Source: Anaerobaca lacustris
Lineage (GTDB): Bacteria > Planctomycetota > Phycisphaerae > Sedimentisphaerales > Anaerobacaceae
Length of the DNA: 64,000 bases
NCBI RefSeq assembly: GCF_030012215.1
Contig: NZ_JASCXX010000011.1
Span: forward strand, 62,001-126,000
Direction: 5' to 3'
The position numbers and the translations under genes are program-made. Positions within the stretch are counted from its first letter, which is position 1. Every line of letters begins with the position of its first letter. Shown here one piece after another: positions 1 through 64,000 of the stretch. The notes under the pieces are model-generated. The model saw only the letters and a list, made by a program, of their open reading frames with translations. It was not told the origin of the DNA and did not search any database.

Positions 1-1274
1 CTGTGTTGTTGAACGATGGCCTGGGCGTCCTCCGGCGAGTACAGGGCGTTGCCGATCACCCGTATGACCAGCTTGCCCGGCACCCGCTGGTAGTATTGGT
101 AACGAATGACATTCTTGAAGAGATCGCCGTGCATGTTCAGAGCAGCCGCAGAGATCCGCGCGCCACTCTTGCCGATCAGATAGCCCTCAGAACTCCAACG
201 ACCCATCACATTGGAGAACCGGTCCCACTGCCGCCCGCAGGCACAGGTGAAAACCTCCCTTGTCGCCGAGTCATCCGTCCGATAGCGGATCAGTGGCATG
301 GCACGGTTCAGGAATCCCGTCCCCACAATCTCGCCACATTCCCCAACGTCACATGAATTCCCATCCGCGTCGACAATCTCCAGGACTCCATATGCCGGTA
401 TCGCGTGGTAACAAAGGCTGCGGGTGCATTCGCCTCCCATGACCACTCGCTCGCTATGACCATACCACGTGTACACGCGCGTGCCAAACGCCCTCTCGAT
501 GCGCTCCCGCTGCAGTTCCGAGCATGCCTCCGAGCCCAGAAACGCGGCCCTGGTTGGGGGCAGACGCCGCTCCAGATCGTGACGAATCACGTATTCGGCA
601 AGAATATCGACGGCCGACGGATAGCCGTGGATGAAACTCGGCCGATACGCGATGTACCTCTTCAGGTAGGCAGGGAGGCGTTCTTCGGTCATGTGGAAAG
701 GCGAGAACTGCAACTCGTTGTGTATGGGGTTGTGCTGCCAGTAATGCGAATCGTCCACATGGCGAAATGTCACTCCCCGGAACGTCGCCTTTCGGAATCG
801 GGGGGCGTAACCGACACGGGCCCACTGGCTGTGGCCGAAACCCATCTCTTTGGCATACGTGCTGTCGTCTTCCAGAAACGTGAGCTGATTGCCCGTGGAC
901 CCTCCCGTCGTCGCCGTGTGGTGAGGCACGCTGCCCGCCACGCGCGAGGTGAACTGCTCGAACCGATCCTGCACATCACTCTTCTGTATCAGCGGAAACC
1001 CTTTCAGCGCTTCGAACGGAGCGTGTCTGTGAACCAGCCCACGGTACCGATAATAGAAAGGCACCTCGCTGACGGCGTATTGGAGAAGCCGTCCCAGCTC
1101 ATCCTCCTGGAAAGCCCGTATTTCGTCGCGCTTCATCGAATCGAGTTTGCGGCAAAGCTCGAACGCACGCCGGTAGTGCCTACCGGCAAGCCAGGCATAC
1201 GGAACACAGTGGACCAGATGCTTCAAAGCGGCCGGCGTGTCCTCGTACAATCTCCTCAGACTGTGAAACTTCAT
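1..1274 (-). CDS. CapK/PaaK-like adenylate-forming enzyme, partial (runs off left edge)
   Basis: The frame reads from an ATG at 1274 to the left edge without a stop, giving 424 residues of an incomplete protein. It resembles the CapK / phenylacetate-CoA ligase family, which activates carboxylic acids with ATP; members in capsule loci are thought to modify or attach acyl groups. I see the Thr/Gly/Ser nucleotide loop TTGGSTG at residues 122-128, YGHSE at 271-275 (the family's Y-G-x-[ST]-E motif), and LIRYRTDD at 328-335. A Cys pair (CAC, 344-346) could bind metal. The start has GGAG 8 bases upstream, and the gene lies 34 bases after the glycosyltransferase. The C-terminal end is missing, so whether it makes a CoA thioester or only an adenylate cannot be judged. 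Family assignment is firm, the substrate unknown. Confidence 0.85.
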   Translation of the reverse strand, partial: MKFHSLRRLYEDTPAALKHLVHCVPYAWLAGRHYRRAFELCRKLDSMKRDEIRAFQEDELGRLLQYAVSEVPFYYRYRGLVHRHAPFEALKGFPLIQKSDVQDRFEQFTSRVAGSVPHHTATTGGSTGNQLTFLEDDSTYAKEMGFGHSQWARVGYAPRFRKATFRGVTFRHVDDSHYWQHNPIHNELQFSPFHMTEERLPAYLKRYIAYRPSFIHGYPSAVDILAEYVIRHDLERRLPPTRAAFLGSEACSELQRERIERAFGTRVYTWYGHSERVVMGGECTRSLCYHAIPAYGVLEIVDADGNSCDVGECGEIVGTGFLNRAMPLIRYRTDDSATREVFTCACGRQWDRFSNVMGRWSSEGYLIGKSGARISAAALNMHGDLFKNVIRYQYYQRVPGKLVIRVIGNALYSPEDAQAIVQQH

Positions 1275-1308
1275 CGCCCTCGCTCCATTCGTTATCACCC
1301 TGCTTCGA

Positions 1309-2406
1309 TCATGCCACCGACCGGGTCACACGATCCTCCGGATCGGACGTTGCAGCCAACGAACGGTACAACTCCATGAGTTCGCCGCTCACCCGGGCCG
1401 TCGAATAGCCGTTGAGCACCTCCCGGCGACCTGCCTGCCCCATTCGCTCTCTCTCATCACGGTCTCCAATCAGTCTCTTCAGGGCGTCGGCAATTCCCGG
1501 TATGTCCCCCGGCTGTATCCACACCCCATGCACGCCGTCTCGGACGACATCGGGCACGCCGCCCACCGGACAGGTCACCACCGGCAGAGAAAACACCATG
1601 GCCTCGAGAACGGACATGGGCACTCCCTCGACATAGCTCGGAAGGCAGTAGATGTGCGCTCCCGAATACGCTTCGCGCAACGCCGAATCATCCAGCCAGC
1701 CCGGAAAATGGATCTTGTCGAGTAGACCGAGGTCGGACGCCAGCTTTTTGCCGGCATCCACGTCGCCCTTGCCCGCGACGACCAGTTCGACATCGACATC
1801 CGGACACCGCCGTACCACCAGGGCAAACGCCCTGATCAGATCAAACACCCCCTTCTGTTGGCAGATCCAGCCGGCGAAGAGAATGCGGACCGTCGATCCC
1901 TCCCGTCGATTCGCGACGGGCGGAACGAATGCGCACGGATTGGCGATTGTCACCGTTCGGACTCCGCCGAGATACTCTGCGACCTCATCGAGCTTACGCG
2001 GAGACAGACAGATGATGCAGTCGGCGAGCTGCAACAGGTGAACGTTCATTGACCGGCTCAAGGGCCGCATGGATCGGAGATAGTCGCGAAATCCCCCTCC
2101 GTGAATGTGAATGACCAGCTTGCGGCCCAGCAGTTTCGTCAGCAGCGCGAAAGGCCGCTTGCGCCGCCAGCTATTCCTGGACGCCGTGTGAATGTGGATG
2201 ATGTCAGCTCTCAGGATCGCATACGGCGCCAGGAGGTAGGCCTTCATCGCCCCCAGGACCTTTCCGGCGAAACTCCAGTCCCCCACGGTTGCCAGATCTC
2301 GGATGGCAACGTCGCCGTCGGCCACACAGTCCACATAGGTGCGTATGACCGATGCGATGCCACCGCGCGAGGCCTTGTCGGGGCCAATGTGAAGAACGTG
2401 AATCAT
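1309..2406 (-). CDS. Glycosyltransferase family 4
   Basis: A 365-residue cytosolic GT-B fold enzyme of family GT4, which adds a sugar from a nucleotide-sugar donor with retention of configuration, here probably during repeat-unit assembly of the exopolysaccharide. The N-terminal domain begins with VLHIGPDKASRGGIASV (residues 4-20), a glycine-rich acceptor-side loop typical of GT4. The C-terminal domain carries the E-x7-E donor motif: E260 in SYVEG and E268 in VLEAM, followed by PVGGVPDVV. Length is normal for the family. Its ATG overlaps the stop of the acetyltransferase gene by four bases (ATGA), so the two are probably translationally coupled. Donor and acceptor sugars cannot be read from the sequence. 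Confidence 0.92.
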   Translation of the reverse strand: MIHVLHIGPDKASRGGIASVIRTYVDCVADGDVAIRDLATVGDWSFAGKVLGAMKAYLLAPYAILRADIIHIHTASRNSWRRKRPFALLTKLLGRKLVIHIHGGGFRDYLRSMRPLSRSMNVHLLQLADCIICLSPRKLDEVAEYLGGVRTVTIANPCAFVPPVANRREGSTVRILFAGWICQQKGVFDLIRAFALVVRRCPDVDVELVVAGKGDVDAGKKLASDLGLLDKIHFPGWLDDSALREAYSGAHIYCLPSYVEGVPMSVLEAMVFSLPVVTCPVGGVPDVVRDGVHGVWIQPGDIPGIADALKRLIGDRDERERMGQAGRREVLNGYSTARVSGELMELYRSLAATSDPEDRVTRSVA

Positions 2407-3089
2407 CCTCTCGCACCGACAGCTTCCGAACGCAGACCCAGAAGCGATTCATGTCGTTGAATTTCCTGCTCGCCAAACCGGTATCGGAGAACCCTTGCGG
2501 GTACACCGGCGACCACCGCGTAGGGTGGAACGTCGCGCGTCACGACGGCGCCAGCCCCTACCACGGCCCCTCGGTGTATGGTCACGCCCTTGAGGATGGT
2601 GGCACCGGCGCCGATCCACGCATCTCCTTCGATGATCACCGGCTGATCGTTTTCGGGAGATTTCTCGCACACATCGAACATGAAACGTCCGATCTGCGAG
2701 ACATTGTGGTCGCCGGCCATGATGGTCACGTTGGGTCCGAACATCACCTTGCGGCCCACGACGATCCTGTTGCCAGCCGCAGCAGAGAACTTTGCCCCTT
2801 TTCCAATGAAGACGTCATCCGCCAGAAACACGGTCCTATAGGAGAAATCGTCAAATGGATTGAATCGGACGTTCCTGCCACATGCCCCGAACAGCGGACG
2901 CATACAGGCCCGCAAGAGAACATTCACGGCCCCACGCACGACGACCAGAAGACGGCCGGGCAACCTCCACACATTACGAGCAGCAGGCATCGCATGCCCC
3001 ACATGGACGACACTCGTTCCGTTGCTGTCTGCGACCGCTTCCTGCACCTGCATCACCGCCTCGGCAGGCCGTCCGACTGTTCGACTCAT
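2403..3089 (-). CDS. Hexapeptide-repeat acyl/acetyltransferase (WbbJ/LacA type)
   Basis: A left-handed beta-helix acetyltransferase, 228 residues from the start chosen here. The repeats run over the C-terminal two thirds (VVGRKVMFGPNV, VIIEGDAWIGAGATI, VVGAGAVVTRDV), with AGDHNV supplying the likely catalytic His. It would O-acetylate a sugar of the nascent polysaccharide using acetyl-CoA. The ATG at 3089 overlaps the stop of the upstream beta-propeller gene (ATGA), which favours this start. However, residues 7-34 look like a copy of the C-terminal part of the deacetylase encoded at 4327-5721, not like an acetyltransferase. An internal ATG at 2990 would give a 195-residue protein without that piece. 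Enzyme family is clear, true start open. Confidence 0.87.
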   Translation of the reverse strand: MSRTVGRPAEAVMQVQEAVADSNGTSVVHVGHAMPAARNVWRLPGRLLVVVRGAVNVLLRACMRPLFGACGRNVRFNPFDDFSYRTVFLADDVFIGKGAKFSAAAGNRIVVGRKVMFGPNVTIMAGDHNVSQIGRFMFDVCEKSPENDQPVIIEGDAWIGAGATILKGVTIHRGAVVGAGAVVTRDVPPYAVVAGVPARVLRYRFGEQEIQRHESLLGLRSEAVGARG

Positions 3090-4060
3090 CGATATCGCCC
3101 ATCCACTGCCGCCACCCATCCATTCTCTGTCTGGTGCAGGTCCGCATGGTGCATTCCGGCCGCATTCCACCCGACTCCCGTCTTCCCCACGATGGGTTTC
3201 TCTGCTGCCGGCCTTTCGGCATAGCTCGTCTCAGACAGATCGGTTATCTCGAAGGCAAACACCTGGATTCCGTAGCTTGGATGCGTGTCTTGCGCCAGAC
3301 GGTATAGCCTGTCCTCATGTACGACCACTCGACCGGCGGGCCTTGAAGTATGCCTGTTGGACTTCACGATCGGATTCATCGGATGGGGTCGCCACCCTTC
3401 GAATAGATCGTCCGAATAATAGAGATTCAGAATGCTGTTATGTCCTGTAGACACGAACATCCACCACTTATCCGAATGTCGAAACACCGTGGGGTCCACG
3501 TAGCGATATCCGCCCAGCAGGTTTCCCACGTATTCCCACGCCTCCGGAAACTCCGTTGCCCGGTACAGCCTCACGGACAAGTCCTCAGCGCTCTCGGGGA
3601 TCATATAGTAGCTGTCGTCCCACTCGAACACGAACGGGTAGGACAGATGAAATCCCTCATCAAGAACCACCTTCCCATATGTCCATTGTCTCAGATCCGA
3701 GCTCTCTGCATACGCGATAACGCCGCAACAGGTTCCCCGCTTCAGCGCTTCGAAAAACATGAAGTGCTTTCCGTTCTTGGCAATCATAAACGGGTCTGCA
3801 ACAAACAACACGTCTGCGTCTGCAACGTCTTTGGCCGTCAGAACCGGATTGGCGATGTCCTCCGGATCTACCAGGGTGAACGGCGTGCATCCCTTGTATA
3901 TCCCGATGGAAAAGGAACCTGACGCCTGAAGTCTGCGGCACACATGCCTGATGACTCCGTAGGGAAACACCTGATTCCTGTGAATCGTAATCCCATGGAG
4001 TATGCCTGCCACGAACACCGTCGCCAACAAGGAACACGCGATACACAGTCTCTTCTTCAT
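3086..4060 (-). CDS. Beta-propeller (GH43/GINT1-like) protein of polysaccharide locus
   Basis: A 324-residue protein with an N-terminal hydrophobic segment (residues 4-24 of MKKRLCIACSLLA...) followed by a five-bladed propeller like that seen in glucosamine inositolphosphorylceramide transferase-type N-terminal domains and GH43-like proteins. Recognisable blade motifs are DPFM, YPFVFEWDDSYYMIPES and the DPTVF / WWMF pairs. Such domains occur in bacterial O-antigen and capsule loci, often beside glycosyl- or formyltransferases; their role is unproven and may be sugar binding or transfer. The start at 4060 is preferred over a 7-codon longer form because GGAG lies 8 bases before it. Placement between the deacetylase and acetyltransferase suggests a job in polymer modification. 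Confidence 0.7.
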   Translation of the reverse strand: MKKRLCIACSLLATVFVAGILHGITIHRNQVFPYGVIRHVCRRLQASGSFSIGIYKGCTPFTLVDPEDIANPVLTAKDVADADVLFVADPFMIAKNGKHFMFFEALKRGTCCGVIAYAESSDLRQWTYGKVVLDEGFHLSYPFVFEWDDSYYMIPESAEDLSVRLYRATEFPEAWEYVGNLLGGYRYVDPTVFRHSDKWWMFVSTGHNSILNLYYSDDLFEGWRPHPMNPIVKSNRHTSRPAGRVVVHEDRLYRLAQDTHPSYGIQVFAFEITDLSETSYAERPAAEKPIVGKTGVGWNAAGMHHADLHQTENGWVAAVDGRYR

Positions 4061-4326
4061 CGTGCATCTCCTTTCAATCACAACGGCTGTTCGTGGCTAC
4101 ATGACTTCCTAATACGTCACGTCAGAGCCTCCTCCACTAACTGTCTTTGACACTCTGGACACCCAACCGCCCCCGTGAAGGGCGCGGGTGCAGATCCCAA
4201 TGATCCTCACATCGACCCGTCCAGGGAATTCCTGGACCGTTCAAGTATCGCAGCCGCCTCGCAGAAGCGGCATGGCCAAGCGCATCGACACGTTCAGGAT
4301 TTCACACACGACAGGCTCCGGCAGGC

Positions 4327-5721
4327 TCACAAGCTCCGCAGATGGACCGGCAAACAGACGCGGATACGGCCCGCCTGGAGTTCCTCGAAGAGGTAGTCCA
4401 CATACTGCTTGAACTCCTCCAGCAACTCATGATGCATCTCATGCCCCATGTAGACGACCGCCGACCAGTTGCTGTCGGCGATCGCCTTTTGCACCTGGGT
4501 CATGGCCTCGGACGGCAAGGCAGCCGTGACCCGCAGACGTCTTCTGTCATAGAGCGGGTTTCTGTGGGCGACCCCCCCTGAGAGCACCTGCCGCACCTGA
4601 TCGTAATAAGGCCTGAGGTAGCGGTCCATCCCTGGGTTCCAGGCATTTCCCGGAGTGGCGAGAATCCTGGCCCCTTCGCCAAAGCCGCGCAGGCACATCC
4701 AACGAGTCATCGTCGTGATCTGCTCAATCTGCTCATCTTGCGTCAGCCCGTCAAAGGGCATCAGATGATCCCACGTATGATTCCCAATCAAATGTCCGGC
4801 GTACTGCATGTCCATCAGTGCGTCTACCGACAGACATGTAGGCCAAGCGGCATCGACCGTGCGACCTATGATGTAGAAGGTCCCCACCATACCCTTGCCG
4901 GACAAGTAGGCTGCCGCATCATACTGCTCGCGGAGACCGTCATCGAACGTGTTGATGACGATCGGCACATGAGGAGCCGTAGCACCAACCGAGTCCTGGA
5001 AGAACATGAGTCGATCGAGCAGAATGCTGGGAGTGGCATTCGCTTTTGTGTAGAGCAGGACGGCGACGCTACCGATCCGCGACCAGTCGATGTCTCCACT
5101 GGCACTCACAAAGTCGCCCTGGGGAAGAATGGCTTCCTTCCAACCGCACCCTTGCCCCCAGGACAAATTGTAGTCAACGCAGGTGCCGTCCAGATCGAAG
5201 AGGCGAAGCGTAACCTTGTGGATGTGGGAAATATGGCTCATACCGCTGCCTTCCGGCATCTTCAGGCGACAGGCGATGTTGCAGTTGCGTAAGTCTTTCG
5301 GTTCCGAGAAGGTCTTCATCATGTAGCTGTAATTGTAGGAACCGCTTGCAGGCAGTTTGGTCGCCAGGATCGAGGAGAAACGCTTGCTTCCACACAGATA
5401 CGCCTTCTGCCCATCGTACTCGGACACCTCTTCAATCGTCATTCCATCCACCCGTGTCCACTCGGAAGAATCGTCGAAGCAGTCGATGTACACCGGGATG
5501 ATCTCCAGGCGCACCGTCGATGGCGCCGTGGCCGACAGGAGCGCCATCAACTCCCTGCCCAGGTCGGCGGACGAATGCACCCCAAGGTCGGCGGTCCAAT
5601 CGCGATCCCAGCCTGAAGGCCGGACCGCCGCACCGCACACCTCTGCAAGTGCGACCAGCCAGATACCGACCACAATGGTCCCATTCCAGACCGACATATC
5701 GTTGCCATGCAAAGAAACCAT
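4327..5721 (-). CDS. Polysaccharide deacetylase (NodB/CE4) with N-terminal carbohydrate-binding-like region
   Basis: A 464-residue exported protein. Residues 11-32 form a signal/anchor segment. Residues 70-245 look like a beta-sandwich (jelly-roll) domain. The NodB homology domain follows: TFDDG at 258-262 supplies the catalytic base and a metal-binding Asp, and HTWDH at 315-319 the metal-binding His pair. It should remove N- or O-acetyl groups from the exported glycan outside the cytoplasmic membrane. The gene begins 9 bases after the stop of the ligase/polymerase gene. No strong Shine-Dalgarno precedes the ATG at 5721; an ATG at codon 9 is an alternative. The codons for residues 403-429 have a degenerate copy inside the acetyltransferase gene (2988-3071). 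Confidence 0.88.
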   Translation of the reverse strand: MVSLHGNDMSVWNGTIVVGIWLVALAEVCGAAVRPSGWDRDWTADLGVHSSADLGRELMALLSATAPSTVRLEIIPVYIDCFDDSSEWTRVDGMTIEEVSEYDGQKAYLCGSKRFSSILATKLPASGSYNYSYMMKTFSEPKDLRNCNIACRLKMPEGSGMSHISHIHKVTLRLFDLDGTCVDYNLSWGQGCGWKEAILPQGDFVSASGDIDWSRIGSVAVLLYTKANATPSILLDRLMFFQDSVGATAPHVPIVINTFDDGLREQYDAAAYLSGKGMVGTFYIIGRTVDAAWPTCLSVDALMDMQYAGHLIGNHTWDHLMPFDGLTQDEQIEQITTMTRWMCLRGFGEGARILATPGNAWNPGMDRYLRPYYDQVRQVLSGGVAHRNPLYDRRRLRVTAALPSEAMTQVQKAIADSNWSAVVYMGHEMHHELLEEFKQYVDYLFEELQAGRIRVCLPVHLRSL

Positions 5722-5730
5722 TCGCAGCTC

Positions 5731-7125
5731 TCACCAGTGTGCCGGCAGAGAATCCATCGCGCCGGATGGCGCCCAGCCGGCCGTCTCCTCATATGAGCAG
5801 GCGGCATCGCTGGAAAGAGCCAGCACCCGCATGCATACCAGTTGCGCACCGAGAGGATACATGGTCAGGGGGAAGTTCATCTGTCCCGTCAGCAGACTCA
5901 TGACGCCGAACGCCGCCAGCATCGCCCCCATCGCACCGAACTCAACGCTCCTGACGGGCACGTTCATCGCCGTCGATGCGAGAACGCCCCACATCAGGAG
6001 ATAGAGCACCAACCCGAAAACCCCTCCCATAACGATCATATCAAACAGATCGCTGTGACAATGAACCGCAAGCCCGGTGTGCTGGAAGATCAACTCGTGG
6101 ATATTCGCGAACCCCATGCCCATAACGAAGTCACCCAGGTCGGAGTCCCATACGAACCATCGCCATGCCGTCGTGTAGAATACACCGCGTCCCGAACCGA
6201 CTTCTCCGCGATCGAAGTCAAACGTCCATCTGGCGATCAGTTCGTCCGTTCCCCGGTGGATGAGATATACGCTCCCACAAAGGACCAGTCCCACCAGGAA
6301 GACCGTCATGACGCGCATCGCGCTTCGGGGTCTGCAAGATCGCTGCCACCAGATCACCGACCAGAGGGCAACACATCCGACGGCCACCTGGGCCGACCTG
6401 TCAAACGTGACGAACAGAGCCCCAAGCAAGAGCAGCACGCCGACCGCTCGGAACCCGGAGGCGTTCCGAATGGCCATGTACATCATTCCCACGGCAGAGG
6501 ACAGAAGAAGCCCCGCAACCGCCTTGCCGGAAACCCCCTCCGACCCAAAGGAAGCCTCCACACCCGAGGCAGCGTACGCAGCCACGCTCCCCCCCTGTCT
6601 GAAGTAGAAAAAGAGAATCCAGACGGCGCACACAGAGCCGCCGAGGATCAACGAGTTCATCAGCCTCAGAGCGTGCTTTGGCGAGGAGACCAGCAGAGAG
6701 ACGTAATACCATAGCAGGCAGGACATGATGATTCTCAGGCAGACGATCCGTTCGGCCGTGGCAAGATAGGACGGGGTGCGTCCCATCGCCCAGATCCTGA
6801 CGTGGATCGCGCACAGTCCGGCCGTGTAGAGGATAGCAAGCCACTTGAATTGGCGAGACAGGCTGGTCGCGTCTCGGCAAATCAAGGGCAGAGTCGCCAG
6901 GATAACGACAAGATAAACTCCCTGAAACAACTGCATCGGCGAATAACCGGCAATGCCCGATGGCAAGAAGTACATCCCCGCCTGCGTAACCGCCGGGTTG
7001 AGCACCGAAAAGGCGCACAAACCCCAGAAGGCTCCGCTCCTCAGGCCACTGTAGGATGAATCACTGTCGGACAGCAGTGGCATAACGCCGATCCGAGTTG
7101 TCTGATCAAGAAGCGGGATCATCAT
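5731..7125 (-). CDS. O-antigen ligase / polymerase family membrane protein (Wzy_C)
   Basis: A 464-residue polytopic membrane protein, roughly 10-12 hydrophobic helices. The signature of the Wzy/WaaL superfamily is present: a periplasmic loop with GEVGSGRGVFYTTAWRWF, then GMGFANIHE and HCHSDLFDMIVMGG, containing the Arg and His residues expected in the catalytic loop. It would polymerise undecaprenyl-linked repeat units or ligate the polymer to an acceptor. A second member of the superfamily lies at 8784-11315, so the two tasks may be split between them. It follows the flippase gene after an 82-base gap that holds a strong hairpin (7173-7193). Which gene is the polymerase cannot be decided from sequence alone. 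Confidence 0.85.
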   Translation of the reverse strand: MMIPLLDQTTRIGVMPLLSDSDSSYSGLRSGAFWGLCAFSVLNPAVTQAGMYFLPSGIAGYSPMQLFQGVYLVVILATLPLICRDATSLSRQFKWLAILYTAGLCAIHVRIWAMGRTPSYLATAERIVCLRIIMSCLLWYYVSLLVSSPKHALRLMNSLILGGSVCAVWILFFYFRQGGSVAAYAASGVEASFGSEGVSGKAVAGLLLSSAVGMMYMAIRNASGFRAVGVLLLLGALFVTFDRSAQVAVGCVALWSVIWWQRSCRPRSAMRVMTVFLVGLVLCGSVYLIHRGTDELIARWTFDFDRGEVGSGRGVFYTTAWRWFVWDSDLGDFVMGMGFANIHELIFQHTGLAVHCHSDLFDMIVMGGVFGLVLYLLMWGVLASTAMNVPVRSVEFGAMGAMLAAFGVMSLLTGQMNFPLTMYPLGAQLVCMRVLALSSDAACSYEETAGWAPSGAMDSLPAHW

Positions 7126-7172
7126 CCAGTCAGGAACGTGGAACCATCAAGACGAATGTCCGTAGTGGACGA

Positions 7173-7193
7173 GCCTTCCTTTCGAAGGAAGGC
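7173..7193 (-). terminator. Perfect 9-bp stem hairpin between flippase and ligase/polymerase genes
   Basis: A perfect inverted repeat with nine base pairs and a three-base loop (GCCTTCCTT and its complement) lies in the 82-base gap between the flippase stop (7208) and the next start (7125). No T-run follows on the minus strand, so it is not a classical intrinsic terminator. It may be a partial terminator or an RNA-stabilising structure that sets different levels for the two halves of the operon. Confidence 0.45.
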
Positions 7194-7207
7194 ATGGAGC
7201 GACGCGG

Positions 7208-8653
7208 TCAGGCCGCCGCGCGTGCAAGGAAAGGCCCCTGCCCCGTGAGGCGGAGCAGACAGAGCCAGAGATAACACCTGCTGATCAGACGTGAGGCCAC
7301 AAGGCCCAGTCCAACGCCCCACACGCCGAACAGGACCACCAGGGGCAGCCCGACGACAACCGTGATTGCCGCTGAGAGCACCTCGGCAACGAAGCCCGCC
7401 TCCGTATGCTTGATTGCGGTCAGGCCACAATCAGCGGCAGAGGATATCACGAGGATCGCCATCTCCGCACTGAACAAGACAAGCAAACCAGCGGCAGGCA
7501 CGTACTTCCCCGCAAACAGCACTCGCATGAGCGGCTCGGAAAATACATAGATGCCCACACAGTACAAAACCAGAGGCACGGCTAACGCGGCCGCGATCGC
7601 CACCACCACACGACGGACCTGAGGCAGCCCTCTCGTGGCGGCGCGAGACGCCTTCGGAAGCCCAAAGGCAGAAAGCGCCTGGCACATCGGCGAAAGGAAC
7701 AGCGCCGGCATCATGCATGCACCATACAGCCCGACCGCAGCGGGCCCCGCCGAGGCAAAAAGGACCCACCCGTAGAGAGGTCCAGCCACCAGATTGACGG
7801 AAGCCCGCGCCGTCAACCATCGTCCAAGCCGCCAGTTCTCACGCACGTGTTCGGCCAGGACCGCTCGCTCCAGGCGCATCCGGGTACGCATTCTGACAAG
7901 AACGAGAGTGGCCGGAACAGCAGAGCAGACAGCCATCGTGCAGAAGGTCGCCCCAACACCCAGGACGCGCGTCCAGTACAGCACGACGAGCAGGACGATC
8001 ATCGGCGTCTGAACGGTCACGGTCAGAAGCAGGCTGCTCCATACGTGAAGATCCGCCAGAAGAAGCTGACGCACGAAGTCGCGACACAGCACAGAAACCA
8101 ATGCCATGGCGAAGCATACATACAGCACCGCAGGAACCGGAGTCACGTCGGCGACCCACTCCACAAGCGCCAGTACGAGAAGCACGAAGGCGGCTGCCAG
8201 CAGCAGGACCGTCTGAAACACAACGACACTGCCGAGATACGCTGCTCGCGATCGTTCGTCCTTGGACGCAGACAAGGCGACATAGGGTGTCCCGACCAGG
8301 CCGGCGTGAAAGGCAGCGGCCGATACGAGTATGCCGAAGAACAGCGTGTAGAAGCCGTATTCCGCCCTCGCACAGGCCCGGCCAAGGAGCAAACCAGCGG
8401 CAAACGTCGACGCGCTCCTCATCCCCTGATCGAGAAACACCAACGCCCATTGCTGAAGGCCCGCGGGCAGGATCCGCTGGGCAACTCGGTGCACCGGCGC
8501 CGATCCGACAGACAGATCCCCGCCGATGCACACCTTTGGCCCGGCGCATCCGTTTGTGTCCAATACCTCGACAATCTCGCCGACCGGAGACATCATCGCC
8601 TTATCGCGCCCCCTTCGAACAAACCGCGTGTCCTGCTCCAGTTTCACACTCAT
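7208..8653 (-). CDS. Polysaccharide flippase (MOP/Wzx-like)
   Basis: A 481-residue integral membrane protein with about 12 hydrophobic helices after a roughly 75-residue cytoplasmic N-terminus. The helix pattern, with GLLLGRACARAEYGFYTLFF early and a small-residue-rich second half, fits the polysaccharide transporter branch of the MOP exporter superfamily. It would flip lipid-linked repeat units across the inner membrane for polymerisation by the neighbouring Wzy_C proteins. The frame stays open upstream to 9031, but that part overlaps the end of the previous gene; the ATG at 8653 has GGAG about 9 bases upstream and lies after the neighbour's stop. The hydrophilic N-terminal extension (residues 1-55) is longer than usual for Wzx. 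Confidence 0.8.
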   Translation of the reverse strand: MSVKLEQDTRFVRRGRDKAMMSPVGEIVEVLDTNGCAGPKVCIGGDLSVGSAPVHRVAQRILPAGLQQWALVFLDQGMRSASTFAAGLLLGRACARAEYGFYTLFFGILVSAAAFHAGLVGTPYVALSASKDERSRAAYLGSVVVFQTVLLLAAAFVLLVLALVEWVADVTPVPAVLYVCFAMALVSVLCRDFVRQLLLADLHVWSSLLLTVTVQTPMIVLLVVLYWTRVLGVGATFCTMAVCSAVPATLVLVRMRTRMRLERAVLAEHVRENWRLGRWLTARASVNLVAGPLYGWVLFASAGPAAVGLYGACMMPALFLSPMCQALSAFGLPKASRAATRGLPQVRRVVVAIAAALAVPLVLYCVGIYVFSEPLMRVLFAGKYVPAAGLLVLFSAEMAILVISSAADCGLTAIKHTEAGFVAEVLSAAITVVVGLPLVVLFGVWGVGLGLVASRLISRCYLWLCLLRLTGQGPFLARAAA

Positions 8654-8783
8654 TGGACGGACTCCGTCCTCGTGGGTGTACGGATCGACCCATGAGGACG
8701 AATGGTGTCGGCCGGCTGTGGCCGAACACACGGTCACTGTGTACTGTTCAATTCCTTTTCGGCGGCCTGTATCGGCGCCGCCT

Positions 8784-11315
8784 CTACGGCACAGCGCTTC
8801 GCTGGCTGGCGAGACGCGGGTCCGCCACGAGCCGGTCAAGCAGGTGTTTGGCCGCCGCGTATTCGGGACGGAGCCGCAGACAGGCCTCCAGTTCGCGAAT
8901 CGCTTCGGCGACAGCGCCGGTCTCATCCAGCAGCCGGGCCAGATTGAATCGCCAATCCACCCTGCCATAGTCCAAAGCGAGAGCCTGGCGATACCAGTCG
9001 ATCGCCTCAGTTGCCCGGCCGTCGCGCGCACAAATGACCGCCAGCCAGGCCAGCGCCCAGGCGGGCGGTTCCGGCTCGCGGCATCGGCGTTCGAGCAACG
9101 TCACAACCTTCCGGCGGACCTCATTGACGGACTCCGTGCTCCGGCCCGACGCCTCAAGAAGGTCGGCCATGACACTGAGGCGGCCGATGTCGTCCGCGGC
9201 GATCTGAAGGGCCAAGTCGGGCAGATCGAACTGCTCGGTCAGCAGCGACGCGACATCGCGGAAGGTGCGCCTGTCCAATTCGACGGCCCTGCTGAGATGA
9301 TCGAAGGCCACGTCCACGTCGCCTTCCTCCAGGGCCAGCCCACCTGCCACGAAGCACGCCGTTGCGTCGCACGGCGCGAGCTTGACGCCTTCGCGAATGT
9401 AACGAGCGCCCCGCTCGGGCCGGCCGAGGATCGACCGCTCCAACTGGCCGAGAACACACCACGTCGCCCCAAACGTCGGGCAGGATACACGGGCGACATT
9501 CAGATCCTCCGCAATCCGCTCGGCGAACTCGACGGCTTCAAGCGGCAGCACAAGGTCGCCGGTGTTCGGGTCCGTCGTCCGGCTGATGGCGTGCCATCGG
9601 TAGACGTTCAGCCAGTGCCGGTAGTGCACGTTGTCAGGTTGGCGGGCCGATGCCTTTCTCGCGCGACCCAACAGATACACATACTCGTCGTCGGTCCCCT
9701 CCCACCCGCTGTCCATCAGGGTTCGCTCGGCGGCCAGGACCCTTCTCCAATGCGCCTCGGCAACACGGGCGCCGTTGGCGCCCCAGAGGCCCCACACCCA
9801 CACGGCGCAGACGACCACCAGTCCGGCTGTCCACGCCCGGCGAGAGCGTTCGCTGACGACGACCTCGCCGGACGGATCGGATTCGTCCGCGCCGATCTGC
9901 GAGAGACGAATCAGCATCGCACAGAAGATCGCCGTCAGCATCGCGTTGGCCGGCAGGTGTTGTCCGAAATCGCTCAGGCTGTGCACCAGGATGGCCACCA
10001 AACCGAATCCGAGACCGTACGCGGCTGAACAAATCGGAACGTGGCTGCCCTTGATGGCGCGCATGTAGTGAATTCCAATGAACACGGCGAAGGCCAACAA
10101 CGCCGCCAGACCCAGAATGCCCGTCTCCTCGGCCGCCTGGGCGTATTCGTTCTCCGCATGAGACGCCAGCGCCGGGATTGAGGATCGGTCAAACTCCGGA
10201 TAGACGACTTCATGGGTGCCCAGACCCGTGCCCAGAACGGGGAACCGCGCCCACGCCATGGCGATGTCACTGACGATCTGGCGTCGACCGCCTTCGGCCG
10301 TGGACAGATCCCGCAGCGTCGTCAGCCGGTCGTAGACGGCATCGAAGCCGATGTACAGAACGCAGACGAACGCCCCCAGGGCCAACATCACGATGATCCA
10401 CCCGGACCCCCGCATCGACCTTCTCAGACTGAGAACGAGGGTGGTCAATGCGCCGGCGATCAGCATGCTGATCACGCCGCCCCGGCTCATCGCCAGAAAC
10501 ACGGTGCCGGCCCCCACCACCATCATCGCCAGAAGCGCCCATACCGGCTTGGCGTCGTGAGAACCGAAGTACTCGGCGACGACCTCGGGGGTCACCTTCT
10601 GGCGCGCGAATCCGCGGTGCACCTTCACGAGGAACGCGCCCAAGGCCGCCCCGATGGACAGATTCATGAACTGCGCGTAATGACTATGGTTGACGAAGGG
10701 GCCGGAGTGGGCGCTGCGATGCGGACTTTCGACGAACCAGTAGATCTTGTCGTTCCCGAAGAGGTTCTGCGCCACGGCCAGCACGGCCACGCCCGCACCG
10801 ATCGCGGCGATGGCCACCAGCAGCCGCACGATCTGCTCGGGCCGCCGATAGACGTTCAGAACGACCGCAAACACCGCCGCGATCGCCAGGACCAGGCGCA
10901 AACCGTGCCGGGTCGCATGCGGATAGAAGCTGACGGTTATGGACGAAAGGACCTCGCCGGCCTGATCCAGATCGCCGAGCAATTCCGTCTTGCGCGAAAC
11001 CGTGTTCGGCGAGATCACCTGAAGCACAGCCGCCGGCAGGGGGATCAATTGGAGCAGGACCACCACAATGAAGACGGCAACCGGGACATACGCCCACGTC
11101 CAGACGACGTGACTGTCTCTGGCAACCACCGGCTTCAGAAGGAAGCAGACCGCGATCGCGCCGGCCAGTGCGATGACGATCATCTCGCTCCAGGCTTCCA
11201 CCACACCGAACGCAATGGGCATGAACACGAGCAGTGCGATCAGCAACCTCTCTATGATGAGATCGAGTCGTTCACTCGGATCGTCCGATATCCAGGCTGT
11301 CCTGTTGAAAGTCAT
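8784..11315 (-). CDS. O-antigen ligase family protein with C-terminal TPR domain
   Basis: An 843-residue membrane protein. The first ~480 residues hold about 12 transmembrane segments and the Wzy_C signature: HSGPFVNHSHYAQFMN, then GTGLGTHEVVYPEF and SHAENEYAQAAEETG, the loop with conserved His and Glu found in O-antigen ligases and related glycosylation oligosaccharyltransferases. The last ~200 residues are TPR-like helices (GARYIREGVKLAP, AFDHLSRAVELD, AIDWYRQALALD, AIRELEACLRLRP). This ligase-TPR layout is common in planctomycetes and deltaproteobacteria. It should transfer or polymerise glycan chains on the outer face of the membrane, with the TPR part probably docking the BY-kinase or export proteins. 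The gene starts 100 bases after the stop of the kinase gene. Confidence 0.85.
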   Translation of the reverse strand: MTFNRTAWISDDPSERLDLIIERLLIALLVFMPIAFGVVEAWSEMIVIALAGAIAVCFLLKPVVARDSHVVWTWAYVPVAVFIVVVLLQLIPLPAAVLQVISPNTVSRKTELLGDLDQAGEVLSSITVSFYPHATRHGLRLVLAIAAVFAVVLNVYRRPEQIVRLLVAIAAIGAGVAVLAVAQNLFGNDKIYWFVESPHRSAHSGPFVNHSHYAQFMNLSIGAALGAFLVKVHRGFARQKVTPEVVAEYFGSHDAKPVWALLAMMVVGAGTVFLAMSRGGVISMLIAGALTTLVLSLRRSMRGSGWIIVMLALGAFVCVLYIGFDAVYDRLTTLRDLSTAEGGRRQIVSDIAMAWARFPVLGTGLGTHEVVYPEFDRSSIPALASHAENEYAQAAEETGILGLAALLAFAVFIGIHYMRAIKGSHVPICSAAYGLGFGLVAILVHSLSDFGQHLPANAMLTAIFCAMLIRLSQIGADESDPSGEVVVSERSRRAWTAGLVVVCAVWVWGLWGANGARVAEAHWRRVLAAERTLMDSGWEGTDDEYVYLLGRARKASARQPDNVHYRHWLNVYRWHAISRTTDPNTGDLVLPLEAVEFAERIAEDLNVARVSCPTFGATWCVLGQLERSILGRPERGARYIREGVKLAPCDATACFVAGGLALEEGDVDVAFDHLSRAVELDRRTFRDVASLLTEQFDLPDLALQIAADDIGRLSVMADLLEASGRSTESVNEVRRKVVTLLERRCREPEPPAWALAWLAVICARDGRATEAIDWYRQALALDYGRVDWRFNLARLLDETGAVAEAIRELEACLRLRPEYAAAKHLLDRLVADPRLASQRSAVP

Positions 11316-11415
11316 GGTCAGATCTCCGGCTCACCAGTGGCCGACGCCCTCCCTGCGGATTGCCGGCGCCTCGTCACAGACGGCCGCCCTCGCATGGTCC
11401 ACACCCGACGCCGTT

Positions 11416-13704
11416 TCATCGGTCTCCTTTCGAGGTGATCGCCACAGCGGACTTCGGTCCGCTCCCGTCGGAGGGGACCTGTCGGTTCTTCACCGCCTTC
11501 GACCCGCTTCGACCCGATCCGTTCGATCGGCCGTAGGTGCCGTAATAGCCGTAGCGATCGCCGCTCCTCGCAACGTCGTTGACCACCGTGCCCAACAAGC
11601 GGGCGCCTACCCTCTGCAGGTCGTCAATTGCACGCTGGCCAATCTTCTTTGTGGATTTCCCCGCGCGCAGCACCAGCATCGTAATGTCACACGTTGCCCC
11701 AAGGATCTGGGCGTCGGCCACAACGGTCACCGGCGGGGCATCGATGATGACGCGATCGTACGCCTCGGCAAGGCATGTCAGAAGCCTGGTGAATCGCGGA
11801 CTATTGAGAATCTCTGACGGATTGGACACCGCCGGGCCGCACGGCAATAGGCTCAGTCCGTCCGTGTCCGTCCGCTGAATGGCCTCGGCAAGCTTCATCT
11901 GGCCCGTGAGGACCGCGCTCAAACCACCCTGATCGTGCTCGACCTCGAAGATCACGTGTTGCATCGGCTTGCGGAAATCGGCATCGAGAAGGATGGTCTT
12001 CTGTCCCGCCTGGGCCATGGCAATCGCCAGATTGCTGACCAGGGTGGACTTGCCGTCGCCGGCGGCCGGCGAGGTGACCAGGATCGTCCTGGCCTCCTTC
12101 GGAGCGCCGAAGAAGATGGCCGTTCTCACCGTTCGGAAGGCCTCGGCCTCGGGGGCATCGGGCTGCAAGTGCACCTTGCGTCCCCGCGAAGGAACCGTCT
12201 CGCGCTGGCTCATCGCCGGGACCACACCCAGGACGGGCACTCCGAGCACGGCGGCGATCTCGTCGCCGGACCGCAGCGTCTGGTCCATGAAATCGCGCAG
12301 GACGGACAGAGCGCCACCCGCCAGCAGGCCCAGAATCATCGCCATCGCCATGATCTTGCTCTTCTGAGGGTGCGAGGGGAGTTGTGCGACCATCGCCGGC
12401 TCCAGGATCTTCATGCGCAACTGGCCGACGTCCTCGCCGACAATCGTCCTGACCTCTCGGATCTGCGTCCGGACCGTTTGGCAATGGGCCTCCAAGTCCG
12501 ATACTTCCGTAATGAGGCGGCGATACCTGTTGAGTTCGCTGTTCAACTCCGCGACCTGCTGGCGCTGCTCGTGGTACAGGCCGGCCAGTTCCTCCTCCCG
12601 ATCTTTGGCCTCGATGTACTGTCGTTCGGCCGCCGCGAGCAGGACACGAACAAACCGGCCGTTCAACTCGTCGATAGTCGTCCTGATCCGCTCGAGCTGG
12701 GCGGTAAGCAGCGCGATCCTTGGATGATCCGGGGTCAGTTCGGCCAGAAGCGCGTCCAAATCCGACTGCCCGGCGATCAGTTGCGCCTCCAACGGGGCGA
12801 TCTCGCTACCGCCGCCGGCGTAGGCGGCGACCTGGCTCCTGGTCCGTGCATACTGCCGCAGCGTCTCCGGGTCCTTGGCAAGCATCTGCGCGCTGCGGTA
12901 GAACAGCTCGGCGTCGCTGGCTCTCAGTTGGGCCTGGGTGTATTCCATCTGCAACGACAGATAGAGCTGGGCGACGCCGCTGCCTTGGTCCGAGCCCAAC
13001 GACAAGGGCATGGACGTACTCTCGAACTCCGCCAGCTCATCGCGTTTCCCGTTCAGTTCGTCACTGGCCCGTGCCATCTCCTCCTGGAGCATCTTCATGA
13101 CCTGCGCCGAGTTTCTTTGCTGGCTGTCGGACCGTGACGCCAAATAGGCTTCGACAATGTCGTTGACGATCTGCGGCACCTCGGTCGCATGAGGGCTGCT
13201 GAACGAGATGCTGACGATTTCATCTCTTCGGCCGACCTCTACGTGGATGTTCTTTCGCAGGTACGCCATCGGAATCGTAACGTTGGCGAACGTTCGCAGC
13301 CGCCGGATTTCGGGCAACTCGAACACCGCCCCGAGAATCCGCTGCGACACCAGCAATTCCGCCTGCGTATACAGGTATCTGTCCGTTCGCGGGATCCGCG
13401 CGGACTCCTGGGTTTGGACGACTGGGATGCCCCCATAGTCAAGATAGAGTTTGGCGGTGCTGGTGTAGATCGGCGTGGCCGTTTCAATGTACGCAAATCC
13501 CCCCGCCAGCGCCAGCACGAGACAGATGAGCATGATCCAACGGCCCCGCCACATCACACTGACGAGACTCTCGGGAACACGCCCTGCGTTCGGCAGCGTC
13601 GCCGGCGGCGGGAGGCGTCCGGGTGCGCGCCCATCCCCCCAGCGATCGGCCCGGCCGGGCCGCACACCTGTCAATCGTTCACCGCCTCTGTTCTCAAGCA
13701 CCAT
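11416..13704 (-). CDS. Polysaccharide co-polymerase / bacterial tyrosine autokinase (Wzz-Wzc type)
   Basis: A 762-residue inner-membrane protein. A helix at about 54-74 starts the Wzz domain, a long periplasmic coiled-coil region (about 170-440) follows, and a second helix lies near 455-475. The cytoplasmic BY-kinase domain has Walker A at GDGKST (549-554), Walker A' at ILLDADFRKP (571-580) and Walker B at VIIDAPP (652-658). The tail carries the autophosphorylated Tyr cluster Y718, Y720, Y721 and Y724. It controls chain length and export with the Wza-like protein, whose stop codon overlaps this start by one base (TAATG). A proline- and arginine-rich 45-residue N-terminus precedes the Wzz domain. 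This is the integrated gram-negative layout, with both domains in one chain. Confidence 0.95.
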   Translation of the reverse strand: MVLENRGGERLTGVRPGRADRWGDGRAPGRLPPPATLPNAGRVPESLVSVMWRGRWIMLICLVLALAGGFAYIETATPIYTSTAKLYLDYGGIPVVQTQESARIPRTDRYLYTQAELLVSQRILGAVFELPEIRRLRTFANVTIPMAYLRKNIHVEVGRRDEIVSISFSSPHATEVPQIVNDIVEAYLASRSDSQQRNSAQVMKMLQEEMARASDELNGKRDELAEFESTSMPLSLGSDQGSGVAQLYLSLQMEYTQAQLRASDAELFYRSAQMLAKDPETLRQYARTRSQVAAYAGGGSEIAPLEAQLIAGQSDLDALLAELTPDHPRIALLTAQLERIRTTIDELNGRFVRVLLAAAERQYIEAKDREEELAGLYHEQRQQVAELNSELNRYRRLITEVSDLEAHCQTVRTQIREVRTIVGEDVGQLRMKILEPAMVAQLPSHPQKSKIMAMAMILGLLAGGALSVLRDFMDQTLRSGDEIAAVLGVPVLGVVPAMSQRETVPSRGRKVHLQPDAPEAEAFRTVRTAIFFGAPKEARTILVTSPAAGDGKSTLVSNLAIAMAQAGQKTILLDADFRKPMQHVIFEVEHDQGGLSAVLTGQMKLAEAIQRTDTDGLSLLPCGPAVSNPSEILNSPRFTRLLTCLAEAYDRVIIDAPPVTVVADAQILGATCDITMLVLRAGKSTKKIGQRAIDDLQRVGARLLGTVVNDVARSGDRYGYYGTYGRSNGSGRSGSKAVKNRQVPSDGSGPKSAVAITSKGDR

Positions 13705-15314
13705 TATTCCCCCCAGAGCTGCTCTGGACGCAGATAGACGCCGATGCTCAGTCTGAAGTACCGGTCCAGGAAGGTATTCGTAAGCGTGCGTGGCGTGTGT
13801 TCCACCGACACGACGTCGCCCGGCTTGATCGCCAGGGCAAGCTGGGCCGTCAACTCCTCCTGATGGCGAGGGTCGACCAGACGGAACGTCGCGCTCGCGA
13901 CGGTGCCGTCCGCCTTCAGCCTGTAGACGCTGACGTAGCGCGGGGCGGCGATCATGTCCAGCCCGCCGGCAAACGCCAGCACTTCGGCGAGCCGGTATTG
14001 GGCATCGACGGGGTAGGGGAAGTTTCCAGGCGTGCGAACCAGTCCAAGGACGGTGACATACTGAATCTGGAGGCGTTCGACGACGACGGAATCCCCTTCA
14101 TCCAAAGCGACATCCGCGAAGGGAATGTTCAGACCCCTGACCGGCAGGACAATCGTGGCGTCCGTCTCCTCAGGTGCGGCTGCAACCGGACCGGAGAGCT
14201 CCTCCAGATCGGCGACGATCGCGTGGCCGGTCTCCTCCCGGTATGGGACATCGGGCAACGATGTGACATAGTCACCCTCCCCGGTCCGCTGCCAGTCCGG
14301 GTGTGAGTCAAGTACCGCCAGATGCACCCGCGCCCCGCCGCCGCCGGATAGCAGCATCTGCTCCAGTTGCAGAAGCCTTCCGTCCAACAACGCGACCGGC
14401 AATCGCTCCTGTTTCGCTGCCGCCGTTTCGAGAACCACCCGTTTCTGGGGCCCGTTCGCAATGTCCAGCCACGCTCGCACCAGCATGTCACCGTCCCGTT
14501 CGAGAACGACCCAGCCGGTTGTCACGAGCCGACCCTCGGGCGTGAACCGCATGCGCATCTGCGAGGGCGAGTCCGAAAGCGCGTCGCGCGTCAGGGCGGC
14601 GCGACGGCCGTAGACGCCTGTCCGCACGCGCCCGTGTTCCCGTGGAACGTCGCGCAAGGGTGACAGACCGCGATCCGGTGATTCTGCCGACGGCCCGTTC
14701 GTCCTGCCGCCGGACGTGATGCGAATGACGGCGGCGCCCTCGTCGACGATCCCCCCCGCCTCCGTCAGCAACGCAACAAGAGACATCTGATCGTGTCGCA
14801 GATCGTAGAACCCCGGCCTTGTCACGCCGCCGAGGATCTGGACCCGCCGCGTTCGGTACTCAATGACTTGGGCGTAGATCAACGGCCTGTTCTTGACGAA
14901 CTGAGGGTAATACGCGTCGGCCACCATCGACTCGATCTCCGCCAGAGACTTGCCGACGACGGACATCTGGCGTCCGTCCGGCAGCGTGATCGAGCCGGCA
15001 TCATCGACGCGACATCGACGCGTTGTCGTGCCGGCAATTGCGGCAACGCCCGCCGGAAGATCGGGAAACAACGTCAGCGGCATCGTCAGTTCGAGCACGT
15101 CGCCCAACGCTACGCGGTACAGCCCAACGGGCATTCTGGCCCTGCGCATTCGGTCCATGTCCACGGAAGGCCCCTGGGGACCGGCCATCTCGAACTCCGT
15201 CAGTCGTTCGGCCGACGGCGGGCGAATGCGGTCGCCGCAACCGAGCAGACAGAACGACAGCCCGATCACAACAACCAGTCCTGCAACACGTCCTGGGATG
15301 GTTTTCATTGCCAT
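13704..15314 (-). CDS. Polysaccharide export outer-membrane lipoprotein (Wza/SLBB family)
   Basis: A 536-residue lipoprotein: hydrophobic signal 9-24 and lipobox LLGC with Cys26. The Poly_export domain follows (GLYRVALGDVLELTMP, then GSITLPDGRQMSVVGKSLAEIESMV), then SLBB-type beta-grasp segments (VQILGGVTRPGFYDL and VTVLGLVRTPGNFPYPV). It forms the outer-membrane channel for the exopolysaccharide. A long middle insertion (about 240-400) between the two SLBB units is unusual for Wza and resembles larger planctomycete export proteins. The start at 15314 has GGAGG 8 bases upstream; the frame is open further upstream, but without a signal peptide. The stop overlaps the kinase start by one base. 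Confidence 0.9.
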   Translation of the reverse strand: MAMKTIPGRVAGLVVVIGLSFCLLGCGDRIRPPSAERLTEFEMAGPQGPSVDMDRMRRARMPVGLYRVALGDVLELTMPLTLFPDLPAGVAAIAGTTTRRCRVDDAGSITLPDGRQMSVVGKSLAEIESMVADAYYPQFVKNRPLIYAQVIEYRTRRVQILGGVTRPGFYDLRHDQMSLVALLTEAGGIVDEGAAVIRITSGGRTNGPSAESPDRGLSPLRDVPREHGRVRTGVYGRRAALTRDALSDSPSQMRMRFTPEGRLVTTGWVVLERDGDMLVRAWLDIANGPQKRVVLETAAAKQERLPVALLDGRLLQLEQMLLSGGGGARVHLAVLDSHPDWQRTGEGDYVTSLPDVPYREETGHAIVADLEELSGPVAAAPEETDATIVLPVRGLNIPFADVALDEGDSVVVERLQIQYVTVLGLVRTPGNFPYPVDAQYRLAEVLAFAGGLDMIAAPRYVSVYRLKADGTVASATFRLVDPRHQEELTAQLALAIKPGDVVSVEHTPRTLTNTFLDRYFRLSIGVYLRPEQLWGE

Positions 15315-15853
15315 CGCACAAACCTCCACTCCTCCTGTGCATCCGCCCCCGCCGAATCGGCATGTTGGCCGCCTCGGCGACTGCGTTCGAATTCGGGACC
15401 CAACGCATTGGTTCAGATGCACCACCGGCAGCCCGGAACACGCGCAACCCCAGCGCACACACATCGCGCGCATGGGCCCAAGTCGAAGGCGACATCGCGA
15501 CCCTACGGCCGCTCCGCGCCCTCGCCACAATGGGACGGCTCCGGACCTACCTCTTTAACAAACCACCACTCCTCACAACGTCCGATCGCGACACAGGCAA
15601 TATCGCGCTCGTTCGTGTTTCTTCAACGAAGTTCCCTGGCAGCAAAGGCTGCGTTTTGACTCTGTCTGCCTCGACCACAGGCCATGATCGCGACACCGTC
15701 TTTTCACCACCTCGTGGACAGACCCTCCACGGCGAAGCCGGCATGAGGCCGATACGCATGTCGGTCCACACTACCCCAGGGGGCCCGCTGAACGAGATCG
15801 CAACAGGCCCCATGCCGTCTTCGAAGCTACAGTCCGCGCTGATTCAAAGCCCC
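15315..15853. other. Non-coding gap upstream of the export lipoprotein gene
   Basis: About 540 bases between the small secreted protein gene and the export lipoprotein gene. Open frames here have no ribosome binding site or family resemblance. It probably holds the leader and promoter for the core exopolysaccharide operon, but I could not pick a convincing -35/-10 pair. Confidence 0.4.
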
Positions 15854-16114
15854 CTACCAGGCAGGCTTGAACGCGCTTCGGGAATCCGGGCGAAACGGAA
15901 TCCGGATGGACTGTCGTGTCAGATTCACCTCGGTCTGGGACACCGCAGCAGTACTGGCCACGGAGACCGTCTGCAAGGCGAATGGGTCGAACAGAGTCGC
16001 TTGCTTCCCTGACGACTTGTCGCCCGCTTCCGGCGCCGCCAAAACAGACGACGCCAGAAGGCTCCCGACGATGCCGAGAGCCAAAACGGTCAACAACAGG
16101 TTTTTCCAACTCAT
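15854..16114 (-). CDS. Small secreted protein, unknown function
   Basis: An 86-residue protein starting MSWKNLLLTVLALG with a clear Sec signal (residues 4-26, cleavage after VLAA). The mature part is about 60 residues, has no Cys, and ends in a basic/aromatic tail (RSAFKPAW). The start is well supported by AGGAGG six bases upstream. I do not recognise the family. It lies between the dockerin protein gene and the export lipoprotein gene on the same strand, so a matrix or export-accessory role is possible but is inference only. Confidence 0.6.
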   Translation of the reverse strand: MSWKNLLLTVLALGIVGSLLASSVLAAPEAGDKSSGKQATLFDPFALQTVSVASTAAVSQTEVNLTRQSIRIPFRPDSRSAFKPAW

Positions 16115-16198
16115 TTGTTGCCTCCTTTCCTTTTCTTCGGCCACGTGTGGCCTCCTTTCCTGCACGCTCAGCGATCCGCATGCACATTCCATCCATGT

Positions 16199-17467
16199 TC
16201 AAAACACAACGGCCTCGTCATGCCTTGCATGAGTGAGCCAGTTATCCACAAGGACCATAAGATCACGCGCGTCGATCCGGCCGTCTCGATTGCGATCCGC
16301 GCAGTTGCCCCCCGCTTCGTTCCAGCGTGCCGCCAGGATGGCCAGATCGCTGCCGTCAACCCGCCCATCGAGGTTGAAATCAGCCGCATTGGTCAAACCC
16401 GCCAGGGCCTGCAGGACCCGCCCGATCTCAGAATAGTACGCCTGCCCGCCGAGTGTCAGATGCTGCCGAACGCTTCCATCGGCAGCAATGCTCCCGACCA
16501 GAAGGTCGCGCAGCTCCCGGCTCGCCCAGACAACCTCGGGATCGCCGTCCAGCAGACCGCCGGCAGTCAATCCCAACGCGCTGGACACCATCTCCTCGGT
16601 GTATCCGCCGGGCGGACCTCCCGCAACAGGGCTATGGTCGAACCGCCAATAGAAGCTGCCGGCGAGATCCCCTTCGACGATCCGGTGGGTGAGCAGCAGT
16701 TCCGCCAACCCGTCGAACGTACGCGCCTGCCAGCACGAAGCCCCCTCGCCGTTCGGATCCAGCAGAGCATCGTCCCACCATCCCGTCGTGGCAAAGGCCC
16801 ATGTCGCCGTCCCCAGCGCCATAACCGCCGAGGTGGCCGAATCGTCATCGACTCGAATCAGATGGTCCACCAGCGCCTCGCGCCAGATGTCCTTGTCTTC
16901 GGCATCCACATGAAACGCCGCAACCGTATGATGCGCCAGATAGAAGACGGCGATCGACGGATCGGTCCGGTCAAACTGGGCGATGTAACCGCGCGTTCCG
17001 TTCTGTGGACGCTCAGACACCTTCCTGTAGAAATCCTCCAGGGCCACCTGCCAGACGCTTAGCGGGCCCTCGGGCGACATCTGGCTCAAACACATCAAGG
17101 CATACGCCTCATCGCCATAGTAGTTGCCTGCCGCCGTGCGAAGGATGAAGTTGCCGCCGGCGACGGCTGCCACCCTCGCATCCTCATCACATGTCATCGC
17201 GTACGCATCCACCAGCCCCACCACGATCGAACCCGTGTACTCTTCTTCTCCGGCCCAAGCCCCTTCCAGCGGCCCGCTCTGCAACTGGCCGAGAATCAGT
17301 CGGCCCATTGCCGCTTTCACCGCCGCCATCGTCTCTGAAGCCACGACGGCCCGCGGCTGTTGCACCAGAACGGCCCCAAGTAGGCAGGCCATATACATCA
17401 GAATGTTGTCAGCCCTTCTCACCACCCAGCCATCCCTGCGAACACCCGCAACACGCGCAACCGCCAT
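16199..17467 (-). CDS. Secreted toroid-like protein with C-terminal dockerin-type repeats
   Basis: A 422-residue exported protein with a signal region at about 22-45 and an all-helical middle (about 48-350) paralogous to the protein encoded at 17527-18630. Shared motifs include YYGDEAYAL versus LFGDEAYAF, and SIAVFYLAHH versus STAVYYLAHH. The pattern suggests an alpha/alpha toroid fold as in polysaccharide lyases and glycosidases, but I see no catalytic signature. The last 60 residues form two dockerin-I-like EF-hand loops (DFNLDGRVDGSDL at 363-375 and DRNRDGRIDARDL at 391-403 by my count), expected to bind calcium. In planctomycetes such repeats often end secreted proteins and may anchor them. 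An alternative start lies at codon 24. Confidence 0.72.
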   Translation of the reverse strand: MAVARVAGVRRDGWVVRRADNILMYMACLLGAVLVQQPRAVVASETMAAVKAAMGRLILGQLQSGPLEGAWAGEEEYTGSIVVGLVDAYAMTCDEDARVAAVAGGNFILRTAAGNYYGDEAYALMCLSQMSPEGPLSVWQVALEDFYRKVSERPQNGTRGYIAQFDRTDPSIAVFYLAHHTVAAFHVDAEDKDIWREALVDHLIRVDDDSATSAVMALGTATWAFATTGWWDDALLDPNGEGASCWQARTFDGLAELLLTHRIVEGDLAGSFYWRFDHSPVAGGPPGGYTEEMVSSALGLTAGGLLDGDPEVVWASRELRDLLVGSIAADGSVRQHLTLGGQAYYSEIGRVLQALAGLTNAADFNLDGRVDGSDLAILAARWNEAGGNCADRNRDGRIDARDLMVLVDNWLTHARHDEAVVF

Positions 17468-17526
17468 CTCTCATCCGGTTTTGGGCGCACCGTCCATTTC
17501 TCACAGATGCCCGCGCACAGATCCAT

Positions 17527-18630
17527 CTATTCCTGTTCGGCCGAGGCATCGGCGACGAGGGCGTCACGGCCCAGATACCGCTCGATGTCCCAGAGGGCCT
17601 TTAGCATTTCACCGGCAAAGGTGTGGTATGTCACACCCTGGCGCGCCACGTGCTCGTAGACCTGGCCGCGCTCGCCGATCCCCTGCAACAGCACAGCTTG
17701 CACGGCACCAATCGCCGAATCGATCTCTTCGACTGCCTCAGCGGTGTTCTTCGATGCGGCGGCCACCAGGCCCAAAGCGCCGAAGATGGCGTCTTCGGTG
17801 TATCCACACACCACGCCTCCCGTGCCGCCGTCCGTATGATCGAAACGCCAGTAAAAGCTACCGGCAAACAGCTCGCCCTCGGGCACCTGGTGGCCGGCAA
17901 GCAGACCGGGCAGGTCACCCACGGTCATTCCCTCCCAATACGGATTGCGTACTACGCCACCAGCGAAAATGGGCAGATCAGCAGGCGTATCGGTCACGGC
18001 CAGTGCCCACGTCGCGACGCCGAGCGCCATGATGGGGAAACTCGCGGCATCGCTGACCTGGTACAGATGACCGATCAGCGCCTTGCGATACAACTCCGCA
18101 TCCTGATCTTTCACGTAATCGGCCGCAACCAGATGATGGGCAAGGTAGTAGACGGCCGTCGATGGCTCCAGGCCGACAAAGGCTTCCAGATACTCCCCGG
18201 TATTGTCTTCGTTGTGACCCTTCCGCGGACTGAGATAGAAATCAACCAGGGCGTTCCGCCAGACGTTGTCGTTGGGATCTTCGGAGATTTCGCTCAACCT
18301 GACGAATGCGTACGCCTCGTCGCCGAACAGATTGCCCTGCGCAACGCTCGCCCAGAAGATCCAGTCGCCCGCCAGTTCGGCTGCGGCCCGGTACGCGGGG
18401 TCACCCGTCCAGTCATACGCACAAGCCATGCCGGCGGTGGTCGGGCCCAGGAACAACACCTCATCAGGCCACAATCCCCGTTCGTCGCCCTCCTTGATCT
18501 GGCTCTGATCGAGGCGAGTCGCCAGCAGGTCGACCGCTTCATCCGGAGTTAGCGCCATGGCCACGCTCTGCGCCAGGACTACGAGAATCAGCACCACAAC
18601 TGAGCCAAACCCCTTGCGACTGGACAACAT
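17527..18630 (-). CDS. Secreted toroid-like protein (paralogue of the dockerin protein), unknown function
   Basis: A 367-residue exported protein with signal peptide in the first ~26 residues (SVVVLILVVLAQSVAMA). It shares with the neighbouring dockerin protein the blocks GDEAYAFVRLSEI, YLAHHLVAADYV and GSFYWRFDH, in the same order, so the pair arose by duplication. It lacks the dockerin tail and ends in an acidic stretch. Of two adjacent ATGs the second (18630) is six bases from GGAG and is preferred. The fold looks like helical hairpins of a toroid; no enzyme motif is visible. Location at the head of the exopolysaccharide operon suggests a role with the extracellular polymer, which is inference. 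Confidence 0.68.
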   Translation of the reverse strand: MLSSRKGFGSVVVLILVVLAQSVAMALTPDEAVDLLATRLDQSQIKEGDERGLWPDEVLFLGPTTAGMACAYDWTGDPAYRAAAELAGDWIFWASVAQGNLFGDEAYAFVRLSEISEDPNDNVWRNALVDFYLSPRKGHNEDNTGEYLEAFVGLEPSTAVYYLAHHLVAADYVKDQDAELYRKALIGHLYQVSDAASFPIMALGVATWALAVTDTPADLPIFAGGVVRNPYWEGMTVGDLPGLLAGHQVPEGELFAGSFYWRFDHTDGGTGGVVCGYTEDAIFGALGLVAAASKNTAEAVEEIDSAIGAVQAVLLQGIGERGQVYEHVARQGVTYHTFAGEMLKALWDIERYLGRDALVADASAEQE

Positions 18631-19497
18631 CATGTTCTCCTTTCTTGCCCTTCCCATAGAAGGACCCTCCGAATAACTTTCCATCACCGCGATGCCACCG
18701 ACGGTTCGTACCCGGCGGAACACCGCCATTCCTATTCGAACTCCCGACCACGGGGTATACGGACACCCCAAGGGACATTCACCACAGGACTCTTGTCGCC
18801 CCGCTGCGACAGCCTTCCACTTCGTCGCATCTTGGCGGCATGATGTCGATTTCGCAAGTCCGCGATTCCAATGTCATCTCCAATGCTGTCGTCAGAAAAG
18901 ACTATCGCCTCACGTGACACACGCAGCAGGCTTCATCGCCGATTCACATGCCCCGACATCGCAGTGCGCAAACCGTCGGCGCAAACAGATCGAAACATGG
19001 AGTGGTCCGCTTGCCACGCGACAGGACCGGACCGGCATCTGCCGGCAGCCATACACCCCCCACCACCAGGACGGCCTCCGATGCCAACTCCATTTCAGTT
19101 CCTCCGTGCGTCCAACTCCAGCGTCAGCCTCAAATGAAGGCGACCTTGTCGCAACCGCAAGCCAGCGGTCGGTCGCCTCTGCGGCGCGTCATGCTACGCA
19201 AGGCGCAGGTCATCATAGCGGGCGGGGGGTCTCTGTCTATTGTGGAACATACGTAATTTGCATCAGGACTTGATGGTGCCGGACAGATGTGCCATCGTCC
19301 ACCTCCGGGGGTCCGCAGAGGATGCGCAGACAACGGCGAGCCCGTGACATGGAGGCGCTGGTGCATAGCAGCACCGGGCGCACAGATGCAGGTGAGGGGA
19401 ATCCACACGTGCGTGCGGGGGAGTTGAGGCACCCGGTCGCCTACGGCAGGCGGTCAGCCGCGCAGACGAAATCCGCTTGTGTCAGAAACGTCGGCGA
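18631..19497. other. 860-base gap without a supported gene
   Basis: Between the toroid-like gene start and the end of the next minus-strand gene. Both strands have short open frames, but all are Arg/Pro/His-rich, lack a ribosome binding site and look like noise. No tRNA fold, strong hairpin or repeat was seen. It likely contains the promoter of the exopolysaccharide locus at its left end. Confidence 0.4.
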
Positions 19498-20130
19498 TCA
19501 GCGCATCACCCAGGACGTGTCTTTGTGGACGACCTGCACGGAATTCCTCAGCGCCGGGTCGCCTCGGAAGGCATAGTCCAAGACCAGCGTCTTGCGCAGG
19601 AACACCTTGACCGGCTGGCCTGCGTTGTCCACAGCGACAGGGTGATCGATCCAGGCGGTCTCGTTGCTCAAGCCGGTGATAAACACCTTGAAGCTTGCCG
19701 CCTCGTTGTCGAAATCGGGCCAGACCACCACGATGTCCTTCGCGTTGTCCTGCCCCTGAAGGATACGGTTCTCAACCGCTCCCAGAGCTTCGAGGAACGG
19801 ATACCGGCTCTGGTGGCGTTGTTTGATTGTCTCAAATGCGATCGGTGGAACCCCCACACCGGCCGGTACGACCTGGAACGTATCGGACATCAGCTCGCAG
19901 CGCGGATAGAAACCAACGTCCTGTCCCGTCCGATTGGTCACCGTCAGGATCATGTACCAGAATCGAGCCGGACCGTTGCCGCCCCACGGCAGGACGAGCT
20001 GCTCGGGTTGCTCGAATTTCACTTCCACAGTCCATTGCCCCGGCCTCTGCACCACCGCCGGTTCCGGCGCCGCCAGACACACACCGGCCGCCAAAGCCAG
20101 GACCGTCCCATAAACCAAGCACCTGTTCAT
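19498..20130 (-). CDS. Secreted protein of unknown function
   Basis: A 210-residue protein with a Sec signal (residues 4-20, cleavage near CLAA). The body reads as a beta-rich, immunoglobulin-like domain: WTVEVKFEQPEQLVLP, RFWYMILTVTNRTGQDVGFYP and TAWIDHPVAVDNAGQPVKVFLRKTLVLDY, which fits a protein that senses or binds at the surface. I cannot name a family. The open frame extends upstream into the glycerate kinase gene, but the ATG at 20130 begins the signal peptide and has a weak GAGAGGGA upstream. It follows the glycerate kinase gene by 124 bases. Confidence 0.65.
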   Translation of the reverse strand: MNRCLVYGTVLALAAGVCLAAPEPAVVQRPGQWTVEVKFEQPEQLVLPWGGNGPARFWYMILTVTNRTGQDVGFYPRCELMSDTFQVVPAGVGVPPIAFETIKQRHQSRYPFLEALGAVENRILQGQDNAKDIVVVWPDFDNEAASFKVFITGLSNETAWIDHPVAVDNAGQPVKVFLRKTLVLDYAFRGDPALRNSVQVVHKDTSWVMR

Positions 20131-20254
20131 CCAGTATCCCTCTCCAGAGAGAACGTTGGTTCCTACAACGCGCCAGATTCCACGTTTCCCCCATTTTACA
20201 GCAAAACCGCCTCCACGCCAAGAAGAATTTGGCCCAAGCCCGGCAGCGGACCGG

Positions 20255-21379
20255 TCAAGTGCCCAGATACATCGCCGCAAACCGTGTAGCAGCTTCCGAC
20301 AGCAGCTCTTCGGCGCGTTCGGCGGCGCGTCGGGAGTCCATGCCAGGCGGCGCGCAGGCCAATGCGGCCTCGATCCCCGCCGCCTCGTAAAGATGGGCCG
20401 GGAGTTCGACCCGGCCGGCGATGACCGCGACCCTGGCGCCGCCTTCCCGCGCCACCCTGGCGACGCCGGAGACGACCTTGCCCCGCATCGACTGGGCGTC
20501 GAAGCGGCCCTCGCCGGTGACGACCCAGTCGGCATCGGCGACGTCCGATCGCAGGTGCGCCCGCGTCATGACGGTCTCGATCCCCGATACGAGGCGGGCG
20601 TCCATAAACGCCACGGCCCCGGCCGCCAGGCCACCGGCGGCCCCGGCGCCGGGCAGGTCGCGGATGTGGACCCCAAGCCAGCCGGCTGTGAGTACGGCAA
20701 GGTGCGACAGGGCGGCATCGAGGGTTTCGACCATCTCCGGCGTCGCCCCCTTCTGCGGCCCATAGACACGAGCAGCCCCCTGCGGGCCGCACAGCGGATT
20801 GTCCACGTCGCAGAGCACGTCCACAGGTATCTCCACGCCGCAATTGGGCGGAACGATCTCGCAGATGCGGCCGAGCGACGCGCCGCCGAGAGCGACCGGC
20901 GTCCCATCGCCTGCCAGGAAACGCCAGCCCAGGGCCGTCGCCGCGCCGACGCCGCCATCGACCGTGGCGCTGCCGCCGACGCCGAGCAGAATGCGCTCGG
21001 CCCCGTGGTCCAGGGCCGACTGGATGAGCTGGCCCGTCCCGAAGGTGGTCGTCTTCATAGGGTCCAACTGTTCGGGCCGCAGAAGTTGCATCCCACTGGC
21101 CGAAGCCATCTCCACGACCGCCGTTCGGTCGCCCGGCAGCCACCCAAACCCCACGCAGACCTCCATCTCAGGCCGCGGCCCCATCACGGCCTTGGCGATC
21201 CACAGCCCCTCGGAGGCGGCCATCAGAGCCGCCGCGGTCCCCTCCCCGCCATCGGCCATCGGCTTGACGACAACCTCCGCCCCCGGCAGGGCCGCACCGA
21301 TCGCCCCGGCGACGATGCCGCACGCGCGATCGGCGGCCAACGTGCCCTTGAACGAATCCATCGCAATCACAATCTTCAT
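20255..21379 (-). CDS. Glycerate 2-kinase (class II, GarK/GlxK family)
   Basis: A 374-residue cytosolic kinase that phosphorylates D-glycerate to 2-phosphoglycerate, feeding glycolysis from glyoxylate, serine or sugar-acid breakdown. Family motifs are clear: MKIVIAMDSFKGTL at the N-terminus, KPMADGGEGT at about 40-49, TFGTGQLI and GVGGSATVDGGVG (about 150-162), and a C-terminal GEGRFDAQSMRGK. Length matches the family. AGGAGG lies 11 bases before the ATG. It is separated from its left neighbour by 124 bases and from the membrane protein gene on its right by 52, so it may be cotranscribed with either. The serine hydroxymethyltransferase gene at the far end of the window could belong to the same metabolic route. 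Confidence 0.95.
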   Translation of the reverse strand: MKIVIAMDSFKGTLAADRACGIVAGAIGAALPGAEVVVKPMADGGEGTAAALMAASEGLWIAKAVMGPRPEMEVCVGFGWLPGDRTAVVEMASASGMQLLRPEQLDPMKTTTFGTGQLIQSALDHGAERILLGVGGSATVDGGVGAATALGWRFLAGDGTPVALGGASLGRICEIVPPNCGVEIPVDVLCDVDNPLCGPQGAARVYGPQKGATPEMVETLDAALSHLAVLTAGWLGVHIRDLPGAGAAGGLAAGAVAFMDARLVSGIETVMTRAHLRSDVADADWVVTGEGRFDAQSMRGKVVSGVARVAREGGARVAVIAGRVELPAHLYEAAGIEAALACAPPGMDSRRAAERAEELLSEAATRFAAMYLGT

Positions 21380-21431
21380 CCGTCGTCCAGCCTCCTGTAT
21401 CGACCAGCCCTATCAGGCGGGGTGTGCTCAG

Positions 21432-23072
21432 CTACTTGTCATCGCGAGAAACAGGCCAGAAGACCCAGTCGCCGTTGTCGGCCCACAGGCGCGGTGTGCC
21501 GTCCTGGCCGAGGCCCTGCACGCCGCCGTCGTCGGTGAGGTTCTGGCCCCAACTGTACAGCAGAAAGCCCTCGTCGGTCCTGCGATAGGACAACGGTCCA
21601 GCTCCGAACGGGTCGTCAGGCACCGAATCAAGGTAGCCCGCCTGCACGAGCTTGTCGAGCGTCTCCGGATAATCACTGAGTTCGGCGGCGTAGCGAAGCA
21701 CCGCCACGATCGTCAGCGTCGCCAGTTCGTCCGTCTTCATTCGCCAGACCAACTGGCCTACCCTCTGATGCGCCGGTTCGACCAGGGCCAGAAGCGCGTT
21801 CGGCGCGGCCCGCAGCGATGGCATCTCCGGATCGCCCGGCGAACCGTCGCCATAGGGCGTACGCGACAGGGTGCCTTCCATCTGCTCGAAGTACTGCTCA
21901 ACCATCGCTTCGGCGTCACGGCGGTCGGGGTAGTCGAAGACCAGAACGCCGAGCAGGTTGTCCAGCCATGTGCCGGCGGCATAGGGCATTCCCTTCGGCA
22001 AGGCGTGACCGCCCCCCTGCCCATCGTCGGTAAAGGTCCGCTGGATGCGGTCCCGCCAGAACACCTTCTCTCCGTCGAGATGGACGGCGGGACGGCAGGG
22101 ATCGACCAGAACTCTCAGACGCTTGTGGATGCGTTCGAGCATCGTCGGCGGGACTTCGCACCGATGCAGGATGACCGGGACGGAGTGACATCCGACGGCC
22201 TCAATGGCGATGCCGACCAGTTGCTCGTTGAGCAGGCCCTTGCCCTGCATGTGCCGGCCGAAGGCCCACGCCGCCAGACAATCATCCAGGGCCTTGTCGA
22301 GATCGCCCCGGGATGCCTGATACGCAACGTTCTCCCGGAGCGCCTGGACCACCTTCCGATAACCGGCGAGTTCCGCCATGGCCTCGGTGAGGAAATTCGG
22401 GTCGCCCAGGTCGGCCTGCTCGATCTCGTACTTCGGCCAGTAGTGAAGTGTCTTCGCCCCCTGGCGCAGCCTCTCGAACGCCGACTCGTTATCCGCCAGC
22501 CATCGGGCCAGCAGGCCCATCTCGGCATCGTTGTGGTCGGGAAACCAGCCACCGGCTGCATCGGCGCGATTGCTGCGTTTCTTCTGAAGAACGTCCGGTG
22601 GCGCGACGTACAGCCTGGCTGCCTCGTCGTAATAGCGTTTTGCGTTTTCGACCTCGGCCTGCGCCGGCCGCCAGCGGTCGTTGAGCCATTCGACATAGTT
22701 GACGCGGACCATCGCCTCGCCGAAATACAACGGCAGCGAACAGATCACCAGGTACAGGACAAATAAACCCAGCGACTGAGTGGTGCGGAGCAAGGCCTTC
22801 TGCCACAAGGGCCGGCAGCGTTTCTTCGCTCGCCGGCACAGGGCCGCCAGCAGCTTCGCATCGCCGAACTGCTCGATCAACTCACGGGCCCGGGCTTCGC
22901 GTTGTCCGGCGTCGCCACAATCTCTCAGGTCGTCTTCAAAATGCGCCGTCAGCTCCTCGTGCACCTCCGCGCGCACGCGCTTGCGCCAGCGGATCGCTCG
23001 AACGACCCGATCGATGTACTCGAGCGCACAGGCTGGAAGGTCCGCCGGCCCTTTGTCGGGATTCGCTTCCAT
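21432..23072 (-). CDS. Membrane protein with N-terminal HAAS/permease-prefix-like domain, partner of PadR
   Basis: A 546-residue protein. Residues 10-80 form the helical domain commonly found next to PadR regulators (RAEVHEELTAHFEDDLRD, ARELIEQFGDAKLLA), thought to couple membrane proteins to PadR-family signalling. One membrane helix follows at about 100-118. The remaining ~420 residues are extracytoplasmic and helical, ending in a piece that resembles the C-terminus of type II pseudopilin-like proteins (DDPFGAGPLSYR, LYSWGQNLTDDGG). Its function is unknown; proteins of this shape are common in planctomycetes. The ATG at 23072 has GGAG 8 bases upstream and begins 28 bases after the padR stop, so the two form an operon. 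Confidence 0.75.
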   Translation of the reverse strand: MEANPDKGPADLPACALEYIDRVVRAIRWRKRVRAEVHEELTAHFEDDLRDCGDAGQREARARELIEQFGDAKLLAALCRRAKKRCRPLWQKALLRTTQSLGLFVLYLVICSLPLYFGEAMVRVNYVEWLNDRWRPAQAEVENAKRYYDEAARLYVAPPDVLQKKRSNRADAAGGWFPDHNDAEMGLLARWLADNESAFERLRQGAKTLHYWPKYEIEQADLGDPNFLTEAMAELAGYRKVVQALRENVAYQASRGDLDKALDDCLAAWAFGRHMQGKGLLNEQLVGIAIEAVGCHSVPVILHRCEVPPTMLERIHKRLRVLVDPCRPAVHLDGEKVFWRDRIQRTFTDDGQGGGHALPKGMPYAAGTWLDNLLGVLVFDYPDRRDAEAMVEQYFEQMEGTLSRTPYGDGSPGDPEMPSLRAAPNALLALVEPAHQRVGQLVWRMKTDELATLTIVAVLRYAAELSDYPETLDKLVQAGYLDSVPDDPFGAGPLSYRRTDEGFLLYSWGQNLTDDGGVQGLGQDGTPRLWADNGDWVFWPVSRDDK

Positions 23073-23100
23073 GATTCGCTCTCCATTCTCGCAGGGATTC

Positions 23101-23445
23101 TCAGAACACCGCCTTGAGCGCACCGCCGAGGAGCAGATCGACGCCCTTGGCCAATTCCACGAGTTGGGCCTTGCGGCCGGCCAGTTCAGCCTCGCCCGCC
23201 GCCGTAATCGAATAATAGCGCCGCTTGCGCCCCGAGCCGGTCGTCTCCCATTTGCCCTTGATCAGCTTCTTGGCTTCGAGGTTGTACAGCAGCGGATACA
23301 GCGTGCCTTTGCCCAGCGTCAGGATCTCGGCGCTTCGCTGCTCAATGGCATGGCTCAGCTCGTAGCCGTACATCGGGCCCCGCGAGAGGACCTCCAGCAC
23401 CACCACCGGGGCGATTCCCTTCAACAATTGGCTCTCGAACTTCAT
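23101..23445 (-). CDS. PadR family transcriptional regulator
   Basis: A 114-residue winged-helix regulator. The core is textbook PadR: LEVLSRGPMYGYELSHAI, KGTLYPLLYNLEAKKLIKG, and SGRKRRYYSITAAGEAEL, which makes the wing. A short C-terminal helix serves for dimerisation. PadR proteins usually repress their own operon until a ligand or partner relieves them. The start is the ATG at 23445, five bases after GGAGG; a GTG four codons upstream is in frame but overlaps the ribosome site. It heads an operon with the HAAS-like membrane protein. A promoter with two CATAGTA direct repeats lies just upstream (23491-23519). Confidence 0.93.
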   Translation of the reverse strand: MKFESQLLKGIAPVVVLEVLSRGPMYGYELSHAIEQRSAEILTLGKGTLYPLLYNLEAKKLIKGKWETTGSGRKRRYYSITAAGEAELAGRKAQLVELAKGVDLLLGGALKAVF

Positions 23446-23490
23446 AAGGACCTCCACAGTTCCTCACAGCAATCATATTAGGCACAACAT

Positions 23491-23519
23491 ACTATGTTAT
23501 ACCTACTATGAGATGTCAA
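23491..23519 (-). promoter_or_regulatory. Promoter of padR operon with direct repeats
   Basis: On the minus strand a perfect -35 (TTGACA, 23514-23519) is followed after 17 bases by CATAGT (23491-23496), 4 of 6 matches to the -10 consensus. The heptamer CATAGTA occurs twice, 14 bases apart, once inside the spacer and once over the -10, and ACAT/ATGT half-sites flank the region, as in other PadR operators. This is a likely autoregulatory site. Confidence 0.55.
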
Positions 23520-23639
23520 GTCCGAATTCACCTTTTTTTGAGAAATCTCAAGGCGTTGCGGTCATGCCCCGGCCGCCCGCGACTGCAACGGCCGCCGGCA
23601 GCGTGTCACCGAATGACTCTGCTCGAACCGATCGGGCGG

Positions 23640-24968
23640 CTACGGGCTTGACGGGCTCCTCGGCCCGACACAGTACAGGTGGCGTGTCGTTCGGATGAAC
23701 AGGTTGCCACGTGCGGCGACGATCGAGGCCCGGACGACCTCGCCGCCGCTGGGATCGTCCATGGGAATCACGTGGAGGACGTCCCCTGTGGCGGCGTCGA
23801 GAACGGCCGCTTCGCCGGCGTGGTTGATCAGGTAGATCCTGCCGTCAGCGGCCAGGGGCGAGGCCTCGTACTTGGCGCGGCCCGGTGTGTCAATCGTCCA
23901 CTTGACGTTGCCCGTGCGCGGCTCGACGCGGGAGAGCTTGCGACGCAGATCGTTGAGCACGAAGAAGTCACCGTCGTAGTACGCGGGCGTGGGGACATCG
24001 GAGGAAACGTCGCGCGGCTCGTGACCGCTGATCCAGGCCAGGTCGCCGTCATCCAGCTCGCCCTGCTGGCCCAACGGGACGCCGTAGACGGGACTGCTTT
24101 TGGGCGCACAGGCCAGGACGATGCCGTCGCCGGCCACCGGCGATGGCACCAGCCGCCAGTGCGTGATCCGCCGGGGGTTCCAGGTGCCCCACCGCCACAG
24201 CTCCTTGCCGGTCGCGGGGTCATGGCCCGTGATGGCGTCGCCTCCCGCGAGCACCAACTGCGGCTTGCCCTCGTGCCAGACGGGGATCGGCGTCGAGAAC
24301 GCCTCACGCGACTCCTCCCTGGCCTGGCTCGGACGGATATGTCGCCAGAGGGTCTTGCCGGTCTCGGGGTCGATCGCCAGCAGATACGATTCGTTCGGCC
24401 GATCGCGTAGACCGCGTCCACTCACCGGCACATCCCGCTGGAGCACCTGCACGTACAGTTTGCCGTCGAGCAGCGTCGGACTGCTGGCGAACGTCCAGAG
24501 AAACGCAAAAGTGCCGTAGTCCTTCTGGATGTTCCGCGCCCAGAGGCGGCGGCCCTCGAAATCGAAACCAATGAGGTCGCCGGTCGAGTAGAAGAAGATC
24601 ACGCGCTCGCCGTCGGTCACCGGTGACGGGGCGCCGTACGTGCTGCGCCGGTCTCTGTGCGTTTCGTCGGCGATATCGTGCTGCCAGAGGCGTTCGCCGC
24701 TGGTCCGGTTCAGACAGATCGCAACCAGTTTGTCTCTCTCGGCGTCGACGCTGCTTATGAAGATCCGGTCGCCCCAGATGACAGGCGTCGCGGCCGAGGA
24801 GCCCGGAAGCTCCGCCCGCCAGGCGATCTGCTCGGTCCGGGTCCAAGCCGAGGGAAGGTTGGTTTCCTCGGTCGAGCCGTTGAAGTGCGGGCCGCGCCAA
24901 TGGGGCCAATCTCCCGCCTGCGTCACGGATACGCATGTCAGCAGCAGCATGAGGGTGCGGAATTTCAC
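23640..24968 (-). CDS. Secreted PQQ-like beta-propeller protein
   Basis: A 442-residue exported protein with a short signal peptide (ending near SVTQA) and an eight-bladed quinoprotein-type propeller. The repeats have the usual tryptophan-docking pattern: GDWPHWRGPHFNGST, ATPVIWGDRIFISS, GERLWQHDI, GKTLWRH, GKELWRWGTW, GNVKWTIDTPG. PQQ-dehydrogenase catalytic residues are not evident, so it is probably a non-enzymatic PQQ-like repeat protein of the type abundant in planctomycetes. The start is a GTG at 24968, because AGGAGG sits seven bases upstream and the signal peptide begins there, although the frame is open upstream to 25178. It is divergent from the PEP/pyruvate-binding gene. Confidence 0.87.
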   Translation of the reverse strand: MKFRTLMLLLTCVSVTQAGDWPHWRGPHFNGSTEETNLPSAWTRTEQIAWRAELPGSSAATPVIWGDRIFISSVDAERDKLVAICLNRTSGERLWQHDIADETHRDRRSTYGAPSPVTDGERVIFFYSTGDLIGFDFEGRRLWARNIQKDYGTFAFLWTFASSPTLLDGKLYVQVLQRDVPVSGRGLRDRPNESYLLAIDPETGKTLWRHIRPSQAREESREAFSTPIPVWHEGKPQLVLAGGDAITGHDPATGKELWRWGTWNPRRITHWRLVPSPVAGDGIVLACAPKSSPVYGVPLGQQGELDDGDLAWISGHEPRDVSSDVPTPAYYDGDFFVLNDLRRKLSRVEPRTGNVKWTIDTPGRAKYEASPLAADGRIYLINHAGEAAVLDAATGDVLHVIPMDDPSGGEVVRASIVAARGNLFIRTTRHLYCVGPRSPSSP

Positions 24969-25199
24969 AGTGTGACCTCCTTTCTCTCGTACGATAGGGC
25001 AAGACAGCAACGAATCCACAGAGAAGATGCGGACAGACACGAAGACGCGTCCTTGCCACGCCATACTCTCGGAATAGGCAGACTGTTCATTTCTTCTGAA
25101 ATCGGATACTCTGAGGCACTGCAACCGGCCTTCGGCTTGCGCTGTTCGGCGCGATGGCGGCGGCCGGACCGCATACAATCAAGCAGAGAAAGGAATCCA

Positions 25200-27815
25200 A
25201 TGACCGCCTACAGCGTGTCGCCCACGACCGGGCTGCCGGGCCTGGACCAGAGGCTCAACGGCATTCTGCCCGGCGACAACATCGTCTGGCAGATCGACGC
25301 CATCGAGGACTACATGGCGATGGTCGCACCATACTGCGAGGCGGGCCTTAAGTCGGGTCGAAGGATGGTCTACTTCCGGTTCGCCAGTCATCCGCCGGTG
25401 GTCCCGGAGGGCTGCCGGGTGGAGTTGCACGAACTGGACCCTGCCGACGGCTTCGAGACGTTCATCGCGGAGATCCACGCGGTGATCGAAAGCACGGGGC
25501 GGGGGGCCCTGTACGTATTCGACTGCCTGTCGGAACTGGCCGCCGATTGGTATTCCGACTCGATGCTCGGCAATTTCTTCATGCTCACGTGCCCCTACCT
25601 TTACGACCTCGAGACCGTGACGTACTTCGCGCTGTTTCGCAACTACCACAGCGCCCAGGCGATCCGGCCCATCCTGGACACGACGCAGTTGTTCCTGGAG
25701 TTGTACCGCCACGACGGGACCCTCTACGTCCACCCGCTCAAAGTGCAGTTTCGCTACTCGGGTACGATGAACCTCCTGCACGGACAGGATGGGGACCAGT
25801 TCAAGCCCGTGACGTCGAGCGTGCTGATCTCGCGCATCCTTTCGTCGGTCAACTGGTCCGATCTGCACACCGACGTTCGTCTGGGGTTCTGGGAGCGCGA
25901 GTTCGACAGGGCCCGCAAGGTCCTGGACGCCGTCAAGGCCGGCCGGTGTTCGCCTGAAGAAGAGCGCGAGATGTTCGAGCACCTCAGCCGCATGGTGATC
26001 TCCCGCGATCCGGGCATACTGCGACTCGTAAGCCGCTATCTCTGCCTCGAAGACGTTCTGAGCATCTGGAAGCGCATGATCGGCTCCGGGCTGATCGGCG
26101 GCAAGACGGTCGGCATGCTCATCGCCCGCAAGATCCTTCAACGGCATTCGCCGCATTTCGCCGAGCTTCTCGAAGAGCACGACTCCTTCTACGTCGGCTC
26201 CGATGTGTTCTACACCTATCTGGTCCGCAACGGGGTGTGGTGGTTGCGGCAGCGGCAGCGGGACCCCGACCGGCTTCTCGAGGGCGCCGTGCAGGCCCGC
26301 CAGAGGATCCTCACGGGGCAGTTCCCCGAAGACATCCGAACGCAATTCGAGCAGATGCTCGACTACTTCGGGCAGTCGCCCGTGATCGTTCGTTCCAGCT
26401 CGCTGCTCGAGGACAATTACGGCAACTCGTTTGCGGGCAAATACGAGAGCGTGTTCTGCCCCAACCAGGGGCCGCGGGAGCGTCGCCTGGAAGACTTCCT
26501 CTCGGCGGTGCGGACGATCTACGCCAGCACCATGAGCGAGAAGGCGCTGCTGTACCGAGAGCAGCGCGGCCTGCTGAATCACGACGAGCAGATGGCCCTT
26601 CTGGTCATGCGGGTTTCCGGGGCCATGCACGGTCGCCACTATTATCCGCACGCGGCGGGGGTGGCGTTCTCGTTCAATCCGTACGTTTGGCACGAGAAGA
26701 TCGACCCGAAGGCCGGGGTGGTGCGGCTGGTCTTCGGACTGGGCACGAGAGCCGTGGACCGCTCGGACGACGACTACACGCGGGTCGTCGCGCTCAATGC
26801 GCCGCAGACGCGACCGGAATCCAATTTCGACGAGGTTCGGCAATGCGCGCAACGGCGGGTCGACTACCTCGATCTGCAGGCCAACCGGCTGGCGTCCGGC
26901 CACTTCCTGGACCTCGTGGCCGATGCGACCGACGTACCGGTGCAGATGTTCGCCTCCAGCGACCAGTTTCTCAGCACCGGCGCCGGACGCCGCACGGACA
27001 AGGCCTGGGTGCTGACGTTCGATGCGCTGCTATCCCAGACGGACTTCGTCAAGGATATGCGCGAGATCCTGCGCACGCTGCACCAGGCGTACGAGCACGC
27101 CGTCGATGTGGAGTTCACCTTGAACTTCGTGGACGATACGTCTTACCGGATTCACGTGGTGCAGTGCCGGCCTCTCGGAATCAAAGGTGCCGAGGCGCCG
27201 AGGCCGCCGGCCATGCAGGTCGGCCCGAGCGACGTAATCATCGAGGCGGCCGGCGCCGTGATTGGCCAAAGCCGCCGGATTCGAATCGAGCGGTTCGTGT
27301 ACGTGGTTCCCGCAGCCTACGGCCAACTTGCGCTACAGGATCGATATGAAGTGGCCCGGCTCATCGGCAGGATCAACCGAGCGCCCCAGGGCTCCCTCGC
27401 ACCCTGCACCGTGCTGCTGGGACCGGGCCGCTGGGGCACGAGCGACCCGTTTCTCGGCATTCCCGTCGCGTTCGCCGAGATCAACCGCGTCTCGGTGCTC
27501 TGCGAGATCGTGGCCATGCGGGAGCACCTAGTCCCCGATGTCTCCCTCGGAACACATTTTCTCAACGAACTGGTGGAGACGGAGATGCTGTACCTGGCCA
27601 TGTTTCCACAGCAAGGCAACAACTCCCTGCGCGCCGAGTTGTTCGAGAAATCGCCCAACCGGCTCGTCGAACTGGTGCCGGGCGCCGACCGATGGACCGA
27701 CGCCATCCAGGTCGTCGATGCCTCGGACATCGCGGGAGACGACCGCGCGGTCTTTCTCGACGCCGATGCCTTCACGCAGAAGGTCGTCTGCTACTTCCAG
27801 CCCCTGAAACGATAG
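25200..27815 (+). CDS. PEP/pyruvate-binding (PPDK N-terminal-like) protein with degenerate KaiC-like N-domain
   Basis: An 871-residue cytosolic protein. Residues 5-240 resemble a KaiC/RecA-type domain (LPGLDQRLNGILPGDNIVW) but without a Walker A GK[ST]. Next comes a helical linker, then an ATP-grasp domain of the pyruvate phosphate dikinase type: VIVRSSSLLEDNYGNSFAG at about 395-413, and the domain-closing VVQCRPL. The phosphohistidine and PEP-binding barrel domains of real PPDK/PEP synthase are absent. A distinct C-terminal domain with LLGPGRWGTSDPFLG replaces them. It may phosphorylate or bind a nucleotide-dependent partner; the reaction is unknown. The start is the ATG at 25200, with AAAGGA five bases upstream; the open frame reaches back to 24657 antisense to the PQQ gene, but that part is not protein-like. 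Confidence 0.82.
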   Translation: MTAYSVSPTTGLPGLDQRLNGILPGDNIVWQIDAIEDYMAMVAPYCEAGLKSGRRMVYFRFASHPPVVPEGCRVELHELDPADGFETFIAEIHAVIESTGRGALYVFDCLSELAADWYSDSMLGNFFMLTCPYLYDLETVTYFALFRNYHSAQAIRPILDTTQLFLELYRHDGTLYVHPLKVQFRYSGTMNLLHGQDGDQFKPVTSSVLISRILSSVNWSDLHTDVRLGFWEREFDRARKVLDAVKAGRCSPEEEREMFEHLSRMVISRDPGILRLVSRYLCLEDVLSIWKRMIGSGLIGGKTVGMLIARKILQRHSPHFAELLEEHDSFYVGSDVFYTYLVRNGVWWLRQRQRDPDRLLEGAVQARQRILTGQFPEDIRTQFEQMLDYFGQSPVIVRSSSLLEDNYGNSFAGKYESVFCPNQGPRERRLEDFLSAVRTIYASTMSEKALLYREQRGLLNHDEQMALLVMRVSGAMHGRHYYPHAAGVAFSFNPYVWHEKIDPKAGVVRLVFGLGTRAVDRSDDDYTRVVALNAPQTRPESNFDEVRQCAQRRVDYLDLQANRLASGHFLDLVADATDVPVQMFASSDQFLSTGAGRRTDKAWVLTFDALLSQTDFVKDMREILRTLHQAYEHAVDVEFTLNFVDDTSYRIHVVQCRPLGIKGAEAPRPPAMQVGPSDVIIEAAGAVIGQSRRIRIERFVYVVPAAYGQLALQDRYEVARLIGRINRAPQGSLAPCTVLLGPGRWGTSDPFLGIPVAFAEINRVSVLCEIVAMREHLVPDVSLGTHFLNELVETEMLYLAMFPQQGNNSLRAELFEKSPNRLVELVPGADRWTDAIQVVDASDIAGDDRAVFLDADAFTQKVVCYFQPLKR

Positions 27816-27840
27816 CGATCAATCGTGGCCTGCCTCGCCG

Positions 27841-28314
27841 CTATGGATTGACGCTGTGGGCGTAGCTGTGCGAGCTGCTGGAGCTGCCCGGAGCGATCGA
27901 GACGCCGGAGGTCTCGGCTGTGGCGCTGGTGCCCGGTCCACTTGCCGTTGCGGTGCTCGTGGACGTCGATGACGTCGCAACGCCGCCCCACGGCCAGCAC
28001 CAGTAGGGCCAACTCGGCCAGCAGCCAGGATAATACACCGGAGGCTGCTGATTGCCCCCGCCACAGGAACTGGGATTTCCGCCGCACAGCGCATTGCTGC
28101 CGCTGATTACGGCTCCGCCGGCATTGATCACCGTGTGCTGCACGCCGATGTGGACACCGATGTCCGCTCCTGCCGCACCCGGCAGGAGCACCCTGCCGAC
28201 CGTCTGACCGCCGACCATGCCGATGCCGCCGGCCGACGAGGCCGTCAGGATGGCGCCCCAACTCGTACTGCTGACTGCCACGACCACCAGAAACGCCCAA
28301 ACGGTCTTCTTCAT
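27841..28314 (-). CDS. Small secreted Ser/Thr/Gly-rich protein
   Basis: A 157-residue protein with a signal peptide (MKKTVWAFLVVVAVSSTSWGA). The mature part is low in complexity: a Gly/Ala/Val stretch, a Cys-Pro-Trp segment (PGCWPSWPYWCWPW, about residues 96-109), then a Ser/Thr tail. GGAGG lies six bases before the ATG, so translation is well supported. It resembles the next gene (28768-29226) in its signal peptide and its W/P/C segment. No family is recognised; a surface or matrix role is a guess. Confidence 0.55.
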   Translation of the reverse strand: MKKTVWAFLVVVAVSSTSWGAILTASSAGGIGMVGGQTVGRVLLPGAAGADIGVHIGVQHTVINAGGAVISGSNALCGGNPSSCGGGNQQPPVYYPGCWPSWPYWCWPWGGVATSSTSTSTATASGPGTSATAETSGVSIAPGSSSSSHSYAHSVNP

Positions 28315-28767
28315 ACGTTACCTCCCTGCAAGAATTCGTTCACCCAACGCGGCCGACTCCATTTCGACAGACCTATGCCCTTCAAAGGCACCCCGGGGAT
28401 CGAAAATCAGCCTTTCAACGACCGCGATCCTCCGTTGCCGAGGCCGGCGAGCCGAAGCGCTGATGCGAAGGCATGCTCGTTCGAAGGGACCCTCACTCCG
28501 TATCCCTGCCCGACGAGAATCCACCATCCGGCTCCATCCGGCAATGCGCTACTCCATACACGCAACGTCGCTGTTTGTCAAGAGAAAAGAGGCAAGGCAG
28601 GAAAGATAATGCGGACAGCGTGACGGCCATTGAAGCGGCAAAGCAGAAAATCACCCTCCCCCGTGTCGGGGAAGAACCCTCCATCGGCAGCAGCATTCCC
28701 GTCACGTATGCTGCGCACTGTTGCCGGCGGGACAGCCGAACGCCTGCAACGGTGAAATCCGGTCGAG
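28315..28767. other. Gap between the two small secreted protein genes
   Basis: About 450 bases with no supported gene. A minus-strand frame at 28493-28900 encodes some hydrophobic stretches, but it overlaps the next gene and has no ribosome site. No strong hairpin was found. Confidence 0.35.
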
Positions 28768-29226
28768 TTATTGCATAGTACACGGCCAGGGACAGCAGGG
28801 CCATGATGGGGGCCAGTAGGGCGAACCACAGGGATCGCCGCACGAGACTTTGAAAAATGCCGAACCCATGGCGCCAACCCGGGGCCTCGACGGCCAGCAA
28901 TCACTGCTACACTCCACATGAATCCTGGCAATCACGGAATAGGTTCCCGGGCACAGAGCAACAGAAACCTCTTCGTCCACCATCGTGCAACCGCCACATT
29001 CGCAGTCCTGGCAACTGAGGTAGATGTCAACCACGACCATGTTGCCACGGACACAAACGTCGGGGTCATCCACAACCACACAGTTGTACGGGATGCACGC
29101 CCGCACGTTGATCGTCGCCGGCTCGCAGCTCACCGCGCAAGCCGGCGGCGTCACGCATGCGAACGCCCCCCACGTGGTCGTGCTGAGGCTCAATATGATC
29201 AGGAACAACAATGCGTGCTTCTTCAT
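28768..29226 (-). CDS. Small secreted cysteine-rich protein
   Basis: A 152-residue protein with a signal peptide (MKKHALLFLIILSLSTTTWGA) and 18 Cys residues in the mature part, many in CxxC-like spacing (SCQDCECGGC), which suggests several disulfides or metal clusters outside the cell. The end is a Trp/Pro/Cys segment (WPPSWPCCPWPC) like that of the neighbouring small protein. GGAGG lies six bases before the ATG. No known family was recognised. The high Cys content in an exported protein points to an oxidative periplasm or an extracellular structural role. Confidence 0.6.
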   Translation of the reverse strand: MKKHALLFLIILSLSTTTWGAFACVTPPACAVSCEPATINVRACIPYNCVVVDDPDVCVRGNMVVVDIYLSCQDCECGGCTMVDEEVSVALCPGTYSVIARIHVECSSDCWPSRPRVGAMGSAFFKVSCGDPCGSPYWPPSWPCCPWPCTMQ

Positions 29227-29616
29227 AGGTCACCTCCATGTTCATCAGTGTTTGGTCCACTTCACTCGGCCCTTCCCCGGTCGGCCGTAGTCCACAGAAT
29301 CAGGTCGTCCTGTACGCATGCTGAATCCAGGTCTCGGCGTTCGTGGTCGGCAGCGGGCGGGCACCATCCTTCCGCAGAAACGGGCCGGAAACACGGAGCG
29401 AGGTGGCGGAATGCATTCGAGCCCGTTGCGGCCTGTCCGTCCATCGAACGCATCACATATAGGCGTAGAATGCTGTGGTACGGAAAGGGCGTCAATTGTG
29501 GAGACTACGTATTCCGTGTCATTATTTCCGAGGACATGCCGCAGCCCACTCCGCTTCGGCCCGTCCGTGGGGTCCCAGGGGACGCTCGTTGCGGCATGAC
29601 GTGACCGCGCGCAATC
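29227..29616. other. Gap upstream of the cysteine-rich protein gene
   Basis: About 390 bases, minus-strand genes on both sides. It should contain the promoter of the small secreted genes. I see no open frame with a ribosome site and no clear -35/-10 pair. Confidence 0.35.
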
Positions 29617-30540
29617 TCACTTCTCGATCAGGTCCAGAAGTTGATCGGCCAGGACCGGATCCAGTCTCTCCAGGATCCGATGCTCCTCGATCGCCAGCGC
29701 CGTGTCGCCGGCCCGCAGATACGCCCGACCGAGATTGTAGCGGGCTTGGGCATGGCCCTGGTCGCACAGAACCGCACCCTTGAACCGTGCGATCGCTTCG
29801 TTGTAGAGGCCCGCTTCAAGACAGGCTTTCCCGGACCGGATCTGCACCTCGCTGATGTCCGGATCGAGCTCCTTGGCCTGCTTGAACGCCTGCATCGCTT
29901 CCTCGTAGCGTCCGAGATTGGAGAAGACCAGACCGAGAGACACATACGCATGCGCCGAGTCGGGCCTGATCTTGACTGCACGCTCATAGGCTTGCAGCGC
30001 TTCGGCGTACTCGCACAGAACGAAGCGAGCCTTGCCGAGGCCGACGTGGGCTTCATAGCAGTTGGGGTCCAGTTCGAGGGCCTTGAGGTAACAATTGGCG
30101 GCCACCTGGGGCTGGCTCGCAGCACCGTAGGCGTTGCCCAGCAGGACATGGGCCAGCGGGTCGTCGGGCGTGATCTGCACGAGCTTCTCGCAGGCGTTGA
30201 CCGCGTCCTTTGGCCGACCGGCGGTGCTGTAGTGCTTGCCCAGGAAGGTGTAGGTGTTCGCCGGGTCGGGATAGACCGTGGCAATGCGGCTCAGGATGCC
30301 GGCCCGCACGCTATCGAGACCAATGAACCCCGTCTGGATCGCGCAGAAGACCGCCATCAGCACAAGGCCCACCGTCGCCAGGGCCCATGTCAGGCGTCTT
30401 CGACGCGGGGAACGCCCTGTGGAACGAGGCCTCGGGTCCGACGTCTGTGCCTTGCCGATAGACGTATCGGGCCCGGCCGACGAGCATTCCTCTCGAACGA
30501 AGGACAGCGGCCTGGGTCGTCTTGGCGTTGCGTCCGGCAT
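29617..30540 (-). CDS. Membrane-anchored TPR protein
   Basis: A 307-residue protein. A 50-residue Arg/Pro-rich cytoplasmic N-terminus precedes one membrane helix (about 51-72, LTWALATVGLVLMAVFCAIQ). The rest is a regular array of about six to seven TPR units: NTYTFLGKHYSTAGRPKDAV, LAHVLLGNAYGAASQPQVA, YEAHVGLGKARFVLCEYAEA, AHAYVSLGLVFSNLGRYEEA and others. Such proteins scaffold complexes at the inner membrane. Neighbours give no clear partner. The start has only a weak AGGG upstream. Confidence 0.8.
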   Translation of the reverse strand: MPDATPRRPRPLSFVREECSSAGPDTSIGKAQTSDPRPRSTGRSPRRRRLTWALATVGLVLMAVFCAIQTGFIGLDSVRAGILSRIATVYPDPANTYTFLGKHYSTAGRPKDAVNACEKLVQITPDDPLAHVLLGNAYGAASQPQVAANCYLKALELDPNCYEAHVGLGKARFVLCEYAEALQAYERAVKIRPDSAHAYVSLGLVFSNLGRYEEAMQAFKQAKELDPDISEVQIRSGKACLEAGLYNEAIARFKGAVLCDQGHAQARYNLGRAYLRAGDTALAIEEHRILERLDPVLADQLLDLIEK

Positions 30541-30851
30541 CGCGCCCTGCTTTCTACGGAGATCAACCGTTTCCGGGACCGGGCGGCGCTACGAGGACAA
30601 CCCCCGAGAGCCGACCGGTACCCTCTCAAAGCATACGGAACATCGGGACCGCTTCCAAGGGGATCGGGTCGTTGCTGCTCGGGTCATGCCACAGGACGGG
30701 CCTGGCCGCCGCCATCGAGCAACGACCCCCGTCTGTATCGTCGCCCGATGGCAGCAACCCAAGTTAAGGAAAGGAGTAGCACGCTACCTATGGCTATGCA
30801 AACCAAGAAAATGCCTCGCCGGTTCCTTGTTCCGATCCGGGGCGAGGCGGC
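30541..30851. other. Gap, possibly a short plus-strand frame
   Basis: About 310 bases. A plus-strand frame of 53 codons (30790-30951) begins here and runs antisense into the small minus-strand gene; its spacing to GGAG is about 13 bases, too long to be convincing. No other signal was seen. Confidence 0.3.
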
Positions 30852-30998
30852 TCACCGCTTGGAGTTCGAAAAATACGGTCCGAGAAGAATGGAATGCCCG
30901 CGTTTCTTGGCCTTCTTATCGGAGGTCTTGGGCCGGACCCACAAACGGTAACAGCCCAGTTGTTGTTCCTTCAGGTCGGACTTCTGCGGTGAACTCAT
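30852..30998 (-). CDS. Small basic protein, hypothetical
   Basis: A 48-codon frame starting MSSPQKSDLKEQQ, with GAGGTG five bases before the ATG. It ends in a Lys/Arg-rich tail (SDKKAKKRGH, SNSKR), so the product would be strongly basic. It follows the 31053-31442 gene by 54 bases on the same strand and could be cotranscribed. Codon choice agrees with neighbouring genes. The family is not recognised, and such a short frame could still be chance. Confidence 0.35.
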   Translation of the reverse strand: MSSPQKSDLKEQQLGCYRLWVRPKTSDKKAKKRGHSILLGPYFSNSKR

Positions 30999-31052
30999 GT
31001 ACCCACCTCTCTCCAAAGACTTGTTTTCGTGTTCTGCCCGGCGGCCCAACGG

Positions 31053-31442
31053 TCAGGCTGTGCAAGCCGCATAGCTGTATACCGGGCAATCGCTGGTTTC
31101 CAGGGCATCGTCGCTGCCGTCGAAGCCCAGGTGTTCGGCCTCGTGCTCCGCTCGGCGGTAGTCATCCCAGATGTAGTCGGCGTTGGGATGAACCTCGAAA
31201 TACGGCCGCACGGTGTTGACGATCGGGAACTGCACCATCTCGTGTACGTCGTCCAATCGTTCCCGAATCTCGCGCAGCACCCGCGTGATCTCGCGATCGT
31301 CGCCGACATCCAGGGCCGCCTTCAGGTCGTCGTAGGTGATCCTCGTGATCCCCATGCTCGCCTGCTCAGCCACCCAGGTGCACACCTGCCTCTGTTCGCT
31401 GCTCACGTCGAATCGGAATGCATCCATCGAACCGTATCTCAT
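31053..31442 (-). CDS. Hypothetical protein, possible winged-helix domain
   Basis: About 129 residues, acidic at the C-terminus. Residues 10-65 (SSEQRQVCTWVAEQASMGITRITYDDLKAAL..., then DREITRVLREIRERLDD) read as helix-turn-helix-like helices with a variable wing. The middle has VHEMVQFPIVNTVRPYFEVHP. I cannot name a family. Several in-frame ATGs lie between 31535 and 31442; the one at 31442 is nine bases from GGAG and is chosen. It may regulate or bind DNA, but this is a weak inference from predicted helices. Confidence 0.5.
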   Translation of the reverse strand: MRYGSMDAFRFDVSSEQRQVCTWVAEQASMGITRITYDDLKAALDVGDDREITRVLREIRERLDDVHEMVQFPIVNTVRPYFEVHPNADYIWDDYRRAEHEAEHLGFDGSDDALETSDCPVYSYAACTA

Positions 31443-31858
31443 AGCCATCATCTCCATTCTGATGAGTATCTGCGGCCCCTTGCCGCTGTCTGCCCATCGG
31501 CCAAATGGGCAAGGGGCTTGAGTGGCGATTCGCACAAAGAACGGCGTAAGCGGCGCAAGACCTCAGCGTCCTTTAATCTCCGCAGAGATTGCCGAATAGC
31601 GTTCCGGCAGCCGCACGCTGTCGAGGGAGATGAATGTGGGGATGGATGTTATCGGAGATGGTGCTGCGCACCGGCAAGCGGCACAATTCCGGAAGAGGCG
31701 TCTGATCCGAATGGTCTTCCCATGTGGCAATGGTGGACCCAGCGCCTGATGTAAGGACACCGCCACTCGACGCACATGTACCTTTCGGTGCGTCAGGGTT
31801 TCGCCGGCTCAACCCTCCGGCAGACCGACGTGATGAGCAGGAAGACCGACGATCCCGC
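31443..31858. other. Gap between the hypothetical gene and the LuxR-type gene
   Basis: About 400 bases with no supported gene, hairpin or promoter that I could identify. Confidence 0.35.
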
Positions 31859-32182
31859 TCACGCCTCCTGTCCGTCGGCCATCTCGGAACCAAACGTCGG
31901 CGGCGCAGCGCCGGACACCCTCGCATCGTTTTCCCGCACGCGATTGAAGATGTGGAGGATCAACTCGACGCGGTCGCTCAGATCGAACTTCTGGAACAGT
32001 CGTCCCAGGTGCGTGCGCACCGTCGGGATCGATATCTGCAACTCCTTCGCAATCTGTTTGTCAGACTCGCCAAGGAGAAGATGTCTGACGATTTCAGCTT
32101 GTCTCGGGGACAGCCCAAGAGCTTGTCGAACCTGGACCCACTCCCGGTCGGAAAGAAAGGACTTCTGTGTGGTTACTGCCAT
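31859..32182 (-). CDS. LuxR/GerE-type HTH transcriptional regulator
   Basis: A 107-residue protein that is essentially one LuxR-family DNA-binding domain: LGLSPRQAEIVRHLLLGESDKQIAKELQISIPTVRTHL (split over about residues 22-60), with the recognition helix ISIPTVRTHLGRLFQKF. There is no receiver or ligand-binding domain, so it belongs to the single-domain GerE-like class or needs a partner kinase pathway. The start at 32182 is set by GGAGG four bases upstream; a longer frame lacks such a site. A strong sigma-70-like promoter lies about 100 bases upstream (32290-32317), leaving a long 5' leader. Confidence 0.88.
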   Translation of the reverse strand: MAVTTQKSFLSDREWVQVRQALGLSPRQAEIVRHLLLGESDKQIAKELQISIPTVRTHLGRLFQKFDLSDRVELILHIFNRVRENDARVSGAAPPTFGSEMADGQEA

Positions 32183-32289
32183 TGCGCCTCCTCCTAAGGC
32201 AGGGCGTAACCAGCAAGGCAGGAACCCATCCGCATGGGGGCCACATCCTTCTGGCCGTGTACCCGTTGCCATCACCTGATTCAAACGGC

Positions 32290-32317
32290 ATTATAGGCAA
32301 GAGACAAAGAAAGTCAA
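32290..32317 (-). promoter_or_regulatory. Strong sigma-70-like promoter of the LuxR-type gene
   Basis: On the minus strand TTGACT (32312-32317), 16-base spacer, and a perfect TATAAT (32290-32295). Transcription would start near 32283, about 100 bases before the start codon at 32182. An AT-rich stretch lies just upstream of the -35 (a run of T residues), which could act as an UP element. Confidence 0.7.
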
Positions 32318-32391
32318 GGCAAAAAACCTGATGCTTTACACAAAACAGGAAAGATAGCCACACTCCTACAGCCCTCAACGATGACGCCCGC

Positions 32392-33036
32392 TCAAAGCTC
32401 TTCCAAGAGCACATCCCGAACGACGATCTTCATCGGCCCGAACTCGCCGCCTGCATGAACCTGAAACCCAATCCTCCCTGTTGCCGTCGTATCGTCACGT
32501 ACGTCCGCAACCTGCCGGCCGTTCAACCAGATCTGAGATCGGTCGCCTTCGCAGCGAATCTCGAAGGTGTTCCAGTCGTCACGGTTGACGAGGGTCTTGT
32601 CCGTATTCATCGCCAGGAACATCTTCCCAGGGCAGTACAGCGTCCCGGAATAGCACTCGGGATTCGCATATTCCAGAATATCGGCCTGGTACGCCTTGTC
32701 GGGCCCCTGATAGCGGAACCAGACGCCACTGTTGCACGGCCACTCGGCCCGCCAGGTCACGGTCAGATGGAAGTCGTCGTAGCCGGCCGTCGTGAACAGG
32801 TCGCCCGGCGCGTTGTTCTCGCCTTGCGTGCCGATCAGAAGCCCGTCTTCGACGACCCATCGGGCCCCTCCCTCGGCCTCCCATCCAGTTAAGTCATTGC
32901 CGTTGAACAACTTCACTGCTCCGCCCGGCGTATCGGCCGCGACAGGCGCACCGTCATCGGAAGAGTCCCGACAGCCGCAAAGCACCACGAGCATCACCAA
33001 CGCCATCAACACGATCAGGAACGTTCTCTGCACCAT
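32392..33036 (-). CDS. DUF1080 lipoprotein (3-keto-disaccharide hydrolase family)
   Basis: A 214-residue lipoprotein with lipobox around LCGC (Cys22). The body is the concanavalin-like DUF1080 domain: VKLFNGNDLTGWEAEGG, WVVEDGLLIGTQGENN, NSGVWFRYQGPD, and GRIGFQVHAGGEFGPMKIVVRDVLLEEL. Some members hydrolyse 3-keto-glycosides; many are uncharacterised and are very numerous in planctomycetes and bacteroidetes. It would act outside the cytoplasm on sugar. It is the last gene of the pta operon, 35 bases after the GH172 gene, and so may act on the same substrate. Confidence 0.93.
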   Translation of the reverse strand: MVQRTFLIVLMALVMLVVLCGCRDSSDDGAPVAADTPGGAVKLFNGNDLTGWEAEGGARWVVEDGLLIGTQGENNAPGDLFTTAGYDDFHLTVTWRAEWPCNSGVWFRYQGPDKAYQADILEYANPECYSGTLYCPGKMFLAMNTDKTLVNRDDWNTFEIRCEGDRSQIWLNGRQVADVRDDTTATGRIGFQVHAGGEFGPMKIVVRDVLLEEL

Positions 33037-33071
33037 AGTCCACTTCCTTTCCTTGCACGAGCCGCGTGCTA

Positions 33072-34193
33072 TTACTTGTTGTCTTGCCAGATGTTACCCG
33101 TCCGCTCGTCGACGCCCGGCATCGGTGCCAGCGGCTCACTGGGAACCGGCTCGTACCAGAACGTCGCGGTCGACCAGTCGTCCTCCGTCTCGGCCAGGCC
33201 GTCTTTCCATGCGATCTGCTGGATCGTGATCCGGCATTCGCGCTGCCAGTAGATCGGGTCGGGAAGGTGCCAGCGATACATCGAGATGAAATGGTTCTGG
33301 TCGAGATTGCAGCCGTTGTACAGGAACGGCGTCTGCTGCATCCCGTAGGACAGGCCGACATAGTCTTCGCTGCCGGTGCCGACGATCGTCGGGAATTCGG
33401 CATCCCCATCCATGAAGATCTTGATCTCCCCTTCGCCCCACCACTGGTCGGGATGGAGATTTCGCACACCGATCAGGGCGCCGATGTAACGCCCTTTGCC
33501 GGTGCGCTTCGGCAGCATCTCGAAGTCCTGCTTCTCTGTGGTCGGGTTCTCCCGGGCGAACAGCACGTGCAGCCGCCCCACATCCGATGGATGCCTGTCC
33601 TTGAGGGTGTAGTCGATCTGATAGAACAGCGGGACGTTGTCGTTGCCCTCATTGGTCAGGGTGATTCGGGCACGCGTCGTAAACGGCATGGGCAGCCAGA
33701 TGTTCATTCCCGCGTTGCGGCCCAGCGAATGCACGGCGGAGAAGTATGGCGTGACCTTGCCGTGGGCCGTCCCCATGAAATCCCCGATAGGACATTCGAT
33801 GCTGGGGTGGGCTTGCCCGTCCCACCAGGCGCGAATGACGAGCGACCGCAGGTTCACCGGCGTGTTCGCCGTAGTCATCCAGATGTGCCGGATCGTGCCG
33901 GACCCGTAGATGTCGCAAAGCTGGACCTCCTGCCCGGCCTTGAGCGTGATCGCCGGGGCCCCCTTGCGACCCGCACCCAGGTTACTGGCCGCCTTGCCGC
34001 CCTGCCCAGGGGCGCCGGACGGGTTCTCGAAACAGATCGACCGCGAGACAAGCCCCGTATCGAGCCGGTACGGTTCGGTCGCGAGATCGCCCTTGCCGGC
34101 GTAGCCGCCGCCCGACTCACAACCGAGGCCAGCCGACAGCAGGGCTGCGAGACAGCAGGACAACAGAACGCGTGACATGGCAGGGCTGCTCAT
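33072..34193 (-). CDS. DUF2961 / GH172 family lipoprotein
   Basis: A 373-residue exported protein. The N-terminal signal ends at Cys25 (LGC), a possible lipidation site. The DUF2961 domain follows. Members of GH172 characterised so far act on alpha-fructofuranosyl or alpha-D-arabinofuranosyl linkages; the substrate here is unknown. Motifs: GTIRHIWMT, WWDGQAHPSIECPIGDFMG, QWWGEGEIKIFMDGD and GTGSEDYVG, where the acidic residues of the last two are, as I recall, the catalytic pair of the family. The start at 34193 has AAAGGA six bases upstream. Upstream, in the gap to the acp gene, is a perfect 22-bp palindrome (34238-34259). Confidence 0.9.
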   Translation of the reverse strand: MSSPAMSRVLLSCCLAALLSAGLGCESGGGYAGKGDLATEPYRLDTGLVSRSICFENPSGAPGQGGKAASNLGAGRKGAPAITLKAGQEVQLCDIYGSGTIRHIWMTTANTPVNLRSLVIRAWWDGQAHPSIECPIGDFMGTAHGKVTPYFSAVHSLGRNAGMNIWLPMPFTTRARITLTNEGNDNVPLFYQIDYTLKDRHPSDVGRLHVLFARENPTTEKQDFEMLPKRTGKGRYIGALIGVRNLHPDQWWGEGEIKIFMDGDAEFPTIVGTGSEDYVGLSYGMQQTPFLYNGCNLDQNHFISMYRWHLPDPIYWQRECRITIQQIAWKDGLAETEDDWSTATFWYEPVPSEPLAPMPGVDERTGNIWQDNK

Positions 34194-34237
34194 GATGAAT
34201 CCTTTCCGTGACGATTTTCCGAATCCATAGAGGGGTA

Positions 34238-34259
34238 GGGGCGAGGCATGCCTCGCCCC
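34238..34259. repeat. Perfect 22-bp palindrome between acp and GH172 genes
   Basis: Eleven bases (GGGGCGAGGCA) followed directly by their exact complement, so the whole is self-complementary and can form an 11-bp stem with almost no loop. It lies in the 85-base gap between the acp stop (34279) and the GH172 start (34193). Palindromes of this kind (GC-rich core around GGCATGCC) often recur through planctomycete genomes; here only one copy is present, so its repeat status is a guess. It could also act as a weak terminator or RNA stabiliser. Confidence 0.6.
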
Positions 34260-34278
34260 CGCGATGCAATCATATGGT

Positions 34279-34512
34279 TCAGAGATATCGCTGGATAAAC
34301 TCGACGGCCTTCCCGACGGTCTTGACGTCGAGGGCCTCCTCTTCGTCCATCTCGATATCGAACTCCTCTTCGAAGGCCGCCACCAGCTCGACACTCTGGA
34401 TCGATTCGGCGCCGAGGTCTTCCACGAAGCGCGAGTTGTCCTGGATCCGTCCCGGATCGATCTTGAGCGTCCTGGCCGTCACTTCTCTGACTCTTTTTTC
34501 CACGTCCGACAT
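34279..34512 (-). CDS. Acyl carrier protein (orphan)
   Basis: A 77-residue acidic carrier protein. The phosphopantetheine-attachment region reads DLGAESIQSVELV (residues 32-44), with Ser37 at the position of the modified serine; the usual D-S-L is E-S-I, and a second Ser follows at 40. It ends with a helix typical of ACPs. No ketoacyl synthase, malonyltransferase or reductase is nearby, so it is unlikely to be the housekeeping fatty-acid ACP unless the pathway genes sit elsewhere. It is 42 bases after nagB. Its pathway within this operon is unknown. Confidence 0.92.
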   Translation of the reverse strand: MSDVEKRVREVTARTLKIDPGRIQDNSRFVEDLGAESIQSVELVAAFEEEFDIEMDEEEALDVKTVGKAVEFIQRYL

Positions 34513-34554
34513 AGATTCGCTCCAGTCTTGTCCCGTTTCGATCGGCCGGCGCGG

Positions 34555-35382
34555 CTACTTGCGTCGCGTCCCGGCGAGGACCTTCTTCGGGTCCAGGTTG
34601 CGTATCTCGATATCCTTGAAGTAGTTGACCGTGCCGACCTTCATCTCCGCTGTCGCGTCATCGTCGCAGACGATGATCCCGTGCGGGTGCAATTGCAGAC
34701 AGGAGACGGTCCACATGTGGTTGACGCCGCCTTCGACGGCCTGCTCCAACGCGCGGGCCTTGTTGTGCCCGGAGACGATAATCAGCACCGTCCTGGCGTC
34801 CATCACGGTCGCTACGCCGACGGTCAGCGCGGTGCGCGGCACCTTGTTCAGATCGCCGTCGAAGAAGCGGGAGTTCGCGATGATGGTATCCTGGGTCAGC
34901 GTCTTGACGCGGGTGCGGCTGGCCAGCGACGAGCCGGGCTCGTTGAAGGCGATGTGCCCGTCCGGACCGATCCCGCCGACGAACAGTTGGATGCCGCCGT
35001 AGCTCTTGATCTTCCTCTCGTAGCGGTCGCACTCGGCCTGGAGGTTCTTCGCATTGCCGTTAAGGATGTTCGCGTTGGACTTCTTGATGTCGATCTTCTT
35101 GAAGAAGTTGTCCCACATGAAGGAGTAGTAGCTCTGCGGGTGCGATTTCGGCAGCCCCACGTACTCGTCCATGTTGAACGTCACAACGTTGGCGAAGCTG
35201 ACCTTCTTGGCCCGATTCAGGCGGATCAGCTCCTTGTACATGCCGAGCGGCGACGAGCCGGTAGGCAGGCCGAGCACGAACGGCTTTCGAGCCGTCGGCT
35301 TGAAATCGTTGATCGACCGGGCGACGTACGCCGCCGCCCAGGCACTGACCATCTGGTAATCATCCTGGATGATGACCCTCAT
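34555..35382 (-). CDS. nagB: Glucosamine-6-phosphate deaminase
   Basis: A 275-residue cytosolic enzyme that converts glucosamine 6-phosphate to fructose 6-phosphate and ammonium, the committed step of amino-sugar catabolism. Family motifs are present: [15 protein letters not shown] for phosphate binding (about 38-52), FNMDEYVGL (Asp as base), [14 protein letters not shown] (about 134-147), TLTQDTI, and VGVATVMDA. Length is close to the usual 260-270. The ATG at 35382 begins MRVIIQDDY; a frame six codons longer is not supported. It begins 18 bases after the DUF4954 gene, and the acp gene follows. Confidence 0.96.
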
Positions 35383-35400
35383 AACCTGCTTCCTTTCCAA

Positions 35401-37425
35401 TTAGAGATGGATGCGTTCCGTCCCCTGTCGCTGCCCAATGGCCTGCTCGATCCGCTCGATGCGTCGATGCAGCCGGTCGATACTGCTCTTCATTTCCAGC
35501 ACGAACTGGTTCTCTTCATACAGGCCCCGGACCTGCCGGAAGTCCCGCTCGACGTCGCCGGCCTCGCCGTCCTGCCCGAACCCCAGCCGGCTGGACTCGT
35601 CAAACTCCTTCTGGGCGTCAGCGGTCACGAGGTTCAGGAACTTCGATCGCACCTTCAGGAGCATCCTTGCGGCCTCGCAAGCCTGCTCATCGGTCAGGTC
35701 CGCAAGCGAGACCCCGAAGACCTGCTCGTATGCCTTCTTCACCCAGACCCATTCATCGTGCCGATAGTGCTTCGAGATATTGGTGATGGCCGCGTCGAAG
35801 GCGTCAAGCGTCGCCACCGAACCGGTTTCCAGCGCATCTTCCAGATCGACGAGCCGCTTGCGAGGCATGAGCTGTCCGGCGATGTCCACCCAGTCTTCGC
35901 TGTACACCGCATCGACCGCACTCACAGGGGCGCTCTGACCGTCTCCGGCGGGATCGTCCAGCGCCGCCTCGATTCGCTGGACCACCTTTTCCAGCAGATA
36001 CATCTCGATCCCCGTGCGGTAGTATTTCTGGCTGGTGCGCAGGAGCAGTCTCTTGACCAGGGTCCCGCCGACGGCAACTTCCTCTACTGATCGGTCGGTG
36101 GCGTCCTGCAACTCCTTCAAATGCCGGCTCGCCTTGATCATCTTGCCGATCACATACGGGCTGAAGACTTCGAACGAGATGGCGTCGCGCTTCGTGACGC
36201 CCTTGCGGCGATCGCGCTTGGGCCACTTGGCCTCGTCGCGGACGGTGCCGACGGTCGTCAGGTGGAAGCCGGGAATCATGGCGCAGCGGCCGTCCGAACG
36301 CGCTTCGAGATGGCTGAAGGGAAGGTCGCCCGTGTCGAACGTCGTGTTGTGCTTGCCGAGCACGACGCTGAACGGGCCGACCCGACAGGGCCACATCAGA
36401 TAGCTGAACGAGCCGGTCTTGGTCCCGCGCAGCAGCTTGCCCTCATGGGCCGGACCCAGCTTGTACATGTGGTTCGACTCGTTCGTGCCGCTGCCGGCGT
36501 TATAGAAGCTGAACAGCCCGGCGATCAATAGCGTCGATTTGTGGTGTGTCACAGTATATGGTCCAGCGAACACCGAGCAGGCTTCGCCGTGGAAGGCCTC
36601 ACAATTGGCGAAGAAGGCGGAGTTCTCGGCCGAGTACTGCCGGCCGATCTGGCAGCCCTGACCGACGAACACCTTGCTGAGCATCGCCCCGCCGGTCACG
36701 AACGAACTTTCGGCAACGATGAAGGCCTCGGCGATCACCTTGACGCCGATCGTGGTCGGGGCTTCCTGGGAACTCAGGATGGTTCCGTTCCGCAGGCTCG
36801 ACGTGTGATTGACCGTTGCGAAGGGCCCGATCCGAACGTCGATGATCTCCTCGGCCGAGCAGATGCTCGCTCCCGTGCCCACCTGCCCGCGGTCGGCACG
36901 AATCGAATCGACATACTCCCTGGCGATGCCGCGAAGCCGATCGATCAGCTTCGGACGATAACGATGCAGGCACATCAGGTAGGCGAACTGGGCGGACAGG
37001 CGGTCGAACAGCAGGATCTCCCGGCCGCCCGCCTCGTTGAGCACGCTGATCTCGACCCCATTGCCGAACGTCGCGCCCGGATTGGTCTGCATCGTCGCGA
37101 CGTTTTCGATGCACACGCGTTCGGCGATGTCATAATTGGCGATGTGAACGCCGATGTTGGAGATGCGCGTATCGTCGCCGATCGTGCAGTTGGAGACCAC
37201 CGCGTTGTAGACGCCGCTGGGCTTCTCGAATCCGCCCGGCAGACGGACGCGGCCGGCGAACCGCCCCAGGCGGACCGAGCCGGAGAAGTGCGAGTTCCTC
37301 ACGCTTGCCGGATCGAACCCTTCGGCCACCTCGATCCGACCCCAGTCTTCTGCAAAACAGCCCTGCATCCGCAGCAACTCAATCTCACGTCCGGTCAAGA
37401 CGCGGAACGTCTCGTGTCCGCTCAT
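35401..37425 (-). CDS. DUF4954 family protein with left-handed beta-helix (hexapeptide) repeats
   Basis: A 674-residue cytosolic protein. Residues ~45-380 hold imperfect hexapeptide-type repeats: VVSNCTIGDDTRISNIG, NVATMQTNPGATFGNGV, VRIGPFATVNHTSSLRNG, AFIVAESSFVTGGAMLSKVFVGQGCQIG. A helical C-terminal part follows with RHLKELQDATDRS and a terminal coil. Proteins of this type resemble nucleotidyl/acyltransferases of the UDP-GlcNAc pathway (GlmU-like helix), but without the transferase domain. Its neighbours nagB, ackA and pta would supply GlcN-6-P and acetyl-phosphate, so a sugar acetylation or acetyl-sensing role is possible but unproven. The ATG lies 52 bases after the FolE2-like gene. Confidence 0.85.
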   Translation of the reverse strand: MSGHETFRVLTGREIELLRMQGCFAEDWGRIEVAEGFDPASVRNSHFSGSVRLGRFAGRVRLPGGFEKPSGVYNAVVSNCTIGDDTRISNIGVHIANYDIAERVCIENVATMQTNPGATFGNGVEISVLNEAGGREILLFDRLSAQFAYLMCLHRYRPKLIDRLRGIAREYVDSIRADRGQVGTGASICSAEEIIDVRIGPFATVNHTSSLRNGTILSSQEAPTTIGVKVIAEAFIVAESSFVTGGAMLSKVFVGQGCQIGRQYSAENSAFFANCEAFHGEACSVFAGPYTVTHHKSTLLIAGLFSFYNAGSGTNESNHMYKLGPAHEGKLLRGTKTGSFSYLMWPCRVGPFSVVLGKHNTTFDTGDLPFSHLEARSDGRCAMIPGFHLTTVGTVRDEAKWPKRDRRKGVTKRDAISFEVFSPYVIGKMIKASRHLKELQDATDRSVEEVAVGGTLVKRLLLRTSQKYYRTGIEMYLLEKVVQRIEAALDDPAGDGQSAPVSAVDAVYSEDWVDIAGQLMPRKRLVDLEDALETGSVATLDAFDAAITNISKHYRHDEWVWVKKAYEQVFGVSLADLTDEQACEAARMLLKVRSKFLNLVTADAQKEFDESSRLGFGQDGEAGDVERDFRQVRGLYEENQFVLEMKSSIDRLHRRIERIEQAIGQRQGTERIHL

Positions 37426-37477
37426 AGCTCAGCCTGTCCTGTTCCTGAATGTCATACGCCTTGGTTTCTCACATGCC

Positions 37478-38278
37478 CTACAGATGCTCGTCGAACCCAC
37501 TGAACGGAACCCAGGCGCTCTTCTCCGTCCGGATGATCGTACTGTAGGAGTGGAGCATGCCGTAGTTCGAGCAGTCGATGGCATACCACTCGATGTTGCG
37601 GTCACGGGCCAGCTCTTTGCGGACCTCATCGACCACGACGACGCTGGTCTTCTCCTCCGAGTGGACCTTCTCGATGATAAACCGCTGGTCGTCTTCACTG
37701 AGGAAGGAGTAGACCGAGGCCAGCACGTGCCGGTCGACCATGTCCACGATGTCTTCCGGATAGACATCCGCCTGGCTCTGCACGGAGATGTCGAGCACGC
37801 TCAACTGTCCGAACAGGCCCGTGGGACTGCTGGCGTTCGACGCCGGATAGGTCGTGATGCAGGGCACCTGAATCCTGAACGTCACGGCGGCCGGCTCGTC
37901 CACCGAATGGGCCTTGGCCGCGTACTCGCAAAGGTACCGCACGAGGCACATCTCGCCCGAAACAGGGGTCCGTTTTGCGATGAAGAACGGATAGTCGAAC
38001 GCGATCTTCATCGCCGTCGCTTCGAGTTCGGTGATGTAGTCGCCCAGATTGTGGCGGAGCGTCCGGGTCCCGATGTTCTCACGATGGCTGTGGAGCACGT
38101 GGATGAATCGGTCGATCCAACGCGCCTCGAACGTCTGCATGATACGGGCGTTGATCGAGATATTCGCCACGGTCGCCTGTCCGTCCGGCTCGACCCGCGA
38201 GACCGCACGGATCGGAAACGGCATGTCCCGCAGGCCTACGTCCACCATAAAACGTCGATCGTCTCTGCTGTCTGTCAT
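37478..38278 (-). CDS. FolE2/MptA-like protein (GTP cyclohydrolase I-B family) lacking expected metal ligands
   Basis: A 266-residue homologue of GTP cyclohydrolase IB. The fold-defining parts are there: DRRFMVDVGLRDMPFPIRAV (8-26), ARWIDRFIHVLHSHRENIG (52-70), DYPFFIAKRTPVSG (95-108). But the segment that in active enzymes reads about C-P-C-S...G-A-H-N-Q-R is here YPASNASSPTGLFGQ (144-158): both cysteines and the histidine are gone. The late E-S-I-H motif is also changed to YGMLHSY (239-245). If this alignment from memory is right, the metal site of the canonical enzyme cannot form, so the protein probably has a new activity or a non-catalytic role. It lies 13 bases after ackA. Confidence 0.8.
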   Translation of the reverse strand: MTDSRDDRRFMVDVGLRDMPFPIRAVSRVEPDGQATVANISINARIMQTFEARWIDRFIHVLHSHRENIGTRTLRHNLGDYITELEATAMKIAFDYPFFIAKRTPVSGEMCLVRYLCEYAAKAHSVDEPAAVTFRIQVPCITTYPASNASSPTGLFGQLSVLDISVQSQADVYPEDIVDMVDRHVLASVYSFLSEDDQRFIIEKVHSEEKTSVVVVDEVRKELARDRNIEWYAIDCSNYGMLHSYSTIIRTEKSAWVPFSGFDEHL

Positions 38279-38291
38279 ATCAGGCTCTTCA

Positions 38292-39506
38292 TTATACAGT
38301 TCCAGGTTCGCCGTTGCCGCCGACCAGTTCGAAGGCGTCCCTGGCGATTGCCTGTTCTTCGTTCGTGGGGATTACCAGCACCTGGACGCGGCTGTCCGGG
38401 ACGGTGACCGCCGACTCGCGTCCGCCCGCCTCGGCGTTGGCCTTCGGATCGAGCGCAATGCCCAAGTGGGTCATGTCCCGGCACACCAGCTCGCGCACGA
38501 GCGAGGAATTCTCGCCGATGCCGCCGGTGAAGACGACCGCATCGACGCCATCGAGTACGGCCGAATACGCCCCAACGTATTTGCGAACGCGATAGCAGAA
38601 TATCTCGATGGCCAGGGCGGCGCGGTCATTGCCCTCTTCGGCGCGCTTCTGCAGCGTCCGCATGTCGTTCGATACGCCCGAGATCCCGAGCAGGCCACTC
38701 TTCTTGTTGCACAGCCCGTTCAACGTCGCCAGGTCGTAACCCTTGTCGGCCAGGTAGAATAGGATCGCCGGGTCGAAATCGCCCGCCCGTGTTCCCATCA
38801 CCAGACCTTCCAGCGGGGTGAATCCCATCGACGTATCAACCGACCGGCCCTTTCGCACGGCGGCGACCGAGCAGCCGTTGCCCAAGTGGCAGGTGATGGC
38901 ATTTAAGTCGTGCTTGTCTCGCCCGATCATCGCCGCCGCCCGCCGGGCGACGTAGCGGTGGCTGGTCCCGTGAAAGCCGTACCGACGCACGCGATGTCGC
39001 TCGTACAATTCGAAGGGCAAGGCGTACATGTGCGCGACCTTCGGGATGCTCGTGTGGAAGGCGGTGTCGAAACAGGCGACCTGCGCCGTGCCCGGCAGCT
39101 TGCGCATCGCAGCCCGGATACCGACGAGGTTGTGCGGGTTGTGCAGCGGCGCCAGCTCGGCGAAACGCTCGATCGAGTCCAGGACGCGGTCATCGATCTT
39201 CACCGAGCCGGTAAACTCTTCCCCGCCATGCACTACGCGGTGGCCCACGGCGCCGATCTCCGAAAGGTCCGCAACCGCCCCTTCGCCGGGCTTGACCAGC
39301 ACCTTGAGGATCAGTTCCATCGCGGTCTCGTGGCTGGGGACCGCCTCCTCCAGCGTGGTCGAATTGCCGGCACAGGTGTGCGACAGCCTCGACGTCGGCT
39401 CTCCGATTCGCTCGACGAACCCCTTGGCCAGAACCTCTGCGCGCGGCATGTCGTACAGTTGATACTTGATCGAAGAACTGCCGGCGTTGATCACGAGCAC
39501 CTTCAC
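38292..39506 (-). CDS. ackA: Acetate kinase
   Basis: A 404-residue ASKHA-fold kinase that interconverts acetate/ATP and acetyl phosphate/ADP. Motifs: MKVLVINAGSSSIKYQL at the start (GTG codon at 39506), GHRVVHGGEEF, FDTAFHTSIP, RRYGFHGTSHRYV, TCHLGNGCSVAAV, TPLEGLVMGTRAGDFDP and FTGGIGENS. Length is typical. GTG is preferred over upstream starts because the protein family begins with exactly this strand. It begins seven bases after the pta stop, so acetyl-CoA to acetate flux is encoded together. Together with pta it would give ATP during fermentation or make acetyl phosphate. Confidence 0.97.
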   Translation of the reverse strand: MKVLVINAGSSSIKYQLYDMPRAEVLAKGFVERIGEPTSRLSHTCAGNSTTLEEAVPSHETAMELILKVLVKPGEGAVADLSEIGAVGHRVVHGGEEFTGSVKIDDRVLDSIERFAELAPLHNPHNLVGIRAAMRKLPGTAQVACFDTAFHTSIPKVAHMYALPFELYERHRVRRYGFHGTSHRYVARRAAAMIGRDKHDLNAITCHLGNGCSVAAVRKGRSVDTSMGFTPLEGLVMGTRAGDFDPAILFYLADKGYDLATLNGLCNKKSGLLGISGVSNDMRTLQKRAEEGNDRAALAIEIFCYRVRKYVGAYSAVLDGVDAVVFTGGIGENSSLVRELVCRDMTHLGIALDPKANAEAGGRESAVTVPDSRVQVLVIPTNEEQAIARDAFELVGGNGEPGTV

Positions 39507-39513
39507 AGAAGTC

Positions 39514-40563
39514 TCACCCCTGCCTTTCTTCGCCGGGACCGGCGTCTTTGACCTGGGCCAGTGTGATGATCGCGGTGGTGACGATGTCCTCAACGGACGC
39601 CCCCCTCGACAGGTCCGCCATGGGCCTGGCGAACCCCTGGAGGAACGGCCCGATCGCCCGCGCGCCGGCCATGTACTGCGTCAGCTTGTAGGCGATGTTC
39701 CCGGCGTCGAGGTCGGGAAAGATCAACACGTTCGCACGGCCTGCCACTTCGCTGCCGTCCTTGACCTTTTTCTGCGCCACGCGAGCGACGACGGCGGCAT
39801 CGGCTTGAAGCTCTCCATCGACGGCCAGATCGCTCCGCCGCGAACGCACGATCTCCAGAGCGTTGCGGACCTTCTCGGCGCTGGGGCCGTCGGCGCTGCC
39901 CCGAGTCGAATACGACAGCAGCGCGACGCGAGGCGCCTCCGACAACAAGCCCTCGGCACTCTGGGCCGAGGCCAGTGCGATATCGGCCAACTGCTCGGCG
40001 GTCGGGTCGATATTGACCGCACAGTCGGCGTAGACGAACACCTTGTCGCGCTCGTCGCCGAACCGCGGCACAATCATAAGAAAGTAGCTCGACACCGTCT
40101 CGATGCCTTCGGCCAGCCCCACCGTGAGCGCCCCGGCCTGGATCACCGTCGCGGTCGCTGTCGCAGCGCCGGCCACCATCGCATGCGCATCGCCGCAGGC
40201 GACCATCATGCCGCCGTGGAAGAGCGCCTTGGCGACCATCCGCCGGGCCACACCCGGCGCGATGTTGTCCCGGCCTTCCATGTATCGCCCGACGTACGCA
40301 TCCAGACGCGGGCTCTCCTTGGGATCCAGGGTCTCGATGCCGTCCAGCGATGCGCCCGCTTCCTTCGATGCCGTCTCGATCTGCTCGCGCGTCCCCAGGA
40401 CGATCGGCTCGGCGATCTGTCTGTCGCGAATCTCCCGGGCGGCCAAGACAATGCGAGCGTCACGTCCCTCCGGCAGGACCAGGCGAAGCTTGCGACCGAC
40501 AACCCTCGCGGTAAAGGTGTCGATGACGTCCGCTTTCGCGCGGCTTGAATCCAACTCAACCAT
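39514..40563 (-). CDS. pta: Phosphate acetyltransferase
   Basis: A 349-residue enzyme that exchanges acetyl-CoA and phosphate for acetyl phosphate. Family signatures: [20 protein letters not shown] near the N-terminus, [19 protein letters not shown] (~124-142), [16 protein letters not shown] (~236-251), and a C-terminal [18 protein letters not shown] block. It is the short, single-domain form, without the N-terminal regulatory DRTGG domain. The start at 40563 has GGAG seven bases upstream. It heads the longest uninterrupted operon of the window. A 16-base hairpin (40677-40692) lies about 115 bases upstream. Confidence 0.97.
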
Positions 40564-40676
40564 GGGCGTTCTCCCATTGATGGTGTGTGGATTTCGATGG
40601 ACCGCCCCACGATAGCGGCCCGGCGCCAATGCGCCAAGCAAGAAAAGCGACAGAAACTCTGCCGATGAGATACAGC

Positions 40677-40692
40677 ATGGGCTAAAGCCCAT
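40677..40692. repeat. Short perfect inverted repeat upstream of pta
   Basis: ATGGGCT, two bases, then AGCCCAT, giving a 7-bp stem, just after the DUF5107-TPR gene ends (40706, minus strand). It lies downstream of that gene and upstream of pta, so it could end one transcript and precede the other. The element resembles small GGGCTAAAGCCC repeats scattered in some planctomycete genomes, an impression I cannot verify here. Confidence 0.45.
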
Positions 40693-40705
40693 CCTACGGC
40701 TGTGG

Positions 40706-43700
40706 TCACTCGGTCTCCTTCAGGGCCGCGTGACAGAGTTCGCGGGACGCGTCCTGTTCGCTGGAGCCGGCCGGGCCGGCCGCACCCAGCTTCCAGGCCG
40801 AGCGGGCCTGCTCCAAGCGTCCAAGTGCCTGCAACGCTCTGCCTCGCCAGTACTGGGCCGTCGCCTCCTGCGGCTTGTTCGAACGCCCGACGCCGATGTT
40901 GTCGGGGTAGGTCAGCGCCGCTTCGAAATGCCGCAACGCCCCGGTGAAGTCCCCGTCGTCGAAACGGATTCGACCGCGTGCCATGTGGGCCTTGTGGAAC
41001 AGGTCCCACGTAATCGTCTGCCCCTCCCAGTTGACGAAGTACGGCGTCGATTCGAGCAGGTCGATCGCTTCATCGTACTGTCGCTCGTCGCAGTAGAGCT
41101 GGGCCAGAAGGATGATGATCTCCGCCCGCCGCAGCTTGTCGGCCGGGGTCGATTCGAGCAAGGCAATCGCCTCGGGTCGCCGATCCTGCTCCAGAAGAAT
41201 CTCCGCCAGGTCGCGATAGAGCGTCTGGTCCTTCGGCCGGGCGGCGATGGCCCGGCGATAGGCTCGCTCGGCCTTGGGCAGGTCGTCTTCCTCGGCCCGA
41301 GCGTAAAGCCCGAGGTTGCGATGGGCCACGCTGAGCGATGGGTCCAGATCGACGGCCCTCTGCCACTGCGGGGCCGCCTCCTCCACCCGGCCGAGATGGG
41401 CGTAGAGACTGCCGAGATGCAGATGGGCGCAGGCATCGCTTGGATTCTCGCGAATCGCGTAGCGCAGGACCTCGACGGCCTCCGGACGCGAGGGGAAGAC
41501 ATAATCGCGGACGATTCGGGAGGCTTGGTTCAGATGCTCTCTCGCCGCGGCGCTGTCGCCTGCGAGCGAGGCATAGTAGGCCAGGTAGTACAACGGCAGC
41601 GGACTGCGTTGCGATTCGGGCACGGCTTCGATGCAGACGGCGGACAACACCCGCTCCGCTTCCCGCACCAGACCCACGTCGGCAAACAGCAGGCTCGTCT
41701 CGATCATCTGGAAATCATGCTCGCCGACGAACGCGCGGGCCTCTTTGACGAAACGATCCATGTCCTTGTCGCCCTGCAGCGCCCGAATCGCCCGGGGCAC
41801 GAGGTCGGTTGGGAATGCTGCAGAAACTTGGCGAGCTTCGTTGAATGCGGCCCCCGTCTCGCCGGCGGCATACAGAGCCAGCAGCCAATGGTCGCGCGCC
41901 TTGCCGTCATTTGGGTTCAGGCTCACCGCCTTCTCGAAGGCGTCGAGGGCCATCCGCTTCTGACCCAACGCGGCATGGGCCCGGCCCGCCAGATCGAATG
42001 CCAGAGACGCGGACACAGCATATCGCGCCGCCTGCCGGGCGCAGCGAAGGGCCGCCGACGCATCGTGGCGTTTCAGATGGGCGATGCCCAGGAAATACCA
42101 GGCCGTCCCATCGTCCGGGTCACGTTCGAGCGCCCTTTCCAGCCGGGAGACTGCCTCGGCATAGAGCCCGGCTTCGACATCCAGGACGGCCAGTCCGACC
42201 AGAGCCGGCGCGTAGCCACTGTCCTGAGCCAGTGCTTTCTCGTAATACTCACGAGCCTTCTTGCGGTCGGTCGCCAGATCGTATTTGCGGCCCCGGAGCA
42301 GCCTCTCCTCCAACGTCAGCTCCGCATCGGGCTTGTCCAGAACCTTGCTGCGGGGCGGAGGCGTCACCTCCGGAATCGGCAAGGGTGTCGTGAAATGGGC
42401 CAGTGTGTCGCCCTGTCGCGTCTTGACCGTCACTTCGGCCGGCCCCTGTGGCGCGGGCGAAACGGCAATGAGCCTGACTTTCTCGGGCGACAGGTCCAAC
42501 CGCTCGGTCAACAGTTCCGTGCCGTCTTGGGAGACCGTGCACGTTGCACGCGCGAATCGTCCCGTCGCCAGCATGTGCAATTCCAGTTGCCCATCCCGGC
42601 GGCTCGTCTGAACGGCGATGTCCTTCGTGGCGAACTCGAAGCCGTCGCCCAGCCCGTGGACGGGATACCACCACTCTCGCCAGGCGACCTCCTGCCGGGG
42701 CAGCAGCATGCCGTAGTCCGACTGCGTCGGCAACGGCCCGCTCTGGACCTCAATGTACGGGCCGTCGTCGTCGGTGAGGTTCTTCTGGCTGACCAAACCA
42801 AAATCCCACGTCCCCCACGTCCAGGCCTTCTTGCCGCTCAGTTCGTAGTGGTCGGCCACCTGCACAATGCCGCGATCGTCATCGACGTCGTAGGCGCCGA
42901 AGAAGTCGAACGCACAGTCAACCGAGAAGATCGACGCCCACGTCTCATAGTTCTTCAGCCAGGAAAGGTCTTTGCCCTCGTGGATCGGCCAGTTGAAGAA
43001 TTCTCTGCCGTGGTGGTCGGTGCCCAGCGTCATCGGATAGATGAACCGCGTCCCGCTCTTGGCGGGGAAGGCGGTGCAGTTCCAGAAGTAGTACGGATTG
43101 ACCGCATCGACCGGGTTGAAGATACGGATTTGCTCATCCAGATACGCCCGGCCGGGGTGCAGCGTCACGCGTACGGTCCAGCGGGTGCGCAGGGTCTTCT
43201 CCAGATTGCTGACTTCGAGATAGGCCGAGCCGTCCTTGTTCGTGCCGACCAGCGCATCGACGGGCGAGAGGATCGTGACCGTATGCACCTGCGGGCCGGC
43301 GTTCCACTCGACGCCCCCGCTGATGAACGCCCCGCGCATGGCGATCATGCCCGGCTTGATGACGTTGTTGAGGTGAAAGGTTTCCTCGCCCGTGGTCTTG
43401 TCGAGCACCGAATGCAGCCGCCCGCCCAACTCCGGCAGGCACGTCACCTTCAGATACTCGTTCTCCAGGAACAGGGCCTTGTAGGTTCGGTCCTCCTTCT
43501 CGCGATACAGGTGATCCTGCATGGAATAGGGGTAGACGATCGCCCCTTTGACCGTAGTAGACAGCCTGATCCGGTCCTCCAGGGCCCAGAACTTCGGATT
43601 GACGTCCTCGGACCATCCGTAGGTGGGAATCGTGATCGCGCCCTGCCAGGCCTTCGTCTTCGCCTGCATCTGCGCGCAGCACGACAGCACCAGCACCGCG

Positions 43701-43747
43701 CACCAGATCACTATCAGGACATTGCGCCTTCGATCCTTCTGCTCCAT
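40706..43747 (-). CDS. DUF5107 domain protein with C-terminal TPR array
   Basis: A 1013-residue exported protein. A membrane/signal segment at about 9-26 ([18 protein letters not shown]) precedes the DUF5107 domain (about 60-380: [51 protein letters not shown]), which is a galactose-mutarotase-like sandwich. A short Ig-like linker follows. From about residue 515 the chain is [85 protein letters not shown] and more. This layout is widespread in carbohydrate-degrading bacteria, function unknown. The start at 43747 lacks a strong ribosome site. Nothing in the sequence shows catalysis. Confidence 0.87.
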
Positions 43748-44069
43748 TGCCCCGCCTTTCGCTCCATGTGTCTTCAAGCAGTTCCGGCCGGCCATTCCGC
43801 GATGGGCACCCCTGCCGACCAACGGCCTTTCGACAGGCATGCTACACGAATCCAGGCCGGATGCAACGGTTTTGGCGACGACTTCCAGGGCGAAGTGCGA
43901 GTAGAGCCTCGAACCCGGCTTCCTGCAACGTGGGTGCCGGCGGGGTTGACACGAGAACAGATCGATCATAGCATAACACTGTGAAACCAGGACACCGGTG
44001 CACAATGCCGGCGGTTCCGACGTAGCAGCTTATGCTATGCGAACGCCAAATGGTACAAGGAGATCCATC
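43748..44069. other. Divergent intergenic region
   Basis: About 320 bases between the minus-strand DUF5107 gene and a plus-strand gene. It holds a plus-strand promoter (43946-43974, listed separately). I could not identify the minus-strand promoter with confidence. Confidence 0.5.
43946..43974 (+). promoter_or_regulatory. Promoter of the proline-rich exported protein gene
   Basis: Perfect TTGACA (43946-43951), 17-base spacer, TAGCAT (43969-43974). Transcription would begin near 43981, about 90 bases before the ATG at 44070. Confidence 0.5.
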
Positions 44070-44612
44070 ATGGCGACACGGACACTGTTGCGGCACAGCG
44101 CCGCGGGACTGTGGCTGCTGGCGACGTTGGCCGTCGGAAGTGCTGCGGCACAGAACCTGTACGTGGGGCCGGGCACCGTGGTGATCCATCGATATCGCCC
44201 GGGCGGAAGGCTGTACAGTCCGAACACGTACGTCTACGTCCAGCCCAACCCCTTCGTTTACTATGGCCCCCCGATGGGAACGATCGTGCCGATCCCCCCG
44301 GCGCCTCGCGTTCAGCGCCGCAGCCCAGTGAATTTCGGGATCGGGCCCGCGGCGCCCAGCCCGTACCGAGAGTACTACACGCCGCATATCCCGCGATACC
44401 GCTGGCGACAGGACGACCCCGAGCAGGACGAGACCCCACAGGACCGCGCCGCCGAACCCCAGCCGGCCGCACCCACGGACGTCAGCACAGCGCCGGAGAC
44501 GGAAGACGAGCGGGTTTCCCCCCGCACCGATGATCGGACTTCTCGTCCGGAGACGCAGACGAGCGAGCCGAGCAGGGCGCCCGCACGTCGAAGGCCGGTC
44601 CGCTTTCGCTGA
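44070..44612 (+). CDS. Exported proline/tyrosine-rich protein, unknown function
   Basis: A 180-residue protein with a signal peptide (residues 1-27, ending AAAQ). The mature N-terminal half is rich in Pro, Tyr and Gly (VGPGTVVIHRYRPGGRLYSPNTYVY, NPFVYYGPPMG), the C-terminal half is charged and disordered (Asp/Glu/Arg/Pro) and ends in RRRPVRFR. GGAG lies seven bases before the ATG. Such proteins often sit in the outer envelope, but no family is recognised. It is the first plus-strand gene after the DUF5107 gene. Confidence 0.62.
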   Translation: MATRTLLRHSAAGLWLLATLAVGSAAAQNLYVGPGTVVIHRYRPGGRLYSPNTYVYVQPNPFVYYGPPMGTIVPIPPAPRVQRRSPVNFGIGPAAPSPYREYYTPHIPRYRWRQDDPEQDETPQDRAAEPQPAAPTDVSTAPETEDERVSPRTDDRTSRPETQTSEPSRAPARRRPVRFR

Positions 44613-44655
44613 GGATTGCCCATCTCCGACCCCAACGGTCCGGCGGGAAAAGTGC

Positions 44656-44684
44656 GTGCAAGCATGGTCGTCGTGGCGTATAAT
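44656..44684 (+). promoter_or_regulatory. Promoter directly abutting the next start codon (leaderless candidate)
   Basis: A perfect TATAAT at 44679-44684 with a weak -35 (GTGCAA, 44656-44661) at 17 bases. The ATG of the next gene is at 44693, so a start point about seven bases after the -10 would fall on or just before the ATG. No Shine-Dalgarno sequence lies in between. This fits a leaderless mRNA. Confidence 0.6.
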
Positions 44685-44692
44685 CAGACGCT

Positions 44693-45274
44693 ATGAAACT
44701 GCCAAGACTCGAACAACCGGAAAACTATGCGGGGCTGTACATCTTCGATTTCGGCGATCAGGCCGGCGTCGGATTCACAGCCGAGGAAGTGGCCGAACTG
44801 CTCGAAAGCGAACGCTATCGCGAGGGCAAGGCCTACAAGATCCACCGAGCGTATCCCGACGGCCGATTGGAGATCCGGGGCGTGCCCGCCCGAACGTTCC
44901 AGTTGGAGTCGGGGATGCTGTTCTATTCGGCGACAACAGAGCAGGCCAGGGAAGATTTCAAGCGTCTGGTCGGTGCGGCGGTCGTGGCCGAGCCCCCCTG
45001 CCGGGCCAAGGTGCATCTGGCCAGGTACGCCGACGACAAGTTCGCCGTGGCTATGATCTACCCGGCCGAGTACGAAGACGAGATCAGCACGTGGCTGCTG
45101 GCTCGCGACTACCGTACAGCGGGTGCGGCCGAGGGGGGAACCGGGGCCGTCGAGCGATACTACCGGGATGACCCGGAAATCATCGAGCAGCACCAACTGT
45201 TCGGCGCCAGCGAGGGCATCAGCCGGACCGGAGACGAACTGCTCACCTCGCTCAAGCGGGTCGTGCAAAGGTAG
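44693..45274 (+). CDS. Conserved-looking cytosolic protein, unknown function
   Basis: A 193-residue acidic, soluble protein: YAGLYIFDFGDQAGVGFTAEEVAELLESERYREGKAYKIH, then ARTFQLESGMLFYSATTEQAREDFKRLV and AVERYYRDDPEIIEQHQLFGASEG. It looks like a genuine globular domain with no signal peptide. I do not recognise the family. It has no ribosome site but a perfect -10 ends nine bases before the start codon, so translation may begin at the 5' end of the transcript. Confidence 0.72.
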   Translation: MKLPRLEQPENYAGLYIFDFGDQAGVGFTAEEVAELLESERYREGKAYKIHRAYPDGRLEIRGVPARTFQLESGMLFYSATTEQAREDFKRLVGAAVVAEPPCRAKVHLARYADDKFAVAMIYPAEYEDEISTWLLARDYRTAGAAEGGTGAVERYYRDDPEIIEQHQLFGASEGISRTGDELLTSLKRVVQR

Positions 45275-45553
45275 TTGAAGGCACAGATGGCGCCTACGAT
45301 ACTCCCATTCCAGCGGAGACCTCAGGCGGGCAAGCCATCAAAGGCTGCTCGGCTCGGTGGCTTGGTCTGTGTCATGGCCTCGCTGGTTCGACCTCGGCGT
45401 CGGCGCATCGACCCTGAAGACCTCAGGAGACACGATTTCCCAACGTGCACGCAACGAATGGGCGTGCGCTTCAGCGATCGCCTGCGGGATGTGTTTCGCC
45501 CGCGATGGCTGAGAAGACAGCCCTGAGACGGTCTCTGGCGGCCCCCTTGTCCA

Positions 45554-45997
45554 TCAGGTGCCGAGCCAACACCGGACGGATTGCATGCCCGGCGGGACTT
45601 CACTGAGCGTCCAGTACTCATGGATCGCACGCATCGTCTCGATGAACTCGCTCCGCGAGGCAGGCTTGACCACGAAGCCGGCCGCTCCTCGGGCGAAGCT
45701 CTCATCGACGACTTGCGCATCGCCCGACGGGGTCACTACGATCACCGGGATCGCCCGGAGCGTCTCATCAGACTTGAGGATCTTGAGGGCATCCAGTCCG
45801 TTCGGGCCGTCAGGGAGACCATCGAGAACGATCACCGCCGGTTCCCAGGCCCGTTCGCCCCTGAGCCGGCCCAAGGCTTGATCGGCGTTGTCGAAATGCA
45901 CCATGTTGCGGGCCAGACCCAACGCGTCCAACGCCTCCCTGGCCGTCGGCGGTTTCGCCTGAGCCCCCTCAATAACCACGATCGGTTTGCCGTACAT
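45554..45997 (-). CDS. Single-domain response regulator (receiver-like, atypical)
   Basis: A 147-residue receiver-like protein without an output domain. The phospho-acceptor is Asp59 in AVIVLDGLPDGPNG, Thr89 sits in VIVVTPSGD, and Lys111 in VVKPAS. The N-terminal acidic pair that binds magnesium is incomplete: only Glu10 is at IVVIEGAQ, where two acidic residues are usual. So phosphorylation may be weak or absent. The start at 45997 has AAAGGTGG six bases upstream. It lies near the FixL/FixJ-like genes, from which it is separated by 274 bases. Confidence 0.8.
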   Translation of the reverse strand: MYGKPIVVIEGAQAKPPTAREALDALGLARNMVHFDNADQALGRLRGERAWEPAVIVLDGLPDGPNGLDALKILKSDETLRAIPVIVVTPSGDAQVVDESFARGAAGFVVKPASRSEFIETMRAIHEYWTLSEVPPGMQSVRCWLGT

Positions 45998-46271
45998 GAC
46001 GCCACCTTTCGCTCCGGCATGGTCCGTCCACACCGACTCTCTTGATGTCATGGCCTGGCGCTGGACCAACGGGACCAGACCCAGTGCGACGGCTCAAGGA
46101 GCGGCGGCGCAGACATCCCGTCTCATCTCCCAGACTACAGGCCGCGCTCGAACACCCAACTGAGCCGATCGCCCTATCTCCCTGATCGGTCCAACCGACC
46201 GTCAAATGAACGCGAAACTCCCACAAACCGCCCGGCGTATTCCCAGCGCATCAGACACGCCCCCAATCCAT

Positions 46272-46910
46272 TCACTGGGCCAGCCCGGCATTTCCCCAGG
46301 TAGACCTGGCTGCATGCGCCAGTCGGACCAACTCCACCACCGAACTGACCCCGGCCTTGTTGAGGATGTTCGTGCGGTGGAAATCGACCGTCTTCTGGCT
46401 GATCTGGAGCTCATAGGCAATCGCCTTGCTAGGCTTTCCGAGGACCAGCAAGTCCATCACCTGACATTCCCGCCGGGTCAGGCCTTCCATTCGCGATTGG
46501 AAGCCCCTGGTGTGTTCCTTCGTCGCGCGGATGCGCCGGTCCATCTCGACCGCCCTCTGGACGCTGTCGAGCAGCACCTGATCGCGGAACGGCTTCTCGA
46601 TGAAATCCACCGCTCCGGCCTTCATGGTTTCGACGGCCATTGGGACGTCGCCGTGGCCGGTGATGATGATCGTCGGGATATCAATGCTCAGTTCGTTGAG
46701 CCGGGCCTGCAACTCGATCCCACTCATCCCCGACATTCGCACGTCCAACACCAGGCACCCCGGCTGTGAGGGGTCGTAGTGATCCAGAAACGGCCGGGCC
46801 CCATCGAACGTTCGGACGTCCAGGCCGATGTCCTGGATCAGCAAACACAGGGACTGGCAGATCGCCCCGTCATCATCGACCACAAATACGGTGGGTTTTG
46901 CGCTGTTCAT
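46272..46910 (-). CDS. FixJ/NarL-family response regulator
   Basis: A 212-residue response regulator. Receiver domain: acidic triplet DDD at 12-14, phospho-acceptor Asp56 in CLVLDVRMSG, Thr84 in IIITGHGDVPMAVE, Lys106 in VDFIEKPF, all textbook FixJ. The output domain is a LuxR-type HTH (LTRRECQVMDLLVLGKPSKAIAYELQISQKTVDFHRTNI). It should activate transcription on phosphorylation by the adjacent kinase. The ATG has GGAG six bases upstream, and the gene overlaps the 3' end of the kinase gene by 38 bases. Confidence 0.95.
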   Translation of the reverse strand: MNSAKPTVFVVDDDGAICQSLCLLIQDIGLDVRTFDGARPFLDHYDPSQPGCLVLDVRMSGMSGIELQARLNELSIDIPTIIITGHGDVPMAVETMKAGAVDFIEKPFRDQVLLDSVQRAVEMDRRIRATKEHTRGFQSRMEGLTRRECQVMDLLVLGKPSKAIAYELQISQKTVDFHRTNILNKAGVSSVVELVRLAHAARSTWGNAGLAQ

Positions 46911-49900
46911 GTTCGACTCCTTCCGCTGGTAGAGTGAATCGGAAAACCGCCCCCGCGTTCTCGTTTGCCTCGGCCCACAACCGACCGCCGTGCGCCTCGA
47001 CAATCCGACGACTCAGGGACAAACCTATCCCAAGACCCTCATTCTTGGTGGTGAAAAACGAATCAAAGACCCTCTCCGTCAGTTGCGTCGAGAACCCTCG
47101 GCCGGTGTCGGCCACCGCAATCTCGATTCCGTCGCCGCGGCCGACGGCGCGGGTCGAGAGGGTCAGGCTCTGCACGGGGCTTTCGCCACCATCCATCGCA
47201 TCGAGAGCGTTCCGCACGAGGTTGAGCGTGACCTGCTGAATGCCCACGGCATCGCCCCGGACCTTGGGCAGGTCCTCGGCCAAATCCCGCACGACGGTAA
47301 TTCCCATGCGGGCCATCTCGGCGTCCATCATCCGCATCGTCTCGTCGAGCACGTCGTGAATGTCGAGACTATCACGATGGGGCTCGCGTTTGGCGACCAG
47401 CCCCCGAATCCGCCGAATGATTCCACCGGCCCGTTCCGCCTGTCCGGCGATCTGCTCGATGGAGTTGCACAGGGTCTCCAGGTCCACGGGCTCCCGCCGG
47501 GCAAGCCGTCGGCAACCGCCGGCATAATTGACGATCGCGCAAAGCGGTTGATTGAGTTCGTGGGCCAGACCCGAGGCCATCTCGCCGAGCGCGTTGGCAT
47601 GCCAGGCGCGCGCCAGTTCCAGGCGGTGATTCTCCGCTGCCCGGATGGCCTGGATGCGCTCGGTGACATCCCGAGCCACCGCCAGGACGCGATCCTGGCC
47701 CCCGATCCGGGCCTGCTTCAAATTCGCCTCCACCCAGAAACAGCGGCCGTCTTTCCTCTTGCACAGCCATTCGAATACGCGAGGACCTTCTTCCATCGCT
47801 CCGGCAAACCACTGTCGGATCGTGCCCGCGCTGTCGGCAGACCGTTCGGCGCGCAGGTCTCCCACGTTCATGCGCCGCAATTCCTCTACCGAATAGCCGA
47901 ACATGTCGAGCCCCGTCCGGTTCACGTCGACGATGGTTGCCGTCATCGGATCGTGGACGAAGATGGCTTCGTTGGCGGCGTTGAATATCTCACGGTAGTT
48001 GCGCTCCGAGGCAAGCAGCGCCTCTTCGGCGCGCAGCCTCGCCATCGTGGTTCCCATCTGCGCGGCAATGGTCTCCATCGCCGACCGGCAGCGATGAGAA
48101 ATCACATCGCAACGACCCGATGCCACAACCAGGGCCCCCATCAGGGTATGCTCGTCGCGGATGGGGAGTGCGGCGTACGATCGAAGCTGCGCCTTCCTCT
48201 GGGCCGGACTCAGCGGCATGCGGCGCTCGGCGGCGCCGTAATACATCGGCTTGCCCTGGGCAAGAAGGCGCATCTGAGCCGAACCCTTGCCCACACACAA
48301 CACCCCCGGCTCGAAGCGGCCGGACATGCCGCAGTGCGTCAGAATCTTCATCTCACCGCAAGCCGCATCGACGAGATACACCCCGCCGCAATCCGTCTGG
48401 GAGGCCTCCACGGCCGCGTCCAGGCACAGACGAGCCCCCTTGCGAACGTGATCGACGGTGTTGAGCTTCGCCACCAGATCGTGAGTGATTTGTGAAAGCT
48501 TCTCGGCCTGTTTTCGCTCGGTGATGTCGCGTACGATCGCAATAACCTCGCCTTCGCCGCAGGCCACCAACCTGCACTCCTGATCGGAGATTCCTTCCGA
48601 CAGCGGTAGCCGGTATTCAAGCGTCTGGGGCTGCCTTGTCTTCAACGCGCGCTCGATTGCGTCAGCCAGCGGTCGCGCGATCGAGTCGGGAAGGACTTCA
48701 GTCGCCTTTTTGCCCATGAACTGCTCCGGGGGCAGATAGAGCACGTGGCTGTTCGTCACCCGACAGTCGAGGAAGACGCCATCGGCGCTGAGCCGGAAGA
48801 TCAGGTCCGGAATGGCATCCAACAGCGCATGGATCCGTGCCTCGCTCTGCTTGAGGGCATGTTGCGCCCGCACGCGCTCGGTCACATCGGCGCACGCGGC
48901 ATGGATCGCAGGACGGCCGCGGTACTCGATGCGGCAGGCGTGCAACTCCACCCAGCGGACGGTCCCATCCTTCCGAACGATCTGGAATTCATAGTTCTGC
49001 GGCGGCGCCTTGCCGGCGAGTCGATCGCGGTGATTGTCCCAGACGCATTGGCGATCGTCGGCGTGTACGAAATCCTGGATGTCCTGCGGCGATTTGGCCA
49101 GAATTTCCTCGACCGTGTAGCCGCTGATGTCGCTCATGGCGCTGTTGGCGAACACCACCCGCCCGTCCTGCAACACGACGAGCCCCTGAAGGGAATGATC
49201 GACCAGAGTCCGATACGCTTCCTCAGCACGTCGTCGGTCGGTGATGTCGCGCCCAATGCCCACCAGGCCGATGATCTCACCCTCGTCGTTCCTCAGCGGC
49301 ACCTTCGTCGTCAGATTCCAGGTGGTCTCGCCGGAGGCCGGGTCGATGATACATCGTGCGTGGTCGATCATGGGCCGACCGGTGGCCATGATCTCCTGCT
49401 CGACCTCATGGACCCGTTCGGCCACGTCGGCCGGATAGAAATCGTAGTCCGTCCGGCCCACGATCTCTTCGACGGTCGCAACCCCTTTGCGGCCCAAAAC
49501 CTGCCGATTGCACAGGACGAACCGCCCTTGGCGATCCTTCACGTAGACAGCATCCGGAAGATTCTCGATCAGGGTGCGAAGCAGCGTCTGCTCCTCGGCC
49601 CGCTCCCGTTCGGCTCGACTGGCCTCGACCACAGCGTCCGGCGTGCTCTCCGTGTCGACGCCGGAATCGCTGCTCCGCGCCTCTGCGGTCTGCAACGGTT
49701 GGAGCGCATCGCCTGTCCGGGCGTCTCGGTCCCATCTTGAGCGGTGCCGATCGGCGTCTCTCTGCGCGAGACGCTGCCCTTCCTTCATCGCGGCCACCAC
49801 GCCACCGACCAGAATCAGAATCAGCGAACGCACCAAATCGTTTGCCGTCGCCGCATCCCCCACACCGGCGGTAGCGAGACATGCTGCCGCCAACGCCGCA

Positions 49901-50118
49901 ACGGCAAACCCTCGCCAACCGAACCAGAGGCACGCCAGCACCACGGGAAGATACAGCAGGTGGGTCCCATCGATTTCGGGCAATTGCCGATTGCGACCGT
50001 ACCATGCAAGCGCAGAGGCGCCGGCCAGACCGAGCCCCCAGGCAAGGTGCCTGTGCCAGCCGGGTCCACCCTCGAGTCCGTTCGGCCCCCGTTCATCCAT
50101 GTTGACGTAACCTGCCAT
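46873..50118 (-). CDS. Multi-PAS/GAF sensor histidine kinase (FixL-like)
   Basis: A 1081-residue kinase. Membrane helices occupy about 25-115 (LAWGLGLAGASALAWY, LLYLPVVLACLWFGW, SLILILVGGVVAAMK). Then come several PAS domains (VYVKDRQGRFVLCNRQVLGRKG, GLVVLQDGRVVFANSAMSDISG, LLDAIPDLIFRLSADG, and NAANEAIFVHDPMT) and a GAF domain around 570-690. The transmitter has His853 in GLAHELNQP, N-box NLVRNALDA near 966-974, G1 DTGRGF near 1004 and G2 GLGIGLS near 1028. It belongs to the FixL/NtrB-like class and pairs with the overlapping FixJ-type regulator. Signal unknown; no obvious haem-binding signature was checked. The start may be the ATG at codon 7 (50100). Confidence 0.93.
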   Translation of the reverse strand: MAGYVNMDERGPNGLEGGPGWHRHLAWGLGLAGASALAWYGRNRQLPEIDGTHLLYLPVVLACLWFGWRGFAVAALAAACLATAGVGDAATANDLVRSLILILVGGVVAAMKEGQRLAQRDADRHRSRWDRDARTGDALQPLQTAEARSSDSGVDTESTPDAVVEASRAERERAEEQTLLRTLIENLPDAVYVKDRQGRFVLCNRQVLGRKGVATVEEIVGRTDYDFYPADVAERVHEVEQEIMATGRPMIDHARCIIDPASGETTWNLTTKVPLRNDEGEIIGLVGIGRDITDRRRAEEAYRTLVDHSLQGLVVLQDGRVVFANSAMSDISGYTVEEILAKSPQDIQDFVHADDRQCVWDNHRDRLAGKAPPQNYEFQIVRKDGTVRWVELHACRIEYRGRPAIHAACADVTERVRAQHALKQSEARIHALLDAIPDLIFRLSADGVFLDCRVTNSHVLYLPPEQFMGKKATEVLPDSIARPLADAIERALKTRQPQTLEYRLPLSEGISDQECRLVACGEGEVIAIVRDITERKQAEKLSQITHDLVAKLNTVDHVRKGARLCLDAAVEASQTDCGGVYLVDAACGEMKILTHCGMSGRFEPGVLCVGKGSAQMRLLAQGKPMYYGAAERRMPLSPAQRKAQLRSYAALPIRDEHTLMGALVVASGRCDVISHRCRSAMETIAAQMGTTMARLRAEEALLASERNYREIFNAANEAIFVHDPMTATIVDVNRTGLDMFGYSVEELRRMNVGDLRAERSADSAGTIRQWFAGAMEEGPRVFEWLCKRKDGRCFWVEANLKQARIGGQDRVLAVARDVTERIQAIRAAENHRLELARAWHANALGEMASGLAHELNQPLCAIVNYAGGCRRLARREPVDLETLCNSIEQIAGQAERAGGIIRRIRGLVAKREPHRDSLDIHDVLDETMRMMDAEMARMGITVVRDLAEDLPKVRGDAVGIQQVTLNLVRNALDAMDGGESPVQSLTLSTRAVGRGDGIEIAVADTGRGFSTQLTERVFDSFFTTKNEGLGIGLSLSRRIVEAHGGRLWAEANENAGAVFRFTLPAEGVEHEQRKTHRICGR

Positions 50119-50520
50119 TTCGGCTTAGCGCCCGCGCACACCCTCACAGCCCTGCCGAAACCAAACGGCTGTTGGCGGGATCGTCCACACCACTCTATCT
50201 TGTTGTCGAGCCAAAATCGGAGGACTTAAGCCAACGGCTCAAAGAATTCCAGGACCGTCGGTCTTGCCTGGATCGACGCGCGAAAAATTCACGTCGAATC
50301 CCGAACTATCAAAAACACCTCACGTAGGAATTATTGGACTTAGAAGACAGAAACCCATACAATGCGGCGTCTCGTGCGTGTGTATGGTTCAAGATACGAG
50401 AGAAGGATATCCGGATTTTTCTCCCCTCCGGAAAACATCGGGTAGCGCCTTGCTGCTCGATGTTTTCTTTGTACCGCCCAACACCTCGCCCCAACTCCCC
50501 AGGCTTCCCACTTTTCCTCG
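50119..50520. other. Gap between the kinase gene and secA, with a hairpin
   Basis: About 400 bases. It should hold the kinase promoter and the secA terminator. A hairpin at 50431-50467 is listed separately. No protein-coding frame with support was seen. Confidence 0.4.
50431..50467 (-). terminator. Candidate terminator downstream of secA
   Basis: GAAAACATCG and its exact complement CGATGTTTTC, separated by 17 bases, can form a 10-bp stem with A and U tracts at the base, as in some bidirectional terminators. It lies about 55 bases after the secA stop (50521). A pair of GC-rich bases in the loop could extend the stem. Confidence 0.5.
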
Positions 50521-53500
50521 TCAGGCGTCCTGGCCGTGGCATTTCTTGTATTTCTTGCCGCTGCCGCACGGGCACGGGTCGTTGCGTCCGACCTTGGGCT
50601 GTTCCAGGCGGATCTGCTTGACCTTCTGCTCCCCTTGCGGGGCCTGGGCGGCGGCACGCTGCCGCTCGGCCATCGCGAACTGCCCCACCTCGTCGTGCGT
50701 GGTCTGGCTGACGTTCCAGACGCTCCGCGCCCGCGTGCCGGCTTCGAGATGGACCCGGAAGATGATGTCCGTCACGCGATCCTCGATCGATTCGAGCATC
50801 TCGTTGAACATCCGGTAGCCTTCGCGCTTGTACTCGACCTTAGGGTCCTTCTCGGCAAACGAGCGCGTCCAGATGCTGTCCTTGAGGTGGTCCATCGCGT
50901 AGAGATGGTCTTTCCACGTGCTGTCGTAGACCTGCACCAGAACATACCGTTCCAGGTCCGCCAGCTCGCGGCGCAGGAAGCGATGTGCGGTCGTTCTGAG
51001 GCATTCCTCGCGTTCCTCGTCCTGGCCCAGGTCTTCGGGCTCCAGCGAGGCCTCGAACCTCTCGTTGACCCATCGGGTCAGTTCCTCGAGATTCAGATGG
51101 CCGATCTTGTCGGCCAGTTCCTGGTCGAGCTTGCCGTCGTTGTAGCTCTCGCTGAGTTGCAGCAACTGCTCCTGCACCTCTCGCGGCTTGGCGTTTTGCA
51201 GCCACTCGGCCGAAAGGTCGGCGTTGTACTTCTTGCTCGCCCACTGGGCCAGCGACTCGAACCCATAGACGTTGGCCCCCTGCGAACCGTACGCCATGCT
51301 CATGGCGAACTCGACCGGATACTCGATCTCACGCCGGCGGTATTTCTCCGCCGTCTCGCCGAGCATCAGATCGCGGGCCTGTTTGGCGTTCAGTTCCTTG
51401 AGCCGCTCGACGTCGAGCTTCAAATCGAACTTGGCCCGCGCCCATTCGGCCAGGCGACGCACGGCGAAATCGTCTCGGAGAAACTCGGCCAGCGGCGAAC
51501 AGTCCCTCTTGTCTACCTGCTCGGCGGCAGCCGCAACGAGCTGCTCCTCGATCTCCTCGGGCGAGAGGTTCTTGACCTTGCTCGCACTGAGATTGACCTT
51601 GAACGCCGACATCGCCCACTTGGTCAGGCCCGCCACGTCCCAGGTGCTCGGATCGGAATAGTCCTCAAGGTATTCACCCAGAGACAGGGAGATATTGCTC
51701 CGGGCGGCGTCTTTGGCGCGGTTCTTGATGAGGGCTTCAACGTCCAGGGGCTCGGCCTCGGCCACGTCGGAAATCTTCAACTCGACGTCGAAATTCGCGC
51801 GCGCCCATTCGAGCATGCACCGGAACGGATACTCTTTGTCGAGAATGGAACTGCAGTGGCTGGTGATCGTGTGGTCGATCATCTCCTCGATCATCGCCTT
51901 GAGGTTGCGTCCTTCGAGCACCTGCCGCCGGCGGGAGTAGAAAATCTTCCGCTGGTGGTCCATCACTTCGTCGTATTCGAGCAGGCTCTTGCGAATTTCG
52001 AAGTTCCGTTCCTCGACCTTCTTCTGGGCCTTCTCGATGCCCTTGCTGATCCGGCCGTGGTAGATGGGCTGACCTTCCTCCCAGCCGATCCAGGACAGCG
52101 CCTTGACCGTCCACTCCGGGGCGAAGACGCGCATCAGATCGTCGTCGAAGCTCAGGAAGAACTGGCTCGATCCGGCGTCGCCCTGGCGACCGGCGCGCCC
52201 GCGAAGCTGGTTGTCGATCCGCCGGGCTTCATGCCGCTCGGTGCCGAGGATGTGCAGACCGCCAATGTCCGCCACGCCGGGACCGAGCTTGATGTCGGTG
52301 CCCCGGCCGGCCATGTTCGTCGCGATGGTCACGTTGCCGCGCATCGTGCCGTCGTGGGCCTTGTGCTGGTGGCCCGCCTTCAGAACGATCTGTGCCTCGC
52401 GGGCGTGCTGCTTGGCGTTGAGGACCTCGTGGTCGAGCCCGTGCCGTTTCGTCAGCGCCGTCGAGAGCAACTCACTCTTCTCGATGCTGATCGTGCCGAC
52501 CAGAACGGGCCGCCCGGCGGCGCTGATCTCGTAAATCTCCTCGGCAATCGCATTGAACTTCTCCGCCAGCGACTTGTAGATCACGTCCTGCCGGTCGTCC
52601 CGGATGCACGGCTTGTTCGTCGGGATCACCACGACGTCCAGCTTGTAGATCTTCATGAACTCGTCGGCCTCGGTGGCCGCCGTGCCGGTCATGCCGGCAA
52701 TGTCGTCGTAGAGCTTGAAAAAATTCTGGAGCGTGATCGTCGCCAGCGTTTGGCTCTCCTCCTTGACGGTGACGCCCTCTTTGGCCTCGACCGCCTGGTG
52801 CAGACCGTCGGACCACTGCCGGCCCTGCATCAGCCGGCCCGTGAACTCGTCGACGATGACGACCTTGCCGTCCATCACGACGTAGTCCTTCTCCTTCTCG
52901 AAGACCACGTGCGCGCGGAGGCTCTGCTGCAAGAGGTGCGGCCAGTCGATGTTCGTCCCGGTGTAGAACGACCCCATCCCGGCGATGTCCTGGGCGGCCT
53001 TCTCGCCCTCGTCGGTCATGCGCACCTGCTTGCGGTCGAATTCGACCTCGAAGTACTGGGTCGCCTCCGCCAGCCTGGCCTGGGCGGCCTCGATCTCCTC
53101 CTGGGCCTTCCGGATGGCCTGCTGGGCCTTTTCGATGCGTTTGTTGTCCTTGTCCTTCTTGGCCTCGGACAACTCGCCCTGGGCGTTGGCGATCCTGCGC
53201 TCGGCCGCGTCGATCTGCGCCTTGGTCCGGGTGTAGCCACCTTGCAGCGCGAGCAACTGACGTGCGATCTGGTCGGCCTTCTTGTAGCGCGTCACGTCGT
53301 CGAAGGCGGGGCCCGAGATGATCAGCGGCGTTCTCGCCTCGTCGATCAGAATCGAATCCACCTCATCGACGATGGCGTACTGAAGCCAGCCCTGGACCAT
53401 CTGCTCCAGCGACGTCTTCATGTTGTCGCGCAGATAGTCGAAGCCGAACTCGTTGTTGGTCCCGTACGTGACATCGCACAGATAGGTTTCTTTTCGTTCC

Positions 53501-54009
53501 TGGCCGGCCGAATCCATGTCGGCCTGGATCGCTCCGACCGTCATCCCGAGCGCGTTGTAGACCGGGGCCATCCACTCGGCGTCGCGCTTGGCCAGGTAGT
53601 CGTTGACGGTCACGAGGTGCACGTGCCGCCCCGTCAAATGCACCAGGTAGGCCGCCAGAGTGGCCACGAGCGTCTTGCCCTCGCCGGTGGCCATCTCGGC
53701 GATCTTGCCGTCGAACAACACGTTGCCGCCGATGAGCTGGACGTCGAAGTGCCGCATCTCGACGGTCCGCCGGGCGGTCTCCCGCACCACGGCAAACGCC
53801 TCGGGCAGGATGTCGTCCGGGTCGGCGCCGGCCGCCAGAGCCGCCTTGAACTCGGCGGTCTTGGCCTTCAACGCCGCATCGTCGAGTTGGCGAATCGCAT
53901 CCTCGAACGCATTGGCCCGCTCGACCATGCCCTTGTACGACTTGACCAGACGCTCGTTGCGCGAGCCGAAGATCTTCAGGAGAACTCTGCTTACCTTTTC
54001 GAAAGCCAT
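50521..54009 (-). CDS. secA: Preprotein translocase ATPase SecA (long form with repeats)
   Basis: A 1162-residue motor for Sec export; usual length is about 840-930. Walker A is MATGEGKT (106-113), [12 protein letters not shown] (215-226) the DEAD-like box, and the second motor domain has [12 protein letters not shown]. The C-terminal zinc finger is [13 protein letters not shown] (1146-1158). [15 protein letters not shown] (1032-1046) marks the helical scaffold. Two oddities: a coiled-coil insertion of about 55 residues (263-318) before [16 protein letters not shown], and five imperfect repeats of W-A-x-x-x-F/Y-x-x-x-L spaced 57-67 residues, with Trp at 735, 798, 856, 923 and 980. No ribosome site was needed to choose the start, which is standard. 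It is the second gene after efp. Confidence 0.97.
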
Positions 54010-54084
54010 TTCGCTAACTCGATCCTCTCCATGAAGCGGTCGTCATCGCCGTCCGACGCGGGCCGCGAATCGACACGGTTCGAT

Positions 54085-54645
54085 CTATTCCTTGACCCGC
54101 GTGACGTACTCGCCCGTGCGCGTGTCCACGCGGATCAGCTCGCCCACCTTGACGAACGGCGGCACGGTAACCACGAGCCCCGTCTCCATCGTCGCCGGCT
54201 TGGTCTGGTTCGTGGCGGTGGCGCCCTTGATCTCCGGGGGGGTGTCGGTCACTTCGAGGTCCACGGTATTGGGGAGCGTCACGACGACGGGTTTGCCTTC
54301 ATACATGCTGACCTGGAGCGGTGTGTTGGGTTTGAGATACTTCGGGCCGTCGCCGAATGCATCGTCGTCGAGGGCAATCTGATCGAACGTCTCGGTATCC
54401 ATCAGAACGTGCTCGTCACCCGAGGAATACAGGTACTCATAGTTGCGCTTGTCGAGGAAGGCCTCTTCGATGACCTCTTCGCTGCGCAGCCGCACGTTCT
54501 GGATCGAGCCGTCCATCAGACTCTTGAGTTTGGTCTGGTAGACGGCCCCGCCTTTGCCTAGTTTGACATGCTGAAAATCGACGATCGCATAGAGCTTGTC
54601 GTCGATCTTGATCGTCTGGCCCTTGCGCATTTCCGATGCTCTCAT
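54085..54645 (-). CDS. efp: Translation elongation factor P
   Basis: A 186-residue three-domain factor that helps ribosomes through polyproline stretches. Domain I has MRASEMRKGQTIKIDDKLYAIVDFQHVKLGKGGAVYQTKLKSL. The loop that normally reads KPGKGGA is KLGKGGA: the modifiable Lys is present, but the Pro before Gly is Leu. Domain III ends TGEYVTRVKE. The start at 54645 has GGAG six bases upstream, and the promoter at 54715-54743 fits well. It is followed by secA after 75 bases. Proline-rich proteins of this window (for example 44070-44612) may need it. Confidence 0.95.
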   Translation of the reverse strand: MRASEMRKGQTIKIDDKLYAIVDFQHVKLGKGGAVYQTKLKSLMDGSIQNVRLRSEEVIEEAFLDKRNYEYLYSSGDEHVLMDTETFDQIALDDDAFGDGPKYLKPNTPLQVSMYEGKPVVVTLPNTVDLEVTDTPPEIKGATATNQTKPATMETGLVVTVPPFVKVGELIRVDTRTGEYVTRVKE

Positions 54646-54714
54646 GTTCGGCTCCAACGCTGACTCGAATGGGGTTCTTCAAAACTGTGAACGCAAAGCA
54701 CTTACGGTCGAGTC

Positions 54715-54743
54715 AGTATGCCAGAGTCGGTCGGAACTGTCAA
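54715..54743 (-). promoter_or_regulatory. Promoter of efp (efp-secA)
   Basis: On the minus strand a perfect TTGACA (54738-54743), 17-base spacer, and CATACT (54715-54720). Transcription would start near 54708, about 60 bases before the efp ATG. The site lies within the region antisense to the upstream frame of the next plus-strand gene. Confidence 0.65.
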
Positions 54744-54876
54744 GAAAACGCCCTGGGCCAATCCGGCTGCGGCAAGCGGGCGTTTCGACGCAGATACGCT
54801 TCAACAGATGACGAATCGCATGGAGCAGGGTATGCTGTCGTCTGGAACAGGCCATTGGGTGATCGGGAGCCCCGGA

Positions 54877-55686
54877 ATGCTGGGAGCCATTGCAGGCGAC
54901 ATCGCAGGATCGGCCTACGAGAGCGGGCCGACCAAACGCAAGGACGTGCCGCTGTTCGGGCCGCTGGCCACCTTCACCGACGACACGGTCCTGACGGTGG
55001 CGATCGCCGATGCGGTGCTGGGCGATCGCGACTACGGGCGTGCCTTGCGAACGTATACCCGTCGCCACCCCTTACGCGGCTACGGCGGCCATTTTCTGCG
55101 ATGGGCGGCGGCATCGGGGATGGGACCCTACAACAGCTTCGGCAACGGCTCGGCTATGCGGGTCAGTCCCGTGGCCTGGGCGTTCGATTCGCAGGACGAC
55201 GTCCTGCGCGAGGCGGCGAGGACCGCCGAGTGCACACACAACCATCCCGAGGGCATCAAGGGGGCTCAAGCGACGGCGCTGGCGGTCTTTCTCGCTCGAA
55301 ACGGCGGGGACAAGGAGTCGATTCGCCGGCACATCAGCGAGCTTCTCGGGTACGACCTGTCGCGAACGGTCGATGAGATTCGGCCCGGCTATTCGTTCGA
55401 CGTGACCTGCCAGGGTTCCGTGCCGGAGGCCATCATCGCCTTCCTCGACTCCCACTCGTACGAAGACGCCCTGCGTAACGCCGTCTCGCTGGGCGGCGAC
55501 AGCGACACCCAGGCCTGCATCGCCGGGGCTATCGCCGAGGCGTATTACAAGGACATCCCCACTGAGTTTCTCCGACAGATTCGCACGCACCTGACCGAAG
55601 ACCTCTGGGACGCGACCGTGCGGTTCTACAGACGCCACGGCATCCCGGCGATCCTCGAACGGATCGAGTCATCCGACCCGCCATAG
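54877..55686 (+). CDS. ADP-ribosylglycohydrolase family protein
   Basis: A 269-residue all-helical hydrolase of the ARH/DraG family, which removes ADP-ribose from proteins or other groups using a dinuclear magnesium site. MLGAIAGDIAGSAYE opens the domain; the metal ligands are expected at TFTDDTVLT (about 30-38) and GGDSDTQACIAGAIAEAYY (about 208-226). A longer frame begins at 54718, but this start has GGGAG seven bases upstream and matches the family's usual N-terminus. There is no ADP-ribosyltransferase nearby. It is divergent from efp. Confidence 0.92.
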   Translation: MLGAIAGDIAGSAYESGPTKRKDVPLFGPLATFTDDTVLTVAIADAVLGDRDYGRALRTYTRRHPLRGYGGHFLRWAAASGMGPYNSFGNGSAMRVSPVAWAFDSQDDVLREAARTAECTHNHPEGIKGAQATALAVFLARNGGDKESIRRHISELLGYDLSRTVDEIRPGYSFDVTCQGSVPEAIIAFLDSHSYEDALRNAVSLGGDSDTQACIAGAIAEAYYKDIPTEFLRQIRTHLTEDLWDATVRFYRRHGIPAILERIESSDPP

Positions 55687-55804
55687 TCCTCGCCTCACTG
55701 AGGCCTTTTCGAGTTGATAATCGCCGCCGATCGAGGTATCAAAGGGACATGGCCCAACACGACGCCAATCCAAACTCGATCCATCTCAGTAGAGGAGAGC
55801 CTTC

Positions 55805-57172
55805 ATGAGCAATCGTATGAATCGACGGGACTGCCTGCGAGCGCTGGGCTTGTCGGGACTGACCGCCGGACTGGGATTAGCCGCCACGCAGCCGGCTCGC
55901 GCCCAGGGCGTCGGCGAATCGAGCGGGTTCCAGAGTTCGGTCATCGACGCGCGCAAGATCCAGGACGCCCGTTTGGCTGCGACGATCGTCGACGGCAAGG
56001 TGATCCAGCCGCAACGCGAACTGCCAATCCTCCATCAGACCGACGTGCTGGTGGTCGGGGGCGGATCGGCCGGTGTCGTGGCCGCCATCGCCGCCAAGCG
56101 CGCCGGCGCCAGCGTCACGCTGGTCGAGCGTTACGGACACTTCGGAGGGCTCTGGACCGGCGGACTCGTGGTACTGATCCTCGGGCATATCGTCAAAGGG
56201 GGCAAGCAGGTTTGCCAGGGGATCGGCGAAGAGATGATGCGCCGAATGGACAAGCTCGACGGCGCGATCATCAACCGCCGTCCCGGCGTCAATCCGACCG
56301 TCGATGCCGAGGCCGCCAAGTATGTCATGGTCGAGATGATCGAGGAGGCGGGCGTCGACGTGTTCCTTCACTGCTGGGGCGTCGACGCCATCGTCACGCA
56401 GAACACTGTGCGTGGCGTCGTGTTCGAGAGCAAATCGGGCCGCCAGGCCATTCTGGCCAAGACAGTGGTCGACGCGACCGGCGACGGCGACCTGTTCGCG
56501 GCAGCCGGCGCCGAGTTCGAGCACCGCTCGCACAACGTCGGTCTCGTCTCGCGGATCGGCAACCTGGACCAGGTCGATGCGGAGAAGGCCAAAGAGGCCC
56601 CGAAGCCCCGCCGTCTGGGCTCGGCCACGCCCGCCCCGGGCGTCAACTGGGTCAACCTGACCGGCCCGGAGGTGGACGGATTGGATCTCGCGACGCTGAC
56701 ACGCATGGAGATAAACCATCGCAAGTTCATCTGGAAGGATGTTCAGAGGGCACGTCAGACGCCCGGCTATGAGAAGGTCTATCTCGTCGAGACCGCGCCG
56801 CAGATCGGCGTGCGGATCACCCGTGTCCTCAACGGCCTGAACCGCGTCCGGCTGTCGGACCTCAAGGCGGCGACGAAGTTCCCCGACGTCGTCGGCGTGG
56901 GCGGCGCGTCCAACGCCACACACGGCGAATGGCAGATTCCCTATGGGGCTCTGGTGCCCACCACAGTGGATAACGTTCTTGCGTCGGGGCGATGCATCAG
57001 CATGGACATGGGCATGGCCGACCTGGTGCGTCTGATCCCCAACTGCTTTGTCACCGGCCACGCCGCCGGCGTCGCAGCGGCCGTAGCTGTCCAGGACAAC
57101 TGCCGACCCCGCGACGTGGACATCGCGAAGGTCCAGAAGATCCTCCGCCAACAGGAGGCCTATCTCGGGTGA
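55805..57172 (+). CDS. Tat-exported FAD-dependent oxidoreductase
   Basis: A 455-residue flavoprotein. A twin-arginine signal (RRDCLRALG at residues 7-15, cleavage near ARAQG) sends the folded, cofactor-loaded protein across the membrane. The FAD site is TDVLVVGGGSAGVVAAIAAKRAGA (79-102, GGGSAG at 85-90), with E109-R-Y following, then GGLWTGG. A late GHAAGVAAAVA motif closes the flavin domain. It belongs to the FAD-dependent oxidoreductase class (PF12831-like) typical of planctomycetes; the substrate is unknown. Its stop overlaps the next gene's GTG start by four bases, so it likely passes electrons to that Fe-S membrane protein. GAGGAG seven bases upstream supports the start. Confidence 0.9.
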   Translation: MSNRMNRRDCLRALGLSGLTAGLGLAATQPARAQGVGESSGFQSSVIDARKIQDARLAATIVDGKVIQPQRELPILHQTDVLVVGGGSAGVVAAIAAKRAGASVTLVERYGHFGGLWTGGLVVLILGHIVKGGKQVCQGIGEEMMRRMDKLDGAIINRRPGVNPTVDAEAAKYVMVEMIEEAGVDVFLHCWGVDAIVTQNTVRGVVFESKSGRQAILAKTVVDATGDGDLFAAAGAEFEHRSHNVGLVSRIGNLDQVDAEKAKEAPKPRRLGSATPAPGVNWVNLTGPEVDGLDLATLTRMEINHRKFIWKDVQRARQTPGYEKVYLVETAPQIGVRITRVLNGLNRVRLSDLKAATKFPDVVGVGGASNATHGEWQIPYGALVPTTVDNVLASGRCISMDMGMADLVRLIPNCFVTGHAAGVAAAVAVQDNCRPRDVDIAKVQKILRQQEAYLG

Positions 57173-58389
57173 GCGGTCCGGCCGAACCCAACAGGCACTC
57201 CGACACGACGCAGGTCGTACGACCCCGTCGCGTTCGCGTCATCGTACGAAGCGTCTGCCTGGTTGCCGTCGTCGTCGTGCTTCTGACCGGCCGACAAACG
57301 CGCTGGCCGGTCGTCGTTGCGGCGATGAGCCCGTTCATCGCCACTGGCTCGATCCTGGCGACCCGCACCGTCAGCGTCATGGCATGCCTGGGCCTGGCCG
57401 TGGGGTTTGTCGCCCTCTTGCGGGCCCGCTGGTTCTGCCGGTGGATCTGCCCCCTGGGATTCGGCGCCGACGGCGTAAGCCGCATGGGCCGGCGATACGG
57501 TCGAAAGCCGGCAAAGCGACTCTCGCTCGGGCGATGGATCGTGCTGCTGACCCTGGCGGGCGCGTGCCTGGGCTATCCTGTGCTGTTGTGGCTGGACCCA
57601 TTGGCGATCTTCTCCGGCGCGTTCGGGTTCGCCGCATGGCCAGCCATCGTCCCCCTGCTGATCCTCCTGGCGATGAGCTTCATGTGGCCACACATCTGGT
57701 GCAGTCGTATCTGCCCATTGGGAGCGTTTCAGGACATGCTCAGCTCCCTGGCCCGCCACATCCGCAGGCAAACCGAGGAAGGGCCTCCGCCGCAGCGGTG
57801 GAGTCTGCCTGTCGCCAGGCGAACGGTGCTCGGCATCGGCGCCGGCGCTGCATTGGCCTCGGCAGCGCGTCTCGCCCACCGACCCGCCTCGCGGCCGTTG
57901 CGCCCGCCGGGCGCGATCGACGAGCCGGGGCTTCTCGGCGTCTGCATCCGCTGCGGCAACTGCATTCGCGCATGCCCAACCCGCATCATCGAGGCGTCGC
58001 TCAGTGAACATGGAATGGCGAGCCTCCTGACGCCCATCCTGCAATTCCGAGAGAACTACTGCCTGGTCGATTGCACAAAGTGCATGGAGGTCTGCCCCAG
58101 CGGCGCGCTGGTCCGGCTGTCGGCCGAGAACAAGGCCAGGAGCCCCATCGGGCTGCCCAAGGTCGATATGAACGTGTGCTTGTTGGGTGCCGATCGCGAG
58201 TGCGCGGAATGCCGCCGATGGTGTCCGCATGAGGCGATTCGCTACGTATGGTCGGAGAGCGAGTACACGCTCATTCCGCAGATCGATCCCCAGAAGTGCA
58301 CCGGCTGTGGCGCCTGTGAGGCGGTCTGCCCCACGAAACCGAACAAAGCCATCGTCGTTGTACCCCTCGGCGATTCGACTGGCGGCTAA
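57169..58389 (+). CDS. NapH/NapG-like fused polyferredoxin membrane protein
   Basis: A 406-residue Fe-S protein. Four membrane helices carry two CxxxCPLG motifs (Cys90-Leu96 region and Cys178-Gly185 region), typical of NapH/NosR-type quinol oxidases. Then RRTVLGIGAGAALASAA (217-233) reads as an internal twin-arginine helix, followed by four ferredoxin-like clusters: CIRCGNCIRACP (259-270), CLVDCTKCMEVCP (298-310), a CxxC...C group at 345-352, and CTGCGACEAVCP (377-388). So NapH and NapG seem to be fused in one chain. The start is a GTG at 57169 (AGGAGG ten bases upstream), overlapping the FAD gene's TGA. It would move electrons between quinone and the exported flavoprotein. Confidence 0.88.
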   Translation: MSGPAEPNRHSDTTQVVRPRRVRVIVRSVCLVAVVVVLLTGRQTRWPVVVAAMSPFIATGSILATRTVSVMACLGLAVGFVALLRARWFCRWICPLGFGADGVSRMGRRYGRKPAKRLSLGRWIVLLTLAGACLGYPVLLWLDPLAIFSGAFGFAAWPAIVPLLILLAMSFMWPHIWCSRICPLGAFQDMLSSLARHIRRQTEEGPPPQRWSLPVARRTVLGIGAGAALASAARLAHRPASRPLRPPGAIDEPGLLGVCIRCGNCIRACPTRIIEASLSEHGMASLLTPILQFRENYCLVDCTKCMEVCPSGALVRLSAENKARSPIGLPKVDMNVCLLGADRECAECRRWCPHEAIRYVWSESEYTLIPQIDPQKCTGCGACEAVCPTKPNKAIVVVPLGDSTGG

Positions 58390-58405
58390 GGCCCCGCCGA
58401 AGACG

Positions 58406-60631
58406 CTACTTGTGCCTCTTCTTCTTCGTCTGAGGCTTGCGGGCCGACTTGCGAGCGTTTCGGCGAGGCTTGCGGTCCGACTCGCGTCGTGACTTGCCTC
58501 GGCCCTCGCCCAGCAACGTCACGGGGGCAAGGTTCAACTGACGTCCCGGCACGTTGACCGAAACGATGCGGACGTGCATGGGCTGGCCCAGATGGACCTC
58601 CTGGCCACTGCGCTCGCCGACAACGCACTGGGCGGGCTTATTGAGCTGCCACTTGTCGGGTCCGAGGTCTTCGAACTTGATGAGTCCCTCGATCCCGAAT
58701 TTGCGCGACTGGACGAACAGCCCGAACCCGGCCAGTCCCGTCACGACGCAGTCCAGCTCTTCGCCGACCCGCTTGCTGAGCATTTGCAGGGTGAGCACGG
58801 CGACCAGGTCGCGCTCGGCGTCTTCGGCCCGCTGCTCGGTGAAGGTGATGTGCTTGCCCACCGCGGCCAGGTCCTGACCGGCGGCGATCTGCCTGGCGGT
58901 GTCCATCCGATCCTGGAGGTGAAACTGCAACTGGCGATGCACCAGCAGGTCCGCGTACCGGCGGATCGGACTGGTGAAATGGCAGTAGTGCGTCGAGGCC
59001 AGGGCGTAGTGGCCGATGTGCAGCGGCGCATACTGGGCCTTTTCGAAGCTCCTCAGGACGACGAGATTGACCGCCAGCGAGCGCTCGGCGTCCTTGACGG
59101 AATCGAGCAGGTCCTGGATCGCCCCTCGATCAGGGTTGCGCGGCATGGGAAAGCCCATCGTGCGGAGCAGCTTGGAGAGGTTCTTGATGCTCAGGGCATC
59201 GGGCTCGGGGTGAATGCGGCGCATGAACGGCACGTCGAGCCGGTCGAGCAACGAGGCGACGGCGTCGTTGGCCTCGACCATGAACATCTCGATGATCGTG
59301 TGCGGATAGCTGTTGTCGGCGGGATGAGCGTCCACGACCTGACCCGACTCGTCGAAGTCCAACTCGGGCTCAGGCAGGTCGAGATGGAGCATTCCGTCGT
59401 CCGTGCGTCGCTTCTCGATCCGTCGGGCGAGCGACTCCATCTTGCCGAGCAACTGGATGACCTCGGGCTTGGCGCCCTTGGTGTGGCCCTTGAGAATGCG
59501 GTCGGCCAGTTCATAGGTCAGCCGGGCCTTGGAGCGAATGATGCTGTTGGCGAAGCGGCGATGCAAGATCTTGCCCGCGTCGTCGTAGGTGATGTAGACG
59601 CTCTTGGTGAACCGGGGCTGGTCGGGCTGGAGGCTGCAAATGCCGTTGCTGAGGACCTCCGGCAGCATGGGAATCGTCTTGCCCGGCAGGTAGACGCTGT
59701 TGCCCCGAAGGCGGGCCTCTTCATCCAGCGCCGAGCCGGCGGGGATGAAGTGGCTGACGTCGGCGATGTGCACGCCGAGCACCCAGTTCCCGTCGGTGTC
59801 CGTCTCCAGGCTGATCGCGTCGTCGAAATCCTTGGCGTCAGGTGGGTCGATCGTGACGATCATCTTGTCGGTGATGTCTTCCCGCTCGGCGCCGGGTTCG
59901 GCTCCGAACGCAGCAGCGGCACTGCGGGCCTGTTCGACACATTCTTCGTCGAACGCGCCGGGCAGGTGAAACTGCCGTATGGCCGCCTGAATCTCCGTGT
60001 CGTACTGCCCCGCACGACCGAGCACCTCGATGATAACGCCTCGGGCCAGATACTTCTCGGTCGGATACGACAGGATCTCGACGACGACCTTATCTTTCTC
60101 CCTGGCGTTCTTGGCTGCGACGTCCTCGACGACGATCGGCTCGATGAACCGGCTGCCGTCGGGCTGAACGATCCACGCCTCAGGATGCCGCATCAGCGTA
60201 CCGACGAACTGGTTGTCGGCGCGTTCGAGCACTTCGATGATCTCACCGGTGTATCGCGTCTCGCCGGCCCGTTTGCCCTTGCGTGTGGCTTTGGCAAGAA
60301 CGGTATCGCCGGTCATGGCGTCGCCGGTGCTGTCGGGCGGGATGAACAGATCCCCGTGGGCATTCGCTTCGAGCGGCACGACGAACCCGAACCCCTTGGC
60401 GTTCTTGCGGAAGGTGCCGACGATCTGGCCGGCCATCGAGGGCAGGGTCACGAGGTTGCCGCCCCCGATGACGACGTGCCCGGCGCGGCGCAGCTCTTCG
60501 AAGGCCGCCTTGAACTCCGGATAGGCGTCGGATTCCACGCCAAGCGCCTTGGCCAGTTGCGCCAGCTTCACGGGGGTGTAGTCAGCGTGCTGGAGCATCT
60601 TGACGATCCGGTCTCGATACACGTTCGGCAT
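58406..60631 (-). CDS. rnr: Ribonuclease R
   Basis: A 741-residue 3'-5' exoribonuclease that degrades structured RNA. An N-terminal helical domain (1-60) and cold-shock-like domain (about 70-150, GTFRKNAKGFGFVVP) precede the RNB catalytic domain with IDPPDAKDFDDAI at 261-273, whose aspartates bind the metal, and further RNB motifs near 385-600. The S1 domain is near 630-705 (LAGFGLFVQSRKFGIEGLIKF), and the tail is Lys/Arg-rich. GGAG lies six bases before the ATG. It is encoded next to the S20 gene, with a hairpin between the two (60650-60685). Confidence 0.96.
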   Translation of the reverse strand: MPNVYRDRIVKMLQHADYTPVKLAQLAKALGVESDAYPEFKAAFEELRRAGHVVIGGGNLVTLPSMAGQIVGTFRKNAKGFGFVVPLEANAHGDLFIPPDSTGDAMTGDTVLAKATRKGKRAGETRYTGEIIEVLERADNQFVGTLMRHPEAWIVQPDGSRFIEPIVVEDVAAKNAREKDKVVVEILSYPTEKYLARGVIIEVLGRAGQYDTEIQAAIRQFHLPGAFDEECVEQARSAAAAFGAEPGAEREDITDKMIVTIDPPDAKDFDDAISLETDTDGNWVLGVHIADVSHFIPAGSALDEEARLRGNSVYLPGKTIPMLPEVLSNGICSLQPDQPRFTKSVYITYDDAGKILHRRFANSIIRSKARLTYELADRILKGHTKGAKPEVIQLLGKMESLARRIEKRRTDDGMLHLDLPEPELDFDESGQVVDAHPADNSYPHTIIEMFMVEANDAVASLLDRLDVPFMRRIHPEPDALSIKNLSKLLRTMGFPMPRNPDRGAIQDLLDSVKDAERSLAVNLVVLRSFEKAQYAPLHIGHYALASTHYCHFTSPIRRYADLLVHRQLQFHLQDRMDTARQIAAGQDLAAVGKHITFTEQRAEDAERDLVAVLTLQMLSKRVGEELDCVVTGLAGFGLFVQSRKFGIEGLIKFEDLGPDKWQLNKPAQCVVGERSGQEVHLGQPMHVRIVSVNVPGRQLNLAPVTLLGEGRGKSRRESDRKPRRNARKSARKPQTKKKRHK

Positions 60632-60649
60632 GGGCTACTCCAACGAAAG

Positions 60650-60685
60650 CAGCACCCAACCGACTTCGTCATCGATTGGGTGCTG
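60650..60685. terminator. 10-bp inverted repeat between rpsT and rnr
   Basis: CAGCACCCAA at 60650-60659 pairs with TTGGGTGCTG at 60676-60685 around a 16-base loop. A run of five T follows on the plus strand (60690-60694). On the minus strand, the direction of both genes, the hairpin lies just before the rnr ribosome site, so it may end rpsT transcripts or regulate rnr. Confidence 0.5.
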
Positions 60686-60758
60686 GCGATTTTTCCTACG
60701 CGCGATCCCGTCCGCGAGCATCCAGGGCGGATGGCATACGGGCCGCGTCTGGCAGCGG

Positions 60759-61040
60759 CTAACTGCTCTGCTGTTTGGCCTTCAGGACATTGAGCTTCTT
60801 GGCCAGCCGGGACTTCTTCCGGGCGGCCGTCTTCTTGTGCATCGTGCTGGTGGCGGCGACCTTGTCCAGCTTCTTGACCGTCGCTCGGAATTCCGTATCG
60901 GCCGCCTCGACGTTGCCTGCACCCAAGGCGGTTTCGAGACGCTTGACCTGCGTCTTGACCTGGCTCTTGCGGGCCCGGTTGATTACTCGCCTCTTGGCGT
61001 TCTGCCTGACTCTCTTCTTCGCTGATAACGAATGTGCCAC
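60759..61040 (-). CDS. rpsT: 30S ribosomal protein S20
   Basis: A 93-residue basic protein of the small subunit, binding 16S rRNA. It reads MAHSLSAKKRVRQNAKRRVINRARKSQ (initiator GTG at 61040), a clear S20 start, and ends KKSRLAKKLNVLKAKQQSS. GGAG lies six bases before the GTG. The gene ends 127 bases before the RNase R gene on the same strand. Confidence 0.95.
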   Translation of the reverse strand: MAHSLSAKKRVRQNAKRRVINRARKSQVKTQVKRLETALGAGNVEAADTEFRATVKKLDKVAATSTMHKKTAARKKSRLAKKLNVLKAKQQSS

Positions 61041-61103
61041 GTTGTTCTCCTGGTCGTCCCCAAAACGCAATTACAAAACTCACTGAGAGGTTGGTTCACT
61101 CAG

Positions 61104-63233
61104 TCAGGCGCCGCCGGACGGGCCATCGGACCCGGTCAACCGCGTATCTGCCCGCAGCCGGTCCACCCGTTCGCTGACGTCCTTATACCCGAAATCGAGC
61201 TGGGCGATCCGCCGGTACAACTCCAGCGCTCGTTCCAGGTCGCCCTGCGACTCATGGGCGCGGGCCAGATTATACCGCAATTCCTTCGCGATTGCATCAT
61301 CTTTTATTTCATAAGAATCGATCGCCCGCGAAAAGACGTCGATCGCGTCAGCATACCAGCCCTTCATGAAGAAGCAATAGCCGATCTTATCCATCGCGGA
61401 AATCCGCCGGCGGGGGTCTTTCTGGGCGTCCTGGAACAGCGGGATGGCCTCATTGTACCGCTCATTTCGCATCAGCCGCAGCCCGTATTCATACTTGGCG
61501 GACAAATCGGTGGGGTGATTCTCCACGCAAAGCCGGTAATGCTCCGTCTCCGTGCGGTTCAGGGCCTCGGTCAATTCCCGGACCCTGGCCTGGGCCGCCG
61601 GCTCCGACGGCCGGGTCTTGAGCTGCTTCCTGGCGGCCCGGAGCTTGCGCCGGATCTGGCGAATCCGCAGCAGGCCCGCCCGCTCCTGGAACTGGAAGTC
61701 TTTCTGGGCCTCCGCCGCGTCGCGCAGCAGTTGGATTGCCTCGTTCTCGGCATCATCGGTCTCCAGGTCGGCCAGGGCGTCGGCCAGCGTGAAGATGTTC
61801 TTGGCCAGGCCCGGGTCCTTGGCATAGGCCGTTCGGGCCTCCTCGACGGCGCTGAGCCGGTAGTCCTCGGTCTTGATCATCCGGTCCTGCGAATACAGCC
61901 GGGCCTGCGTGTCGCGGTCGCGGATCGACTGCCGGAAGTCGCCCTCGACGTCGTACTTGCCCCGCGACATGGTCAGCTCGGCCGAGAGGTTCTTGAACTC
62001 GTCGGCCAGGTCCTTGTCGTCCGGTCTCATCCGAACGGCTCGCTGGCAGGCGGCCACCGCCTTGTCGTACTGGCCCATCGCTTTGTAGCATTCCTTCAGG
62101 AGCAGATAGGTCTGAAGAGAAGGCCTTTCGATTGCGTTGTTGGTCTGGAAGATCAGATTGGCGATCCAATGCGCCGTTCGGTGGTATCCCCCCTCGACCG
62201 CCGCCTTGAGCATGGCCTCGGCATACGGGGTATGATCGGGGTCCTTGGCGAAGAGATACTCGGCGTTGAGCATCTGTTCGAGCGGGGTCCTGCCTCGCAG
62301 GCGTTTGACCCGGTCGACCATCGAGGGCTTCTTGCCGCCCCGCCCTCGCCGCTGGAGTCCCAACTCGCACAGGGGCAGGTGTCCCTCTTCCAGGGCATCG
62401 GGGGCCCGCTGGAGACCGTCGAGGTACATCTCGATGGCGTAGTCGTAGTTCTTGCTCTCGGCGGCGGCACGCGCCTTCTCGAAAAACGTTCTGGCGGCCG
62501 CCAGGTCGCCCTGGTCCGAGGGACCGGGCGGAGCAGGCTCTCCCTGGCTTGCCGGCTCGGGCGGCTCCTGGGCCTGGGGCGGGTGCGCCGCATTGACCCG
62601 GGTCCGCGTCGGTCGCCCTTTGGGCGGATGGGGTGTCGCCACCGGCGCGCCAGTGCCGTCGGCCCGGTGAATCCCAAGTCTGCCGGCCAGACGCTTCAAG
62701 TCGTCGATGAGTATGGCATCGTTCGGTTTGAGCCGCAGGGCACGCTGGCAGGCCGCCGCGGCACGATCGATCTGCCCGATGGCCTCGTAGGAATCCTTCA
62801 GGAGAATGTAGACGGCTGGCGACGGTTTCTTGGCGTTGTTGTTGGCCAGGAACATCAGGTCCGCCATCCACTTGGCCGTCTCGCGGTAGCGCCCGGCCAC
62901 AGCGGCGCGCAGCACCGCCTCGCCGTAGGCCAGATGCTGAGGGTCCTTGGCGAGAAGGTACTCGGCGTTGAGCATCTTCTCCAGCGGCGTGTCCCCTTCG
63001 CGAAGCCGTTGCTCGATCTCCTCGGGCGACGGTTTCGCTCCGCCCCGTTCGTCGCGCCGAAGCGCCAGGACCCGGAGATCTATGTGGCCGCCTTCGACCG
63101 TATCGGGACTTCGCCGCAGTCCCTCCATGTATGCATCAATGGCCCGATCGAAATCGCCCGCCTCAGTCGCCTGACGGGCCCGTTCGAAGTGGACTTCAGC
63201 CTGCGCTTGTGCTTGAGCATCCGGTTCGGGCAT
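61104..63233 (-). CDS. TPR protein with an internal ~170-residue duplication
   Basis: A 709-residue protein without a signal peptide. Residues ~14-184 and ~248-419 are tandem copies of one block: compare TPLEKMLNAEYLLAKDP with TPLEQMLNAEYLFAKDP, and AAAACQRALRLKPND with AVAACQRAVRMRPDD. A Pro/Ala-rich linker (195-245) separates them. A coiled-coil part with many Arg/Glu and then TPR-like repeats (LCVENHPTDLSAKYEYGLRLMRNERYNEAI) make the C-terminal half. The start at 63233 has no ribosome site; a promoter just upstream (63246-63273) leaves a 5' leader of only a few bases. It is probably a cytosolic scaffold. Confidence 0.8.
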   Translation of the reverse strand: MPEPDAQAQAQAEVHFERARQATEAGDFDRAIDAYMEGLRRSPDTVEGGHIDLRVLALRRDERGGAKPSPEEIEQRLREGDTPLEKMLNAEYLLAKDPQHLAYGEAVLRAAVAGRYRETAKWMADLMFLANNNAKKPSPAVYILLKDSYEAIGQIDRAAAACQRALRLKPNDAILIDDLKRLAGRLGIHRADGTGAPVATPHPPKGRPTRTRVNAAHPPQAQEPPEPASQGEPAPPGPSDQGDLAAARTFFEKARAAAESKNYDYAIEMYLDGLQRAPDALEEGHLPLCELGLQRRGRGGKKPSMVDRVKRLRGRTPLEQMLNAEYLFAKDPDHTPYAEAMLKAAVEGGYHRTAHWIANLIFQTNNAIERPSLQTYLLLKECYKAMGQYDKAVAACQRAVRMRPDDKDLADEFKNLSAELTMSRGKYDVEGDFRQSIRDRDTQARLYSQDRMIKTEDYRLSAVEEARTAYAKDPGLAKNIFTLADALADLETDDAENEAIQLLRDAAEAQKDFQFQERAGLLRIRQIRRKLRAARKQLKTRPSEPAAQARVRELTEALNRTETEHYRLCVENHPTDLSAKYEYGLRLMRNERYNEAIPLFQDAQKDPRRRISAMDKIGYCFFMKGWYADAIDVFSRAIDSYEIKDDAIAKELRYNLARAHESQGDLERALELYRRIAQLDFGYKDVSERVDRLRADTRLTGSDGPSGGA

Positions 63234-63245
63234 AGCAGCAAATGG

Positions 63246-63273
63246 ATTATCACCGCAAACGATCCGCAATCAA
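63246..63273 (-). promoter_or_regulatory. Promoter close to the TPR gene start codon
   Basis: On the minus strand TTGATT (63268-63273), 16-base spacer, GATAAT (63246-63251). The ATG at 63233 lies 12 bases beyond the -10, so the transcript would have a leader of about five bases or be leaderless; no ribosome site is visible. Confidence 0.5.
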
Positions 63274-63315
63274 CCAACTCTAATACTCGGCTGGATTTTG
63301 TCAACGATTAAATGC

Positions 63316-63344
63316 TTGTCCGGAACGTGCGTCCGTGATATAAG
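63316..63344 (+). promoter_or_regulatory. Promoter of glyA
   Basis: TTGTCC (63316-63321), 17-base spacer, and TATAAG (63339-63344). Transcription would start near 63351, about 70 bases before the chosen glyA start. It is divergent from the TPR gene promoter. Confidence 0.6.
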
Positions 63345-63420
63345 GGCTCGCTTGCCGGTTATCTGACCTTTGCGGGTCGAGAGAGCCATGACAGAAGCAC
63401 CATTCAGGGAGACGACAGGT

Positions 63421-64000
<580 letters not shown>

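Follow-up and report, generated by a model that had tools for sequence, protein, structure and literature searches.

What does a FolE2 homolog do once most of its metal ligands have been replaced and its gene lies beside acetate kinase rather than among folate genes? FolE2 normally starts folate-vitamin synthesis, and its homologs are automatically annotated as GTP cyclohydrolase. The question is raised by a gene in a 64,000-nucleotide stretch of the Anaerobaca lacustris genome (contig NZ_JASCXX010000011.1, positions 62,001 to 126,000; hereafter the window), which we name folE2x, its product being FolE2x. An initial annotation recognized the FolE2-like character of the protein and considered a derived function likely, giving no function; the recurrent linkage to acetate kinase reported here gives a direction.

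A FolE2 Homolog with a Remodeled Active Site

The folE2x open reading frame (ORF) is intact (Table 1). Its product matches the Pfam GCHY-1/FolE2 family (PF02649) with an E value of 3.8e-25 and 89.3 bits (cut-off 25), and it falls below the cut-offs of the NCBIfam FolE2 equivalog (70.7 bits; cut-off 215) and MptA (16 bits; cut-off 468) models. The best PDB sequence matches by phmmer (best E value 6.7e-26) are three, all of them FolE2 (2r5r, 3d2o/5k95, and 8g6c), one further match being at chance level (E 0.62). An AlphaFold model built on a 29-row alignment of the folE2x family (pLDDT 82.8) matches FolE2 by Foldseek and VIA-align with Z scores of 22.6-24.3 over 229-234 residues, spanning residues 5-243; its next fold neighbors are uricases (Z 11-13). 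The FolE2-like identity claimed at the outset is thus borne out by the Pfam score and by PDB matches exclusive to FolE2 above chance: FolE2x is a genuine FolE2/GCYH-IB homolog with the same fold. Residues 245-266, which have low confidence in the monomer model, contain a conserved TEKSxWVPFSG tail, and conservation despite low monomer confidence suggests that the tail may be a subunit or partner contact.

Table 1. Coordinates of folE2x, its neighbors in the window, and tandem acetate kinase genes at other loci
Feature	Coordinates	Strand	Description
folE2x	37478..38278	-	FolE2-like protein, 266 aa, remodeled active site depleted of metal ligands; ATG at 38278, end at 37478
ackA	38292..39506	-	ATP-type acetate kinase; PF00871 507 bits; stop 13 nt before folE2x ATG; start set at GTG before KVLVINAGSSS (mechanical ORF extends to 39593)
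pta	39514..40692	-	Phosphate acetyltransferase; PF01515 355 bits; immediately upstream of ackA
DUF4954/DUF6819 gene	35401..37425	-	Left-handed beta-helix type protein; 52 nt downstream of folE2x
nagB	34555..35400	-	Glucosamine-6-phosphate deaminase; abuts DUF4954 gene; same local array
Putative PPi-type ackA followed by predicted dead ackA paralog	L016:3727-5998, L015:3684-5977, L020:3711-6007, L037:3708-5992, L194:2115-4474		Myxococcota, Planctomycetota, Lentisphaerota

Residues were mapped by alignment, with N. gonorrhoeae FolE2 numbering as the reference. The metal ligands of that enzyme are C147, H159, E201, and H246, reportedly so assigned in the GCYH-IB literature by Sankaran in 2009 and Paranagama in 2017. 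Three motif replacements described in the initial annotation (CPCS to YPAS, GAHNQRS to GLFGQLS, and FESIHNHS to YGMLHSYS) are present in the alignment with PDB sequences. Its further statement that all expected metal ligands are replaced holds for C147 (Y144), H159 (F156), and E201 (Q198) and fails for H246, which is retained as H243 in 29/29 members of the family. The change at E201 was missing from its list, as were those at E216 (V213), R220 (D217), and H248 (Y245); C149 is A146 in the window and A, G, or S across the variant clade, E243 is G240, and several basic residues that are invariant in canonical FolE2 are also replaced. Each of C147, C149, H159, E201, E216, R220, E243, and H248 is 100% conserved in the canonical rows, and at the four ligand positions conservation is 100% across 68 canonical FolE2s plus five planctomycete FolE2s of ~25% identity. 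Since the ligands are so invariant in canonical and divergent FolE2s, and since the new letters Y144, F156, and Q198 are 97-100% conserved within the variant clade, the replacement is beyond chance.

The variant has also acquired constraints of its own. Invariant in the 29 aligned members are Y144, P145, S147, Q158, S160, H206, S212, G240, M241, L242, H243, T247, K253, W256, and P258, and the gained invariant residues of the variant include E51, W54, D56, Y144, H206, S212, K253, W256, and P258; the assignment of residues to the pocket follows their alignment to known FolE2 residues. Over 17 active-site columns the mean net charge is +3.8 in canonical and divergent FolE2s versus -1.3 in the variant, a reversal that argues against triphosphate binding. 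There is a strong case that FolE2x would have no GTP cyclohydrolase activity. We think it very improbable that FolE2x is still a nucleotide cyclohydrolase whose metal site has moved (being formed, for example, by H243, H206, D197, and the conserved Cys111/Cys117): H246 is kept, and a new invariant His and conserved Cys are present, but replacements affect E216, C149, E243, and H248 along with several invariant basic residues, the charge is reversed, and normal cyclohydrolases are encoded in the same genomes.

A Distinct Clade under Purifying Selection

Scanning genomes with the seven relatives found first gave 32 loci encoding proteins of 53-98% identity, from Phycisphaerae/Sedimentisphaerales, Myxococcales, Geobacteraceae, Pelobacter, Syntrophobacteraceae, Lentisphaerota, Poribacteria, Zixibacteria, KSB1, TA06, and Theseobacter. 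Metagenome assembly is the source of nearly all carrier genomes, and no cultured carrier was identified among those found. The phylogeny that the initial annotation had proposed places the variant in a clade of its own: in a 102-row maximum-likelihood tree, 29 variants form one clade (support 100/100). Its stem is 5.07 changes per column long, and every branch inside it is shorter than 0.7. The split is equally clean in the scores of 141 Geobacterales genomes, where the ten variant matches reach 404-487 bits and the canonical remainder stays at 168 bits or less. Within the window's family, a PF02649 gene is present in 7 of 89 genomes and is always the folE2x variant; in a sample of the remaining phylum no variant-like full-length match was found, all scoring like canonical or divergent FolE2. 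Plasmid-borne spread was considered and rejected, the matches in a plasmid collection being at merely canonical level (22-25% identity).

Between close folE2x pairs dN/dS is 0.04-0.14, a sign of strong purifying selection. A decaying pseudogene or assembly artifact, to which the frameshifted homolog at locus L039 might point, is refuted by these ratios and by open frames in nearly all carriers, across independent assemblies and phyla; we give this explanation next to no probability.

The original function is supplied elsewhere. A search for FolE1 and FolE2, another check proposed in the initial annotation, found one normal FolE1 in the same genome (255 bits, CEHH motif intact) and no second FolE2 in that genome; among 30 carrier genomes searched, canonical FolE2 coexists with folE2x in 12, in one of which (G505) it appears as two pieces flanking masked bases. 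Judged by gene content, folE2x need not supply dihydroneopterin triphosphate to the folate or queuosine pathway. The separate clade, the purifying selection, and the coexisting canonical FolE2 or FolE1 together make a derived function very likely, as had been anticipated.

Recurrent Linkage to Acetate Kinase

The gene order in the window is pta-ackA-folE2x-DUF4954-nagB, so the reported position between ackA and the DUF4954 gene is correct. The accompanying remark that the neighborhood is not folate-related also stands, although pta-ackA, its informative part, had been used merely in that negative sense. The DUF4954 gene is linked to folE2x solely in the window's close relatives. Just upstream of pta, a 1099-aa protein with DUF5107 and many TPR repeats is encoded on the minus strand (40706-44005), and a second acetate kinase gene of the same genome, adjoining a phosphoketolase (Xfp) gene, is found on contig C49 (L179:4724-8381). 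Promoter and terminator scans gave signals no better than chance.

Unbiased all-against-all clustering of ORFs from 33 loci identified acetate kinase as the most widespread neighbor of folE2x (18/33, counting ackA or an ackA paralog within flanks of ~6-7 kb per side); judged from their coordinates, the other large ORF clusters are folE2x itself or shadow frames that overlap. Three arrangements were found. The window's relatives have pta-ackA-folE2x; Pelobacter (L036) has a convergent ackA; and Myxococcales, fen Phycisphaerae, and Lentisphaerota, representing at least three phyla, have a putative PPi-type ackA, an ackA paralog (ackA'), and folE2x in series, often with overlapping ends (L013, L015-L018, L020, and L037; contig ends truncate L023 and L039). 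When 337 genomes of one phylum were scanned later, folE2x turned up in two: the Lentisphaerota genome already known and a new one whose locus (L194) again has the order ackA-ackA'-folE2x, and a search of the same 337 genomes for ackA' returned exactly the same two. The chance of the two genes sharing the same genome pair is 1/56,616, with relatedness ignored. Operons can spread by transfer, so the phyla are not fully independent witnesses.

Linkage is not universal. No ackA was found within 6-7 kb per side of folE2x at L019, L022, L024, and L027, or in a 14-kb stretch at L195, a new locus from Myxococcota, and the neighbors vary widely at other loci. These lineages, together with an hgcA gene upstream of folE2x at L031, favor the view that the acetate link is incidental, with folE2x having another role and the ackA neighborhood being inherited or transferred and kept by hitchhiking. 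Three distinct ackA arrangements with frequently overlapping ends and the exact co-occurrence of folE2x and ackA' in 337 genomes speak against it, and we regard it as distinctly unlikely. The L031 gene (L031:2769-4043; Syntrophobacteraceae) encodes the mercury methylation corrinoid protein HgcA (459 bits), and family search of the ORF between it and folE2x did not find HgcB. A link to mercury methylation was rejected as probably incidental: only 10 of the 37 carrier genomes encode HgcA, and the window's genus lacks it.

The gene preceding folE2x in Geobacteraceae encodes a protein of 451 aa whose closest family is acylating acetaldehyde dehydrogenase (AdhE model 576 bits, below cut-off), and at L025 and L026 ackA and pta are present too. 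The dehydrogenase is found at 83% identity or more in 10/10 Geobacterales carriers versus 2/131 noncarriers, relatedness being uncorrected; the copy in G566 is an adjacent contig-end fragment only. At L026, L028, L029, L030, L033, L131, L132, and L133, the dehydrogenase-like gene lies on one side of folE2x and a cluster for a NuoL/NuoH/hydrogenase-type membrane complex on the other. In another genome carrying folE2x elsewhere, a canonical folE2 lies ~0.9 kb upstream of ackA (G491:C150; L178:4078-6739), with an apparent nucleoside diphosphate kinase gene between them.

The Acetate Kinases Encoded beside folE2x

The ~358-aa ackA' product can be aligned with known AckA structures starting at residue ~79. 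Catalytic residues of AckA include N7, R91, D148, H180, N211, R241, and E384 (M. thermophila numbering); among these, D148 alone is always kept in AckA', which lacks the other six. By sequence, AckA' is predicted to be catalytically dead. An obligate partnership between AckA' and FolE2x was rejected, the dead paralog not being found in the window's genus, Geobacterales, or Pelobacter; since the window lacks it, the role of folE2x cannot depend on it. Elsewhere in Myxococcales, ackA occurs in tandem with an ackA-like gene that is shorter (349 aa), the stretch examined containing no folE2x (G483:C453; L176:3867-6142), and G486:C147 (L177) has a similar pair of ackA-like matches; these are perhaps a second acetate kinase/pseudokinase pair.

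The AckA encoded beside AckA' has an extended GTGGSS loop and an Asp-Asp ADENOSINE motif, and its best PDB match is the Entamoeba AckA 4h0o. All of the PPi-type features (extended PHOSPHATE2 loop, second Gly, and ADENOSINE Asp) are found at L015-L017, L020, L037, and L194. An extended PHOSPHATE2 loop with a second Gly and an ADENOSINE Asp has been described for the Entamoeba PPi-AckA and four putative Anaerolineaceae enzymes, and PPi-type AckA is reported from Entamoeba, the four Anaerolineaceae, and some digester metagenomes (PMC5517563). The putative enzymes found here share the same loop and Asp-Asp motif and differ in being encoded beside a predicted dead AckA paralog and folE2x. The AckA of the window has GNGCS and FTGGIG in place of the PPi-type motifs and is of the ordinary ATP type; with an ATP-type enzyme in the window and PPi-like enzymes at other loci, the linkage of folE2x is not confined to a single phosphoryl donor.

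A Proposed Role at the Acetate/Acetyl-Phosphate Node

Because of the conserved operons and the co-occurrence, we place the role of folE2x at the acetate/acetyl-phosphate node with moderate confidence. Our preferred reading, to which we give somewhat less than an even chance, is that FolE2x is a remodeled, metal-less tunneling-fold protein acting at this node in anaerobes, most likely as a ligand-binding partner of acetate kinase; that it is such a partner rather than an enzyme we hold only weakly. This descendant of GTP cyclohydrolase IB has lost the residues for GTP ring-opening, including the canonical metal site and the conserved Glu216, and has inverted the charge of its pocket. The invariant pocket (Y144, S147, Q158, Q198, H206, H243, and Y245, with E51/W54/D56 on the other half) would bind a small metabolite, and the FolE2x oligomer would tune or assemble acetate kinase, possibly via the TEKSxWVPFSG tail. 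In some lineages the dead AckA paralog may join the FolE2x-AckA assembly. A bolder version, possible but rather unlikely, is a three-part complex of PPi-type AckA, the dead paralog, and a FolE2-derived subunit that senses a metabolite or performs metal-free chemistry, of which the window would represent a version with ATP-type AckA and no dead paralog. By analogy, a live AckA with a dead AckA and a metal-stripped FolE2 resembles heteromeric assemblies with regulatory pseudosubunits.

FolE2x might instead be a metal-independent enzyme of the uricase or QueF kind, with a new site around H243, H206, and Y144 and a substrate or product that feeds acetate/acetyl-phosphate metabolism. The new pocket residues are invariant in 29 sequences from many phyla, as catalysis would demand, and the metal-free uricases are the next fold neighbors (Z 11-13). 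This proposal comes without a candidate reaction, fold similarity says nothing on function, and the recurrent pairing with a dead AckA paralog suits assembly or regulation at least equally; we consider the enzyme unlikely, though far from negligible.

As a vitamin-pathway enzyme that discarded its metal site, kept its fold, acquired a new invariant pocket, and entered ackA operons in several phyla, FolE2x would be a clear functional recruitment, and it hints at a control or chemistry, so far not described, that involves the central energy intermediate acetyl-phosphate. Every carrier of the clade is likely misannotated, and putative bacterial PPi-type acetate kinases are placed in an operon with testable partners. 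In the open-access literature, subscription papers being outside the scope of the search, we found no earlier description of a metal-stripped FolE2 variant or of its link to ackA.

Comparison with Known Systems

QueF is a metal-free tunneling-fold enzyme, and urate oxidase, also metal-free, shares the superfamily fold as the next structural neighbor of FolE2x at ~4-10% identity; no catalytic residues shared by FolE2x and uricase or QueF could be matched. GTP cyclohydrolase IV/MptA belongs to the same superfamily and COG, yet FolE2x scores far below the cut-off of its model, as given above. The divergent planctomycete FolE2 group (L181-L185), with ~25% identity to N. gonorrhoeae and other PDB FolE2s and an insertion between the CPC and H159 motifs, differs from FolE2x in keeping all four ligands together with C149, E216, E243, and H248; being likewise strongly diverged with an intact site, it shows that a FolE2 can diverge this far without losing the site. 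The closest known system is GCYH-IB itself (FolE2, COG1469, PF02649; PDB 3d2o, 5k95, 2r5r, and 8g6c), with which FolE2x has full-length homology at ~24-25% identity, the bimodular tunneling fold, as well as H246 and such scaffold positions as P145, S147, and Q158, in common. What sets FolE2x apart from it, beyond the altered site, is an added, conserved C-terminal W-x-P-x-S motif and a recurrent genomic partner that is ackA rather than the genes of folate or queuosine synthesis.
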